A stretch of 54,564 nt of DNA from a virus, in the IMG/VR virus record IMGVR_UViG_3300008111_002018, positions 1-54,564 of that record; one strand, 5' to 3'. Numbering within the stretch: the stretch's first letter is position 1; each line of letters starts with the position of its first letter. Position numbers and translations under genes: made by a program. Below the pieces are notes generated by a model, which was not told the origin of the DNA, made no database searches, and saw only the letters and a list, made by a program, of their open reading frames with translations. Of the stretch, positions 1-54,564 are shown in pieces.

Positions 1-1
1 A

Positions 2-3000
2 GGAACTAGCGGAACATCAGGTTCGGCAGGTTCATCAGCAACTTCAGGAACTAGCGGTACATCAGGAACATCAGGTTCAAGTGGAACTTCAGGAACATCA
101 GGTTCAGCAGGTTCTTCAGCGACTTCAGGTTCTTCAGCAACTTCAGGAACAAGTGGAACATCAGGTTCAGCAGGTTCTTCAGCAACTTCAGGTTCATCAG
201 CGACTTCAGGAACTAGCGGAACATCAGGTTCAGCAGGTTCTTCAGCGACTTCAGGTTCATCGGCAACTTCAGGAACTAGTGGAACTTCAGGTACATCAGG
301 TTCAAGTGGAACTGCAGGTACATCAGGAGCATCAAGAACATCAGGAACTAGTGGTACATCAGGAACTTCAGGAACTTCAGGAACAGATGGTTCATCAGGT
401 ACATCAGGAACTGCAGGTACATCAGGAGCATCAAGAAGTTCAGGAACTTCAGGAACAAACGGTTCATCAGGAACTTCAGGAACTTCAGGAACTAGCGGAA
501 CATCAGGTTCGGCAGGTTCATCAGCAACTTCAGGAACTAGCGGTACATCAGGAACATCAGGTTCAAGTGGAACTTCAGGAGTTCTTCAGCAACTTCAGGA
601 ACTAGCGGTACCTCAGGTTCAGCAGGTTCTTCAGCGACTTCAGGTTCATCGGCAACTTCAGGTACAAGTGGTACATCAGGTTCAAGTGGAACCGCAGGTA
701 CATCAGGAGCGGCAAGAACATCAGGAACTAGTGGTACATCAGGAACTTCAGGAACAGATGGTTCATCAGGTACTTCAGGAACTGCAGGTACATCAGGAGC
801 GTCAAGAAGTTCAGGAACTTCAGGAACAAACGGTTCATCAGGAACTTCAGGAACTAGCGGAACATCAGGTTCGGCAGGTTCATCAGCAACTTCAGGAACT
901 AGCGGTACATCAGGTACATCAGGTTCAAGTGGAACTTCAGGAACATCAGGTTCAGCAGGTTCTTCAGCAACTTCAGGTTCTTCAGCAACTTCAGGAACAA
1001 GTGGAACATCAGGTTCAGCAGGTTCTTCAGCAACTTCAGGTTCATCGGCGACTTCAGGAACGAGTGGAACTTCAGGTTCGGCTGGTTCTTCAGCAACATC
1101 AGGAACAAACGGTTCTTCAGGAACATCGGGAGTTGCGGGAACATCAGGAGCTTCAAGAACATCAGGGACATCAGGAACAAACGGTTCATCAGGAACTAGT
1201 GGTACTTCTGGTACTGATGGAACATCAGGAGCTTCAAGAACATCAGGAACTAGCGGTACATCGGGTACATCAGGTTCAAGCGGAACTAGCGGAACTTCAG
1301 GTTCAGCAGGTTCTTCAGCAACTCAGCAACTTCAGGTACATCAGGAACTAGCGGAACAAGTGGTTCTTCAGGTTCAGCAGGTTCATCTGCAACTTCAGGA
1401 ACATCTGGTACTTCAGGAATAAGTGGTTCATCAGGTTCGGCAGGTTCATCGGCAACTTCAGGAACAAATGGTTCTTCAGGAACATCAGGAGTTGCGGGAA
1501 CATCAGGAGCTTCAAGAACATCAGGAACATCAGGAACAAATGGTTCATCAGGAACTAGTGGTACTTCTGGTACTGATGGAACATCAGGAGCTTCAAGAAC
1601 ATCAGGAACTAGCGGTACATCAGGTACATCAGGTTCAAGTGGAACTTCAGGAACATCAGGTTCAGCAGGTTCGGCGGGTTCTTCAGCAACTTCAGGTACA
1701 TCAGGAACTAGCGGAACAAGTGGTTCTTCAGGTTCAGCAGGTTCATCAGCGACTTCAGGTTCTTCAGGAACATCAGGTGCGTCAGGAACATCAGGTTCAG
1801 CAGGTTCATCAGCGACTTCAGGTTCTTCAGGAACATCAGGAGCGTCAGGAACATCAGGTTCAGCAGGTTCTTCAGCAACTTCAGGAACATCTGGTACTTC
1901 AGGAATAAGTGGTTCGTCAGGTTCGGCAGGTTCTTCAGCAACTTCAGGAACAAACGGTTCTTCAGGAACATCGGGAGTTGCGGGAACATCAGGAGCTTCA
2001 AGAACATCAGGAACATCAGGAACAAACGGTTCGTCTGGTACAAGTGGTACATCAGGTGTTGATGGAACATCAGGAGCTTCAAGAACATCAGGAACTAGCG
2101 GTACATCAGGTACAAGTGGTTCTTCAGGTTCAGCAGGTTCATCAGCAACTTCAGGTACAAGTGGAACATCAGGAGTATCAGGAGCATCGGGAACATCAGG
2201 TTCAGCAGGTTCATCGGCAACTTCAGGTTCAACAGGAACAAGTGGTTCTTCAGGAGCATCAGGAAATGCTGGTACATCAGGAGCGTCAGCAACATCAGGT
2301 TCAAGTGGAACATCGGGAACTTCAGGTTCATCAGGAGCGTCAGGAGCATCGGCAACATCAGGAACAAGTGGAACTTCAGGTACATCAGGTTCCGCAGGAG
2401 CGTCAGGAGCATCGGCAACATCAGGAACAAGTGGAACTTCAGGTACATCAGGTTCCGCAGGAGCGTCAGGAGCATCTCAAACTTCAGGAACAAGTGGAAC
2501 TTCAGGTACGTCAGGAGCATCAGGAAACGCTGGAACATCAGGAGCATCTGCAACTTCAGGAACTAGCGGTACATCAGGAACATCAGGTTCAAGTGGTACT
2601 TCAGGTATATCAGGAGCTGCGGGAGCGTCAGGACAATCGGCAACATCAGGTACCTCAGGTACATCAGGAACTGCTGGTTCATCAGGAGCGTCAGGAGCAT
2701 CAGCAACATCAGGTACTTCAGGTACAAGTGGTACGTCAGGAGCATCAGGAAACGCTGGAACATCAGGAGCATCTGCAACTTCAGGTTCATCAGGAACTTC
2801 AGGAACTGCAGGTTCATCAGGAGCGTCAGGAGCATCAGCAACTTCAGGTTCAAGCGGTACATCAGGAACTGCAGGTTCATCAGGAGCATCAAGAACTGCA
2901 GGTTCATCGGCAACTTCAGGTTCATCAGGAACTTCAGGAACTGCAGGTTCATCAGGAGCTGCGGGAGCTTCAGGAGCGTCAGCAACTTCAGGTACAAGTG

Positions 3001-3130
3001 GAACATCAGGTTCAGCGGGTTCATCAGGAAATGCGGGTACATCAGGGGCATCAAGAACTTCAGGAAGTTCAGGAACTTCAGGAACTAGCGGTACTTCAGG
3101 TACAACAGGTTCTTCAGGATTAAGTGGTCC
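2..3130 (+). repeat. Collagen-like GTS triplet repeat tract
   Basis: About 3.1 kb of low-complexity coding DNA is built from 9-base units such as ggaacatca / ggttcagca / ggaactagc. These encode Gly-X-Y triplets rich in Thr, Ser and Ala. Longer blocks of roughly 250-400 bases recur almost identically, for example around 300-560 and 690-930, and twice between 2330 and 2470, which points to expansion by recombination. The tract is the shaft of the S74 fibre. Confidence 0.9.
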
Positions 3131-3773
3131 AAGTGGTACTTCAGGTATTAGCGGTGGTTCATTCACATGTAATAACGTATCTGATTTGTATATCGTATAC
3201 GCAGTGAATGGTTCACAAATACAATCATCTTGTTGTCTATTCATTAAAGGTTCGGATTCGTTTGTCCACAACTGCGCGGGTTACAGGTCAGGAGTTTCAG
3301 GTTCGGCAGGAGCACCATCATTCTCATGGACGGCAAATACAAACACAGGTATATTCAACAGTGGAACTTCATATCTTGGATACTCATTGAACGGAACTGA
3401 AATGTTCAGAATGACAAACAATGGTGGATATGGTGATTTCCACGCAACTGCGAACATTATTGGATATTCAACAACACCATCAGATGAAAGATTAAAAGAT
3501 AATGTTAAAACTCTTGAAAACAGTTTAGGTATTATTGAAAAATTAAGACCTGTGTCATATACTTGGAAAGATGTTATGAGAAGAGGAAATGACTTTGGAT
3601 TAATTGCTCAAGAAGTTGAAAAAATAATACCTGAAATCGTTACAAATACAACATTACTTCAAACAGGTGATGAGGAGTTATATAAAACAGTGTCATACGA
3701 AAGATTGGTACCATTCCTAATCCAATCAATTCAAGAATTGAACAATAAAATTAAAGAATTAGAAAAGAAATAA
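2..3773 (+). CDS. Collagen-like tail fibre with C-terminal peptidase S74 chaperone domain (5' partial, two frameshifts)
   Basis: This is the 3' part of a giant fibre gene that enters from the left edge. Up to about 3150 it encodes almost pure Gly-Thr-Ser / Gly-Ser-Ala / Gly-Ser-Ser triplets, a collagen-like trimeric shaft very poor in proline. It then runs into a globular tip and a peptidase-S74 intramolecular chaperone. The motif SDERLK, with its presumed catalytic Ser codon at 3480 and Lys codon at 3495, and the later [15 protein letters not shown] are hallmarks of that family, which trimerises fibres and then cleaves itself off. The coding frame changes twice: near 580, where 16 bases are missing relative to another repeat copy, and at 1316-1331, where 8 bases are duplicated. 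From about 1329 to the stop the frame is continuous. Identification of the tip is firm; whether the gene is intact in nature is unknown. Confidence 0.85.
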
Positions 3774-3774
3774 A

Positions 3775-4086
3775 ATGGCTATAAAAGTAACAACACAAAT
3801 AGGAACCAGTGGTGGAATCACCACTGAAGCCTATGTAAGAATAGGTACTTATTTAATTGATAAATCCAACAATGCTGTTAGATTTGGGTTAGAAATTTAT
3901 AACTCAGAAGTAGATAAAAACAATAAAGACAATATTGTGACAAATAAACAAATTGGTAATTATGTATATAAAAAGGTTAGTAGTTTTACTTCATTTGAAA
4001 CTACTGATATCTTTTCAGCGGGGTATTCTGAATTAAGAACTCATTTGCAAAGTATTTACGGACCATCATCAACAGTTGATTGTTAA
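3775..4086 (+). CDS. Small hypothetical virion-associated protein
   Basis: The product is 103 residues, starts one base after the fibre gene stop and is followed six bases later by the next gene, so it belongs to the same transcript. I do not recognise the family. The protein has no signal peptide or membrane segment. It looks like a small beta-rich domain, with alternating hydrophobic stretches such as AYVRIGTYLIDK and VRFGLEIYNS. Its position directly behind a fibre gene suggests a fibre-tip, adaptor or other tail component, which is inference from context only. Confidence 0.7.
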   Translation: MAIKVTTQIGTSGGITTEAYVRIGTYLIDKSNNAVRFGLEIYNSEVDKNNKDNIVTNKQIGNYVYKKVSSFTSFETTDIFSAGYSELRTHLQSIYGPSSTVDC

Positions 4087-4092
4087 TAGAAT

Positions 4093-4707
4093 ATGGCAAC
4101 ACCACCAGGACCAGCATCACCCGGTAATCCTATTAGTTATGATAATATTAGGGCTGAGGTTAACTTTACGCCTAATATTGATATTGGATTGTATGATTTT
4201 GCAACATACATATATGATGATGGTTTTATTAATGACTATACATTTTATCCAGCATTTTATCCTTTACCATCAAGTCCTGCTGGAGGTGCAGTAACACAAA
4301 ACGCATCTATATCAATGTTTTATGATATAGATTCTGAGAGTTATTATGACATTCAATTCCAATCAGGAACACCTAGTTGGGTATCAACTATTGATGTGAC
4401 AATTAATGATGCAACTGTTTTGGCTAGCGGTTCAAATAGTGGACCAAACGCTGATACACAAACACAAATTAATGCAATGATTCGAGGGGGGACCGCTGGT
4501 AACCAACCCCATTGGTATCAAATAGATTTACAGGTTAATTTAAATGCTGGTGCACCACCATTTACACCAGCGGTAAATGTTGATTATGACACTGGTGCTG
4601 GTTTCACCGCTTTTCCTGGTTCACCAACTACATTTCCGGGTCTATTAACTACCGGAGCAATTATTAATGTTGCAAATGGTGGGACTGTTTACATTAGAGT
4701 TTCATAA
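4093..4707 (+). CDS. Hypothetical beta-rich virion protein
   Basis: The 204-residue product starts with a Gly/Pro-rich segment (MATPPGPASPG) and continues as a Thr/Gly/Asn-rich sequence typical of phage structural beta domains. There are no cysteines, membrane segments or catalytic motifs that I can see. It lies in the run of fibre genes, and the next plus-strand gene begins 50 bases later. A fibre, collar or accessory tail role is the simplest guess; the family is not recognised. Confidence 0.65.
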   Translation: MATPPGPASPGNPISYDNIRAEVNFTPNIDIGLYDFATYIYDDGFINDYTFYPAFYPLPSSPAGGAVTQNASISMFYDIDSESYYDIQFQSGTPSWVSTIDVTINDATVLASGSNSGPNADTQTQINAMIRGGTAGNQPHWYQIDLQVNLNAGAPPFTPAVNVDYDTGAGFTAFPGSPTTFPGLLTTGAIINVANGGTVYIRVS

Positions 4708-4756
4708 TTTTAATTTGCAAGTTTACTTAATAGATTTTATTTAATATACTTTATTT

Positions 4757-5356
4757 ATGTCAAGTAAAATACCGATATTTCCATACCCACCAACAATTGA
4801 TATAGGTAAGCACGCAAATGTTGATGACCAATTTTCACAACCTGAAATTGATGAATTAATTAATATAATTAATTCTTTAGAGTATGAAGAAGGAAGAATT
4901 GTAAATGAAAATTTTGTTGGTGAGGTTAACAAAGATGTTAGAAAAAGTAATGTTAAATGGATATACCCAACAAATGAAACTATGTGGTTATTTACCAAAT
5001 TAATGAAAATCATCCAATCAGTTAATGGTCAACTTTGGAATTTTGAATTAATTATGGCGAGAGAACCTATTCAATACACTGAATATGAAGACGATGGTGA
5101 ATATGGTTGGCACATAGATACAGGACATGGTCCTAGTGCTCAAAGAAAAGTGTCTATGTCGGTACTGTTAACAAATCCTGACGAATATGAAGGTGGTGAT
5201 TTGGAACTATGGCCTGGTGGTGAGATTAAAACAGTGGAAAGAAAACAATATAGTATGACAATATTCCCAAGTTGTATTATGCATAGGGTTACACCCGTAA
5301 CAAAAGGTATTAGAAAAAGTTTGGTATTTTGGGTAGGTGGAACACCTTACAGATAA
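4757..5356 (+). CDS. 2-oxoglutarate/Fe(II)-dependent oxygenase, prolyl-4-hydroxylase-like
   Basis: The 199-residue protein has the 2OG-Fe(II) dioxygenase core. The iron ligands are His119 and Asp121 in GWHIDTG and His176 in CIMHRVTPV, and Arg186 in the following RKSLVFWV would bind 2-oxoglutarate. The EGGDLELW segment between them is typical of the P4H/PKHD group that hydroxylates proline or other protein side chains. Such enzymes occur in many T4-like phages with unknown substrates. Here the gene sits between fibre genes and the glycan operon, tail-to-tail with the latter and overlapping it by 10 bases. Hydroxylation of a virion protein as a prelude to glycosylation is an attractive but unproven role. 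The start is the first ATG after a short AT-rich gap. Confidence 0.85.
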   Translation: MSSKIPIFPYPPTIDIGKHANVDDQFSQPEIDELINIINSLEYEEGRIVNENFVGEVNKDVRKSNVKWIYPTNETMWLFTKLMKIIQSVNGQLWNFELIMAREPIQYTEYEDDGEYGWHIDTGHGPSAQRKVSMSVLLTNPDEYEGGDLELWPGGEIKTVERKQYSMTIFPSCIMHRVTPVTKGIRKSLVFWVGGTPYR

Positions 5357-5727
5357 TCACTGTAAGATTTTTCTTCAATAAATCCTGAAGAAAACTTCAA
5401 ATTAATTTCTTTTTTAATTTTAGCACGAACATCATTAGTATAGTAAACTGAACGAGCAAGACTAACAAATTCTTCATCAAATTCTTTTTGTCTTTCTTTG
5501 TCCCTAATATCATCTTCAATAACCCAAAGGTCTTTATTAACTGACAATAATTCTAAATACTCAGGTGATAAAGTTGAAATACCCAAATCATTTTCAACCA
5601 CAGATAAAAGATACTCATACTCTTTTATGATGTTATCTAATTTATTTGGGTCGGTAATATTTTCCTTTTTAATTTGAAGAATTGTTAATTTGTCAACAAT
5701 TTCTCCATGTGATACTTCTATATTCAT
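5347..5727 (-). CDS. DUF6165-like small protein of the glycan operon
   Basis: The 126-residue protein opens with EVSHGEIVDKLTILQIKKE, the pattern I associate with DUF6165 proteins, which often sit in surface-polysaccharide clusters. The rest is helical and charged, with no catalytic motif that I can identify. It is the last gene of the minus-strand glycan operon and overlaps the preceding glycosyltransferase gene by four bases (ATGA-type coupling). The role is unknown; a regulatory or scaffold function in sugar transfer is conceivable. The family name is from memory and needs a profile search. Confidence 0.7.
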   Translation of the reverse strand: MNIEVSHGEIVDKLTILQIKKENITDPNKLDNIIKEYEYLLSVVENDLGISTLSPEYLELLSVNKDLWVIEDDIRDKERQKEFDEEFVSLARSVYYTNDVRAKIKKEINLKFSSGFIEEKSYSDYL

Positions 5728-7829
5728 AATAAATTTTGTATTTGTGATATAACCATATCTGCGGTTATAGATTTATGACATTCAAATTGTCTTTCAGTAT
5801 CTTTATGTTCAGGACACCAATTCCAATCTCCTTTATTAAATAAGAACATGGGATTATTCCAACAACCATTACATACTGACATATTTATAATCCTTGTACA
5901 ATTTGAAGTAAATTCATGGTCAGGTTCTGTAAAATTAGAAATCATCACAACGTGTTTACCTAAAGCCCAACTTAACCAAGATAATCCACTTGAAAGACCG
6001 ACAACAAATTGACTGTGATAAATTACATTCATTGTATTATCAATTGAGTCATCTTCTAATGAATCGGCACCTTCGTATTTATCACCATTTTGTGAGATAT
6101 TAATTACTTTATATCCTAATGATTTAAAATGTCTAATTAAATCAACCCATCCTGTTGGATTGTTCCAATATTTACAACCAGCGGTTGAGTTGGTTGCAAT
6201 ACAAATATACTTTTCAGGGTAAGGTTTTTCTTTTGGTATAAAATCAATATTTGTTTTAATTTCTTTAAATTCTAACCCAAGAATATTACTAGCGGTTTGT
6301 TGTAATGGTATTGTATTAGGTAATGTAGGTTCTAAATCACGATTATAAAACCAACCCAACTTATACATTGCGTATATGTTTTTAACTTCAATACCTGGCG
6401 TAACAAACTCAATTTCAGGGTATGATTTTTCAAATAAAAAATTCTTGAAAGTTGAACAAATCACATGACATTTATGTTTTTTTCTAAACTCATCAACATA
6501 TGGTACCCAAGCAATTGAATCACCTAACGAACTTGAATCAATTGCAATATAAACTCTCATACCTTCAAAAGGAAACTTACGGTTAAGTATTGTTCCTGAT
6601 GAATTAGAAACTCTGATTCTCCAATCTTTATGAAATTTCTTATTTGATTTTGTCCACATATTACTTCTTATTTTTGAAGTATATGTTAGTGTGTTATCAT
6701 CTTCAAAAAAATCTACGGTATATTCATCGTCAAGATTACTTTGAACATCAACAGTTGGACCATCAACAAAATGTACATTTATTGCCAATTTTTCATTTAA
6801 CATTGGTTTTAAATCTTTTGTTTCGTTAAACGCTTTAATAAATAAATTTTTGGTAATATCAGAAGTATATTCTTTTTGTATTTTAAGAACATCACCATAC
6901 ATGTTTAACAATCTTGTACAAACTGTTGACCAATCATAATATTTTCTATCAATTTCGGTATTAATCATATAATGAGCATAGTTCTCAATAACTTCCAATA
7001 TACCTTTTTTAACTGATTCAGTTGACCTTTCTACTTTATACAAACCTTCAATTTTGTGGTTACCATCATATGTCCCAACAACAGGTACTCTACATGAAAT
7101 TGATTCCAATAATGTTAAATTTGGGTGACCAGCTTCCAATTCTGATGGGTGAAGGAATATTGAATGCTCTTCAATTATTTTTAATAATTCTTCTTCACTT
7201 GGATTGTGAGAAATTATGTTTAATTTACCGTACTCCAATAAATCAGGATTTGCGTTGAAAAAATTCATATTGTTAGGAGGACCAACAATTGTAATATCCA
7301 TGTTTAATTCTTTAGCGGCTTCAATAGCGTATCTAAATCCTTTTCTATCTATGGTTTGGTCATCAGCATAACCATTATTTGCTATACATAATAATTTGTG
7401 TTTAAAATCTTCCTTATAAGGTAAATCAAAAAACTTGGTATCAACACCATGTGTTAAATAAAATAACTTATCAGTTTCCTCAAAGTAATCAACTAAAAAT
7501 TCTGCATGTGTAAAGGATACTATTGAACCTTTAATGGCTTCTAAATTTTGTTTATATGTATGAGAATCTTTACCATGTCTAACAACATGATGGTCATGTA
7601 ATGAAAAGATGTATGGTATACCTCTTTTTTGAGCTTCAATACCTAAATTGGCAACGTGTAAATGAATGATATCTGTATTATTTACATCAACATCATTTAA
7701 GTATTTAATATCACATACGTGACCCATTTCTTCAAATTGAAGTTTATAGTTCCATATTACTTTTTCAATTGCTCCCCAACCATTTGGAGGTATTGATATA
7801 AGACCTGGTGTTACTTGTGTTATTTTCAT
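5724..7829 (-). CDS. Two-domain glycosyltransferase: GT4 fused to TibC-like GT9 heptosyltransferase
   Basis: The 701-residue protein has three parts. Residues 1 to about 330 form a GT4-type GT-B glycosyltransferase, with an N-terminal TPGLISIPPNGWGAIEKV and a donor-site ELEAGHPNLTLLESISCRVP. Residues about 345-425 are a beta module beginning INVHFVDGPTVDV. The C-terminal ~270 residues resemble autotransporter heptosyltransferases of the TibC/Aah type (GT9), with SSLGDSIAWVPYVDEF and VGLSSGLSWLSWALGKHVV. They include a four-cysteine cluster (CNGCW, then WCPEH and ECHK) matching the iron-binding finger described for TibC. TibC enzymes transfer heptose from ADP-heptose to serine. The gene is coupled by four-base overlaps on both sides. 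The fold is confident; donor and acceptor are inferred. Confidence 0.85.
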   Translation of the reverse strand: MKITQVTPGLISIPPNGWGAIEKVIWNYKLQFEEMGHVCDIKYLNDVDVNNTDIIHLHVANLGIEAQKRGIPYIFSLHDHHVVRHGKDSHTYKQNLEAIKGSIVSFTHAEFLVDYFEETDKLFYLTHGVDTKFFDLPYKEDFKHKLLCIANNGYADDQTIDRKGFRYAIEAAKELNMDITIVGPPNNMNFFNANPDLLEYGKLNIISHNPSEEELLKIIEEHSIFLHPSELEAGHPNLTLLESISCRVPVVGTYDGNHKIEGLYKVERSTESVKKGILEVIENYAHYMINTEIDRKYYDWSTVCTRLLNMYGDVLKIQKEYTSDITKNLFIKAFNETKDLKPMLNEKLAINVHFVDGPTVDVQSNLDDEYTVDFFEDDNTLTYTSKIRSNMWTKSNKKFHKDWRIRVSNSSGTILNRKFPFEGMRVYIAIDSSSLGDSIAWVPYVDEFRKKHKCHVICSTFKNFLFEKSYPEIEFVTPGIEVKNIYAMYKLGWFYNRDLEPTLPNTIPLQQTASNILGLEFKEIKTNIDFIPKEKPYPEKYICIATNSTAGCKYWNNPTGWVDLIRHFKSLGYKVINISQNGDKYEGADSLEDDSIDNTMNVIYHSQFVVGLSSGLSWLSWALGKHVVMISNFTEPDHEFTSNCTRIINMSVCNGCWNNPMFLFNKGDWNWCPEHKDTERQFECHKSITADMVISQIQNLL

Positions 7830-8824
7830 ATTGTTTTAATAAATTCGCTAAATGATTTTAATATTTGGTTATATTCTTTTATGTGAAAATCATTATCAAA
7901 TAAAAAATTTGGGTCAACAAACCCAAAATTATCAGTATAATCTTTTTTCCAATTAAAATATAGAAAATTTTCATTAGAAAAAAACTCATCAAATGAATCA
8001 ACACAATATTTTCTTTCATTATTTGTTCCTTTAATTAATTGACGTTCTTTTTCTTCATCAATTAAACCATTTTTAATTGGTGGGTTTGGGGACATAACAA
8101 TCACTTTATTATTTGGATGTTTGGAAATAAAAGTCTGTAGAAATTCTTTATATTTAAATAATAACTTATTTGTTAAATGAGAAATTGAAGTATTTTTTTC
8201 TTGAGATGATTTAGGTAGACCATATCTAGTATCTATTTCACCTAAATAAAAGGCTATAATATCGCCATCTTCTATGGGTAATAAATCAATAAATGATTTA
8301 TTATCTTTATTTAAAAATCTATGTAAACTTAGTGAGGGGTGACTATACCTTATGGGTAAATAATCATGTATTGGTTCAGGGGTGTACTCATCATTACCAA
8401 AAGTTCCCCACACATTTGAATCACCAATAATCCATAATCGTTTATAATTCATTGGATATTGTTGTGATATGTTTCTTAATGGTAGATAGTTCTTATAAAA
8501 GAAAAACTTTTTTTCAAAAACTAAATAATCTTCTATATAACATCTTAAATGTACCCCACCTTTAAAACCCAATCTATTATGTTTCCCAAAATGACTACCA
8601 ATCGTAAAATTAACAAAATAATTTGGACCATCAATACAATTTACATTAATAATTTCGGGTGAGTATGGTATATCAAAATACGGGTCTGATATCTTTACAG
8701 ATATTGTTTGTTGTTGGTCATTTAACCCTAATGTTGTAAAATTAATTTTTAAAATTGCATTATTTATAGCAGTTTCAACATCAATATTATTAATATTGAT
8801 TAATATTTTTTCTTGTTTTAACAT
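7826..8824 (-). CDS. SGNH/GDSL-type hydrolase-like protein
   Basis: The 332-residue protein has an N-terminal beta domain of about 120 residues, including INVNCIDGP, which echoes the module in the neighbouring TibC-like proteins. An SGNH-like domain follows. Block I is WIIGDSNVWG with the expected nucleophile serine in GDS, a middle block reads FYLGEIDTRYG, and a C-terminal DFHIKEYN supplies the Asp-x-His pair. SGNH proteins in glycan clusters are often O-acyl esterases or acyltransferases. The gene overlaps both neighbours in the operon. The activity on sugar esters is inferred; the motifs are visible in the sequence. Confidence 0.65.
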   Translation of the reverse strand: MLKQEKILININNIDVETAINNAILKINFTTLGLNDQQQTISVKISDPYFDIPYSPEIINVNCIDGPNYFVNFTIGSHFGKHNRLGFKGGVHLRCYIEDYLVFEKKFFFYKNYLPLRNISQQYPMNYKRLWIIGDSNVWGTFGNDEYTPEPIHDYLPIRYSHPSLSLHRFLNKDNKSFIDLLPIEDGDIIAFYLGEIDTRYGLPKSSQEKNTSISHLTNKLLFKYKEFLQTFISKHPNNKVIVMSPNPPIKNGLIDEEKERQLIKGTNNERKYCVDSFDEFFSNENFLYFNWKKDYTDNFGFVDPNFLFDNDFHIKEYNQILKSFSEFIKTI

Positions 8825-9390
8825 TTAATAAAACTCCCCCAAAGGACTTGTTTAAATTCATTATAAAGATATGGTCTTAATTTTAATTCGGGAAGATATC
8901 TTTCTAAATTTTTATAATGAGATTCGGAAATTGTTGGCCAATCTAATTCGGTTTTTATTTTTTCGTACTCTTCGGGTGTTTCTTCATAGTCATGTAACAT
9001 AACAACATCACCCGTTTTAAGATACCTTGAGAATAATTTAAATTCAGTTTCTTTATCACCACCATCACATAATAATAATGTTTTTTTTGGTTGACTAATT
9101 AATGATTTTATTTCACCAATCACGTCAACATCAAAACAATCGGCAACTCTTAAGGTGGTATCTTTAATATTATTAACTTGTAAATAATCAGGATTATTAT
9201 CGTATGATATTATTTTACATGAATCAGATTTATTTTCTGATAACCAATATGTAAAAGCACCTGTAAAAGTACCAATCTCAATAATTTGTTCAAAGTCTTT
9301 TAATATTATTGAAAAGGCTTTAGGTATGTGTTTTGTTTGAGCGGTTCTAAATTGTTGGTCACCAATTGTAACCCATAAAAAGTTTTCCAT
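8818..9390 (-). CDS. Class I SAM-dependent methyltransferase-like protein
   Basis: The 190-residue protein shows a Rossmann methyltransferase pattern. The glycine motif is IIEIGTFTGAFTYWLSE, the strand-2 acidic residue lies in IISYDNNPDY, and a later strand reads TLLLCDGGDKETEF followed by LKTGDVVMLHDYEE. The DGG/HDY arrangement resembles the metal-dependent group related to cephalosporin-hydroxylase and Methyltransf_24 proteins found in sugar-modification clusters. The gene overlaps the SGNH gene by seven bases. The likely substrate is a sugar in the glycan built by the operon, by context only. Confidence 0.7.
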   Translation of the reverse strand: MENFLWVTIGDQQFRTAQTKHIPKAFSIILKDFEQIIEIGTFTGAFTYWLSENKSDSCKIISYDNNPDYLQVNNIKDTTLRVADCFDVDVIGEIKSLISQPKKTLLLCDGGDKETEFKLFSRYLKTGDVVMLHDYEETPEEYEKIKTELDWPTISESHYKNLERYLPELKLRPYLYNEFKQVLWGSFIKC

Positions 9391-9391
9391 T

Positions 9392-10156
9392 TTATCTTTC
9401 TGAATTGTTTAAGTTGTATGATGAATTATGAATACCTATATGATAACAAATTCTTTCCAAATGTAAAAATGATTTGTATTTTTTTGCAAACCTTAATGCG
9501 AATTCTAATTCAAATGAATCCATATTTCCATTAAAATTATCAATAGTTTTTAATTTTTTAATATCATGTATTGCTGGTCTAAATCCAAAGTATGGCCAAT
9601 TGATTACTTTAACCCAATCACCTTCAGGTAAGTATTTCATTTCAACCTCATCTAAAAATAATGGTTCATTTAATTCGTGTTTTTCAGAATAATACCATTC
9701 CCAAAAATCACCAATTATTCTTGGTGTAAATAATTCTGGTGGGAATATCTTTTTTTCCCATGAATAGCCAACTAATGCAATATCGTCATTATTACTTAAT
9801 AAATTAATACCATCTAATAATCTAAAATTTTGTTGAAATAACCAATCATCCTCTAAATGAAACACATAATCAAAATTAAATTTTTCATTGTTTGTTTTCC
9901 AAACTTTCATAATCTCCAAATGTCTTTTTCTGGTATTAAAATCTGAAGGTTGAAATGTTATTGATGTTAACATCACCTTTGGAAATAATTTCTTTAATAA
10001 AAGAAACATTTCTTTCCTTTCAAAATCTGAAGATGAATCATCATAATGAAAGATGTGTGATATCAAATCACGGTCAACACAATTATTATAGAAAGAATTT
10101 ATTGTTCTTTCAAACAATGAAAATCTTTTACACGTTGTAATGGTTAATGATATCAT
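9392..10156 (-). CDS. GT-A (GT2-like) glycosyltransferase
   Basis: The 254-residue protein begins MISLTITTCKRFSLFERTI, the usual first strand and helix of a GT2-type nucleotide-sugar binding fold. It carries a metal-binding acidic motif in FHLEDDWLF near residue 105. The length suits a single GT-A catalytic domain with no membrane segment. It is separated by one base from the next operon gene and overlaps the upstream gene by four bases. The sugar donor and acceptor cannot be read from the sequence. Confidence 0.75.
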   Translation of the reverse strand: MISLTITTCKRFSLFERTINSFYNNCVDRDLISHIFHYDDSSSDFERKEMFLLLKKLFPKVMLTSITFQPSDFNTRKRHLEIMKVWKTNNEKFNFDYVFHLEDDWLFQQNFRLLDGINLLSNNDDIALVGYSWEKKIFPPELFTPRIIGDFWEWYYSEKHELNEPLFLDEVEMKYLPEGDWVKVINWPYFGFRPAIHDIKKLKTIDNFNGNMDSFELEFALRFAKKYKSFLHLERICYHIGIHNSSYNLNNSER

Positions 10157-11907
10157 TTAATATACATGTTAGCATATACATTGTTATTTGTTTCAGAATA
10201 TAGAAATCTACCATCTTCATACACATCAATTTTTTCTAAACCATCTTTTGGAATATAGTATGACCAACTATGTTTTCCACTAACAGATTGATTAAATGTT
10301 TGTTCAGTTCCGTCATTAAAATATGATATAACAACTCTATTTTTTGGTGTATCTGTATAGTTGTAAGATACAACAGCCAAATAGTTTGTTAATGTTTTTA
10401 CACTATCAATATTTCTATATACTTTATATATTCTTGTTGAACAACCTTCATACTTGGGGGATATGTTACTAATTGAAGTCTCAGTATTCCATAAGGTACC
10501 TTCAAAATCAATTGTTTGTTGGTCACCAGTTTTTCTTAAAATGTGTGAGTCAATATCATTATCAATAATATTCTGATACAAATATTCTTCGGCAATTTTA
10601 AAATCTAAATTACCAAACCTATCCATTAAATAATTTACATAATCTTGTTCACATGTAATTCGTTTAATGATTTGTAAAAAATACTCAATCTCACAGTAAA
10701 AATAGTGAAACGAAACATCTTTTCTTGAGTCATTTTCATTAAAATAAAACAATCCTTTTTTACCATTGTCGTGACACAATGATGGTACGGTATTTATGTA
10801 ATCCCAAGATGACTCTGAAAGTTTATCATCAACTTCTAATCTTTGAAAGTGGGTATAACCTAATGACTTTGCAAATATTAAAGAATTGAATAGATTAACT
10901 AATACAGGTAGACCATGTCTTTGTAAACCTGGCATAACATCAAAAATATCAATATCATCTCTCAAATGATATAAAGTCACATTACTAACATTTGTATAAT
11001 CATTTTCAAACAATTTATTATTTGAGTCGTATAAGTAATAGTTTGTTTTGGATAAAATTTCAGGTTTAATAATTGTGTTAGATACTAATAAAGTATCTTG
11101 ATTATTTCCTTTTAAAATATCCAAAAATTGTGATAATTTAACTTCAACTTCTTTGTTATGAACAAAAGAATCTATGATTGTAATTGTTTTATTTTTCATT
11201 TGATTGTGTCTGTTATATAGGTAATCTCTTACGTATTTATGTGTTTGTTTTTTTTCTTCAGGTGAAAGTGATGTTAAAACACCTTGACCATGTTCTCTGT
11301 ATATACCACCAACCCATTCATCACCACGTATCTTACCTCTTAATGATAACTCATAATTGACAGGATAATCTAAATAAGGTAATGACATCATGTATGGTTT
11401 AATTAAATCTTTGTAATTTCTAAACATTCTTCCAAAAGATACGTAATTCTCTACAAATAAGTCTTCTGTTGTTATGTCTTTAATTGGACTACATAACCAT
11501 GTATTAGTTTTGTTGGGGGTATAAATACCATTAGTGTATAACCAATAACCTGTACAATGCATTGAATAGTCAGGGTTTGCATCTAAAAAATCAACTTGTT
11601 TTTGTAATTTATACTCATTAAAAAAATAATCATCTCCATCTAAATAGGCGATATATTCACCTTGTGCTTGCGATAATAAAAATGGTATGTTTTTATGAAA
11701 ACCTAAATTTTCAGTTGCACGAAAATGTTTTAAATTGGGATAAAAATTAGTTAATCGCTCAATAATTTGCTCTGAACCATCTTGAGAAAAATCATCTCTA
11801 ACTAATACCTCAAACTCAAAACTTGTTTTTTGCCATAAAGCGGACAATAACGCTTGTTCTAAATAATTCGCAAATTTATAAGCGGGTACTATAACACTTA
11901 CTTTCAT
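10153..11907 (-). CDS. GT2 family glycosyltransferase with long C-terminal extension
   Basis: The N-terminal ~220 residues of this 584-residue protein are a clear GT2 domain. It starts MKVSVIVPAYKFANYLEQAL, has an ENLGFHKN segment and carries the metal-binding DGDDYF. A second region of about 250 residues begins with NKTITIIDSFVHNKEVEVK and may be another sugar-binding or transferase domain. The last ~100 residues look beta-rich. Four-base overlaps with both neighbours indicate translational coupling. The first domain is well supported; the nature of the C-terminal two thirds is open. Confidence 0.8.
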   Translation of the reverse strand: MKVSVIVPAYKFANYLEQALLSALWQKTSFEFEVLVRDDFSQDGSEQIIERLTNFYPNLKHFRATENLGFHKNIPFLLSQAQGEYIAYLDGDDYFFNEYKLQKQVDFLDANPDYSMHCTGYWLYTNGIYTPNKTNTWLCSPIKDITTEDLFVENYVSFGRMFRNYKDLIKPYMMSLPYLDYPVNYELSLRGKIRGDEWVGGIYREHGQGVLTSLSPEEKKQTHKYVRDYLYNRHNQMKNKTITIIDSFVHNKEVEVKLSQFLDILKGNNQDTLLVSNTIIKPEILSKTNYYLYDSNNKLFENDYTNVSNVTLYHLRDDIDIFDVMPGLQRHGLPVLVNLFNSLIFAKSLGYTHFQRLEVDDKLSESSWDYINTVPSLCHDNGKKGLFYFNENDSRKDVSFHYFYCEIEYFLQIIKRITCEQDYVNYLMDRFGNLDFKIAEEYLYQNIIDNDIDSHILRKTGDQQTIDFEGTLWNTETSISNISPKYEGCSTRIYKVYRNIDSVKTLTNYLAVVSYNYTDTPKNRVVISYFNDGTEQTFNQSVSGKHSWSYYIPKDGLEKIDVYEDGRFLYSETNNNVYANMYIK

Positions 11908-12476
11908 AACATTCTTGTATTTGCTCCAACGTAAATTCCTTCTTTATTAATGTTTTTAACAATACCAGTGTTTAAACCTATTGTTACATTATCAACAACT
12001 GATAATTTTTCTTTAATTGATGAATTAGTTCCTAAATAAACTTTATCACCTATTGTGACATTTCCTGAAACAATAGAACCTGGCATTGCACTAAAATAAT
12101 CACCAATGATACAATCATGACCAATATGGTTACTACGATTTAATAATGTGTGTGAACCTAATTTAATATTAGTTGTTAATATTGAATAAGCACCAATAAA
12201 ACTACCATCACCAATTTCTACATCATCCATGATAATAGCTGTGGGATGTATGAATGTAAAATATTTTGTGTTTTTTGGTAATCTTTGTATTATATCGTAT
12301 CTATCTTTAGAGTTTGCAACTGCAACCATTACAACATGTTTATCAGGTTGTAATGAAGATAATGGTAATGTATCTGAGTTAACATATTCGTCATCAACAA
12401 ATCTTTTTAATTTAACACCCATTTGTGACATAACTTCACGAGCGTGACCACCATTACCAACTAAAACTTTAATCAT
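11904..12476 (-). CDS. NeuD/PglD-type sugar O-acyltransferase (left-handed beta helix)
   Basis: The 190-residue protein starts MIKVLVGNGGHAREVMSQ, the N-terminal nucleotide-sugar-binding motif of NeuD/PglD enzymes. Hexapeptide repeats follow (for example VEIGDGSFIGAYSIL and VTIGDKVYLGTNSSI) that form a left-handed beta helix. His114-region SNHIGHDCIIG matches the catalytic histidine region of the family. Members acetylate amino-sugars or sialic acids using acetyl-CoA. It is coupled by four bases to a DegT-like gene, a pairing typical of amino-sugar synthesis and modification such as PglE-PglD. Confidence 0.85.
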   Translation of the reverse strand: MIKVLVGNGGHAREVMSQMGVKLKRFVDDEYVNSDTLPLSSLQPDKHVVMVAVANSKDRYDIIQRLPKNTKYFTFIHPTAIIMDDVEIGDGSFIGAYSILTTNIKLGSHTLLNRSNHIGHDCIIGDYFSAMPGSIVSGNVTIGDKVYLGTNSSIKEKLSVVDNVTIGLNTGIVKNINKEGIYVGANTRML

Positions 12477-13117
12477 TGTTTATAAATTTCAAATTTTGAT
12501 AAATCAGGATATGGTAATTCTAAATCATTATTTTGTTTTTTAGTACCATCAATATTATAGAATTGATTCATTAGTAGTAAACCACGTGTTGCTAACTCAG
12601 GCATCATATAAAAGTTCCAACCTAACATATCCAAGTTATCATCATGATATGAACATTCACGTCTACCACTATATCTTGCTCGTTTAAACCAGTGATACGC
12701 ATCTAAACTATCTGTTAGTATTGCACCACCTTTACTTAGTTTAAAGTGTTTATATGGTCCTGTAAATGAAATACACATGTGACTATTTGGTTTATACATG
12801 TCAGCAGTAAATGACAATGCTGAATCCCAAACATTTGAACCAATTAATTGATAAGAACCTTTAATTGTTTTTCCATCAACAGGTATAAAATCAACTTTTA
12901 ATCCTGCGTGTATTATTTCACAAGGAACTGAAGGATATGTTCTATTTGGTATTGATATTTTTTCACTTTGAATTGATTTGGTTATATTTTTTTCATAATA
13001 CAATGCTAAAAATAATGCGTTACTCATGTTATCTAATGTAACAACATAAGGTGCTCCAGTATATCTACCAAGTTCTTTTTCAAAGTCATCTGTTATTTTA
13101 TAAACTCCGTTTGCCAT
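12473..13117 (-). CDS. Short DegT/DnrJ/EryC1-type aminotransferase-like protein
   Basis: The 214-residue protein resembles the PLP-binding large domain of sugar aminotransferases. Visible parts are the N-terminal FEKELGRYTGAPYVVTLDN, a strand ISIPNRTYPSVPCEI, and the region SFTGPYKHFKLSKGGAILTD, where the PLP lysine normally sits. Usual DegT enzymes have about 370 residues, so this one lacks the C-terminal small domain. It could be a compact variant, a partner-dependent enzyme or a non-PLP relative. The following operon gene is a NeuD/PglD-type acyltransferase, which fits amino-sugar chemistry. Confidence 0.7.
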   Translation of the reverse strand: MANGVYKITDDFEKELGRYTGAPYVVTLDNMSNALFLALYYEKNITKSIQSEKISIPNRTYPSVPCEIIHAGLKVDFIPVDGKTIKGSYQLIGSNVWDSALSFTADMYKPNSHMCISFTGPYKHFKLSKGGAILTDSLDAYHWFKRARYSGRRECSYHDDNLDMLGWNFYMMPELATRGLLLMNQFYNIDGTKKQNNDLELPYPDLSKFEIYKQ

Positions 13118-13119
13118 AT

Positions 13120-13962
13120 TTAATTTTTAATTGCTAATGTTGAAATATCGTAATTAAATAGTTCATACCCTAAAGATAATAAAAAATTATTTACCTCATC
13201 ATTATCTTCATCAGTAATATTTGAGTTTTCAAAAATAATAAAATCAGATAACAGATGGGTATTATTTTTTAACGATAAAATTAATTTAGCGTCTAACCCC
13301 TCAACATCTAAGTGCATCCAAAAAGGTTTAGTATCAAAATTATTTATAATTAAATCTTTTAACGATATTGATGTTTTTCTTGTTTCAACAATATCTGTAA
13401 TATTAAATTTTTCAAAATGATTAATATCTGTTGAATTAAAATAACCTGATTCACTTTCATAGAAAGAAACTTCATCCCCATTTGGTGTTATTAAAGACTG
13501 AATTAGTTTAACGTTGTTAATTGATTTATAATTGTTTATTAAACCATTAAATTGTTTATCAGACGCTTCAACAAGAATTGCGTTTGTGTGTCCTTCTTTA
13601 ACAGATTGTACCCATTCACCATATTCACCATCATGTGTTCCTATAGCCAAACCAACATTATTAGGGTTTGATGAACAATATGTTAAGAATATTTGGTGTA
13701 AAAAATCTTGTTTATTTGGTATGAACCTTTCCTCAAAAATAGTTTTACCTGATTTAGTGGTTACAGTAATATTCTTAAAATTAAAATCGTTGTAATCTAC
13801 AAACCAATTGTCATTTGCGGTTGATTTCCAAACAATTTCGTCATTAATGTATTTTGAAAAATACACATTTAATGGAAATTCATCATCATTTATTACTTTA
13901 GAAACACCGTGAGTTCTAAAAGTAACCTTATTGTTAACACTATTTAATGAAAAAATATTCAT
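13120..13962 (-). CDS. FkbM-like methyltransferase with N-terminal beta module
   Basis: The C-terminal part of this 280-residue protein is an FkbM-type methyltransferase: VGLAIGTHDGEYGEWVQ at the SAM-binding glycine loop, AILVEASDKQFNGL at strand 2, then FWMHLDVEGLDAKLI, the family's characteristic acidic motif. The first ~90 residues are beta-rich and resemble the N-terminal module of the TibC-like enzymes of the same operon. FkbM proteins O-methylate sugars or polyketides. The gene is two bases from the DegT-like gene and overlaps the upstream gene by one base. Confidence 0.8.
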   Translation of the reverse strand: MNIFSLNSVNNKVTFRTHGVSKVINDDEFPLNVYFSKYINDEIVWKSTANDNWFVDYNDFNFKNITVTTKSGKTIFEERFIPNKQDFLHQIFLTYCSSNPNNVGLAIGTHDGEYGEWVQSVKEGHTNAILVEASDKQFNGLINNYKSINNVKLIQSLITPNGDEVSFYESESGYFNSTDINHFEKFNITDIVETRKTSISLKDLIINNFDTKPFWMHLDVEGLDAKLILSLKNNTHLLSDFIIFENSNITDEDNDEVNNFLLSLGYELFNYDISTLAIKN

Positions 13963-15923
13963 TATTTTTTTCTTTTAGTGATTAAAACACCGTGAGGTTC
14001 ATTAACACTAACCCTATCTTTACGAGTCATATGTAGTGTGAATAATTCACATTCAAATCCAAATTTAGTTAACTTATCCACCATTGGTATCAATTCACCA
14101 TTATTATTACCATGAAACTCAATAATAAACTTTTCAATCATATTCATTTGTTCATCAGTTAATGATTCAATTAACTCATATTCACCACCCTCAATATCAC
14201 ATTTAAATAATGAAATATTTGTTAAATTATTTTCGTTAACAATCTCATCAAATGTTATGGTTTCTAAGTCCATAGTTGAATCTAAATCACTGTACGATGG
14301 ATTTGAGTTATCAAAAGTATGAGTACCAATTGTTGAATTTTTTGTTGAGTAATGAAACTTTATGTTTTGTTTCTTACCTGTTAAAGGTGCTAAATAGACC
14401 GGTGATTTTTCATAATCAGAACCTAAAACTGTTTTAATATTTTTATCCAATAAAGGATTCGCTTCAACTAAAATAACTTTTTTAGCGTCTTTAGCGTACA
14501 TGTACTTAGCAAATAAACCAATATTAGCACCAACATCAATTACCGTATCCATATCATTTAGGTTAAAACTACCGTAAATGTCATCACTAAAGAATTCTAT
14601 ATAATTCCTGAATGAACAATCAAATGGTTCAAAATTTACTTTAGGTAATCTTGGAAAAATATCATTTACAACAATTTCGTGACTGTATTTTAAATTGTCA
14701 TTTTGGTCATAAAAATCAAGTGAGAAACCTCTAAAAGTTGCCAATTGATGGAACTTTATGATATGTTGAGGTATTGGTATTACAAACCAACCCAAAGGTG
14801 AGTCGGCTTTAAAATTCATCCAATACATTGGTGCTCCCGATGTTAAACATTTGAACGATACTTTATAATCAATTGGGTCGTAACCACTGTAAAAAATATT
14901 GATTTTGTTTTCATCTTTTTCGTAGCTGATGTGCATTAAGTTTTGTAAATTATCCATGTTAAATTTTTTAAGTAGTAAGTTTGTATCCTGGTTTATATCT
15001 CCAGTAAGATATGTGATGTTATCATAAATGTCATATTTACCACAGTAAACATCTAAATTAAACATCATCATTGGCATTTTATATTCCAACGCTTCTTTAA
15101 TTGCAATTGGATTTAATTCTTTATTATTTCGGTCACCTTTTGATGCGAAGAAGAATAAATCAGCCGCTTGTAAAAAGTTATAGACATCATGTCTTTCACC
15201 CCAAACAATACAGTTATCAGGTTTGTTATTCATTAAAGGTTCCCAATAATCTTTAAAATTACCAGCTTGATTACCTAAGAAGTGAAATCTAAATTTATGA
15301 CCTTGTAATTTACGAGCAATTTCAAACAAATAACCCTGATTTTTTCTTTGGGTAAATAAACCAACATTTACAATGTGTATACAATCTTTTTCAAGACCGA
15401 GTAATTCTTTATATTTTTCTTGGTCTCTTGATTTGAAATCAACAGGGTATTCAATAACTTCGTATGGTATATCATATACTGAATATCTGAAAGCGTTAAA
15501 AGGACTAACAAATAAAAATTTATCAGGAAACCATCTTTTATTTTGAACAGGAAATGATGAATCGTGCGTAGTTTCAAATACTTTATATTTTCTTTGTTTG
15601 TTATAAACAACCGCAGTTATTTCATCCTCTAAAAAATATTCAGGAAATTCTTCTAAACATACTAAATCAGGGTCAAACGATGTTAGTAATTCAGTGAAGT
15701 GTTCTTTTCTTCTACTATCATCTAATGTAATCAATTTGTCTTCACCAATAAGTTCCAATACTCTATTTCTTTGTACATTAAATAACCACGCATGATTATG
15801 GTGTTCAACACATAAAATATCATATTCATCTTTTAATAAAGAAATTTTATTTACCAATACTTGAGGTAATCCACCTGTTGATAAGTGAGGTGTAAAAAAT
15901 AATAGTTTTTCCTTGTTATTCAT
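13962..15923 (-). CDS. Fusion of GT-B glycosyltransferase and FkbM-type methyltransferase
   Basis: The 653-residue protein carries a GT4-like GT-B domain in residues 1 to about 320. It begins LLFFTPHLSTGGLPQVLVN and has NVGLFTQRKNQGYLFEIAR and NKELNPIAIKEALEYKMPM in the donor half. A middle segment around residues 335-430 is beta-rich (KINIFYSGYDPIDYKV). The C-terminal ~210 residues are an FkbM methyltransferase with TVIDVGANIGLFAKYMY, VILVEANPLLD and SLFKCDIEGGEYELI. One polypeptide could therefore add a sugar and methylate it. The one-base overlap on each side shows tight coupling. Confidence 0.85.
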   Translation of the reverse strand: MNNKEKLLFFTPHLSTGGLPQVLVNKISLLKDEYDILCVEHHNHAWLFNVQRNRVLELIGEDKLITLDDSRRKEHFTELLTSFDPDLVCLEEFPEYFLEDEITAVVYNKQRKYKVFETTHDSSFPVQNKRWFPDKFLFVSPFNAFRYSVYDIPYEVIEYPVDFKSRDQEKYKELLGLEKDCIHIVNVGLFTQRKNQGYLFEIARKLQGHKFRFHFLGNQAGNFKDYWEPLMNNKPDNCIVWGERHDVYNFLQAADLFFFASKGDRNNKELNPIAIKEALEYKMPMMMFNLDVYCGKYDIYDNITYLTGDINQDTNLLLKKFNMDNLQNLMHISYEKDENKINIFYSGYDPIDYKVSFKCLTSGAPMYWMNFKADSPLGWFVIPIPQHIIKFHQLATFRGFSLDFYDQNDNLKYSHEIVVNDIFPRLPKVNFEPFDCSFRNYIEFFSDDIYGSFNLNDMDTVIDVGANIGLFAKYMYAKDAKKVILVEANPLLDKNIKTVLGSDYEKSPVYLAPLTGKKQNIKFHYSTKNSTIGTHTFDNSNPSYSDLDSTMDLETITFDEIVNENNLTNISLFKCDIEGGEYELIESLTDEQMNMIEKFIIEFHGNNNGELIPMVDKLTKFGFECELFTLHMTRKDRVSVNEPHGVLITKRKK

Positions 15924-17506
15924 TATAGCTTACTAAAAATAAAATGTTCTGTAGCAATATAATCAACACAACCTTCAAGTAAATGTTTTATAACTTGACT
16001 TGGGTAGTTATTGATTGGTTCCCCGTGAGCATTAAATGATGTGTTTAATACAACAGGAATATCGGATAACTTATAGTATTCTGATATGATACTATGAAAA
16101 TTTGGGTTATTATTTTTATCAACAGCTTGAGGTCTTGCAGTTTTATCCTTTGGATGAATAACTGCTGGAATCTTATCAACCCATTCTTTTCTGGTGTCAT
16201 AACACAATGTCATAAATTCTGCTGCGTATAGTGACCTATCTGCGTGAAAGATAGTATTAATATGTTCTTTTAACACACTTGGTGCAAATGGCATAATTTC
16301 ATTACGTCTTAATTTTTTATTTAACAATACGTGTGTTTTGGTGTCGGTAGGTCTAGTAACAATACTTCTATTACCTAACGCTCTTGGACCATACTCTGTT
16401 TTACCATAAAATAAACCAACAACTTTTCCTTCATCTATTAATTCGGCAACTCTACTATGTGAAGAAGGTTCAAAATAAATTTGACCTGGATAGTTATTTA
16501 TTTCTGACATCCAATCGTCACCATTAAATTCTGAACCAAAAAATACATTATCTAATTTAAGTGGTAATAACAATTCACCAAGTTCATTTGCTTTACACAA
16601 CGCAGCACCGGTAGACAAACCACCATCACCCATTGAAGGGTGTATGTAAATCTCCTCAAAGAAATTAAAACTATTGATGGATTGATTTAATTTTACGTTA
16701 GCAAATAAACCACCATTAAATGTTACTTTATTATAATCAGGATATCTGGATTTCAAATCTCTAAGATATTGCCACATTAATTCTTCGGTGTGTTTTTCTA
16801 AACAAAATGCTAAGTCATTTCTATTTTCTTCAGAATCAAAATAACCTGAATTTTTTAATTTATCAACAAAAATAAAATCAAACAATGTTTCAGAATTTGA
16901 TGGTCCAAATGTTAAGTCACCATTATATTTTATAATGTGTTTAAGATAGTTGTACAACATTTCATTGTATTTACCATGAGATGCCATACCAACGACTTTA
17001 CCTTCATCTTTAAACATCTGCCAACCAAGTAATACGGTTACTCTTCCCCACAAACCAGCTAATGATGTGGTTGTTGGAACGTTTTGTGAACTAACAACTT
17101 CATAGTCACCATTGTCACATAAGTAAACTTTTCCTCTACTTCTATTACCTTGACCATCATGACTCACAGCCAATACTTTACCCTCAAATCCTGATGTAAA
17201 ATATGCTCCTAAAGCATGACATTTATGGTGTGAATAACTAGTTGTTTTATCAATTAAACATATGTTATCATCTTCAATCTTATAGTGTTTTGGTAATGCA
17301 AAAGCAACATGGTCACAATTTTCCAATGTAACACCAAAGTTCTTTTCAATGAACTCTAAACCTTTAATTGGGTGTGCCCAATAACTATGTATTGCTTTAA
17401 TACCTGTTAATTTTTCTTCTTCAATAGCACAAACTAATTTACCATCAATTACTAATGCAACTGATGAATCGTGACCTCCGTGATGTATTCCTATAATTGT
17501 ACTCAT
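15923..17506 (-). CDS. NodU/TobZ-family carbamoyltransferase
   Basis: The 527-residue protein is a full-length O-carbamoyltransferase. The N-terminal Kae1/YrdC-type ATPase-like domain starts IIGIHHGGHDSSVALVIDG with EEEKLTG and SHHKCHALGAYFTSGFEG. The C-terminal domain contains EYGPRALGNRSIVTRP and NEIMPFAPSVL, which are family signatures. These enzymes use carbamoyl phosphate and ATP to carbamoylate a hydroxyl group on a sugar or antibiotic. In a phage glycan operon the target is probably a sugar of the assembled glycan. All motifs look intact. Confidence 0.92.
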   Translation of the reverse strand: MSTIIGIHHGGHDSSVALVIDGKLVCAIEEEKLTGIKAIHSYWAHPIKGLEFIEKNFGVTLENCDHVAFALPKHYKIEDDNICLIDKTTSYSHHKCHALGAYFTSGFEGKVLAVSHDGQGNRSRGKVYLCDNGDYEVVSSQNVPTTTSLAGLWGRVTVLLGWQMFKDEGKVVGMASHGKYNEMLYNYLKHIIKYNGDLTFGPSNSETLFDFIFVDKLKNSGYFDSEENRNDLAFCLEKHTEELMWQYLRDLKSRYPDYNKVTFNGGLFANVKLNQSINSFNFFEEIYIHPSMGDGGLSTGAALCKANELGELLLPLKLDNVFFGSEFNGDDWMSEINNYPGQIYFEPSSHSRVAELIDEGKVVGLFYGKTEYGPRALGNRSIVTRPTDTKTHVLLNKKLRRNEIMPFAPSVLKEHINTIFHADRSLYAAEFMTLCYDTRKEWVDKIPAVIHPKDKTARPQAVDKNNNPNFHSIISEYYKLSDIPVVLNTSFNAHGEPINNYPSQVIKHLLEGCVDYIATEHFIFSKL

Positions 17507-18147
17507 AAATTCATTATATCGTTAAAAAGTTCTCTTGAGTTAAATGGTAACCAGTTATTTTTATGTTCTGATGATACGTTTGGTTTTGTATGGTTACTAC
17601 AAAATAAAAAACCACTTCCCCATTCACCTAAAGATTCTCGTTTAATGTTAAACCTACCAATTTTAAATCTTGAATAGTATTTTGTATTTAATCTACTAAT
17701 GTCGGTTAAAGGTAAGAATGTTATTTTAGAATCAACATATTGTTGTGATAATCTGTCTGAAAATTTTGAATATATTGTAAGATTTGTTCTTACTTTATCT
17801 CGATAATCAATTGATTGTTCTGCCCACGTACATGACTCTTTATATGAGTCAGTATCAAATGTTAAGGCTACTTCTTTATCTGATTCATTAAATGTATGTT
17901 GAGTAACTAATACTGGATAGTTATTTTTCCAACCCCAAATTTTAACTCTCCACTGATTTCTAAATTTTTTACCTAAATGTACAAACCAATTTTCGGGGGA
18001 CATTATGTTATGATTGACCAACGCCCAATCATTTCCGTAATTTTCATAAACCTCAACAAGATACCTGTGACTCCAAGTATCCCATATGTTAATAAAAACA
18101 CCGTCAACAAAGTTTATAGTACAATTTATATTATTAAAATCCGTCAT
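17503..18147 (-). CDS. Protein with stand-alone TibC-type beta module, function unknown
   Basis: The first ~90 residues of this 214-residue protein (INCTINFVDGVFINIWD, then QWRVKIWGW) resemble the beta module that precedes the catalytic domain of the TibC-like proteins in this operon. The remaining 120 residues match nothing I know; they contain many aromatic residues and no obvious catalytic motif. It could be a substrate-recognition or chaperone partner of the heptosyltransferase encoded immediately upstream in the operon. Four-base overlaps link it to both neighbours. Confidence 0.65.
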   Translation of the reverse strand: MTDFNNINCTINFVDGVFINIWDTWSHRYLVEVYENYGNDWALVNHNIMSPENWFVHLGKKFRNQWRVKIWGWKNNYPVLVTQHTFNESDKEVALTFDTDSYKESCTWAEQSIDYRDKVRTNLTIYSKFSDRLSQQYVDSKITFLPLTDISRLNTKYYSRFKIGRFNIKRESLGEWGSGFLFCSNHTKPNVSSEHKNNWLPFNSRELFNDIMNL

Positions 18148-19334
18148 ATTAAATTATTTTCTTTTATTTTATCAATTACCATTTTTGGTGATATTTTTCT
18201 TGAACACTCCCAGTTTTTATTTTCGGGACATAATGTTTTTTCAAACACAGTAAATTTATCGGCATGTTTTTCAGAGTTCCAACAACCATGACAAACATCT
18301 TCATTGATTACTCTTATACAATCTTCAGTAAATTCATTGGTTGCTTTTGTCACACCAGAAATCATAACTACTTTTCTACCACATGCCCATGCTAACCAAG
18401 CAAGACCTGAACTCACACCAATAAAAAACTCACAATGATGTAGATACCACATACGGTCAGTTAATGGTAAATTACCATTTCTTTTTGTAACTTTTTTTAA
18501 GTCAGTTTTTTCTTTTGAAATTGAAACCACCTCATAACCTAATGAAGTTAATTCATTTACTAAAGTTTGCCAACCAACTTTATTATTCCATTGTTTAATT
18601 TCACCTGACGCAAATTCAGAAATACAGACATATTTTTTTTGAATTGGTCTTTCATTATTTTCACAAATTAAATGAGGTCTCATCTCTTTTAATTCTAAAC
18701 CAAGTACTGATGGTGCAAAATGTTGAAGAGGGATTAATGATGGATGATACGGTGATTCATTTTTTTTCCAATATGTTAAGTCATCAAAATGAAGATATTT
18801 TTTCTTAAATAATAACTTACGTAAATTGATATGTTCTTCATTTGGAATGCCGTATGATATTTTATAAGTTGCGTAAAATTTAGAATCATTAAATTCGTAA
18901 GTATCACCACGAACAATTGTAAAATCACTATAAGATTTTTCAAATATTGAAGGAATAAAAGTTTGGAATGTAATATTACAATTATGAATTTTACCAAATT
19001 CTTTAACATATTCAACCCAAGCCAAATTATCACCAATTGGTGTGTTTGTAATTGCGATTAATACATCTTTATCTTTTAAATCTAAAACTTCCTCATGAAT
19101 AATTCCCAAACCATTTTTCATAACAACCACTTTCCATTCAACATAATAATTGATTGCGGTTTTTGTCCAATAATTTGGTTTTAAAGTGTCTGAATGTAAA
19201 AGTTTATTTGTTTTATTATCTAAGAATAAAACTTCATAAGTTTCATCTTCAGGATATTCCTTATCGGGAACACCAACAATCTCAACTTTGGCGCCAAGAT
19301 GAAAATCTACTTTTATTTTAATTTCCTGTTCCAT
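18144..19334 (-). CDS. TibC-like autotransporter-type heptosyltransferase (GT9)
   Basis: The 396-residue protein has the same plan as the C-terminal half of the 701-residue fusion. A beta module comes first (IKVDFHLGAKVEIVG to about residue 90). A GT9 GT-B domain follows, with TPIGDNLAWVEYVKEF, QWNNKVGWQTLVNELTSLGY and FFIGVSSGLAWLAWACGRK. The four-cysteine cluster CHGCW, LCPEN and ECSR corresponds to the iron finger of TibC. TibC and Aah hyperglycosylate serines in repeat-rich adhesins with heptose. The full domain set makes an active O-heptosyltransferase plausible; the acceptor is unknown. Confidence 0.87.
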   Translation of the reverse strand: MEQEIKIKVDFHLGAKVEIVGVPDKEYPEDETYEVLFLDNKTNKLLHSDTLKPNYWTKTAINYYVEWKVVVMKNGLGIIHEEVLDLKDKDVLIAITNTPIGDNLAWVEYVKEFGKIHNCNITFQTFIPSIFEKSYSDFTIVRGDTYEFNDSKFYATYKISYGIPNEEHINLRKLLFKKKYLHFDDLTYWKKNESPYHPSLIPLQHFAPSVLGLELKEMRPHLICENNERPIQKKYVCISEFASGEIKQWNNKVGWQTLVNELTSLGYEVVSISKEKTDLKKVTKRNGNLPLTDRMWYLHHCEFFIGVSSGLAWLAWACGRKVVMISGVTKATNEFTEDCIRVINEDVCHGCWNSEKHADKFTVFEKTLCPENKNWECSRKISPKMVIDKIKENNLI

Positions 19335-20331
19335 AAATTTCTATTACTTTTTTGAAAATTTGTTCATCACTCGGATGACATTCAAAAGTTTCTTTTTTCT
19401 CTAAACAATTAATCAAAGGTGCAACACCTTGAATTGAACCCCACTCCTCAATACCATATTTTAATTCTGAAGCACAAAATATATCACAACCACCACCAAC
19501 ATAATGAAACTTATATTGTTGTGAGTTTTTTCTATATGGAATCCTCCAATATGGGTTAATTGAAGAACCAAGTTGAATAATGTGAGCGTCTGTTGTACCT
19601 GCCAAGTGTAACAATCCTGAATCCATTGTTATAAAACAAATTGAATTTTGAATTAAATGCCAAGCCTGAGAGATATTTGTTTGATTCATTAAGTTCAACC
19701 CTAATTTAATATCAATATCAAATCCTTTCTTTTCAATATGCCAAAAACCAACTTCATCTGTGTCTTTACCAATTGAAACAACAGCAATTCCCATTTCATT
19801 TAATTTGGTTGTTACTGATTGCCATTTATCAAAATCCCAAGTACGAGATTGCCACGTGGTTGCTGGATGTATCAATACATATTTTTCAGGTAAACCTTCA
19901 ATAGGTTCAAATGGGTCTGAATAATATTCACATTCCATTTCAGTGGGTAATAAGTTAAAACCTAAATTCATGGCATGGAATTGACGAATATCAATTCTAG
20001 CATGTTTTGACTGAACTCCTTTATCATTTTGTCTACCAACATTATAGAAAGAACTATGGATTAGGAAGTTTTCTCTTAGGTAGTCAAAGTTAATTGAATC
20101 GGGACGATAAGTGTTTTTAATATATGGATTGTGTTTAAACAATTCAGGATGTTTCGTAATTAGATTTAACTTACAACCATATGCTTCTGAAACTTTTTTA
20201 ATAGTGGGGGTTGAACAAAGAGCATCGCCCATTGAATAACATTCTGACAAATCAAAGTATACCGCATCTCCAACTTCTTGAGCTGGTACGTTCCATAAAA
20301 ATTCGTTTCTTGTATGCCAAATTTTTCTCAT
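19318..20331 (-). CDS. GT9 family glycosyltransferase (heptosyltransferase-like)
   Basis: The 337-residue protein is a GT-B enzyme of the ADP-heptose transferase group. The N-terminal acceptor domain has ECYSMGDALCSTPTIKKV, and the C-terminal donor domain has YVLIHPATTWQSRTWDFDKW and CFITMDSGLLHLAGTTDAH, the GT9 donor-site pattern. A later CDIFC plus two further cysteines may bind a metal, as in its TibC-like neighbour. Its gene overlaps the downstream gene by 17 bases. With the epimerase at the head of the operon it supports a heptose-based pathway, although GT9 also includes other donors. Confidence 0.85.
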   Translation of the reverse strand: MRKIWHTRNEFLWNVPAQEVGDAVYFDLSECYSMGDALCSTPTIKKVSEAYGCKLNLITKHPELFKHNPYIKNTYRPDSINFDYLRENFLIHSSFYNVGRQNDKGVQSKHARIDIRQFHAMNLGFNLLPTEMECEYYSDPFEPIEGLPEKYVLIHPATTWQSRTWDFDKWQSVTTKLNEMGIAVVSIGKDTDEVGFWHIEKKGFDIDIKLGLNLMNQTNISQAWHLIQNSICFITMDSGLLHLAGTTDAHIIQLGSSINPYWRIPYRKNSQQYKFHYVGGGCDIFCASELKYGIEEWGSIQGVAPLINCLEKKETFECHPSDEQIFKKVIEIYGTGN

Positions 20332-20354
20332 AAATTAAATAATAATAAATCAAA

Positions 20355-21065
20355 TTAACATATCCAAACTAATGGAAAATCTTGAAGTTCTGGATTATTT
20401 GGCATATCCAATTCTGTTGGCCATTGACCTCTATCAAAATGAAATGCTTCAAACAATCTATCATTAATAAATGTTAACTCCATTGTATCAGGTACCGCAA
20501 TCCACCATGAACCAATCATTGGTGCGGAATTGTTTCCGTGTAAATGTGTTAAAGTAAAATGGTTTGTAATTTTTTCTAAAATTTTGGTTGCTCTTGGACG
20601 ATATTCATTAACATCACCAGTCCAATGTATTTCCAACACAATACCAATCACATTTTTTGATAGTTCTTCAATATTGGTATTTTCAAAGAATTCATACTCG
20701 GCACCCTCAACATCAATTTTTAAAAAAACATTTTTATCTTCATCACCATTTTCTTTAAGATGGTCAAAAAAATGTTTTTTATCGTTTTCTTTTATGTGAC
20801 TTAATCCTTCTTTGTGAAAAATTAAGTTGTCGTTAGGGTGTGTAAAATCAACGGTGTGGTCATATAAATGAACAGGTTTAGATGTTCTATTGTGAAAATC
20901 TAGTTCAAAATCACAATTATATTCAACACCATATGTGTACAACACATCAGCCTTGTCCAATATTGTTTGATTTACAATATAACCACCATCATTATTACTA
21001 CCCAATCTAACTTTAGTATCTAAAACACCATATGGTCTTAGAAAGTTTACAAAATCGTCTCTCAT
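20355..21065 (-). CDS. FkbM/Methyltransf_21-like methyltransferase
   Basis: The 236-residue protein contains VRLGSNNDGGYIVNQTI, a stretch often seen at the start of this subgroup. It continues with DVLYTYGVEYNCDFELDF in the SAM-binding region and VFLKIDVEGAEYEFFEN, the FkbM acidic motif. A late FTLTHLHGNN segment is also typical of the subgroup. It is the third type of FkbM-like domain in the operon, so the glycan is probably methylated at several positions. It is separated by 23 bases from the next gene and overlaps the epimerase gene by four. Confidence 0.8.
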   Translation of the reverse strand: MRDDFVNFLRPYGVLDTKVRLGSNNDGGYIVNQTILDKADVLYTYGVEYNCDFELDFHNRTSKPVHLYDHTVDFTHPNDNLIFHKEGLSHIKENDKKHFFDHLKENGDEDKNVFLKIDVEGAEYEFFENTNIEELSKNVIGIVLEIHWTGDVNEYRPRATKILEKITNHFTLTHLHGNNSAPMIGSWWIAVPDTMELTFINDRLFEAFHFDRGQWPTELDMPNNPELQDFPLVWIC

Positions 21066-21868
21066 TTTAAATAATTCATATATTCAGTTAATCCTTTTTC
21101 AAGTGTGTATTTTGGTTCCCAACCCTTCATCCATTTTAATTTATTGGAACAAGTATAAAATTGATAACCTTTTGGAATTATATCTTTTGATGTGTATCCA
21201 AAATCAATTTTCATAATATTCAATATTTTTTCAAATGATTCTGCAACGCCTGAACCAACATCATAAAACTTACCCAATAACTTTTTATAGTTTTCAAATG
21301 CAAATATGTTTGCTGATATAATATCTTTAACATATATAAAATCTCTTTTTGGACTACCAGGAAATAATTTAATTTCATCACCTGATAAATTCTTTTTGTG
21401 CATTTGATATGCGACAGATGACATAATTCCTTTATGTTCTTCACCTGGTCCATACACATTAAAGTATCTAAGTGCAATTCCACCATTATTAATAATGTAA
21501 TCTTCGGCAATATATTTGCTCCACCCGTATAAGTTAGATGGGAATTCATTATTGGTTCCATAATTTGCTGCTGATGACGAATAAATCAAAGGAATTTTTT
21601 TTGATTTACAAATGTTTGATATGTGTTTACTAAACTCATAATTAACCAACATCATATAATTAACGTCTTGTTCTAATGTGTTTGAACAAGCGCCAACGTG
21701 AAATACAGATTTAATGTCTAACCAAAATAAATTTGAGACATCTGACTTCCATGTGTGAGAATTAAATACATCCTCATTAATTTCAATAACCTCAAATTGT
21801 TTTTCTAATTCTACTTTCAAATTAGACCCGATAAAACCTTTTGAACCTGTTAAGATTACTTTTTCCAT
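21062..21868 (-). CDS. ADP-heptose 6-epimerase-like NAD-dependent epimerase (HldD-like)
   Basis: The 268-residue protein is a short-chain epimerase with the NAD-binding VILTGSKGFIGSNL and the active-site SSSAANYG...YGWSK, where Tyr and Lys form the YxxxK pair. FHVGACSNTLEQDVNYMM and YFNVYGPGEEHKGIMSSVAY closely follow the pattern of HldD (RfaD), which converts ADP-D,D-heptose to ADP-L,D-heptose. HldD is about 310 residues, so this copy is somewhat shorter. It is the first gene of the minus operon and would supply donor for the GT9 enzymes. No hldA/hldE kinase is present in the window, so earlier steps would come from the host. Confidence 0.83.
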   Translation of the reverse strand: MEKVILTGSKGFIGSNLKVELEKQFEVIEINEDVFNSHTWKSDVSNLFWLDIKSVFHVGACSNTLEQDVNYMMLVNYEFSKHISNICKSKKIPLIYSSSAANYGTNNEFPSNLYGWSKYIAEDYIINNGGIALRYFNVYGPGEEHKGIMSSVAYQMHKKNLSGDEIKLFPGSPKRDFIYVKDIISANIFAFENYKKLLGKFYDVGSGVAESFEKILNIMKIDFGYTSKDIIPKGYQFYTCSNKLKWMKGWEPKYTLEKGLTEYMNYLK

Positions 21869-21929
21869 TTGGAATAAAAATACGAAAGAAATGATTAAAG
21901 GAAAACATTTTGTGGTATTTATTATTACA
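21869..21929. promoter_or_regulatory. Divergent intergenic region between glycan operon and LamG genes
   Basis: These 61 bases separate the start of the minus glycan operon from the plus-strand LamG gene, so they should hold both promoters. On the plus strand GTATTTAT (21915-21922) lies 7 bases before the ATG at 21930. On the minus strand a related GTATTTTTAT lies just before the ATG of the epimerase gene. No -33 TTTG at 19-base spacing is evident for either. Confidence 0.5.
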
Positions 21930-24077
21930 ATGCCAAGACCAATTGCCTATAAAACGGGAACAATCCAACCTCCAAATACTGCAAAACAATCCAATATTCT
22001 TGTGGGTGTTGGTCCTTCAAATTGGGGAGCTGGTGCTGCAAATGCGACTTTTTATAATAGTGTTGATTCATCTTATCAATATGTTATTATAAAAAATTCT
22101 AATCCACCGGCAATGTGGGCTACTGGTGATTTTACTGATACAAGTTTATTAAGAATAATTAATGGTTTACCTGAAAGAATTAATCAGACCGTTTTTACAA
22201 ACGTAAATACTGCGATAAATTGGTTATTTGAAACAGGAGTTTATTCCATGTTGAAAAGTGAACAACTTTATGGTGAACCTATTACTAACGGGTTAGTAAT
22301 ATCTGTAAATGGACCATCAACAGGTAAAAATATATTTAATGCGACAACTTATCCTGATTTTATAGGATGGTATGATTATGGTGGATACGCAAGTTATAAT
22401 ATAACTAATGACCCTCCTTATCCAGGAAGTACTACAAAAACAGCAATCAGAGGAGGATTCGGATGTTATTCAGGTATTGCTATGGAAGTTGGAAAACAAT
22501 ATGTGTTTTCCTTTTGGGTAAAAGCAATTGGGGATATTCCTAGTGATGCGCTTTTAACATGGAATAATCAATTTGGTAGCGGAGAAACTAATTCTTGGGT
22601 TGGATATTTACCCTCTAGTTCAGGCATATTTCCTACAAGTTGGACAAAATTTTCTTTTACTTTTACTTTAAATGCTGTAAGAACTCAATTTTATTTTTAT
22701 GTTTATTCTCCTTCAACTCCTTCTTTTAGGAGTCCAACTAGTCCAGTATTATTTACTGAATTACAATTAGAAGAAGGTTCAACAGCAACAAATTATGCAA
22801 TCCCTTCTGTTTATAATTTATATAGTCTCTCAATGAAACCAACTAATGAAGGTTTATTAAATACATCTAGTTTATCTTTAGCTAATGGTACTTATTTCAA
22901 TACAAATCAGGGTGGTGTGTTTAATTTTGATGGGATTGACGATTATGCTGTTTTAACTGATGCTTCATTAAAAAATTATACAACAATAACCGCAAATATT
23001 TGGATGTATATTAATAGTTTTACATCAACATTTGAAACATATTTCTCATATAATGCCGAGGAAGCAGGATTAACTCAAGGTTGGGGTTTAAGACGAAGTG
23101 GTGATAACACTTTTCAATATTGGGGTGGAACGGGAAATTCGGGTATTAAACTTTATAAAAATGGTTCTCTTGTTGGAAGTAGTAATTCAACATGGAGTTA
23201 TGTTTACGATTTAAATACGACAGGTTCATGGGCAATGATTACATTAGTTGCTACTGGAGTTTCTTCTTGGAATTCACATAATAGACTTACTTTGGGAACT
23301 CGAAGTGACTCTTTAAATTCGGCGACTAATTATAAAGTTGGTTTATTTAATTTATATAATAGAGAATTGTCTGTAACTGAAATTGAAAATTTATACACCG
23401 CTGGTTTACCAACATATCAAGCAAGTAATAGTATAATGATTAATCAAGGATTAACGCTTTATTTAGACGCTACAAATCCAAACTGTTATCCCGGTTCAGG
23501 GACGGCAATATATGATTTAAGTGGGTATGGAAATAATGGTACTTTATATAATGGTGTCGCGTTCAGTTCAACGTATGGTGGAGGATTAGTTTTTGATGGT
23601 GTTGATGATTATATCATAATTCCAGGTAATGGAAGTGTAAACGCCTCAAGACCGACAGTTGAATTAGTGATGACCACCTCAACAAACGGGGGAAATATAC
23701 TTGCTCAAGGTCAATACGGTTCAAATTGGGGTTTTGGTGTTGGTGTTAAACCTACAAATATTATGGCTAGAAATAATAGTGGAGATGCTACTATTAGTGT
23801 AAATAACAGTGGTTTAGTTCATGTGGTGGTTGTTTGGGATGGAAGTGGAAACCAGTATTATAAAAATGGTCAATATTTAGGTAGAACAACGGCTAACTAT
23901 TCACCCAACCCTGGTGGTGATGTTACTATAGGTGGTGTTAGGGCTCAAGTACCATCTCAAAATTTACAAGAATTTGGTAATTCAACAGTTAATATTGTTA
24001 GAATATATAATAGACCATTAACTAATACTGAAGTACAACAAAACTTTAACTCAATAAAAACACAATTTGGACTATAA
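21930..24077 (+). CDS. LamG-domain fibre/adhesin protein, paralogue 1
   Basis: I place the start at ATG 21930 (715 residues, MPRPIAYKTG), because the paralogues start at the same motif; an upstream in-frame ATG at 21891 would add 13 residues. The first ~125 residues are nearly identical in the three paralogues (QSNILVGVGPSNWGAGAAN). A carbohydrate-binding-like jelly-roll comes next (QYVFSFWVKA), and two concanavalin-like LamG domains end the protein (FNFDGIDDYAVL and LVFDGVDDYIII). Such proteins bind glycans on phage fibres. It shares its first LamG type with paralogue 3 but not paralogue 2. The gene ends in a TAATG overlap with the next one. Confidence 0.85.
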   Translation: MPRPIAYKTGTIQPPNTAKQSNILVGVGPSNWGAGAANATFYNSVDSSYQYVIIKNSNPPAMWATGDFTDTSLLRIINGLPERINQTVFTNVNTAINWLFETGVYSMLKSEQLYGEPITNGLVISVNGPSTGKNIFNATTYPDFIGWYDYGGYASYNITNDPPYPGSTTKTAIRGGFGCYSGIAMEVGKQYVFSFWVKAIGDIPSDALLTWNNQFGSGETNSWVGYLPSSSGIFPTSWTKFSFTFTLNAVRTQFYFYVYSPSTPSFRSPTSPVLFTELQLEEGSTATNYAIPSVYNLYSLSMKPTNEGLLNTSSLSLANGTYFNTNQGGVFNFDGIDDYAVLTDASLKNYTTITANIWMYINSFTSTFETYFSYNAEEAGLTQGWGLRRSGDNTFQYWGGTGNSGIKLYKNGSLVGSSNSTWSYVYDLNTTGSWAMITLVATGVSSWNSHNRLTLGTRSDSLNSATNYKVGLFNLYNRELSVTEIENLYTAGLPTYQASNSIMINQGLTLYLDATNPNCYPGSGTAIYDLSGYGNNGTLYNGVAFSSTYGGGLVFDGVDDYIIIPGNGSVNASRPTVELVMTTSTNGGNILAQGQYGSNWGFGVGVKPTNIMARNNSGDATISVNNSGLVHVVVVWDGSGNQYYKNGQYLGRTTANYSPNPGGDVTIGGVRAQVPSQNLQEFGNSTVNIVRIYNRPLTNTEVQQNFNSIKTQFGL

Positions 24078-26248
24078 TGCCGAAACCAATAGCATATAAA
24101 ACGGGTTCAATCCAACCACCAAACACGGCAAAACAATCCAATATTCTTGTGGGTGTTGGTCCTGCAAACTGGGGTGCGGGTGCGGCAAACGCAACTTTCT
24201 ATAATAGTGTTGATTCATCTTATCAATATGTGATTATAAGAAATACTAACCCACCAGCAATGTGGGCAACAGGTGATTTCACTGATGCAAGTTTATTAAC
24301 AATAATAAATGGTTTACCTGATAGAGTAGGTTCAACACCATTTACAAGTGTTAGTACTGCAATAAATTGGTTGTTGGGTTCAGGAACTTATTCTATGTTA
24401 AAAAATGAACAACCTTACGGTGGTCCTGTTGTTAGTGGATTGGCTGCGGGATTTAATGCAACACAAAAGAATTTATTTGTTAATGGAGATTTTAACAACA
24501 CAGAATCTGGATATCCTTTTTATTTTGGTTCTTATGGTGGTTCATCTACTGTAATTGATATTACAAATAATAAACCATATGTTGGTTCTAAAACTACTAA
24601 AGCATTACAAATTACAAATGGTGGTAATGTAATGTATACAACTAATTTAATGGAAGTAGGTAAAACATACACATTTTCGTTTTGGGGTAGAAAAACAGAT
24701 GGTACTAGCGGGGATATTGGATTTGATAAAGGACCTATTTGGAATAACCAAAATGGGTTGGGAGAATTAAACAATTTTTCATATCCTTGGAACGGAACTG
24801 TTTTACCAAGTACTACAATAGATGGTACTTGGAGAAAGTATAATTATACTTTTTTATATAACGACGCTAGAACTCAATTTTATTTTTATAATGTCGCTGG
24901 TGTGTCTATTTTTACTGAATTTCAAATTGAAGAAGGTTCAACATCAACAACTTTTTCATCATTTCCTAATTACACTCCACAAAACACAGGTTTAATAAAC
25001 ACTGGAAATTGGTCTTTAATTAATGGTGCTTATTTTGGTGGAAAATATGGTGGGTCATACAATTTTGACGGTGTGGATGATAGAATTACTTATCCTATAG
25101 GATTCTCAACTTGGAATGATAAAACTTTCACTATTGAAAGTTGGTTTGAATGGGGAACAGGGGCGTCTAATAATAATTACGGATGGTTTGAATTGGCTGG
25201 TGCTGGAGGTTCAAATTGGGGATTATCACATGTTCCTAGAACTGGTGCTTTTTATTTTTATTGGGTATCATCGGCTAATGGTGGTGGATATTATGTGTTA
25301 AATAACGCTATCCAAGATAATGTTCCTTTACATATGGCTATTACCTTTAATGGGGTTGGTGGAAATAACGCTACAACACTCTATAATAATACTAAAATTT
25401 ATATCAATGGTGTTTTGCAAACTAATGTAGAAGGTGGTGGTGCCGGTGTAAGTTCTAATAGTGTAATTAGTGTTGGTGGTCAACAATATCCTTTTAAAGG
25501 TAACATTTATACTTTTAATTATTATAATAGGGTGTTATCAAATACGGAAATTCAAAATATATATAGTGCTGGAGTACCAATTTATCTCCCATCCCAATCT
25601 ATAGTTAATCAAGGATTAACAGTTTATTACGATTTTTCAAATCCAAATTGTTATGGTGGTGAAGGAACAACAATTTATGATTTGAGTGGATATAACAATA
25701 ACGGAACATTAATAAATGGGACTTCATATAGCACAACAAATGGAGGAGCATTAGTATTTGATGGTGTGGATGATTACGTTCAATTTACTTCAACATATGC
25801 GGGTACCATTTGTTTTTGGGGTATAATGGATAACGATATTCCTGGATTGGCAGCTTTAGTGGGTGTTAATGCTACAGGTGATGGTGCTTTAAGATGGTAT
25901 GGTACTAATTTTAAATCTTTTAGAGGTGCTGTACCACCACCTTATATTGCGGGAGCTGCAGATGCTAACGATTATCAAACTGGTTATCTTAACCAATTTA
26001 TGATAAATGGTGTATCTAATTTACCATTAGATGGTAATGGGTTTTATATTATTCCAAATAATAGAACATTAGACCAAAATTTCTATGTGGGTGCAATAGG
26101 TAATAGAAACGTAAGTACTCTTTCACATACCTTTATGGGTAGAACATATAAAGGAAAAATATTTAAAGTAATGATTTACAACAGACAATTAACAAATGCC
26201 GAATTATTACAAAATTATAATGCTACAAAAGCACAATATGGACTTTAA
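24077..26248 (+). CDS. LamG-domain fibre/adhesin protein, paralogue 2
   Basis: The 723-residue protein begins MPKPIAYKTGSIQPPNTAK, with the shared ~125-residue N-terminal domain. A carbohydrate-binding-like domain follows (KTYTFSFWGRK) with tandem LamG domains (YNFDGVDDRITY and LVFDGVDDYVQF). Its first LamG domain differs strongly from those of paralogues 1 and 3 although the flanks are alike, which suggests domain exchange. The start codon overlaps the preceding stop (TAATG). The shared N-terminus probably docks on the same virion site, while the variable domains bind receptors; this is inference. Confidence 0.85.
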   Translation: MPKPIAYKTGSIQPPNTAKQSNILVGVGPANWGAGAANATFYNSVDSSYQYVIIRNTNPPAMWATGDFTDASLLTIINGLPDRVGSTPFTSVSTAINWLLGSGTYSMLKNEQPYGGPVVSGLAAGFNATQKNLFVNGDFNNTESGYPFYFGSYGGSSTVIDITNNKPYVGSKTTKALQITNGGNVMYTTNLMEVGKTYTFSFWGRKTDGTSGDIGFDKGPIWNNQNGLGELNNFSYPWNGTVLPSTTIDGTWRKYNYTFLYNDARTQFYFYNVAGVSIFTEFQIEEGSTSTTFSSFPNYTPQNTGLINTGNWSLINGAYFGGKYGGSYNFDGVDDRITYPIGFSTWNDKTFTIESWFEWGTGASNNNYGWFELAGAGGSNWGLSHVPRTGAFYFYWVSSANGGGYYVLNNAIQDNVPLHMAITFNGVGGNNATTLYNNTKIYINGVLQTNVEGGGAGVSSNSVISVGGQQYPFKGNIYTFNYYNRVLSNTEIQNIYSAGVPIYLPSQSIVNQGLTVYYDFSNPNCYGGEGTTIYDLSGYNNNGTLINGTSYSTTNGGALVFDGVDDYVQFTSTYAGTICFWGIMDNDIPGLAALVGVNATGDGALRWYGTNFKSFRGAVPPPYIAGAADANDYQTGYLNQFMINGVSNLPLDGNGFYIIPNNRTLDQNFYVGAIGNRNVSTLSHTFMGRTYKGKIFKVMIYNRQLTNAELLQNYNATKAQYGL

Positions 26249-26259
26249 TAAATAAAATT

Positions 26260-26517
26260 ATGATACAAATATACGATGAACGCAATTTTTTAATTTTTAA
26301 CGTAAGTGAAATTAACAAAATTAATTTTGATGAGGTTTTAGAAACATCAGCAACTACATTACGAAAGTCAGTTAATGAAACTAAGACATTAATTAAATGG
26401 GACGGTGAAGCGCCAGATTTTGTTGCAACAATGACAACAAAAGAAGGTCCTTACACCTATGATGAAATATTAACAATTTTGGCAACACCAGAATGGACAG
26501 ACCCAAACCCAATTTAA
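26260..26517 (+). CDS. Small hypothetical protein between LamG genes
   Basis: The 85-residue acidic protein (MIQIYDERNFLIFNVSEIN) is encoded 11 bases after LamG paralogue 2 and before paralogue 3, on the same strand. I do not recognise it. It has no membrane segment or cysteines and ends with a Pro-rich tail (WTDPNPI). Small proteins between fibre genes are often fibre-assembly chaperones or tip proteins, so that is a reasonable but untested guess. Confidence 0.65.
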   Translation: MIQIYDERNFLIFNVSEINKINFDEVLETSATTLRKSVNETKTLIKWDGEAPDFVATMTTKEGPYTYDEILTILATPEWTDPNPI

Positions 26518-26538
26518 GGTTTGTAAATCTTTAAATTG

Positions 26539-26546
26539 GTATTTAT
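26539..26546 (+). promoter_or_regulatory. GTATTTAT box before LamG paralogue 3
   Basis: The octamer ends four bases before the ATG at 26551. Similar boxes at nearly the same distance precede several other genes on both strands (21915, 28855 minus, 36105, 40925, 43379, 51216 minus). It could be a phage late-promoter -10 element that gives almost leaderless mRNA, or a translation signal. Confidence 0.45.
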
Positions 26547-26550
26547 CATT

Positions 26551-28680
26551 ATGTCCAAACCAATAGCATATAAGACAGGTTCAGTACAACCACCAAACAC
26601 GGCAAAACAGTCCAACATCCTTGTAGGTGTTGGTCCCGCAAACTGGGGTGCAGGTGCGGCAAACGCTACTTTTTACAATAGTGTTGATTCGTCTTATCAA
26701 TATGTTATTATAAAAAATTCTAACCCACCTTTAATGTGGGGAACGGGTGATTTTACCAATACAAGTTTATTAACAATAATTAACGGGTTACCAGATAGAG
26801 TAGGTTCAACACCATTTACAGGAACTACTACTGCAATAAATTGGTTGTTAGATTCAGGAATCTATTCCATGTTAAAAAATGAATTACCTTACGGTGGGTC
26901 AATAACTAGTGGGTTAGTATTAGATTTTTGTCCTAAGGTAAACAATTATTTTGCTAATGGTGATTTTGCTTATGGAACCACAATTGGTTGGGTGGCATAT
27001 GGTGGTACTATCAGTATTGCGGATATAACAAATGACCGTCCTTATGTTGGTTCTAAATCAACGAAGGCTTTACAAAATTTAGGAGGTGGGTTTACTTGGG
27101 GTAGATATACTAATCCAGTTTATGGTCCGGGCGGATTATTAGTTACAGGACAAACTTATACTTTTTCTTTTTGGGGTAAAGTCTTATCGGGACCTAATTT
27201 TGATATTAATTGGAATAATCAAAACGGAAGTGGAGATGTAAGTAGTTGGAGCTATGGGAATTTTCCAGTTACAACTACTTGGCAAAAATATACCCAAACT
27301 TTTACTTATAATATTTCTAAAAATTTTTTATATATTGCTGGAAGTTATGCTGCTAATACTCAATATGTACTCACAGAATTTCAACTAGAAGATGGAACCA
27401 CTGCAAACCCATTTTCATCGTTTCCTGTAACTGCGGCTGGTTTAACAATCCCAAATAATGGTTTATTAAACACGTCAAGTTTTAGTTTGATTAATGGTCC
27501 TTATTTAAATGCGATTAACAATGGTAATATTAATCTTGATGGTGTTGATGATTATATTCTTTTAACAGATTCAACATTAAAAAATTATACAACAATAACT
27601 GCCAATATTTGGATGTATGTTAATAGTACCAATACTTGGGAAACATATTTTTCATATAATGCTGAAGAGGCTGGATTATTACAAGGATGGGGAGTAAGAA
27701 GACAAAGTAATCTTAATAATTACCAATACTGGGGAGGAACAGGAAATTCAGGAATTAAATTATATAAAAATGGAACTCTTATTTCATCTGGTAATACTTC
27801 TAGTGTAGTATCAGATGGAACAAATACAACAGGTTCTTGGAATATGATTACTTTAGTAGCTAATGGTGTTTCGTCTTGGAATACACATAATAGACTAACT
27901 ATGGGAACTAGAAGTGATAGTGTCAATTCTGCTACCAATATGAACGTTGGCTCTTTTAATTTATATAATAGAGAATTATCCGCAACCGATATTGTTAATT
28001 TATATAATTCACAACTTCCAATATATCAACCAACCGCATTTCCTGTAAATTCAGGGTTAGTTCTTTTTTTAGATGCTTCAGACCCAAATTCATATACATC
28101 AGGTTCAAGTACTTGGAATGATATAAGTGGATATGGAAGTAATATGACTTTATTAAATTCACCAACATTTAATTCGGCTAATGGTGGTTTCATTAGTTTT
28201 GATAATGTTGATGATTTTGGTTTTATAAATGTAACAAGTGGTAATTTATTGGGAAATGTAAATATATCTATGGAATTATGGATAAAAAATCCTGTTGGAA
28301 ATTTTGTAATGAATGGGATTTATGGTAGTTATTTTTCTAGTGGGTTTTATTCGGGTGGTTTATTAAAAAATAGTGGAGGTTCGGCAGGACCTTCTTGGTC
28401 ATCAACAGCATCATGGCAACAATGGGTTGCGGTATGGGACCAAACATTAAATCAAACTAGATTATACGTAAATGGTGTACTAACAGGTACTTCATCCAAC
28501 ACTTCTTGGAGTCCAAGCTCAGGAGGTAAATTAGTATTTGGTGGTGGTGCTCAGGGTAACGGAACTTATAGTAAAGAAGGTTCTATGGATATTGCAATCT
28601 ACAGATTTTATAATAAAATACTAACCCAATCTGAAATTATTCAAAATTACAACGCAAACAAAACACAATTTGGGTTATAG
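26551..28680 (+). CDS. LamG-domain fibre/adhesin protein, paralogue 3
   Basis: I choose ATG 26551 (709 residues, MSKPIAYKTG), matching the paralogues; a TTG five codons upstream lies inside the promoter-like box and is unlikely. Domain order is the shared N-terminal domain, a jelly-roll (QTYTFSFWGKV) and two LamG domains (INLDGVDDYILL and ISFDNVDDFGFI). The segment ETYFSYNAEEAGLLQGWG is almost the same as in paralogue 1 and absent from paralogue 2. A GTATTTAT box (26539-26546) lies four bases before the start codon. Confidence 0.85.
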   Translation: MSKPIAYKTGSVQPPNTAKQSNILVGVGPANWGAGAANATFYNSVDSSYQYVIIKNSNPPLMWGTGDFTNTSLLTIINGLPDRVGSTPFTGTTTAINWLLDSGIYSMLKNELPYGGSITSGLVLDFCPKVNNYFANGDFAYGTTIGWVAYGGTISIADITNDRPYVGSKSTKALQNLGGGFTWGRYTNPVYGPGGLLVTGQTYTFSFWGKVLSGPNFDINWNNQNGSGDVSSWSYGNFPVTTTWQKYTQTFTYNISKNFLYIAGSYAANTQYVLTEFQLEDGTTANPFSSFPVTAAGLTIPNNGLLNTSSFSLINGPYLNAINNGNINLDGVDDYILLTDSTLKNYTTITANIWMYVNSTNTWETYFSYNAEEAGLLQGWGVRRQSNLNNYQYWGGTGNSGIKLYKNGTLISSGNTSSVVSDGTNTTGSWNMITLVANGVSSWNTHNRLTMGTRSDSVNSATNMNVGSFNLYNRELSATDIVNLYNSQLPIYQPTAFPVNSGLVLFLDASDPNSYTSGSSTWNDISGYGSNMTLLNSPTFNSANGGFISFDNVDDFGFINVTSGNLLGNVNISMELWIKNPVGNFVMNGIYGSYFSSGFYSGGLLKNSGGSAGPSWSSTASWQQWVAVWDQTLNQTRLYVNGVLTGTSSNTSWSPSSGGKLVFGGGAQGNGTYSKEGSMDIAIYRFYNKILTQSEIIQNYNANKTQFGL

Positions 28681-28682
28681 TA

Positions 28683-28850
28683 TTAATTCTTTTTGTTAAT
28701 CTGATGAAAGGTTTTCATCAATTTTAAACTGTCCTTGTAGTTCTTTTCAAGACGGTCCAATTCTTTTTCGTCAACAACAGACTCCAACGCTTTATTATAA
28801 GCGTCCTCAGATTCTCTTATTAATTTTTCTATTGTTTTAAGTAATTTCAT
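28683..28850 (-). CDS. Small helical protein (55 aa) on the minus strand
   Basis: A short open reading frame reads MKLLKTIEKLIRESEDAY and continues as a charged, fully helical 55-residue protein (LDRLEKNYKDSLKLMKTF), probably a coiled coil. It ends two bases from the convergent LamG gene. A TATTTATA box (plus-strand 28855-28862, read on the minus strand) lies four bases before its ATG, at the same distance as at other gene starts here, which supports it as a real gene. No function can be assigned. Confidence 0.6.
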   Translation of the reverse strand: MKLLKTIEKLIRESEDAYNKALESVVDEKELDRLEKNYKDSLKLMKTFHQINKKN

Positions 28851-28950
28851 TTACTATAAATATTTCCATATAAATATAAAGTACAAACAATTCTTTATAT
28901 TCACTTCATTAGGTAAAAACTTATATTCTTTTATAAATGGAATTTTTATA
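28851..28950. promoter_or_regulatory. Divergent AT-rich intergenic region
   Basis: One hundred bases separate the small minus-strand gene from the plus-strand GlcNAc-transferase gene. TATAAATA occurs at 28855-28862 and a second copy starts near 28872 on the plus strand. Read on the minus strand, the first is the TATTTATA box of the 55-residue gene. For the plus strand I see AT-rich sequence (TATATTCTTTTATAAATGG) but no convincing two-part promoter. Confidence 0.4.
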
Positions 28951-30216
28951 ATGAAACCTAAGAAAAACTCAAAAATTTTTGTACAGATTGCGTCCTATCG
29001 TGACCCACAACTGATTCCAACAATTAAGAACATGTTGGAAAACGCTAAGAACCCCCAAAACATTACCATTGGTATTGCAAGACAATTTCATCCTGATGAT
29101 AAATTTGATGATTTATCTGAATATGAAAATGACGATAGATTCAGAATCTTAAATATTCCTTATCAAGAAGCTGAAGGTGTTTGTTGGGCGAGACACTTAG
29201 TTCAACAACTATATAAAGACGAAGCATATACACTTCAAATTGACTCACATATGAGGTTTGCACCTGATTGGGATGAAGAAATGATTAACATGGTTAAACA
29301 ACTTCAAAAGAAAGGACATAAGAAACCATTACTTACAGGATATGTGTCATCATTTGACCCTGACAATGACCCAGCGGGTAGGGTACAAGAGCCTTGGAGA
29401 ATGGCGTTTGATAGATTTATTCCTGAAGGTGCGGTATTCTTCTTACCTGAGACAATTCCAAATTGGAGAGAGATGACAGAACCAGTACCAGCAAGATTCT
29501 ATTCCGCACACTACTGTTTTACCTTAGGACAATTCTCAAAAGAAGTTCAACACAATCCGCACTACTATTTTCACGGTGAAGAAATTTCAATTTCAGCAAG
29601 AGCTTACACTTGTGGATATGACTTATTCCACCCACATAAAGTATTGATTTGGCACGAATATACTCGTAAGGGTAGAACCAAACAATGGGATGATGATAAA
29701 GAATGGGTTAGAAGAAATAATCAAGCGCACTTATTGAATAGAAAACTATTTGGTATGGACGGAGAAGTTCAAGAAGGACATGATGGTCCTTATGGATTCG
29801 GAACTACAAGAACATTAAGAGATTACGAAAAATATGCGGGTCTTATTTTTCAAAAAAGAGCTGTACAACAATACACCTTAGATAAAAAGTATCCACCAAA
29901 TCCGCAAGAATTTGAAAGTGAAGAAAAATGGTTAGAAAGTTTTGCTAGCATATTTAAACATTGTATTGATGTTAATTATGGCTCGGTACCTGAAAAAGAT
30001 TATGATTTTTGGGTTGTTGCGTTCCACAATGAACAGGATGAAACAATATATAGAAAAGACGCTGATAAATCTGAAATTAACCAAATGATGAATGACCCTG
30101 ATGGATATTGTAAAGTATGGAGAGAGTTCCAAACGGCACATAAACCAAAGTATTGGGTTGTTTGGCCTCACTCAGAATCTAAAGGATGGTGTGAAAGAAT
30201 AACTGGCAATTTATAG
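28951..30216 (+). CDS. Skp1-type polypeptide N-acetylglucosaminyltransferase (PF11397 family)
   Basis: The 421-residue protein starts KIFVQIASYRDPQLIPTIKN and continues with AEGVCWARHLVQQLY and YTLQIDSHMRFAPDWDEEM. This is the clear signature of the PF11397 GlcNAc-transferase family, with DSH as the metal-binding motif. The founding member, Gnt1 of Dictyostelium, adds GlcNAc to a hydroxyproline of Skp1. Bacterial and phage members are uncharacterised. It is the first of seven plus-strand glycan genes and is followed by fucosyltransferase-like genes. Family membership is very likely; the acceptor is unknown, but the prolyl-hydroxylase-like gene at 4757 makes hydroxyproline worth considering. 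Confidence 0.9.
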   Translation: MKPKKNSKIFVQIASYRDPQLIPTIKNMLENAKNPQNITIGIARQFHPDDKFDDLSEYENDDRFRILNIPYQEAEGVCWARHLVQQLYKDEAYTLQIDSHMRFAPDWDEEMINMVKQLQKKGHKKPLLTGYVSSFDPDNDPAGRVQEPWRMAFDRFIPEGAVFFLPETIPNWREMTEPVPARFYSAHYCFTLGQFSKEVQHNPHYYFHGEEISISARAYTCGYDLFHPHKVLIWHEYTRKGRTKQWDDDKEWVRRNNQAHLLNRKLFGMDGEVQEGHDGPYGFGTTRTLRDYEKYAGLIFQKRAVQQYTLDKKYPPNPQEFESEEKWLESFASIFKHCIDVNYGSVPEKDYDFWVVAFHNEQDETIYRKDADKSEINQMMNDPDGYCKVWREFQTAHKPKYWVVWPHSESKGWCERITGNL

Positions 30217-30232
30217 TTTATACCCTATAATA

Positions 30233-31072
30233 ATGATAACATTTTATGATGAATATGTTCAAGGATTGTCGGGTGGGCATTTTTCAACGTTCAGAAAAAA
30301 TTTAGGTAATAAATTATTTATTTACGGTGTAAGTAGAGTTGCGTCAGATATATTAGATTATGATTTAATTTTACCACCAAACCCATTAATAAGACGGGAG
30401 TTAACTAGTGTGGGTAATTATGTAAATGAAAAATTTCCCTTTGGAAGTTTGACGGGTAGAAAAAGAGTTGAGTCTCCAACAAAAACTATGGACGACATTG
30501 ACCTTTTTAATTTTAACGGATTGGAAGGTTTTATTAATCAATTTAATAATCATCATATTGAAGTGGTAGGATACTTTACAAAATATGATTATATCAAACC
30601 ATATAAAGAAAAAATTCGTTCTTATTATTCAAGTTTGGTTAGACCAAAACGTAATAATAATGATATGGTCATCATGCTAAGAAACAGTAGAGACGATGCT
30701 AGATTTGTATTACCGGATGACTATTATATTAATATTTTAGAAAATGAGTCATTTGATAAGTTATATGTTGGTTACGACCATTTATATAAACATCAAAGTC
30801 TAATCAGTAAAATTGAAAAATATAATCCGATTTATTTGGAGTCAGGAATCTTGGATATTTTCTCAGAGATAACATCGTTCAATAAAATTGTTGCTTGTCA
30901 AGGAACATTTTCATTTTGGGCAAGTTTTTTATCAAACGCAGATAAAATATATTGGCCAACAACTAACGATGGTCCCAATTCAAACAATGAAGTTTTTGCA
31001 CAATTTGTTAACTTAAAGGTTGATGACGAAGACCGATACACTTTTGTACCAATTAATAACATATATACATGA
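30233..31072 (+). CDS. Putative glycosyltransferase, fucosyltransferase-like fold
   Basis: The 279-residue protein has a C-terminal pattern IVACQGTFSFWASFLSNADK, reminiscent of the conserved STFSWW-type motif of GT11 alpha-1,2-fucosyltransferases and related GT-B enzymes. VIMLRNSRDDARF looks like a donor-site arginine region. The N-terminal half is not recognisable. The gene overlaps the GT10 fucosyltransferase gene by four bases, which favours a related function. Assignment to a specific family is tentative. Confidence 0.55.
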   Translation: MITFYDEYVQGLSGGHFSTFRKNLGNKLFIYGVSRVASDILDYDLILPPNPLIRRELTSVGNYVNEKFPFGSLTGRKRVESPTKTMDDIDLFNFNGLEGFINQFNNHHIEVVGYFTKYDYIKPYKEKIRSYYSSLVRPKRNNNDMVIMLRNSRDDARFVLPDDYYINILENESFDKLYVGYDHLYKHQSLISKIEKYNPIYLESGILDIFSEITSFNKIVACQGTFSFWASFLSNADKIYWPTTNDGPNSNNEVFAQFVNLKVDDEDRYTFVPINNIYT

Positions 31073-32064
31073 AAAAAACTATAAAATTATCTAGAGCTAG
31101 TTTCCCTGGTGTTGGAAATTTTTCTTGGATGAATTACTTTGTAAACATCCTAAATAAAAAATATAATGTTGTGATTGACGCAATCAATCCGGACATTGTA
31201 ATCTATACTAATCAATTTTATCGTGAAAACGAATTAGATTATTACACAAATGAAACTGTAAGAGGTATTCATCAATATGATGATTCTATTAAAAAAGTTT
31301 TTATTAGTGGTGAAGCTAGACCCGATTTTAACGCACATTTAAATAAAGGTGATAACTATTATGTTTTAGGTTATGAACATATTGATAATGAGAGATATCT
31401 TAGGTTCCCAACTTTAGTATTAGATGCTTTTGTTTTACATAATGAAGGAGGAATGTTTGACACACCATTTGATTGGTTAACCAAAAAAAGGGACGGGTCG
31501 AAGATACTCGAAAGTAAAAAACATTTTTGTAGTATAGTCCAATCAAGCAACAATCCCGACAGAGAAAAATTGTTTGATTTGATTCAAGAGAAACATTTCA
31601 TTAAATCATCAGGACCTTGGCGTAGAACAGTTCCCGACGAAGAAACACTAAACCCTTATCAATACCACAATTATTCAAACAAAGAATACATGGGTAGAAT
31701 TGATGGACTAACATATAGGGATAAGATTAATTTTTTCTCTGACACAGTGTTTAACATTGCCTACCAATTTACAAATACTGATAATTTAACTCAAGAAAAA
31801 ATTATACACGCTTACGCAGCAAATACAATACCATTATTTTATGGTAATCAATATATTGAGGAAGAAGGATTTAATCCTAAATCTTTTATTAACTGTCACA
31901 AATTTGAAAGTTTTGAAAGTTTAGTTGAATTTTTAGATGAGTTATATAAAGATAATGATAGATTAAAATCATATTTTGAAGAACCAATTTTTGTTGATAA
32001 TAAATTACCAATTTATTTTAATGAGGATTACATTTTGAATTTTTTTAGTAAAATTATTGAGTAG
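31069..32064 (+). CDS. GT10 family alpha-1,3/4-fucosyltransferase
   Basis: The 331-residue protein matches GT10. The N-terminal half carries FISGEARPDFNAH. The C-terminal donor domain reads FCSIVQSSNNPDREKLF, then FNIAYQFTNTDNLTQEKI, IHAYAANTIPLFYGN and FNPKSFINCHKF, which is the conserved GDP-fucose binding region. These enzymes transfer fucose from GDP-fucose to GlcNAc-containing acceptors. The gene lies two genes after a GlcNAc-transferase, so the two could act in sequence. No GDP-fucose synthesis gene is in the window, so the donor would come from the host. Confidence 0.9.
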   Translation: MKKTIKLSRASFPGVGNFSWMNYFVNILNKKYNVVIDAINPDIVIYTNQFYRENELDYYTNETVRGIHQYDDSIKKVFISGEARPDFNAHLNKGDNYYVLGYEHIDNERYLRFPTLVLDAFVLHNEGGMFDTPFDWLTKKRDGSKILESKKHFCSIVQSSNNPDREKLFDLIQEKHFIKSSGPWRRTVPDEETLNPYQYHNYSNKEYMGRIDGLTYRDKINFFSDTVFNIAYQFTNTDNLTQEKIIHAYAANTIPLFYGNQYIEEEGFNPKSFINCHKFESFESLVEFLDELYKDNDRLKSYFEEPIFVDNKLPIYFNEDYILNFFSKIIE

Positions 32065-32065
32065 T

Positions 32066-32743
32066 ATGAAACATATATCATTTAGTCTTTTTGGTTATGA
32101 CCCAAAATATTATGTTGGGGCTGAAAAAAATATAATAATTAATAAGGAATTGTTACCTGATTGGACAACAGTCATTTATTATCACCCCGAAAATATATTA
32201 CAAGGTTATGTTGAAAAACTTACTGAAATGGGCGCAGTAATGATTGATGTTTCCAAAATTAAATTAGGTGAAAAAGAATCAATACATTTTCCATATTTTT
32301 GGAGATTTTTTTCTTTCTTACAAGATATTCCAACAATTGTGAGAGATTTAGATAGTAGAATATCTGAAAGAGAAGTTCAATATATTAGAATATGGGAACA
32401 AAGTAATGAAGATTATTTTATTATCAGAGACCACCCGTGGCACGCACCCGTGCCAAGTGGTTTGTTTGGAATCAAAAGAAAAATAAATAAGTTTGAAGAA
32501 CACTTTATACAATTCGTTAATACGTCTGACTTAAGGTGGGGAACAGACCAAGAAATTTTACATCAGTATATCAATAATATTGATAAATCCAATGTTTTAT
32601 ATTTTGGTTTTGATAAACAAGACACATACATACCAAGAGACAATCAAGATTTTTTTATTGGTATACAATTAGACGAAAACGATGAACCAACAAAACCGAG
32701 TGGTGTTAAGTGTTTGGAATTTTTAAAAGAATTAAATTTATAA
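32066..32743 (+). CDS. Putative GT-A glycosyltransferase-like protein
   Basis: I prefer ATG 32066, just after the upstream stop, over a TTG nine bases earlier. The 225-residue protein has PYFWRFFSFL, then IVRDLDSRISEREVQYI and DYFIIRDHPWHAPVPSGLFG. DLDSR is a DxD-like metal site, and this set recurs in uncharacterised bacterial glycan proteins. The length suits a single GT-A domain. Donor and acceptor are unknown. It lies in an unbroken run of plus-strand glycosyltransferase genes. Confidence 0.65.
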   Translation: MKHISFSLFGYDPKYYVGAEKNIIINKELLPDWTTVIYYHPENILQGYVEKLTEMGAVMIDVSKIKLGEKESIHFPYFWRFFSFLQDIPTIVRDLDSRISEREVQYIRIWEQSNEDYFIIRDHPWHAPVPSGLFGIKRKINKFEEHFIQFVNTSDLRWGTDQEILHQYINNIDKSNVLYFGFDKQDTYIPRDNQDFFIGIQLDENDEPTKPSGVKCLEFLKELNL

Positions 32744-32746
32744 ATA

Positions 32747-33484
32747 ATGAAATACTGTTTTACAACTTTAGCGGTAAATGAACCGTACGAATCAATTACA
32801 CCATCTTTCTATAAAGAACTAAGGGATAATACAACCGAATGTGAATTTTTTATTACAACCACAAATCATGAACTTCAAAATCAGGGTAATAGAATACACA
32901 CCAAAGTAATAAACCCACCATTATATGATTCTCGAGGTGGGTTCAATTTTAATTTAAATTTAAAAGTATTGTCTTTAAAACATATTTTGGAACACCAAAA
33001 AATAACAGGAGATAAACCTGAGTATATTATTTTTACTGATGGTGATTGGAGAATGCATAATGGATTTTCAGAAGAAAAAATATTGAACATGTTGTCTTAC
33101 ATGGAAAAAGATGGTTTAGATTTTTTATTCGAAAGACCCGCTCCAATCGGACCACATAAAAAAGAACCCGAACAAAGTTTTTTCAAAGATAAACTGTACG
33201 ATTATGATGTTTTTGAACACAACAAATGGGATGAAGCACACGTTGTTAATGAACAATTCTTGGTATTCAAAAATAATTGGAAGTTTAAATTTTTTGTTCA
33301 AAGATGGGAACAATTTTTATGGTATAGTATAGCTAATGATATCAGAAATTATCCAGATGGTTTTGAAATAGGAATTTCAGCTTTAGAAGCTGAAATGAAA
33401 TATGCATATCAAGGTTATTTTAATTTGATTCAAAATTGTTTTTCTTTTTATACTAAACTCGGCGATTTTCACACAAGATTTTAA
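32747..33484 (+). CDS. Putative glycosyltransferase with DGDW motif
   Basis: The 245-residue protein begins MKYCFTTLAVNEPYES and has a predicted metal-binding YIIFTDGDWRMH near residue 100, in a strand-loop typical of GT-A enzymes. Later HVVNEQFLVFKN and a Trp-rich segment could form the acceptor site. I cannot place it in a named GT family. It is three bases downstream of one glycan gene and overlaps the next by one base (TAATG). Confidence 0.6.
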   Translation: MKYCFTTLAVNEPYESITPSFYKELRDNTTECEFFITTTNHELQNQGNRIHTKVINPPLYDSRGGFNFNLNLKVLSLKHILEHQKITGDKPEYIIFTDGDWRMHNGFSEEKILNMLSYMEKDGLDFLFERPAPIGPHKKEPEQSFFKDKLYDYDVFEHNKWDEAHVVNEQFLVFKNNWKFKFFVQRWEQFLWYSIANDIRNYPDGFEIGISALEAEMKYAYQGYFNLIQNCFSFYTKLGDFHTRF

Positions 33485-34410
33485 TGAAGTCAAAAATAGT
33501 TACAGGGTATTGGATGGATGTTGAGGGGTATCCATTTCAAGGAACAAGAGCAAGTAGAAAACCAAGATATTGGGGTTCGTTAATTAGTCATTGTCGCGGT
33601 ATAAATTTACCAATAATTTGCTATACCCAAAAAAAAAATCAAGAAGAATTATTAAGTTTAAAAAACACACATAATTTAGACAATCTTGAAATTAAAATTC
33701 TTGAGCTTACTGATATGAAACTTCACAAAGAAATTAGCATTGTTAGAGATAAGAATTTTGAAAACAATGGTCTTGATGGTAGAGGTACTGAAATAATGTG
33801 GGGAAAGTTTCAAGTCTTGGAACAGGAACTTGATGGTTTTGACCGAGTATATTGGGTTGATATAGGCTTACAACATCCTGGTATCTTTCCTTGGCGTTAT
33901 TGTGTTCCATTTGGTGATAAATCATACCACAGTGGTAATGGACCTTTAGCTTGGCAACACAATGAAATGTTACAATACGATTTTACTAAATTATTTAACA
34001 CGAAAATATTTGAAAAATTGAATGATATTTGTGATAATAAAATTGTTACACTTGTTGGTTCTAACGCACAAACTAGCTATGAATTCAAACAACATGGGAT
34101 TATAGATTATGATATTGTAAGAGATTTTCCAATAGGTGGATTAATTGGTGGTGACACAATACAACTCAAAAAATATATTGAAGAATTTTGGAAATTATCT
34201 GTTGAAGTATTAAAACACAATTTTTTATGTACTGAAGAATCTATTATGAAAGTAGTTTATGATTTATTTGATAAAAATCACTTGTTAGATTTTTTATTTG
34301 ACGTTCATCAAACAAATCAACACGACGAATTTCATTTTGAAATGTGGAATAAAAGTTGGAATAAACCCAAACCTTTATACATGGTTTGGCATGATATATT
34401 ACAATATTAA
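33484..34410 (+). CDS. HtrL/YibB-like protein, putative glycosyltransferase
   Basis: The 308-residue protein shows the outline of the HtrL/YibB/WlaTC group: an N-terminal KIVTGYWMDVEG, a mid-region TEIMWGKFQVLEQEL, and FDRVYWVDIGLQHPG, where the aromatic-Asp-x-Gly stretch is the conserved acidic site. A late LCTEESIMKVVYDLF matches the C-terminal TEE motif shared with the next gene. Members of this group are found in surface-glycan clusters and are believed to transfer sugars. It starts on the stop of the preceding gene and is followed after one base by a related gene. Confidence 0.65.
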   Translation: MKSKIVTGYWMDVEGYPFQGTRASRKPRYWGSLISHCRGINLPIICYTQKKNQEELLSLKNTHNLDNLEIKILELTDMKLHKEISIVRDKNFENNGLDGRGTEIMWGKFQVLEQELDGFDRVYWVDIGLQHPGIFPWRYCVPFGDKSYHSGNGPLAWQHNEMLQYDFTKLFNTKIFEKLNDICDNKIVTLVGSNAQTSYEFKQHGIIDYDIVRDFPIGGLIGGDTIQLKKYIEEFWKLSVEVLKHNFLCTEESIMKVVYDLFDKNHLLDFLFDVHQTNQHDEFHFEMWNKSWNKPKPLYMVWHDILQY

Positions 34411-34411
34411 T

Positions 34412-36088
34412 ATGAGTAACGTAACAGTTGTAACAGGACTTTGGAATATTAAACGTGACGAACTTGGTGAAGGATGGTCAAGGACATTTCAACATTATTT
34501 GGATAAATTTGACCAATTATTACAAATTGAAAACAATATGATTATTTTTGGTGAACCCGAATTAGAATCATTTGTTTTTGAAAGAAGAGATAGGTCAAAT
34601 ACACAATTCATTACAAGAGATAAGGAATGGTTCAAACAAACTGTTCCTTATGATAAAATACAAGAGATTAGAAATAATCCTGATTGGTTTGGACAAGCTG
34701 GTTGGTTACAAGATTCAACACAAGCAAAACTTGAGTGGTATAATCCTTTGGTAATGTCCAAAATGTTCTTGATGAATGATGCAAGAATTATGGACCAATT
34801 TAACTCACAACATCTTTATTGGATTGATGCTGGTATTACAAACACAATTCATCCAGGATATTTTACGCACGATAAAATACAAAACAAATTACCTGAGGTT
34901 TTTGATAAGTTTGGTTTTGTTGCGTTTCCATATGATGCAAACAACGAAATTCATGGATTCTCATATCCTAAAATAAATTCATATGCTGGTGATGAAGTTA
35001 AGTTAGTATGTAGAGGTGGATTATTTGGCGGACCAAAACACGTATTTTCAGATATTAACGGAATATATTACAACATATTATCCGAGACACTAAGAAGTGG
35101 ATACATGGGTACCGAAGAATCAATCTTTAGTATTATGTTATATAAACATAGTGATATGATTGATTATGTTGAAATTGAAGGTAACGGGTTAATTTCAAAG
35201 TTCTGTGAAGATTTAAAAAATGATACATACGAAGTTAAAAATATATCAGGTAAAAAATCATTAAACAAAGATTTAAACATTAATAATTCAGCTCTTTATG
35301 TTATAACATTTAATAGTCCAAAACAATTTGAGACATTGATTGAGTCTATGATTCAATACGACAGAAACTTTTTGGATAGACCAAAAAAATATCTATTGGA
35401 TAATTCATCAGATTTAGAAACAACTGAAAGATATATTGAGTTATGTAATGAGTTTGGTTTTGAACACATTAAGAAAGATAATTTAGGTATCTGTGGTGGT
35501 AGACAATTTATTGCCGAACATGCCGATGAAAACAATTTTGATTTTTATTTCTTCTTTGAGGATGACATGTTCTTTTTTCCAAAGAAAGGTGAAGTTTGTA
35601 AAAACGGATTCAATAGAACTGTAAATAATTTGTATATTAATTCATTAGAGATTACTAAGAAAGAAGACCTTGATTTCTTAAAAATGAATTACACCGAGTT
35701 TTATGGTGACAACGGAACTCAATGGTCATGGTATAATGTACCACAACATATTAGAGAAGAATTTTGGCCAAACAAACCAAATTTACCTGTGATGGGTTTA
35801 GACCCAAATGCACCAAAAACCAACTTTAATAAAATATTAACATATAAAGGTATTCCATACGCTTTGGGTGATGTTTATTATTGTAATTGGCCACAAGTGG
35901 TTACAAAATATGGTAATCAAAAAATGTTTTTAGAAACAAAATGGGCCAGACCTTTTGAACAAACTTGGATGAGTTTCATATATCAGGAAACAAAAAAAGG
36001 TAATATAAACCCTGGATTGTTATTGTTAACACCAACCGAACATGACCGATTTGATTTTTATGACGGTTCTTTAAGAAAAGAATCATAA
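34412..36088 (+). CDS. HtrL/YibB-type domain fused to GT2-like glycosyltransferase
   Basis: I place the start at ATG 34412 (558 residues, MSNVTVVTGLWNIKRDELG); the open frame extends upstream into the preceding gene. Residues 1 to about 300 resemble HtrL/YibB proteins: MIIFGEPELESFVFERR, YNPLVMSKMFLMNDA, YWIDAGITNTIHPG and MGTEESIFSIMLYKH. The remainder looks like a GT2 domain, with ALYVITFNSPKQFETLIESM and FYFFFEDDMFFF as the metal site. The whole could be a bifunctional transferase. It closes the plus-strand glycan cluster. Confidence 0.7.
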   Translation: MSNVTVVTGLWNIKRDELGEGWSRTFQHYLDKFDQLLQIENNMIIFGEPELESFVFERRDRSNTQFITRDKEWFKQTVPYDKIQEIRNNPDWFGQAGWLQDSTQAKLEWYNPLVMSKMFLMNDARIMDQFNSQHLYWIDAGITNTIHPGYFTHDKIQNKLPEVFDKFGFVAFPYDANNEIHGFSYPKINSYAGDEVKLVCRGGLFGGPKHVFSDINGIYYNILSETLRSGYMGTEESIFSIMLYKHSDMIDYVEIEGNGLISKFCEDLKNDTYEVKNISGKKSLNKDLNINNSALYVITFNSPKQFETLIESMIQYDRNFLDRPKKYLLDNSSDLETTERYIELCNEFGFEHIKKDNLGICGGRQFIAEHADENNFDFYFFFEDDMFFFPKKGEVCKNGFNRTVNNLYINSLEITKKEDLDFLKMNYTEFYGDNGTQWSWYNVPQHIREEFWPNKPNLPVMGLDPNAPKTNFNKILTYKGIPYALGDVYYCNWPQVVTKYGNQKMFLETKWARPFEQTWMSFIYQETKKGNINPGLLLLTPTEHDRFDFYDGSLRKES

Positions 36089-36104
36089 AAAACAAACATT
36101 TGAT

Positions 36105-36112
36105 TATTTATA
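36105..36112 (+). promoter_or_regulatory. TATTTATA box before the Thr-Pro-rich virion gene
   Basis: TATTTATA ends seven bases before the ATG at 36120 and is preceded by TTTG two bases earlier. It lies in the 31-base gap between the glycan cluster and the virion gene block, where a new transcript would be expected. It belongs to the recurring box described for other starts. Confidence 0.45.
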
Positions 36113-36119
36113 ATATAAT

Positions 36120-38885
36120 ATGGCACTAGTTAATAGGTATTTTTATCAATGTTGTAACCCTTTAGGGTCTGGTGCTCCAATTTATAGAACATTTGAAATT
36201 GACACTGCTGGTACGTGGACCGCAAATGTAAGCACCGTTATTTATACCGGTGACGGTAGTTGTTATTACTACACAATTACTAATTCTTTAGACCCACCAG
36301 AACAATCATTTGCAACTGAACAATATAGTACTTGTCCGGCATGTGACGCTGCAAATCCAAATGGATGTTATTATACTTTTTCAGCTTGTTGTGATGGTAG
36401 TACCTTTAGTATTAGAAGGGGTGATTTCGCTTTTGAAAATACATATGGACCATTAACCGTTGGTGAAATATGGAGATTTTCTATAACCACTGCCACAACG
36501 AGCCCTACAACATTTGCTTTTGTTGGGTGTGCATCTTATATTACAGGAGTCACAGGTTCAACAATTTATGTTCAGACAGGTGAAACAACAATAAATGTTA
36601 CAACACCTGGTACTTGGTCTGATTGTAATGATTGTTTAACAACATACCCTTGTTGTGTTTCAGGTACCGTTGATAATATACTTTGTTCGTATACTGATTG
36701 TTGTGGAACATTTGTGAGCGGTGGTAGTATTAATGATGTTGTATGTTTTAACCCTAATTTACCACACAGAGGTTTAGTAAGTTCGTATACCGATGCTTGT
36801 TCACAAGTTTGCCCAACACCTACACCTACGCCTACAAATACCGTAACACCAACTAATACGGTTACACCAACGGTAACTCCTACAAAAACAGTCACACCAA
36901 CAGTAACACCAACAGTAACACCAACCAATACGGTTACACCAACTAAAACCGTTACACCAACCAATACGGTTACACCAACCAATACGGTTACACCAACTTT
37001 AACACCTTCTAATACTCCCACTCCTTCAGTAACAGCTGGTCCTACGGATTATCAATTTAGGGCATGTTGTTCACCAAACGAAATTTTTGTTGTCGATGAT
37101 TATGTTGGAACCATAAATGTTGGTCAGGTGTATTATATAACAGGAACTGGTTTTACAGGCTGTGCTGAAGTAATACCAATGACTGGTTTTGGTGAAAGAT
37201 ATGTTATTAGTGGTCTGACAGGACCATACGATAATTGTTCGGTTTGTACTGACGATTATAGTTGTTGTGGACCGGGAAGTAACTGTATTGAATATCAAAT
37301 TAATAATACTCAGGAGTTCCCATCAACAGTAACATATGTAGATTGTAATGGTGATAATCAAAATTTGATTGTACCTGAACTATCTGAATTAAATATTTGT
37401 GCATGTGAATATAGTGTGATTGTACCTGAGGGTGTATTTGTTACAGTAATTGGGGACTGTAATCAAACAACACCAACACCAACTGTTACACCAACCCAAA
37501 CGCCGACACCATCTGTTACACCTGTTTACAGTCCTTGTAATACTGAATTTTGTTTATATACAAACTTTTCAGGTACATCAATGTATGATGGAAATTATAC
37601 ATCGGGTGGAACTTATAATGGAAGACCATATTGGACAGGTTCCACATCAGGTACTGTTTTTTATGATGGAACAAAATGGTGTTTATCCGATACTTTAGGT
37701 GGTGATTGTATATTGGCGGGTAAAACCCCATGTTTTTCAAATTGTCCTGATTTGGATGAATTGATATGGTCAGAAGGACCGTGTCCAACACCAACCCCCA
37801 CACCAACACCAAACGTCTGTATTACGGTTGATTTTCAAGCGTTGTTTGATTGTGACTATGTGCCCGAACCAACTGAGACTTGTCCGACACCAACACCGAC
37901 AATTAGTTTAACACCGAGTCCAAATCCTTGTCTTTTGGTAGATGCCGATGTTACAGTTGAAGATATAACTCCAACCCCCACACCAACTCCAACAGTCACT
38001 CCGACACCAAGTTTACAAAGAAATGTACCAGTATCAGGTTCAACAACTTATATCATAAATGATACTGAATTCGAGTGTGTGTTTGTACGTAGAATTCAAG
38101 ATTGTTCTGATGATGAAATTTATTATATCAATGAGTCTATGAGAACATCAGGTGGTACTATTGTAACAACAGGTCAAACCTTCAGTGCTGATGTATCAGG
38201 AACAACTAAGTGTTATACTTATTTGGATATTGTTTATGACCAAAGTCCAACTTTAACTATCAATACTATTATTGCATCATTCAGTGGATGTTCAAGTTGT
38301 GAGAACTCTTTAATACCAACACCTACTCCAACTAGTACTGTAACACCAACGGTAACTCCAACAACAACAGTAACACCAACTAATACAATTACACCAACAT
38401 CAACACCAACTAGTTCTGTTACTCCGACAATAACACCAACTGTAACTAAGACTTCAACACCAACATATACACCTAATGCGTCACCGTCAAAGACACCTAC
38501 ACAAACTAAGACACCTACATTAACTCCTACGCCAACTGTTACAGTAACTCCATCGGTTACTATGACTAAGACACCAACTAACACACCTACTAAGACACCA
38601 ACTAACACACCTACCTTAACTAAAACTCCAACTCCTACACCAACTAAGACACCTACTCAAACTCCTACAAAAACAACTTTACCTGATAAATTTATCGTAG
38701 AAAGTTGTTCTGAACCAGTTAGAAGTATTGCGGTTAACAACTTTGGTTTATTGAATGTAAGTGTCGGCGATTTTGTGAGATTGAATGGAACTGGATACTC
38801 AGGATGTTGGGAAGTTGTCGGAACTACACTGGGTGGAACTGCGACATCAATAGTTTCGGTACATAATGATTGTACATGTTCATAA
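36120..38885 (+). CDS. Large Cys-rich, Thr-Pro-rich virion surface protein
   Basis: The 921-residue protein alternates Cys-rich beta modules with mucin-like linkers of the type [15 protein letters not shown]. Long linkers lie near residues 230-305 and 730-855, with shorter ones in between. A module of about 45 residues with CC followed by VGxxYxITGxGFxGC recurs (for example [10 protein letters not shown] and [10 protein letters not shown]). A different module, FCLYTNFSG...NGRPYWTG, has a counterpart in the next large gene. No signal peptide is visible. The repeats suggest a long surface fibre or head/tail decoration. The Thr-Pro linkers are candidate O-glycosylation or proline-hydroxylation targets, which is inference. 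Confidence 0.75.
36808..37033 (+). repeat. Thr-Pro repeat tract 1
   Basis: The tract consists of repeated acaccaac(t/c)aatacggtt-type units encoding TPT-N/V/K-TVTPT. It is imperfect and coding, forming a linker between two Cys-rich modules. The same units dominate a second tract at about 38317-38678. Confidence 0.8.
38317..38678 (+). repeat. Thr-Pro repeat tract 2
   Basis: About 360 bases encode TPT/TVTPT/TKTPT units, including near-identical copies of actaagacacctac. The tract is the longest linker of the 921-residue protein and directly precedes its last Cys-rich module. Confidence 0.8.
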
Positions 38886-38897
38886 TACTTAATTAAA

Positions 38898-39113
38898 ATG
38901 GGAAGACAGATTACAATAAACTCAATTACAGCAACACAAGGATATAATGTTTATATCTGTGATACATCACTAATAACCTGTGTGTATTTGGCAACGATTA
39001 ATGATGCTGATTTACCATTTAGTGTCAGTATACCAGCACCTTATGATACAATGGTTGATTTTAGTGTTAAAATTGTCGATGCCAATAATTGTGAAATAAT
39101 TAAAAACTTCTGA
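38898..39113 (+). CDS. Small hypothetical protein in virion block
   Basis: The 71-residue protein (MGRQITINSITATQGYNVY) starts 12 bases after the Thr-Pro-rich gene and overlaps the next gene at TGATG. It resembles a single small beta domain with three cysteines (VYICDTSLITC and NNCEI). It is probably translated together with the neighbouring virion genes. The family is not recognised. Confidence 0.65.
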   Translation: MGRQITINSITATQGYNVYICDTSLITCVYLATINDADLPFSVSIPAPYDTMVDFSVKIVDANNCEIIKNF

Positions 39114-40912
39114 TGTCAACTATACTATATAATGATTGCGGTGTTATAACAATTCTACCTATGGGTGTAGAATGTTACTCAATTAATTCTTCAACACCTG
39201 ACAGTAATGACGGTAGGATATATTTGACAATTACGGGAGGTTCAACACCATATTCAATTACATGGAGTAATGGGTTAAAAGACCAAAACATCAAAAATTT
39301 AATACCTGGTGAATACGTTGCAACTGTGGTAGATTTCTATGGTGATTATAGTGCAACCACAACATGTTTAGTTGAATCGGATACTTTCTACATGGATTAT
39401 TTTCAAAGTTGTAATAATTCTGATTATTTGTATTTAACAGGTTTAACATCATCAAACTTTGTTGAAGGTTTAATATATAAATTCACAACAGCTCAGGGAT
39501 GTTGGACATACTCAGGACAAACTTTATCTAGTGGTCAAACAATTACAGGTGACACTTTAAGTTCAGGTCCATTTGACACTTGTGAAGAATGTGACCCACC
39601 GCCACCACCACTACCATTTTATCCAACTGACCTTTGTTTATATACGGATAGCACACCATTCACAGCTTATCCATTTACATTCTATGATTTTGTGAATGAA
39701 AGACCGGCCTATACTGGCACATCGTCAGCAAGTTCTGCTTTTACTATATCATATGTTTCTGCAACAACATTTAGTTATTGGACCGTATTAGGAAAAACAG
39801 GAAGTGTTTTGAAAAATTCATCGAACACCTTTAATCCTTTGGGCGGATGGGTTGAAGAAGGAACATTGAATACATGGACTGCGGTATCAGGTTCTTGTCC
39901 ATCATCACCAGTTTTATCTTTTAACTTAACAACGACTAATGAATCTTGTGAAGGTTCTTGTAATGGTAGTGTAATAATAAAGGCTAAAGGAGGTACAGGT
40001 GGATATCAATATAAATTATTCAACGGTACCTACCAATCTTCACCACTTTTTAATAATCTGTGTCCACAAAGTGATACTCAATTTTTTGTAAAGGACAGTT
40101 CAAATACAGAAGTTCAAGGTTCATTTACTATACTACCGGGAACTAAGAAAGTTACATATACTTTGTCATTACAAACAAAGTCATCTACATCGAAAGAAGA
40201 TTACGGAAACCAAGTAATTAAAAATTTGGATTACGAATTAAAAGTAAGTCCTCCGTTACCTGATGGTATTACAATTGATGTTCCATTATTTATATCTGTT
40301 AATAATACCACGGCTGAACCAGGTAGTGCCACTACGGCATATACACCTGTATTATATTCAGGAACATCAACGGTATCACCAACATCAAACTCTTTGACTT
40401 CAACAAATATTATCGTTCCAAGTCCATACAGTTTTAGATATCCATATACAACAACACAAAAAACTTTTAGTGTTTTATACCCAACAGTTACACTGAAAAA
40501 AGGGTTAACGGTATCAGGTACTGTTATTTCTACTGTTACAAAAATTAGCAGTGGAAGCTCAACACCTTGTTCACCATTTGAAATTGAAAATATTGGAAAC
40601 ACTGTTCAGTTTTACACATGGGTCAATTGTACAGGAGGAACGGAAAATGGATATAACGTACAACCAGGTCAAAAAGTTAATATATGTGCTCGCGGAGTAT
40701 CAACTCTTCCGCCAGGTGGTTTGAGTACTTTAGTAATAACCACAGGAACATTACCTTGTTCATCAGCAATAGTCGATGCAAATCAAAATGTTACTGTTGG
40801 ATTCAATGGTCCGTCAATCACTAATAATTGTACATTATTAAAAGTTTTAACACCACAAACAAACCAATTAATAAACACATTGTATGAACAATACTACGGT
40901 CCAAGTCAATAA
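39113..40912 (+). CDS. Virion protein with SprB-like repeats and Cys-rich modules
   Basis: The 599-residue protein begins with a segment matching the SprB repeat of Bacteroidota gliding adhesins: DGRIYLTITGGSTPYSITWSNG, then NLIPGEYVATVVD. A second, weaker copy lies near residues 270-340 (CNGSVIIKAKGGTGGYQYKL). Between them are modules like those of the 921-residue protein (FYMDYFQSCNNSD and LCLYTDSTPF). The C-terminal 250 residues are Ser/Thr-rich and unknown. Its context and modules suggest a virion surface protein. The SprB similarity indicates gene exchange with, or adaptation to, Bacteroidota hosts. Confidence 0.75.
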   Translation: MSTILYNDCGVITILPMGVECYSINSSTPDSNDGRIYLTITGGSTPYSITWSNGLKDQNIKNLIPGEYVATVVDFYGDYSATTTCLVESDTFYMDYFQSCNNSDYLYLTGLTSSNFVEGLIYKFTTAQGCWTYSGQTLSSGQTITGDTLSSGPFDTCEECDPPPPPLPFYPTDLCLYTDSTPFTAYPFTFYDFVNERPAYTGTSSASSAFTISYVSATTFSYWTVLGKTGSVLKNSSNTFNPLGGWVEEGTLNTWTAVSGSCPSSPVLSFNLTTTNESCEGSCNGSVIIKAKGGTGGYQYKLFNGTYQSSPLFNNLCPQSDTQFFVKDSSNTEVQGSFTILPGTKKVTYTLSLQTKSSTSKEDYGNQVIKNLDYELKVSPPLPDGITIDVPLFISVNNTTAEPGSATTAYTPVLYSGTSTVSPTSNSLTSTNIIVPSPYSFRYPYTTTQKTFSVLYPTVTLKKGLTVSGTVISTVTKISSGSSTPCSPFEIENIGNTVQFYTWVNCTGGTENGYNVQPGQKVNICARGVSTLPPGGLSTLVITTGTLPCSSAIVDANQNVTVGFNGPSITNNCTLLKVLTPQTNQLINTLYEQYYGPSQ

Positions 40913-40924
40913 ATCAACTAACTA

Positions 40925-40932
40925 TATTTATA
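40925..40932 (+). promoter_or_regulatory. TATTTATA box before the 734-residue virion gene
   Basis: TATTTATA ends four bases before the ATG at 40937 in a 24-base gap. The spacing equals that seen at 43379 and, on the minus strand, at 28855 and 51216. No TTTG lies 19 bases upstream, so it would be a single-box element. Confidence 0.45.
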
Positions 40933-40936
40933 TAAG

Positions 40937-43141
40937 ATGGCATTCATAATAAAAGATACAACAGCTCTAATAAACACCCAACTAACTGATGTTGGAAGAA
41001 GAAAAATTTCTCAAGGTAACTTTAATGTTGCTTATTTTCAGTTAGGAGATAGTGAGGTTTGTTATGATTGTATCAGCGGTGGTAATTTAACAACTTTACA
41101 AGTTTTAGTTCCTGAATTTAATTATCAGAATAACACAGGTGTACCACAAAGTAATAAAATGGGTATTAAATATCCAATTTATTTGTCTAGTTCAACCGGT
41201 GAAACTAATACATTTGGTATACCTTTTCAAGATTCACAAGTAGTTCCAATTTTTAACACAGCTCAGCCAAGAGGATTTTTTACAGGTTCAACAGGAGCGT
41301 TTAGTGCTTTTACAAGTTCAGCACTTACCGTGACTGCAAATTATAAATTTAATTTATCGGCATTAACAAGTGGGAATACATTTGATGTCACTGTCAACAA
41401 CTGTGATGCTACTGTGACAGGAACACCTGAAGTTGGTCAGTTTGTTGTTTTATATTTAAATAATGATAATAACTGCGGTAATGATTTAACTTATCCATAT
41501 CCTATTTTAACTTACAGAGTTGAAGATGTCGTTGGAAGTACAATAACTGTTGATAGAATATTACCTGACTTTAGTTCATTTACAGGAACAGGAAGAGCGT
41601 TTTTCTACCCATCAGGTATGACACCATATTATGATAGTTATACACCAACACCATACTATGATGGTGGTGTGTTTTCGTTTGAGTTGAATTGTGAAATTCA
41701 ACAACAAGATGTCTTAGTTTGGAATATGAATCAGCCATGGACCGAATCACCAGCAGGTTTATCATATACTTTTTACAAAGATTTCAGTGAATTTGGTTCA
41801 ACGGGTTATTCGTCGACAAAAGAATTCTTGGGATATCAAACCAAAGGTGGTCAAATTTTCGAAGACATAAATTATGTTTCAGGAACAACTGACACATTTT
41901 ATTACAATTCATTTGATGAAAAAATATATGTTGAACCAGAGGAACAAAAAGTTATTGGTTTGATACATTATACCAATCAGGGTATTGATAATTTTTATGG
42001 TGAGAAATTTGCAACAGAAGCATTTGACTTGGCAAATTCAGGTGCCACAGGACAAGGAAGAAACTTTAAACTTGACTTACCAACTTTGATGTGGCATAAA
42101 TCAAATACAGGTGTTATGGGTGAATCATTCTACGTTGACCCTGATGGTTTTGATGGTTTAAATTTATTTCAACCACATTATATGTTATCAGAAGAAAATG
42201 ATAATATGAATTATCCGGGTTTACGTTATTATCACTTATGGGATACTCACGCAAATGCTGATGGATATCCAAACAGAGTTGGTAAAGTATTTCCTGATTT
42301 GAAAATGATAGCAATTGATGATGAAGAATTATCAGCCGCCATGTCGTATAAATCAAATAGAAACTATACATTACCCGCACCAAGATTAGGATTGGTGGTT
42401 CCAAACACGTTTAACCAAAACATCGCGGCAACAAGTGGTATATTAACAGGTGATACTGAAACAATGTTTGTAACATACCGATTTGAAAACACTGGTTCTA
42501 CAAATGGTTTACATTGTAACTATTACTCAAAAATTGCAGGTTCAACCGTAAGTGGTCAAACAGATGATGTAATTGTGAGATTTGGTAATGAATTCCCATT
42601 CTTAATTGAGGACATGGGTTTACAACCTTCAGGATTTACATGTACTAATGTTAAGTTAATTTGTCAAATTGTACCAACGGGTGAAAGACCTGATTCGATG
42701 CAGTGGAGAGAAATTGATGTTACATCTGCAATTACAGCAAACACTGGCTCTATCAATATTGGACCACTCGAAATAAGCGGAACAACATTTCAAATAACAA
42801 AAGACGAATACGATAACGCGAGTTTTTATAGATTAGAAAATTACATTGAATTACCATTGATTAACTATAATACTGGTATGACGTTTGGTGATGAATATTT
42901 CTTTTATGGAACAGTTCATTCTGATGTACAAGCAACAATATATGAAATGAGATATTTGGTTAACCTTGCTGATTCACAATATATTCGTTCATCAAATCCA
43001 AAATGGTCGTTAGGTAAAGATGTGTATTTCACTGAAGTAGGATTATATAACTCTGACCAAGATTTATTAATGATGTCAAAATTACAGAATCCCGAAAAAA
43101 GACAAGGGGTACAACAGATTACCGTAAAATACGATTTTTAA
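40937..43141 (+). CDS. Large tail/baseplate-associated virion protein
   Basis: The 734-residue protein starts with DTTALINTQLTDVGRRKISQGNFNVAYFQLGDSE. The LTxxGRxxLxxGxxxxxxFxLGDSE pattern is common at the N-terminus of tail or baseplate-associated proteins in large marine and Bacteroidota phages. The rest is beta-rich without transmembrane or enzymatic motifs and ends VQQITVKYDF. It closes the virion block and is followed by the non-coding RNA unit. A structural role is likely; the exact location in the particle is unknown. Confidence 0.7.
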   Translation: MAFIIKDTTALINTQLTDVGRRKISQGNFNVAYFQLGDSEVCYDCISGGNLTTLQVLVPEFNYQNNTGVPQSNKMGIKYPIYLSSSTGETNTFGIPFQDSQVVPIFNTAQPRGFFTGSTGAFSAFTSSALTVTANYKFNLSALTSGNTFDVTVNNCDATVTGTPEVGQFVVLYLNNDNNCGNDLTYPYPILTYRVEDVVGSTITVDRILPDFSSFTGTGRAFFYPSGMTPYYDSYTPTPYYDGGVFSFELNCEIQQQDVLVWNMNQPWTESPAGLSYTFYKDFSEFGSTGYSSTKEFLGYQTKGGQIFEDINYVSGTTDTFYYNSFDEKIYVEPEEQKVIGLIHYTNQGIDNFYGEKFATEAFDLANSGATGQGRNFKLDLPTLMWHKSNTGVMGESFYVDPDGFDGLNLFQPHYMLSEENDNMNYPGLRYYHLWDTHANADGYPNRVGKVFPDLKMIAIDDEELSAAMSYKSNRNYTLPAPRLGLVVPNTFNQNIAATSGILTGDTETMFVTYRFENTGSTNGLHCNYYSKIAGSTVSGQTDDVIVRFGNEFPFLIEDMGLQPSGFTCTNVKLICQIVPTGERPDSMQWREIDVTSAITANTGSINIGPLEISGTTFQITKDEYDNASFYRLENYIELPLINYNTGMTFGDEYFFYGTVHSDVQATIYEMRYLVNLADSQYIRSSNPKWSLGKDVYFTEVGLYNSDQDLLMMSKLQNPEKRQGVQQITVKYDF

Positions 43142-43149
43142 AAAAAAAG

Positions 43150-43180
43150 TTTGTATTTATCAAAATATTCACTATCTTTG
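43150..43180 (+). promoter_or_regulatory. Bacteroidota-type promoter of the non-coding RNA
   Basis: TTTG (43150-43153) and TATCTTTG (43173-43180) are separated by exactly 19 bases, fitting the Bacteroidota primary sigma consensus (-33 TTTG, -7 TAnnTTTG). An inverted repeat with 8-base arms, TTCACTAT (43168-43175) and ATAGTGAA (43182-43189), brackets the -7 element. It would suit an operator or a start-site hairpin. The expected transcription start is about 43185-43188. Confidence 0.75.
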
Positions 43181-43186
43181 TATAGT

Positions 43187-43370
43187 GAAGTCTGAAGGTT
43201 CTGAAGACTTAAATCAAAAGAACCTGATTGGAAAGGTTGAAGGTAACCCTCCCAATGAACCCGAAACAAAACCTTCTGAGCAAGTCCACCGCTAACTAGA
43301 ACATTGTGGACAAGAGGTGGAGCCAAGTCTCACGACTTCTAAAAGAGGACCCAAAAGGTCCTCTTTTTAA
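43187..43370 (+). ncRNA. Candidate structured non-coding RNA, about 180 nt
   Basis: No credible reading frame fills this gap, but it has its own promoter and ends in a strong terminator. Pairings seen by eye are a closing stem GAAGTC (43187) with GACTTC (43334); GAAGGTT (43194) with AACCTTC (43270); ATTGG (43227) with CCAAT (43252) enclosing GGTT/AACC; and GTCCAC (43284) with GTGGAC (43306). Competing pairings also exist: AAGTCT (43188) with AGACTT (43205), GGTTCT (43197) with AGAACC (43219), and AAGTC (43325) with GACTT (43334). The RNA could therefore switch between folds. I do not recognise it as tRNA, tmRNA, 6S or RNase P RNA. It might act in trans or as a leader of the next gene, although the terminator argues for an independent transcript. 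Confidence 0.7.
43341..43368 (+). terminator. Rho-independent terminator of the non-coding RNA
   Basis: AAAAGAGGACC (43341-43351) pairs with GGTCCTCTTTT (43357-43367) around a five-base loop CAAAA. This gives an 11-bp stem followed directly by T residues. It is the best terminator in the window. Confidence 0.9.
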
Positions 43371-43378
43371 TTTATGAG

Positions 43379-43386
43379 TATTTATA
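43379..43386 (+). promoter_or_regulatory. TATTTATA box before the gene at 43391
   Basis: TATTTATA lies just behind the ncRNA terminator and ends four bases before the ATG at 43391. Because the terminator should stop upstream transcription, a start signal is needed here, which supports a promoter function for this box. Confidence 0.5.
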
Positions 43387-43390
43387 ACTA

Positions 43391-43915
43391 ATGAAACTAC
43401 TTGGGATTCTTAACATATTGGTTGAAGAACAAATTGATAATCCAATTGTTGATGTTACCTTAAATGATTATAAAATAAGGTTTATATTAAGTACTCATGC
43501 TCAAGAAAGAATGACAAGAAAAGAAAATGATTCAGATATAACAATTGATGAAATCAAGTCGGCAATTAAAGACGCAATCCCAAAGATTACAAACAAAGCG
43601 TTTATTGTACAAAAAAGGGCAATACAAGGTCCAGTAATCGACGGAACCTTATTAAAAAAAGATTTTAGCTCAGGTCAAACTAGAAAAGAAAATTCACAAG
43701 AATTTTTTATTGTAAAAACAGATTCAGGATTACAAATTAGCTGTAAGGTGTTAAACTTTAATAAAAACAGAGGTGAAATTGAAATTATAATTAAAACATT
43801 AATGAAGAGTAACACAAATAAGTTAAACATTGATAACCCCCGTAGAAACACTTTACACTTGAATATTATTGAAAATATGGATGAGTTTGACAACTACTTC
43901 ACAATCACAGTTTAA
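43391..43915 (+). CDS. Hypothetical protein with DUF4258/RelE-like N-terminal pattern
   Basis: The 174-residue protein contains IRFILSTHAQERMTRKE followed by ITIDEIKSAIKDAIPKI. This recalls the H-A-x-x-R-M pattern and following helix of DUF4258/BrnT-type, RelE-fold small proteins. The second half (EFFIVKTDSGLQISCKVL) could continue such a beta-sheet. No antitoxin-like partner is adjacent. It follows the ncRNA unit directly, so the two may be functionally linked. The family suggestion is tentative. Confidence 0.65.
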   Translation: MKLLGILNILVEEQIDNPIVDVTLNDYKIRFILSTHAQERMTRKENDSDITIDEIKSAIKDAIPKITNKAFIVQKRAIQGPVIDGTLLKKDFSSGQTRKENSQEFFIVKTDSGLQISCKVLNFNKNRGEIEIIIKTLMKSNTNKLNIDNPRRNTLHLNIIENMDEFDNYFTITV

Positions 43916-43917
43916 TA

Positions 43918-43956
43918 TTTTCTTTACTTAAAGAAAAGTATCGGTAAATTACTGAT
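43918..43956 (+). promoter_or_regulatory. Two adjacent inverted repeats upstream of the resolvase gene
   Basis: TTTTCTTT (43918-43925) and AAAGAAAA (43930-43937) form a perfect 8-bp inverted repeat around ACTT. Immediately after it, ATCGGTAA and TTACTGAT form a near-perfect dyad about one central base. Both lie in the 46-base gap before the RuvC-like gene. The first may be a weak terminator or hairpin, the second an operator. No protein ligand can be assigned. Confidence 0.4.
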
Positions 43957-43961
43957 AATAT

Positions 43962-44567
43962 ATGGCAAAAAAACAAGATTTAAAAAATTCACCTAAAGTT
44001 TTGGGTTTGGACATTAGTACCAAAACAATTGGTTGGGCTTTGTTTGATATTCAATCTGAGAAGTTATTAGAATTAACTCACTTCTCACCTGTGATTAAAC
44101 CACAACCTGAAGAAAAAATTGAGGAGTTAATTCTAAAGGTAAATTCTTTTATTAAAAAGATTGAGGATTATAAAAATCTTGGTATTACCAAAGTCGTTAT
44201 TGAGGAACCATTATTAGGTTCAAATAACATTCACACAGTTGGAACATTAATGAGATATAATGCAATGATTACAAAAGCAATCTATGATGCATTAGGAATC
44301 GTGCCAAACTATATTTCAACTTACAACTCAAGAAAATTTGCTTGGCAAAATTTGATGGGTAAAAATGATAAAAATCGTGAAGTCTTGTTTGGTGGTTATC
44401 CAAAAGACGTAGACAAAAAACAAGTGATTTGGGATATGGTGGCAAAAGAAGAACCACAGATTACTTGGTTATATACAAAGAACATGACTCTTAAAAAAGA
44501 GTGTTACGACCAAGCGGATGCATATACCTGTGTCAGAGGGTATATGAAAATGAATAAGTTTTGGTAA
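43962..44567 (+). CDS. RuvC-like Holliday junction resolvase
   Basis: The 201-residue protein has an RNase H-fold nuclease pattern. The first-strand aspartate Asp17 is in VLGLDISTKTIGWALFD, the second-strand glutamates Glu81-Glu82 in KVVIEEPLLGSNN, and the C-terminal acidic residues Asp183/Asp186 in CYDQADAYTC. The length and spacing suit RuvC-type resolvases of phages and bacteria, which cut four-way junctions during recombination or before packaging. It begins a cluster of DNA metabolism genes. Confidence 0.85.
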   Translation: MAKKQDLKNSPKVLGLDISTKTIGWALFDIQSEKLLELTHFSPVIKPQPEEKIEELILKVNSFIKKIEDYKNLGITKVVIEEPLLGSNNIHTVGTLMRYNAMITKAIYDALGIVPNYISTYNSRKFAWQNLMGKNDKNREVLFGGYPKDVDKKQVIWDMVAKEEPQITWLYTKNMTLKKECYDQADAYTCVRGYMKMNKFW

Positions 44568-44598
44568 TTTGATTCTTACTAATTTTTTATTATCTTTC
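44568..44598 (+). promoter_or_regulatory. Bacteroidota-type promoter of the primase gene
   Basis: TTTG (44568-44571) and TATCTTTC (44591-44598) are separated by 19 bases, nearly identical to the ncRNA promoter. The -7 box ends four bases before the ATG at 44603, so the mRNA would be leaderless or nearly so. The upstream gene ends at 44567, directly abutting the promoter. Confidence 0.75.
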
Positions 44599-44602
44599 TA
44601 AT

Positions 44603-45526
44603 ATGGAAGATAATGCTCTATTAGTTGAGTTACTTGACGGTGTGTTTGGTAAACACAAACTACACTACCCGTCTAAAGGACAGATAAGTTATGACTGTCC
44701 TATTTGTTCCTATGATTTAAAAGCATTAGACAAAGGTGATGGAAAGGGAAACCTTGAAATCAACTACGCTCAACACGTATTCAAATGTTGGGTGTGTGGT
44801 GAAACTCATAATACCAAAGGACACTTAGGTTATTTGATTGACCGATTTGGTAAGAAAAAAGATAAGGAAATGTATGACCTTATTCGTCCTGATGAGTTTA
44901 AACCAATTGATAAGAGATACGAAAAACTTAGACTACCAAAAGAATATCAACTTTGTACAGAAGGTAACCAATATCACATTCCTTTTAGGGAAATGAGGAA
45001 CTACATTAAACGAAGGGGTATAACCGATGAGATGGTCTTAAAACACCGAATTGGGTATTGTACGGAAGGTGAATACGCTTACAGAATCATTGTACCATCA
45101 TTTGACTTGGAAGGTGAGTTAAATTATTTTGTTGGTCGTTCATGGAACCCAAACAGTAAGTCAAAATACAAGAATCCTGAAGCTGAAAAACAAATTATCA
45201 TATTCAATGAAAATCTAATTGATTGGGATAAAGACATATACCTTTGTGAAGGTCCGTTTGATGCATTGTTCTTAGATAACTCAATTCCTTTGTTAGGTAA
45301 GAAAATGTCAGATTTATTATTTGAAACCTTATATGAAAAGGCAAAAGGTAAAATTACTATTGTATTAGATGGTGACGCATGGGAAGACGCTAAAAGATTA
45401 TATTTTAGATTGAGTGGTGGTAAGTTATATGGTAAAATAAAAGTGGTTAAACTCCCGATTGAAAGTGATATTGCTGACATGAGAGGTGTGATACCTGAAG
45501 ATAGTTATATTGAATTAGAAAGATAA
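44603..45526 (+). CDS. DNA primase with zinc finger and Toprim domain
   Basis: The 307-residue protein has an N-terminal zinc finger with Cys32/Cys35 (CPIC) and Cys62/Cys65 (CWVC). A helical RNA-polymerase-type domain follows, containing YIKRRGITDEMVLKHRIGYC. The Toprim domain has IYLCEGPFDALFLD (Glu216, Asp220) and ITIVLDGDAWEDAK (Asp256, Asp258). The size is close to T4 gp61, which makes RNA primers alongside a separate helicase. The helicase gene is not in the window. It starts four bases after a strong promoter and overlaps the nuclease gene by one base (TAATG). Confidence 0.9.
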   Translation: MEDNALLVELLDGVFGKHKLHYPSKGQISYDCPICSYDLKALDKGDGKGNLEINYAQHVFKCWVCGETHNTKGHLGYLIDRFGKKKDKEMYDLIRPDEFKPIDKRYEKLRLPKEYQLCTEGNQYHIPFREMRNYIKRRGITDEMVLKHRIGYCTEGEYAYRIIVPSFDLEGELNYFVGRSWNPNSKSKYKNPEAEKQIIIFNENLIDWDKDIYLCEGPFDALFLDNSIPLLGKKMSDLLFETLYEKAKGKITIVLDGDAWEDAKRLYFRLSGGKLYGKIKVVKLPIESDIADMRGVIPEDSYIELER

Positions 45527-46311
45527 TGGATACAATTTTAGAATTAGCAAAATTTAATGATGTAAAATATTTTGATGGTCCACACAAATATTATGTGGGT
45601 AATAAAGAATATGTTTCAGCAACAACTTTTATCAAGAAGTTTAAAAAAGAATTTGAAACCCAAAGGTTAGCTGAAACCTATGCCGCAAAAAGAGGATTAA
45701 CTGTTGAGAGTGTATTAGGTGATTGGGATTTAAAGAGAGACATTTCAACAGTCAAAGGAACATTAGTTCACAACATGGCTGAAAACTGGTGGAACAACAA
45801 ATCATTTCCGTATGACCCGTCAGATGCTGTTAAAACTTTTGGACATGATATTATTGAAGAAAGATATAAAAAATGTGAAACAATGTTTCACCAATTTTAT
45901 CAAGACGCAAAGAAAAACTTGATTCCTGTTAAAATGGAATTGGTAGTTTGTGACCACGATTATGAAATTGCAGGAATGGTAGACTGTTTATTTTACAATA
46001 TGAAATCACAAATGCTCGAAATATGGGATTACAAGACCAACAAAGAAATTAAAATGAGTAATTCATATGGTAACAAATATCTAAAACCAATATCACATTT
46101 AGATGAATGTGAAATGAATACATACTCACTTCAATTAGGGTTATATAAACATATTATTGAAAAGAATACCAATCTTAAGATAGGGGATAGCTATTTGATA
46201 TGGATAAATGAAAACAGTGATAATTATAAGGTATACAAATGTAAGGACTTACAGGCGGAACTTAAACTTATGATTGAACACTATGAAAATACAAAGAACA
46301 AGAAAGGGTAA
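45526..46311 (+). CDS. PD-(D/E)XK nuclease (RecB/Cas4-like)
   Basis: The 261-residue protein contains the core of a PD-(D/E)XK exonuclease. A conserved VKGTLVHNMAENWW sits at the position of the His/Glu motif. The catalytic acidic residues lie in EIAGMVDCLFYN and LEIWDYKTNKEI, giving the D...D/ExK pattern, and a C-terminal helix has NTYSLQLGLYKHII (QxxxY-like). Such enzymes process DNA ends in recombination. The gene is coupled to the primase gene by a one-base overlap. A Cas4 role is unlikely because no CRISPR genes are present. Confidence 0.85.
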   Translation: MDTILELAKFNDVKYFDGPHKYYVGNKEYVSATTFIKKFKKEFETQRLAETYAAKRGLTVESVLGDWDLKRDISTVKGTLVHNMAENWWNNKSFPYDPSDAVKTFGHDIIEERYKKCETMFHQFYQDAKKNLIPVKMELVVCDHDYEIAGMVDCLFYNMKSQMLEIWDYKTNKEIKMSNSYGNKYLKPISHLDECEMNTYSLQLGLYKHIIEKNTNLKIGDSYLIWINENSDNYKVYKCKDLQAELKLMIEHYENTKNKKG

Positions 46312-46393
46312 GTACAGACAAGAAAGAAAGTTTTGGGAAAAACTTTCAAAAAAGTTTAGTAACAACCCTCACGTAAAAATACCAAATGATTAA
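46283..46393 (+). CDS. Tiny basic protein (36 aa) overlapping the nuclease gene
   Basis: An open frame starts inside the end of the nuclease gene and encodes MKIQRTRKGKYRQERKFW and a further 18 residues, strongly basic. It fills the space up to the promoter before the zinc-ribbon gene. Composition (many Lys/Arg, no rare features) suggests a nucleic-acid-binding peptide, but a gene this short could be chance. Confidence 0.4.
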   Translation: MKIQRTRKGKYRQERKFWEKLSKKFSNNPHVKIPND

Positions 46394-46395
46394 GT

Positions 46396-46427
46396 TGGTT
46401 TTTTAATTTTAATTTACTATATTTTCA
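46396..46427 (+). promoter_or_regulatory. Probable promoter before the zinc-ribbon/gp47 genes
   Basis: TTGG near 46396 and TATATTTT near 46420-46427 are about 19-20 bases apart and approximate the TTTG-N19-TAnnTTTG consensus. The -7-like box ends three bases before the ATG at 46431, again implying a very short leader. It is weaker than the promoters at 43150 and 44568. Confidence 0.5.
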
Positions 46428-46430
46428 TTT

Positions 46431-46652
46431 ATGGATATGGATACACCAAAAATGAATATTGACCTCAGAGAACAACCATCGGTTGTTTGTGAGGCTTGTG
46501 GACATGATATGTTCCGAGAAGTTACTTATATCAAAAAAGTTTCAAAACTATTAACTGGTTCACACGAGGATACTATTGTACCATTTCCAACTTATTGTTG
46601 TGATAAGTGTTCACATGTGAATCAAGACTTTAAATTATTTGATAATGATTAA
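46431..46652 (+). CDS. Small zinc-ribbon protein
   Basis: The 73-residue protein has two CxxC knuckles, CEACGHDMF and CCDKCSHVN, spaced about 35 residues apart as in a zinc ribbon. An acidic N-terminus precedes them. It may bind nucleic acid or a polymerase subunit. Its end overlaps the start of the gp47-like gene by eight bases, so the two are probably co-translated. It is not assignable to a named T4 gene. Confidence 0.75.
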   Translation: MDMDTPKMNIDLREQPSVVCEACGHDMFREVTYIKKVSKLLTGSHEDTIVPFPTYCCDKCSHVNQDFKLFDND

Positions 46653-47427
46653 AAAACTCGTACACTTTTCAGATTTACACGTAAGGATGTTTAAAGACCA
46701 TGATTTGTATCGTGGTATTTTAAATACAATGTTTGAACAATGGAGAGAAATTGCACCTGACCGTATTGTATTTACGGGAGATTTAGTCCATTCAAAGAAT
46801 CAAATGACACCAGAACTAATTGAGTTTGTTGCTTGGACACTGACCGAATGTTCTAAGATTGCCAAAACAGTATTAATTATTGGAAACCATGATTTCCTTG
46901 AAAACAACTCATCAAGGTTGGATGCTCTATCACCAATTATTGATTCACTACAAAATGAACAAATAAATTATTATAAAAATAGAGGAGTTTATAAAGATGA
47001 AAATATTGATTGGGTGGTTTACTCACTTATGGACCACAACATTACACCCGACATTGACCCGAATTCGCAAAATGTTAAGATTGGATTATTTCATGGACCG
47101 ATTGTCGGTCTTACTACAGATGTTGGTTATAAATTTGAAGAAGGGTTCGATACACATCGTTTTATGGGTTGTAGCCTTGTGCTTTGTGGTGATATCCATA
47201 AGCGCCAAGTCTTTGATATTCCCGGCCAAAAGAAAGCTTATATGGTTGGGTCAACGATTCAACAAAATTTTGGTGAAACAGTAAAGTCACATGGATACGG
47301 TATTTATGATGTTGAAAATGATAAATACGAATTTGTGGATTTAGAAAACCCAAAACCTTTCTTGGTATTCAAAATGGATGATTATTCTATTATTGAATCA
47401 GGGACTGAAAAACTTCACAACTATTAA
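46645..47427 (+). CDS. 47: Recombination nuclease gp47 / SbcD / Mre11-like
   Basis: I place the start at ATG 46645 (260 residues). The calcineurin-like metallophosphatase motifs are complete: HFSDLHVR (Asp10, His12), IVFTGDLVHS (Asp46), LIIGNHDF (Asn81, His82), GLFHGPI and LCGDIHKRQ. This is the Mre11/SbcD nuclease, which partners the Rad50-like gp46 to process DNA ends and drive recombination-dependent replication. T4 gp47 has about 340 residues, so the C-terminal part is reduced. The gp46 partner gene follows at 48745, after three small genes and a terminator. Confidence 0.9.
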   Translation: MIKKLVHFSDLHVRMFKDHDLYRGILNTMFEQWREIAPDRIVFTGDLVHSKNQMTPELIEFVAWTLTECSKIAKTVLIIGNHDFLENNSSRLDALSPIIDSLQNEQINYYKNRGVYKDENIDWVVYSLMDHNITPDIDPNSQNVKIGLFHGPIVGLTTDVGYKFEEGFDTHRFMGCSLVLCGDIHKRQVFDIPGQKKAYMVGSTIQQNFGETVKSHGYGIYDVENDKYEFVDLENPKPFLVFKMDDYSIIESGTEKLHNY

Positions 47428-47428
47428 T

Positions 47429-48085
47429 ATGGAACACAAAATAACTCTATCTTATTCTGAACAACAGGAGGTTGAGTTATTTTGCAAACTTAATAACATC
47501 ACAATTGATGAGTTGATTAAGAAATCATTCAAGACCGGATATAACATTGAAAAGTACGGACTTGTGGGAAATATGGGTGGGATTCAAGAAAAATGGGTGG
47601 AAAAGGAGGTAATCCGTGAAAAACGGGTGGAAATTCCTGTTGAAGTGATTAAAGAGGTTGAAAAAATTGTTGAAGTTATTAAAGAAGTACCTGTTGACCG
47701 AGTGGTTATCAAAGAGGTTCCTGTAGAGACCGTTGTAACAAAAATAGAATATATTAGTGACAAAACAAGTGAGAATGAACTGTTGTTAAAAATACAACAG
47801 TTAGAATCTGAAAAAAAAATATTTTCCACTAAAATAGAAGAATTAGAGTCAGAACTAGTAGTATTTTCCACTAAGATGACAGAAATGGAAAATATTTTCC
47901 ACGATAACAACAATTCACAACAATTGCAAAATACAATTCAATCTTTAATGAAGAACCTTAGAGATAAGAATATTGAGATTGATGAGTTGAACAAAAAATT
48001 AACAGAACAACAAAAAAATAATGAAATAAACGAGAGGGCAAAGTATTTACGTTCCTCAAATTTAGATGATACTTTATACAAATAA
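47429..48085 (+). CDS. Coiled-coil protein with KEV/PVE repeats
   Basis: I take ATG 47429, one base after the gp47 stop (218 residues). An N-terminal helical segment with SEQQEVELFCKLNNITIDEL comes first. A Val/Glu/Lys-rich periodic stretch follows (EVIKEVEKIVEVIKEVPVD), then a long coiled coil. Proteins of this design are common beside replication genes in Bacteroidota phages, but I know of no function. It has no membrane anchor. It may be a scaffold or DNA-associated factor. Confidence 0.75.
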   Translation: MEHKITLSYSEQQEVELFCKLNNITIDELIKKSFKTGYNIEKYGLVGNMGGIQEKWVEKEVIREKRVEIPVEVIKEVEKIVEVIKEVPVDRVVIKEVPVETVVTKIEYISDKTSENELLLKIQQLESEKKIFSTKIEELESELVVFSTKMTEMENIFHDNNNSQQLQNTIQSLMKNLRDKNIEIDELNKKLTEQQKNNEINERAKYLRSSNLDDTLYK

Positions 48086-48093
48086 TTTAAAAT

Positions 48094-48426
48094 ATGTGGT
48101 TAACAATTTGGATTTTAATGGCTTATGGAATGAGTCAAATTTTAGTTTACGGTTCAATATTTGAATCCTTAAGAGCTGGTCTTTATAAATGGGGAGCAGA
48201 TGAATATGCACCATTTCAATCATTAGGTGAATTTTTATCAGGATTACTGAAATGTATGATGTGTACATCAACATGGGTTGGATTTTTTATGAGTTTGGTG
48301 TTGTTTTCACCGACCAAGTATTGTTTTGATACAAACATAATTGCAAGTACATTTTTTGATGGTATGTTAGCATCTGGTTCAGTTTGGGCGGTCAACGCAA
48401 TCATTGAATGGTTCGAAAAAAAATAA
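48094..48426 (+). CDS. Small membrane protein, DUF1360-like
   Basis: The 110-residue protein has an N-terminal hydrophobic helix (MWLTIWILMAYGMSQILVY), a central KCMMCTSTWVGFFMSLVLF and a C-terminal hydrophobic region with WAVNAIIEWFEKK. The CxxC-x-x-x-WVGF pattern resembles DUF1360 membrane proteins found in phages and Bacillus. It is probably in the host inner membrane. It is followed by a terminator, so it ends the gp47 transcript. Confidence 0.7.
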   Translation: MWLTIWILMAYGMSQILVYGSIFESLRAGLYKWGADEYAPFQSLGEFLSGLLKCMMCTSTWVGFFMSLVLFSPTKYCFDTNIIASTFFDGMLASGSVWAVNAIIEWFEKK

Positions 48427-48448
48427 CCTAATTTAAATCTAAAATACG

Positions 48449-48486
48449 GTCCTTGTAAGCGAAAGTTTACAGGGACTTCTTTTTTT
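48449..48486 (+). terminator. Rho-independent terminator after the membrane protein gene
   Basis: GTCCTTGTAA (48449-48458) pairs with TTACAGGGAC (48467-48476), a 10-bp stem with one G-U pair. It is followed by TTCTTTTTTT. It separates the gp47 transcript from the gp46 region. Confidence 0.85.
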
Positions 48487-48533
48487 AATCATTTATTTTT
48501 CTTATACTTAAACAACATTAATATTTTTCACAG

Positions 48534-48740
48534 ATGCCAAAATCAAGAAATAGAAAAGACCACAAAAAGAAAGTGCAACAACGAAACACTCAGATTGACC
48601 AATTGGGTAAGATGTATCAAAAAATGTATAATCAGAAAATGGTTGAACATTTGAAAGCATTACATGAGGAACACATAAAAAATTCAGGAACCACAGAAAA
48701 TGATGGACCTATTCAACCCACCGATAGTACCGAACTTTAA
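48534..48740 (+). CDS. Small basic protein upstream of gp46
   Basis: The 68-residue protein starts MPKSRNRKDHKKKVQQRN, a strongly basic stretch, and continues as a helix ending in an acidic tail. TATTTTTC eight bases before the ATG resembles a -7 box without a clear -33 partner. It could bind nucleic acid. The gp46 gene starts just after it, or overlaps it by 41 bases if an upstream ATG is used. It has no recognisable family. Confidence 0.6.
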   Translation: MPKSRNRKDHKKKVQQRNTQIDQLGKMYQKMYNQKMVEHLKALHEEHIKNSGTTENDGPIQPTDSTEL

Positions 48741-48744
48741 ATTT

Positions 48745-49557
48745 ATGACACACAAATTAGATGTAAGTAAACTTGAAAATCCATATGTCCAAGTGGTGTG
48801 GGAGGATACTGCTGAAAATTTCACACAAGAAAGAATCAAAAGTGTTAGAACATACTTCTCAAAGAAATATAACTCAACAAACATAAACGTATTAACCAAA
48901 GTTAAAACATCTAGTGATGTAAAACAAACTGTGGACGTTTCGTTCAATATAATGGACCGAAACTACCAGATTGAATTGATGAAAGAACTTCTTAAACAGA
49001 AGGGACAAGATAACATATTTGATGATGTTATTAAGTTGGATACTGCGGTTGAAAATAAAATGACATCACAAGAGGTTACCGCATTTAAAAAGTGGTACAT
49101 TAAGAAAATTGAGTTTTCAAACTTCTTGTCTTATGGTGAAAATCAGGTGCTAGATTTTGACCAATGTAATGGTATCACAGTTGTTGAGTCAGACCCACCA
49201 AACTTTGGTGGAAAGACGGTCTTAACTGTCGACTTGTTACTTTTCTTATTCTTTAACACCACAACCAAGACAACCAAAGCCGAAGAAATTTTCAACAGAT
49301 TTTCTGATAAGAACAAAGTATCAGTTAGGGGTGACATTATGATTGATGGTGAAGAATACATTATTGTTCGTCAAATTGAAAGAAAAAAAGCCAAATCAGG
49401 TGAATGGAATGTAAAAACTGAATTGGACTTCTTTAAAAAACTTGCTGATGGACAATTACAAAATTTCACAGGTGAACAAAGAAGGGAGACCGAAAGTTTC
49501 ATCAAGAATTCAATTGGGGATATTGATGACTTCTTAATGACAATCTTGAGACATTAA
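48745..49557 (+). CDS. 46: N-terminal fragment of gp46 / SbcC / Rad50-like ATPase (interrupted)
   Basis: I use ATG 48745 (270 residues); ATG 48700 would overlap the previous gene. The first ~115 residues form an unusual N-terminal extension (VQVVWEDTAENFTQERIK). The ABC ATPase follows: IEFSNFLSYGENQVLDFD, then Walker A in ESDPPNFGGKTVLTVD, with a Rad50-type continuation to IGDIDDFLMTIL. The frame then hits a stop at 49555, where the homologues continue into the coiled coil. The C-terminal half follows in another frame from about 49548. T4 gp46 has all parts in one chain of about 560 residues, so this gene is broken as sequenced. Confidence 0.85.
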   Translation: MTHKLDVSKLENPYVQVVWEDTAENFTQERIKSVRTYFSKKYNSTNINVLTKVKTSSDVKQTVDVSFNIMDRNYQIELMKELLKQKGQDNIFDDVIKLDTAVENKMTSQEVTAFKKWYIKKIEFSNFLSYGENQVLDFDQCNGITVVESDPPNFGGKTVLTVDLLLFLFFNTTTKTTKAEEIFNRFSDKNKVSVRGDIMIDGEEYIIVRQIERKKAKSGEWNVKTELDFFKKLADGQLQNFTGEQRRETESFIKNSIGDIDDFLMTILRH

Positions 49558-50924
49558 AATCTGATATTATAGATTTAGAAGGTAAAATTGTAAGCTATGA
49601 AAATGAAAACAAAGATTTAGATGTCAAGATTTTAGATGCAGATACAAGGTTAACAAAAGGTAGGGATTACAAAGAAGGGTTGATTTCACAAAAATACAAT
49701 GATATCGACCACGAATTGTTAGTTCTTAATTTGTCAACACTTGAATCCGAGATTACAACTCTCAAAGGAAAGATTAATACAACCAAATTACAAATCAAAG
49801 AAGTTGATGTGGTTGAACCATCAAAGTACTTTAAAGAGGATGAGTATGATTTAATTAAAGAATCTTACAATGACAATTACAAACAAAAAACACTTGTTGA
49901 TGTAAAGATTAACGAATTGGTCCAATTGTCCAAGACAGTGTCAGGTGGAATCAAATGTGAACACTGTGGAATTGATTTAATGAACGCAGCTTTAACACAA
50001 GCTAAACTTTCAGAAATAGACTCCCTGAAGGAACAAAGTGAAAACCTAAATTGTGTTTTAATAGAACTTAATACAAAAGAAAAAGAATATGTACAAATTA
50101 AGAAAGAATTCGAACAATACGAGAAGAGCAAACTCATCAAAGAAAAGTATGAACTTACTCTTGAGGCAGACGGTCTCAAGCTCGCCAATGCTGAGGGGAA
50201 ACTTGAAAGATATCACCAAGTTCAAACAAAGATTGAAAAGAACAAGAGCATTGAAGAACAAATCATTAAAGCTAATCTTCGCATAGAAGAAATTGAACGT
50301 GAAAAAACATCTCACACATCTAAAATATCTTCCAACAAAACGATGATTCAGAATTGTGAACGTGATATCAAAAACAAACAAGGTATCATAACACAAATTG
50401 CATCCGAGTTCGAAAAAGAAAAGATTTATAAAACCTACTTGGAAATCTTTGGTAAGAACGGTATTTCAAAAATGATTATGAAAACCATGACACCATTGAT
50501 TAACGATGAGTTACAAAGATTGTTACAAGATAGTGCGTTCTTTAAACTTGAAGTTAGAATTAATGACAAGAATGAAGTTGAATTTGTGATGGTTGACAAT
50601 GGGACAGGTGTTGAAAAACTAATGGCAAGTGGTTCAGGTTTTGAAAGGACAATCGCCTCATTGGCACTAAGAGCGGTTTTAAGTAAAGTATGTTCACTAC
50701 CTAAACCAAACATAGTTGTATTTGACGAGGTGTTTGGTAAGGTATCGAATGAAAACCTTGACATGGTAGGGGAATTTTTTACTAAGATTAAGGATTACTT
50801 TGAAAAAGTGTTTGTAATTACCCACAACCCATTGGTATCAAATTGGTCGGACAACGTAGTTAAGCCTATGATTAATAGGAGGTCTTTTTATTTCTTGGTA
50901 ATCGGAGGATTTAGTCCTCAATAA
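49548..50924 (+). pseudogene. 46: C-terminal fragment of gp46 / SbcC / Rad50-like ATPase
   Basis: This frame continues the interrupted gp46 gene (ETLKSDIIDLEGKIVSYEN). It carries a long coiled coil with the zinc hook KCEHC, the ABC signature MASGSGFERT, and Walker B with NIVVFDEVFGK followed by VFVITHNP. It has no ATG near its beginning; the first possible start is a TTG at 49680. By comparison with T4 gp46, perhaps 40-60 residues after the first half-site are missing. The last ~20 residues (NRRSFYFLVIGGFSPQ) also look unlike the family. If the deletion is real the nuclease complex is probably inactive, unless the two pieces reassemble. Confidence 0.8.
50905..50919 (+). terminator. Weak hairpin between convergent genes
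   Basis: GAGGA-TTTAG-TCCTC forms a 5-bp stem inside the last codons of the gp46 fragment. It is followed by AATAATTTTAAT and lies between two convergent genes. The U-tract is poor on both strands, so termination is only possible, not clear. Confidence 0.3.
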
Positions 50925-50926
50925 TT

Positions 50927-51211
50927 TTAATCAATTTTATTCATCATAAAATCAAATACTTGGTCTATATTTGTTTTCGCTTCGGAAATGTGGTCATCAG
51001 CCCAATCATGTCCGTCTTGTATAATAGAGTCAACCATTTGTGGGTCTAATTCTAATAACAATCCTAATTGTCTATGCATCTGTTCAATGTTACCAAAAAA
51101 CATATAGTTAGAAACATTCATATCGTTTCCTTCCTTAATATTTTTTTTGGTTTTATTAAGTTTTTTAGCTATATTTGCTAATTGATTTTCAGTAATAATA
51201 ATCTGTTTCAT
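50927..51211 (-). CDS. Small hypothetical acidic protein on the minus strand
   Basis: I choose ATG at 51211 (94 residues, MKQIIITENQLANIAKKL). A TATTTATA box read on the minus strand (51216-51223) ends four bases before it, and longer versions would overlap the divergent gene. The C-terminal half is acidic and helical (DSIIQDGHDWADDHISEA). The ITENQLANIAKKL start resembles small DNA- or RNA-associated phage proteins that I cannot name. It is one of only two isolated minus-strand genes outside the glycan operon. Confidence 0.7.
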   Translation of the reverse strand: MKQIIITENQLANIAKKLNKTKKNIKEGNDMNVSNYMFFGNIEQMHRQLGLLLELDPQMVDSIIQDGHDWADDHISEAKTNIDQVFDFMMNKID

Positions 51212-51224
51212 AAAATATAAATAT

Positions 51225-51782
51225 ATGTCAAATAAAAAAAGAGAAGTTGTAGGTACAAAGTATTTCCTGTTGTTGTTCGGTGATTTTAAAAACAATAACT
51301 TTCTATTAGAACAAATTTTAGGACAATTTGAACCTGTTTTATGTTCAAATTTTATGAAGTTTCATTTTACAGATGAATATGTGATTTCACATTTCGAAAC
51401 AGAAGAGACACCAAAGGATATCAAAGAGTTCTGTAAAATTGTGTTAGAAGATATAATTGACAATTATATTTTATTACCACACAATAAAAATATATTAGTA
51501 TCGTTACCTAAAGACATTGAAGATGACTTAATGGATTTAGATAATGAAAACACGCTAAAAACTGACAAATTGTCCGAAAATACTGACATAAAACACATAT
51601 CTGAAGTCATGGAACATGTTTTGACCAACTTGTTTGGTTCCAAAAATGAACCTGATGATATATATGAACAGGCAAACGTGCCAACATTAGACGAACTATT
51701 AGACAAAATAAAAACAGTCGGAATCGACAAACTAACAAACCAAGAAAAAGAACTACTTTATGACTACTCCAGAGCTATCTAA
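51225..51782 (+). CDS. Hypothetical protein with DUF6576-like C-terminal segment
   Basis: The 185-residue protein ends with PTLDELLDKIKTVGIDKLTNQEKELLYDYS. This is the pattern of the short segment (I believe DUF6576) attached to rhomboid-type proteins of Bacteroidota. The rest is acidic and shows no motif, although the first third may form an RNA-binding-like alpha/beta fold (KYFLLLFGDFKNNNFLLEQIL). The gene overlaps the sigma factor gene by 23 bases, suggesting coupled expression. An interaction with the sigma factor is possible but unsupported. Confidence 0.7.
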   Translation: MSNKKREVVGTKYFLLLFGDFKNNNFLLEQILGQFEPVLCSNFMKFHFTDEYVISHFETEETPKDIKEFCKIVLEDIIDNYILLPHNKNILVSLPKDIEDDLMDLDNENTLKTDKLSENTDIKHISEVMEHVLTNLFGSKNEPDDIYEQANVPTLDELLDKIKTVGIDKLTNQEKELLYDYSRAI

Positions 51783-52587
51783 AAACCACCAAACAACTAA
51801 GAACACAGGTTCTATTAACCAAGAAGAAATTTCATCATACCTTAAGGACATTCGTAAACTAAAAGTAATGACACCTGACCGTGAACGTCAACTGTCAGAT
51901 TTGATTTTAGATATAAATTGTACTGAGCGTCAAAAACAACAGATTCACAAAGAATTACTCGAAGGTAATTTACGTTTTGTAATTACAGTTGCTAAACAAT
52001 ACCAAAATCAAGGATTAGACCTTTCAGATTTGATTGCTGAAGGGAACTTAGGATTAATAAAAGCCATTCAAAACTTCGATTGGACTAAAAAATTACGTTT
52101 TATTTCATACGCTGTTTGGTGGGTTAAACAATCAATCTTACAATCCCTTAATGAAAACGCACGAACAATTCGTCTTCCTGTAAATGTGGTTCAAGAGCTA
52201 CACAGGGCAAAGAAAGAAGTCGATAAAGGTATTTCGGAACTCGACAGTAGATTAGCCACACTCCCAACTACAATTAATTTGCAACAAACAATTAATGAAG
52301 ATGGTGATACACTTTTGGATATGATTATTAACCAAAACGCTTCAATGCCTGACGAAGGGTTGAATACTGAGGAAATGTTAAAAGAAAAACTACTTTCCAT
52401 TTTGAGCATCTTGGATGAACGTGAAAGAATTATTGTTGAGGACTATTTTGGACTAACTGGAACTCCAAGAACACTTGAAGACATCGGTAATGATTTTAAA
52501 TTGACTAAGGAAAGAGTTCGTCAAATTAAAGAAAAAGCGTTACGTAAATTACGTAATGAGTGTTCAACATTATTTGACTATTTATAA
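51760..52587 (+). CDS. RpoD-family RNA polymerase sigma factor
   Basis: The 275-residue protein contains region 1.2 (EISSYLKDIRKLKVMTPD) and region 2 (GNLRFVITVAKQYQNQGL, then DLIAEGNLGLIKAIQNFD and ISYAVWWVKQSIL). A shortened region 3 precedes region 4 (LEDIGNDFKLTKERVRQIKEKALRKLRN). It is close to the primary sigma of Bacteroidota but lacks much of region 3. T4 itself uses a highly diverged sigma (gp55) for late genes, so this protein could direct transcription from the phage's own promoters. The recurring TATTTATA boxes are candidate targets. Confidence 0.93.
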   Translation: MTTPELSKNHQTTKNTGSINQEEISSYLKDIRKLKVMTPDRERQLSDLILDINCTERQKQQIHKELLEGNLRFVITVAKQYQNQGLDLSDLIAEGNLGLIKAIQNFDWTKKLRFISYAVWWVKQSILQSLNENARTIRLPVNVVQELHRAKKEVDKGISELDSRLATLPTTINLQQTINEDGDTLLDMIINQNASMPDEGLNTEEMLKEKLLSILSILDERERIIVEDYFGLTGTPRTLEDIGNDFKLTKERVRQIKEKALRKLRNECSTLFDYL

Positions 52588-52595
52588 AAATTTGG

Positions 52596-52602
52596 TATTT
52601 AT
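52596..52602 (+). promoter_or_regulatory. TATTTAT box upstream of the membrane protein gene
   Basis: TTTGGTATTTAT lies in the 30-base gap after the sigma factor gene and 15 bases before the ATG at 52618, farther than at other genes. It may be the promoter of the membrane-protein and amidase group. Confidence 0.35.
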
Positions 52603-52617
52603 TAATAAAAAAACATT

Positions 52618-52878
52618 ATGAAAAAGATTAAAGAAAATTTAGAGTGGATTCTTTTGGTCGTTTTAGTACTGGTATTATTCCGTACTTGTGGAACAGGTTC
52701 TGAAGTTTCAAGATTAAAAAAACAAGTTGATTCTATTAACTCAAAAATTGTTACAGAACAAAAGATGAAAGAAATTATCAAGACAACACCTAATTGGAAA
52801 ACTCTTGAAATTGAAGAACTTAGTGACAAGGAACACGTTCCGATTAATCACTATAAAAACGAAGAAGATAAAAAATAA
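52618..52878 (+). CDS. Small single-pass membrane protein
   Basis: The 86-residue protein has a basic N-terminus, one membrane helix (WILLVVLVLVLFRTC, about residues 10-24) and a coiled-coil region (EVSRLKKQVDSINSKIV). It could be an inner-membrane spanin-like or lysis-related protein, since an amidase-like gene follows two genes later. The sequence gives no lipobox at a proper position. It overlaps the next membrane-protein gene by one base. Confidence 0.7.
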   Translation: MKKIKENLEWILLVVLVLVLFRTCGTGSEVSRLKKQVDSINSKIVTEQKMKEIIKTTPNWKTLEIEELSDKEHVPINHYKNEEDKK

Positions 52879-53690
52879 TGAAGAACTTGAAGAATTGGGT
52901 TAGAGAAAATCTAAAAGGAATTATTGCTACGTCATTTACAATTCCTATTTTATTAGTTGCCTTTGTTTCCATTAGTCACGTAACAACTTTTTATGGTTTA
53001 ACTAACCCTTTTTCTTGGGCAATTTATTTGTCCGTAGCAATTGAAATTGCCGCTCTTGGAGCACTTGCTGGTATTTCAGCGAACATGGGTAGATTTGTCT
53101 ATGTTCCATTTTTGATTGTAACTTTTATTCAGTTTGTTGGTAACGTATTTTTTGCTTATTCATTTATTAATCAGACAAGTGATTTATTTAAACAATGGGT
53201 CGAATTATCGGGTCCGTTACTCGAAACATTTGGAGTTGACATTACAGACATGTTAGCACAAAAAAGATGGTTAGCTTTAATTTCAGGTGGAATGTTACCA
53301 TTAATATCCTTAACATTTGCACACATGTTGGTTAAGTATTCTGAACAAACAAAAATTGAAACTATACCAATGGTCGAAGTTACCGATGAAATTATTGATG
53401 AGATATCTAAAGAAGCTGGTAAAAAAGAAAAAGAAATTGTTGAAAAATATCAACCATACATACCAACTCAAGATGATTTGAATAAATTACAAGAGTTATT
53501 CGAAAAAAAATACAATCAAAAGACTGAAATTAATGAACCAGTAACTGATACTGTAAATGATACTGTAAATGATACTGTAAATGAAGTTATACCTCCTACA
53601 CCTACACCATCAGAACAATTATACTTTGTAGATGACGAACCTGTTATTGAACCACAAATAAACAGATTAGTTTATACGAAGAATGACTGA
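52878..53690 (+). CDS. Multi-pass membrane protein with cytoplasmic tail
   Basis: The 270-residue protein has about four membrane helices, near residues 15-37, 45-68, 70-97 and 132-155. A hydrophilic tail follows with EIIDEISKEAGKKEKEIVEK, a triplicated DTVN repeat and a Pro-rich stretch. I know of no family. It overlaps the amidase-like gene by eight bases, so a role in lysis or in the host envelope is possible; holins are usually much smaller. Confidence 0.7.
   Translation: MKNLKNWVRENLKGIIATSFTIPILLVAFVSISHVTTFYGLTNPFSWAIYLSVAIEIAALGALAGISANMGRFVYVPFLIVTFIQFVGNVFFAYSFINQTSDLFKQWVELSGPLLETFGVDITDMLAQKRWLALISGGMLPLISLTFAHMLVKYSEQTKIETIPMVEVTDEIIDEISKEAGKKEKEIVEKYQPYIPTQDDLNKLQELFEKKYNQKTEINEPVTDTVNDTVNDTVNEVIPPTPTPSEQLYFVDDEPVIEPQINRLVYTKND
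53547..53582 (+). repeat. Three tandem 12-base repeats
   Basis: GATACTGTAAAT occurs three times in tandem without change, encoding DTVN-DTVN-DTVN in the tail of the membrane protein. In-frame expansion or contraction would leave the reading frame intact. Confidence 0.9.
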
Positions 53691-54243
53691 ATCAAAAAAG
53701 AAAAAATTAATAATTTTAAGCCACACATCAAGGGTGGGAAAAGATTATTTAACGTCACTAGATTTTAGAAATAATGGGAAGTATGACCGACTTCCCAATT
53801 ATGTTATATTAAAGGATGGTTCAGTTGTTGAGACATTATCACCTGAAAAATCCTCAGAGTTTTTAGAAGATAAAAAACTTGGTGATAAATCAATTGTTAT
53901 TTGTTTAGAAAACTTAGGTTGGGTAAATAAAAATTTACTATCAACAACTTATTCAAATTGGTTGGGAAACAAAGTTACAGATGTTCATGAAAGAAAATGG
54001 AGAAACAAATATTTTTGGGACAAATACAGTGAAGAACAATTACAAAGTTTGGTTAAATTGTGTACTACATTATGTGAAGAATTCAAAATACCAAAAAAAT
54101 TTATAGGTCATAATACCAAATTAAACGGGGTTGAAAAATTCAACGGAATAATTAATAGAAGTAATTTGTCAGAAGATTACACAGATTTGTCGCCAGCTTT
54201 CAACTTCGTATATTTATTAGAAAACTTTAATGATGAACAATAA
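53683..54243 (+). CDS. N-acetylmuramoyl-L-alanine amidase-like protein
   Basis: The 186-residue protein resembles the amidase_2/PGRP fold. IILSHTSR supplies a first histidine, LPNYVILKDGSVVETL is the typical strand pair, IVICLENLGWV matches the core strand, and FIGHNTKLNGVEKF supplies a second histidine. Canonical enzymes have a second N-terminal His that is a Ser here (SHT instead of HHT) and end with a DPG-type motif that I do not see. It could be an endolysin or an inactive cell-wall-binding relative. Its place behind two membrane-protein genes fits a lysis group. Confidence 0.65.
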   Translation: MTESKKKKLIILSHTSRVGKDYLTSLDFRNNGKYDRLPNYVILKDGSVVETLSPEKSSEFLEDKKLGDKSIVICLENLGWVNKNLLSTTYSNWLGNKVTDVHERKWRNKYFWDKYSEEQLQSLVKLCTTLCEEFKIPKKFIGHNTKLNGVEKFNGIINRSNLSEDYTDLSPAFNFVYLLENFNDEQ

Positions 54244-54564
54244 TCAATACGACGAAATTAAAGACCTTTTGAAAAGGTCAAGATTACTAACAGAACAACC
54301 AATAGGTGCACCAAATATCGGTGCTGATATTGAAGAAAAAATTGACCAAGATGAACAAAAAACACCAAAAGACCAATACAAAAAGTATAGAGTTTCAGGT
54401 GGTATCTTAGTTATTCATGGTACAAACGCTACTGAAACATCAATCACTACTGATGATAAAACAACATTCCAAGAGACAATGGACGAATTTGTTTCTGAAG
54501 TATCTGATTTGACAGATTTTGGTCCTTTAAACTTGTATAAAAATTCTGTAGAATGGAGTGGTAA
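54230..54564 (+). CDS. Hypothetical protein, cut by the window end
   Basis: The frame opens with ATGATG at 54230-54235, overlapping the end of the amidase-like gene, and stays open for at least 111 codons to the window edge. The protein starts MMNNNQYDEIKDLLKRSRLL and is acidic in the first half, followed by YRVSGGILVIHG and a Thr/Asp-rich region. I do not recognise it. A virion or internal-head protein is possible. Confidence 0.65.
   Translation, partial: MMNNNQYDEIKDLLKRSRLLTEQPIGAPNIGADIEEKIDQDEQKTPKDQYKKYRVSGGILVIHGTNATETSITTDDKTTFQETMDEFVSEVSDLTDFGPLNLYKNSVEWSG

Follow-up and report, generated by a model that had tools for sequence, protein, structure and literature searches.

A conserved, structured non-coding RNA gene and an adjoining gene for a putative RelE/RegB-fold ribonuclease behave as one exchangeable cassette in phages of Bacteroidota-type hosts

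The locus, its signals and its distribution

The window analysed here is the whole stretch of 54,564 nucleotides forming positions 1 to 54,564 of IMG/VR virus record IMGVR_UViG_3300008111_002018, a virus of Bacteroidota-type bacteria. Its gap at 43142-43390 holds a promoter, a strongly folding sequence and an 11-bp terminator, with a presumed virion gene on one side and RuvC, primase and exonuclease genes on the other (Table 1). Elsewhere in the window, presumed virion proteins (38234-38608 and 81-3123) carry long threonine/proline-rich and collagen-like repeat regions. A preliminary description of this DNA had placed here, at the border of virion and DNA-metabolism genes, a self-contained phage RNA gene of no assigned family with a Bacteroidota promoter and an 11-bp terminator. 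The setting and both signals were found again, and conservation, covariation and the lack of an Rfam match agree with that assignment: 43150-43370 does hold a gene for a non-coding RNA that is both conserved and structured.

Table 1 Features of the RNA locus and of the adjoining gene orf174.
Feature	Position	Strand	Details
Bacteroidota sigma-ABfr-type promoter	43150..43180	+	-33 TTTG (43150), N19, -7 TATCTTTG (43173-43180); pattern match
8-bp inverted repeat around -7 box	43168..43189	.	arms TTCACTAT/ATAGTGAA, 43168-43175/43182-43189, perfect, 6-nt spacer
Non-coding RNA, about 185 nt	43186..43370	+	start deduced from promoter, end from terminator
Pseudoknot 1	43188..43224	+	P1 43188-43193/43205-43210; loop strand 43197-43202 pairs 43219-43224; third loop A-rich
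Pseudoknot 2	43227..43276	+	P2 43227-43231/43252-43256; P2a 43235-43238/43245-43248; loop GAAGGU 43239-43244 pairs ACCUUC 43271-43276
Hairpin P3	43284..43311	+	stem 43284-43289/43306-43311; invariant AACUAG in loop; covarying pairs
Hairpin P4	43313..43340	+	43313-43318/43335-43340, inner 43320-43322/43329-43331; loop CCRAGU; contains GGAG
Intrinsic terminator	43341..43372	+	11-bp perfect stem 43341-43351/43357-43367, then T5
Phage late-promoter-like box	43378..43390	+	GTATTTATAA, just 5' of orf174; contains TATTTAT
orf174, putative RelE/RegB-fold ribonuclease	43391..43915	+	N-terminal head-targeting-like peptide MKLLGILNILVEE

Relatives were gathered by scanning IMG/VR with the neighbouring proteins, which gave near-identical contigs (L001-L007), one diverged relative (L008 and L017, the same contig) and a wide set around the RuvC-like gene. 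In nearly all of the wide set the 734-aa upstream gene abuts the RuvC-like gene, usually with a gap of 0-8 nt and at most about 60 nt; an insertion at this junction occurs only in the closest clade (window/L008, L016, L033 and L060) and, separately, as an unrelated one in L074. Clear, diverged copies of both the RNA and orf174 are present in L033 and L060, both are absent from relatives that have the gene junction without the insertion, and L016 shares 43 nt that take in the promoter, behind which come another RNA, about 110 nt long, a different terminator and an unrelated gene of 166 aa. The RNA and its gene thus behave as one exchangeable cassette, present or absent together at the junction and both replaced in L016. 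Pattern scans of the 2.9 million viral contigs of IMG/VR returned the same 10 contigs whether made with the RNA or with orf174, two chance matches of the RNA pattern being left out of the 10; common descent could explain this linkage, since all versions belong to one clade and one locus.

Several further elements were observed at or near this junction. The replacement in L016 (5280-5967) comprises this structured RNA (z -2.56; best Rfam match PrrB_RsmZ, 21.3 bits against a threshold of 44) with its terminator, and the 166-aa gene, which has an orf174-like N-terminus (MKLLSIANSLILEA) and gave a poor structure model (pLDDT 42.9). Probable GIY-YIG homing endonucleases, recognized by eye, lie at the same junction in L074 (5280-5985) and inside the RuvC-like gene in L017 (5230-5980). 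A conserved ORF of 43-44 aa (MENKDWKQGLSNGHIAQIVRRKNV...) is found in L060 (4527-4660), apparently co-transcribed with the RNA, and in L033 (3150-3285). L033 (IMGVR_UViG_3300032293_001706, 3615-5360) also holds CRISPR-like arrays, grouped in three clusters, with 36-nt repeats (GTTGAAAGAATCCTTCAAAAAGAGGTTAAAGACACC) and eight 30-nt spacers that all differ. The arrays apparently lie within ORFs, which read VERILQKEVKDT followed by 10 variable residues; the last array shares its frame with the orf174 domain. No spacer matched phage records, and the repeat is missing from 396 Bacteroidota genomes. Since these repeats with their unique spacers adjoin the RNA in L033, a tracrRNA or other CRISPR-related RNA was considered. 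This reading is barely credible and was rejected, the duplex energy of repeat and RNA being at chance level (64 of 300 shuffled repeats were as good); moreover, the window, L008 and L060 have no arrays.

The promoter pattern by itself is found about as often as chance predicts for so AT-rich a window (9 times, 5.6 expected), and the weight of the call comes from conservation: the promoter is identical in L008 and L016, and L016, in which another RNA follows, shares all 43 nt that span it. Analogous promoters stand in another sequence context in L033 (TTGG-N19-TATATTTG) and, ahead of a small ORF, in L060 (TTTG-N19-TATATTTG). The inverted repeat around the -7 box, earlier described as operator-like, does have perfect 8-bp arms. 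Dyads of this kind are not rare, however: simulation yields comparable ones in 1.5% of 70-nt stretches, and 27 of 779 stretches taken from the window contain one, so that this one is only mildly unusual. L016 retains the arms (CACTATC/GATAGTG) with a 10-nt spacer, compared with 6 nt in the window, which disfavours an operator of fixed spacing, and L060 has no obvious dyad; the operator interpretation is correspondingly weak. The terminators are G+C-rich and differ in sequence between all RNA versions.

Fold, covariation and relatives of the RNA

The RNA folds with an energy of -55.1 kcal/mol (z = -3.75), a stability equalled by none of 200 shuffled sequences. Four versions were aligned (alignment A4), three of them independent (window/L008, L033 and L060) and all from one clade and one locus. 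Their common architecture consists of two tandem pseudoknots followed by the hairpins P3 and P4. In pseudoknot 1, P1 has the consensus AAGUCY/RGACUU and the loop GGUUNY pairs with a downstream strand ending in AACC; a U-A pair of P1 changes to C-G, and a pair of the loop helix (PK1) appears as C-G, U-A or A-U. In pseudoknot 2, P2 and P2a have the consensus AUUGG..GGUU/AACC..CCAAU and the loop GAAGRU pairs with AYCUUC, with one PK2 pair appearing as G-C, A-U or G-U; 44 nt of this region are identical between the window and L033, although the orf174 DNA of the two is only 67% identical. L033 has a GUCUA/UAGAC version of P3, misaligned by 3 nt in the alignment, and lacks P4, so that its RNA runs from P3 into the terminator; P4 shows compensatory changes against L060.

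Across the alignment 94.6% of all cells pair, compared with 89.4% in shuffles (0 of 500 as good), and nine pairs are changed on both sides, compared with 4.1 in shuffles, a number that none of the 500 reached. When the partner strands were slid against each other pairing fell to 31-56%, a control biased towards the structure, which was derived from the same sequences. The comparison with related phages for compensating substitutions thus came out positive, and the long-range pairings noted in the preliminary description are real; the two pseudoknots had been overlooked there, and the closing stem of the minimum-energy fold (43187-43192/43334-43339) is broken in relatives. In comparison with L008, the core of the RNA carries one deletion and, over 154 aligned nt, no substitutions, whereas identity is 89.5% for orf174 and 86.3% for the final 600 nt of the upstream gene. 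If divergence were 10%, the chance of so long a stretch staying unchanged would be about 9e-8, but a recent exchange of the segment between both phages could also have produced the identity.

The same alignment bears on whether a short peptide is encoded instead (frame KSEGSEDLNQKNLIGKVEGNPPNEPE), which we consider highly improbable. No stop codon interrupts the frame in the window, L033 or L060, and the loop deletion of L060 is a multiple of three; nonsynonymous codon changes nevertheless outnumber synonymous ones (5 v 3, 8 v 3 and 10 v 1), L033 has no in-frame start codon after the preceding stop, and in L008 the frame is disrupted by a deletion of 1 nt. On these three grounds the peptide was rejected, and the compensatory changes in the RNA stems likewise speak against it.

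No part of the window matched an Rfam family at the gathering threshold (the best match below it had E = 0.55), a permissive search also gave nothing, and the RNA is accordingly not in that library. A tRNA/tmRNA search found none at the RNA locus, and BLAST against phage records and plasmids returned nothing meaningful for the RNA. A covariance model, built without pseudoknots, recovered the four versions with 141-194 bits (L017/L008 190, L060 158, L033 141) and nothing else above 17 bits among the loci and contigs searched. Applied together with an orf174 profile to 396 Bacteroidota genomes it gave nothing, the RNA search being coarse, with only about 7 candidates scored per genome. The 44 stretches that a pattern scan of genome contigs produced were discarded as chance, sharing no sequence between the two anchors, as were extra IMG/VR matches to a looser RNA core pattern, which the covariance model did not support. 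A VIPR guide RNA (9-16 tandem YNNGG repeats) was dismissed as well, GGYNNGGYNNGGY occurring nowhere in the window; Tandem Repeats Finder detected no tandem repeats in the RNA, whose only direct repeat is an imperfect one of 12 nt with a spacing of 45.

The main rival to the reading that we favour below is a counter-defence decoy, in which the pseudoknot RNA would mimic or saturate an RNA-binding defence component of the host, e.g. a host type III toxin, and orf174 would be an unrelated passenger. A swappable phage cargo site, a host-type and presumably early promoter and a pseudoknot architecture would all suit such a decoy, for which phage PhiTE provides a precedent (PMC3475682). However, no relative of the RNA appeared in the 396 sampled Bacteroidota genomes (by the coarse search), in plasmids or in phage records, the RNA has no ToxI-like tandem repeats, and the strict pairing with orf174 would be left unexplained, so that we regard the decoy as unlikely. 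A decoy for host RNA polymerase, also proposed earlier, finds no support in the kept elements, which are pseudoknots and no mimic of an open promoter.

Quite unlikely, in our estimate, is a trans-acting regulatory RNA of the phage cycle, acting by base pairing with mRNAs or as a sponge that takes up a regulator of phage or host, and merely sharing the cassette. A separate transcription unit bounded by its own promoter and terminator, the invariant loop AACUAG and the long identical blocks are what such an RNA could display. Against it, the invariant parts lie mostly inside compact pseudoknots and not in exposed seed regions, and the RNA is missing from most close relatives, which puts it outside the core phage cycle.

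The protein encoded by orf174

The orf174 protein shows a conservation of 55-58% against the L033 and L060 versions and matches no family above threshold, the DUF4258 score of 13.7 bits lying below the cut-off of 25. The protein was modelled with AlphaFold from four sequences (mean pLDDT 72.9, residues 1-15 disordered). Foldseek searches of BFVD matched the model to four uncharacterised viral proteins at E < 1e-3 and to a phage RegB 'site-specific RNA endonuclease' (E 5.9e-3, probability 1.00); fold matches in the PDB are weak (best E 0.23) and include T4 RegB (2hx6) and a toxin-antitoxin complex (7vd7), with ToxN missing among those listed. At the sequence level orf174 matched neither RelE/RegB families nor, in PADLOC, Pfam and NCBIfam, toxins of the ToxN/CptN/TenpN type, and the phage of its top fold match, PTm1, yielded no sequence-level match and no RNA. 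We read the model as a probable RelE/RegB-type fold, from which we infer a nuclease activity. RegB uses two histidines (PMC3014915); only one histidine is invariant among the orf174 versions.

The box in front of orf174 (GTATTTATAACTAATG) is of a late type. TATTTAT occurs 10-29 nt 5' of start codons far above expectation in the L033 contig (59 seen, 4.7 expected), the L060 contig (22 and 1.9) and the window (7 and 0.8), which is consistent with a late promoter and makes the box a candidate for that role in these phages. Boxes in the window were noted at 36105, 40925, 43379, 52579, 52596 and 54211, and a protein that by eye resembles the sigma-70 family (EEISSYLKDIRKLKVMTPDRERQL, 51760-52587) could be a late sigma factor reading them. 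The RNA, having a host-type promoter, is presumably early; RNA and protein are therefore probably timed differently.

The separate box also bears on a cis-acting leader or attenuator, in which the RNA would sense something and the terminator would control read-through into orf174. The order of RNA, terminator and gene is the same in all versions and mutually exclusive pairings exist, but orf174 has its own late-type box 3' of the terminator, another ORF separates it from the RNA in L060, and the folds show no pairing between the terminator and the conserved domain. Such a leader appears improbable.

The N-terminus of orf174 resembles T4 head-targeting peptides with a terminal [LIA]xE cleavage site, the consensus for T4-type head-protein cleavage, and has equivalents in L008, L033 and L060; the putative sites in the four versions, defined at the level of the motif only, are LVE|E, LFE|E, LIE|G and LIE|S. 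Near the N-terminus [LIA]xE is commoner in ORFs preceded by a late box (16 of 57) than in others (27 of 280; p = 7e-4), and a gp21-type prohead protease (PF03420) was found in seven of the nine relatives tested (the L033 contig and six others). These observations support a head-targeting-type N-terminus, which makes orf174 a probable head-packaged protein that would be injected.

A possible RNA-protein pair and comparison with known systems

We propose that the locus may be a two-part cassette, in which a structured RNA would be made early from the host-type promoter and ended by the terminator, and a RelE/RegB-like endoribonuclease, orf174, would be expressed late, packaged in the head and injected. 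By binding orf174, the RNA would restrain the nuclease during its synthesis in the producing cell and again once a new infection is under way, in a manner resembling that of type III antitoxin RNAs holding their toxin. The binding of RNA to protein, the inhibition, the timing and the injection are each steps that we infer. Inhibition of orf174 is favoured because of the layout, like that of type III systems with their pseudoknot RNA, terminator and endoribonuclease (PMC5086642), the precedent of the RNA RCd22, which neutralises the phage-encoded toxin AbiF (PMC12373285), and the occurrence of RNA and gene in the same 10 contigs. We hold this restraint tentatively, at somewhat under an even chance, and as type III-like and not as type III membership, because the RNA has no tandem repeats and the toxin is of another kind. 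Of the roles suggested earlier, an antitoxin-type RNA for the adjacent DUF4258/RelE-like gene is the one that the linkage and the RegB/RelE-like predicted fold favour most; the DUF4258 assignment of that gene stays below threshold.

In its fullest form, an early double-pseudoknot RNA disarming a late, head-packaged and injected RelE/RegB-fold ribonuclease would constitute a novel type of RNA-protein cassette among lytic T4-like phages, a conclusion that we consider unlikely as it stands. If true, the enzyme would be active only during the brief interval that precedes RNA synthesis in the freshly infected cell. To what lytic T4-like phages of Bacteroidota-type hosts carry, the locus adds a structured RNA class that compensatory changes support, and it offers a concrete candidate for the restraining partner of RegB-like phage ribonucleases, which a review of T4 raises only as a possibility (PMC3014915). 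As the cargo site swaps RNA and gene together, the same junction in relatives may yield other RNA-protein pairs.

Among known systems, the cassette is like type III toxin-antitoxin loci (ToxIN, CptIN and TenpIN) in combining a pseudoknotted non-coding RNA, a Rho-independent terminator and a gene for a small putative endoribonuclease. It differs in that the RNA has no tandem repeats and is larger and composite, with two unlike pseudoknots and two hairpins, that orf174 looks RelE/RegB-like and not ToxN-like, and that RNA and gene, as read from their boxes, appear separately promoted instead of forming an operon. PhiTE, also a lytic myovirus, has a pseudoknot RNA gene of its own in pseudo-ToxI, but this RNA is a repeat-based mimic of a host antitoxin, and no such host counterpart was found for the RNA described here. 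Prophage-encoded AbiF/RCd22 also joins a phage-carried toxin gene to an RNA neighbour, RCd22 neutralising AbiF by RNA-protein contact; AbiF, however, is a HEPN/Abi_2 toxin with another RNA, whereas the present RNA has no Rfam match. The T-even internal proteins with a capsid targeting sequence, for which the literature examined describes no RNA partner, resemble orf174, whose packaging is a motif-level prediction, in joining variable cargo to a common short N-terminal targeting and cleavage peptide. T4 RegB, RelE/YoeB-like and with no partner known to us, is phage-encoded as orf174 is and has the same kind of predicted fold; it is early, whereas orf174 has a late-type box, a head-targeting-like N-terminus and no two-histidine site.
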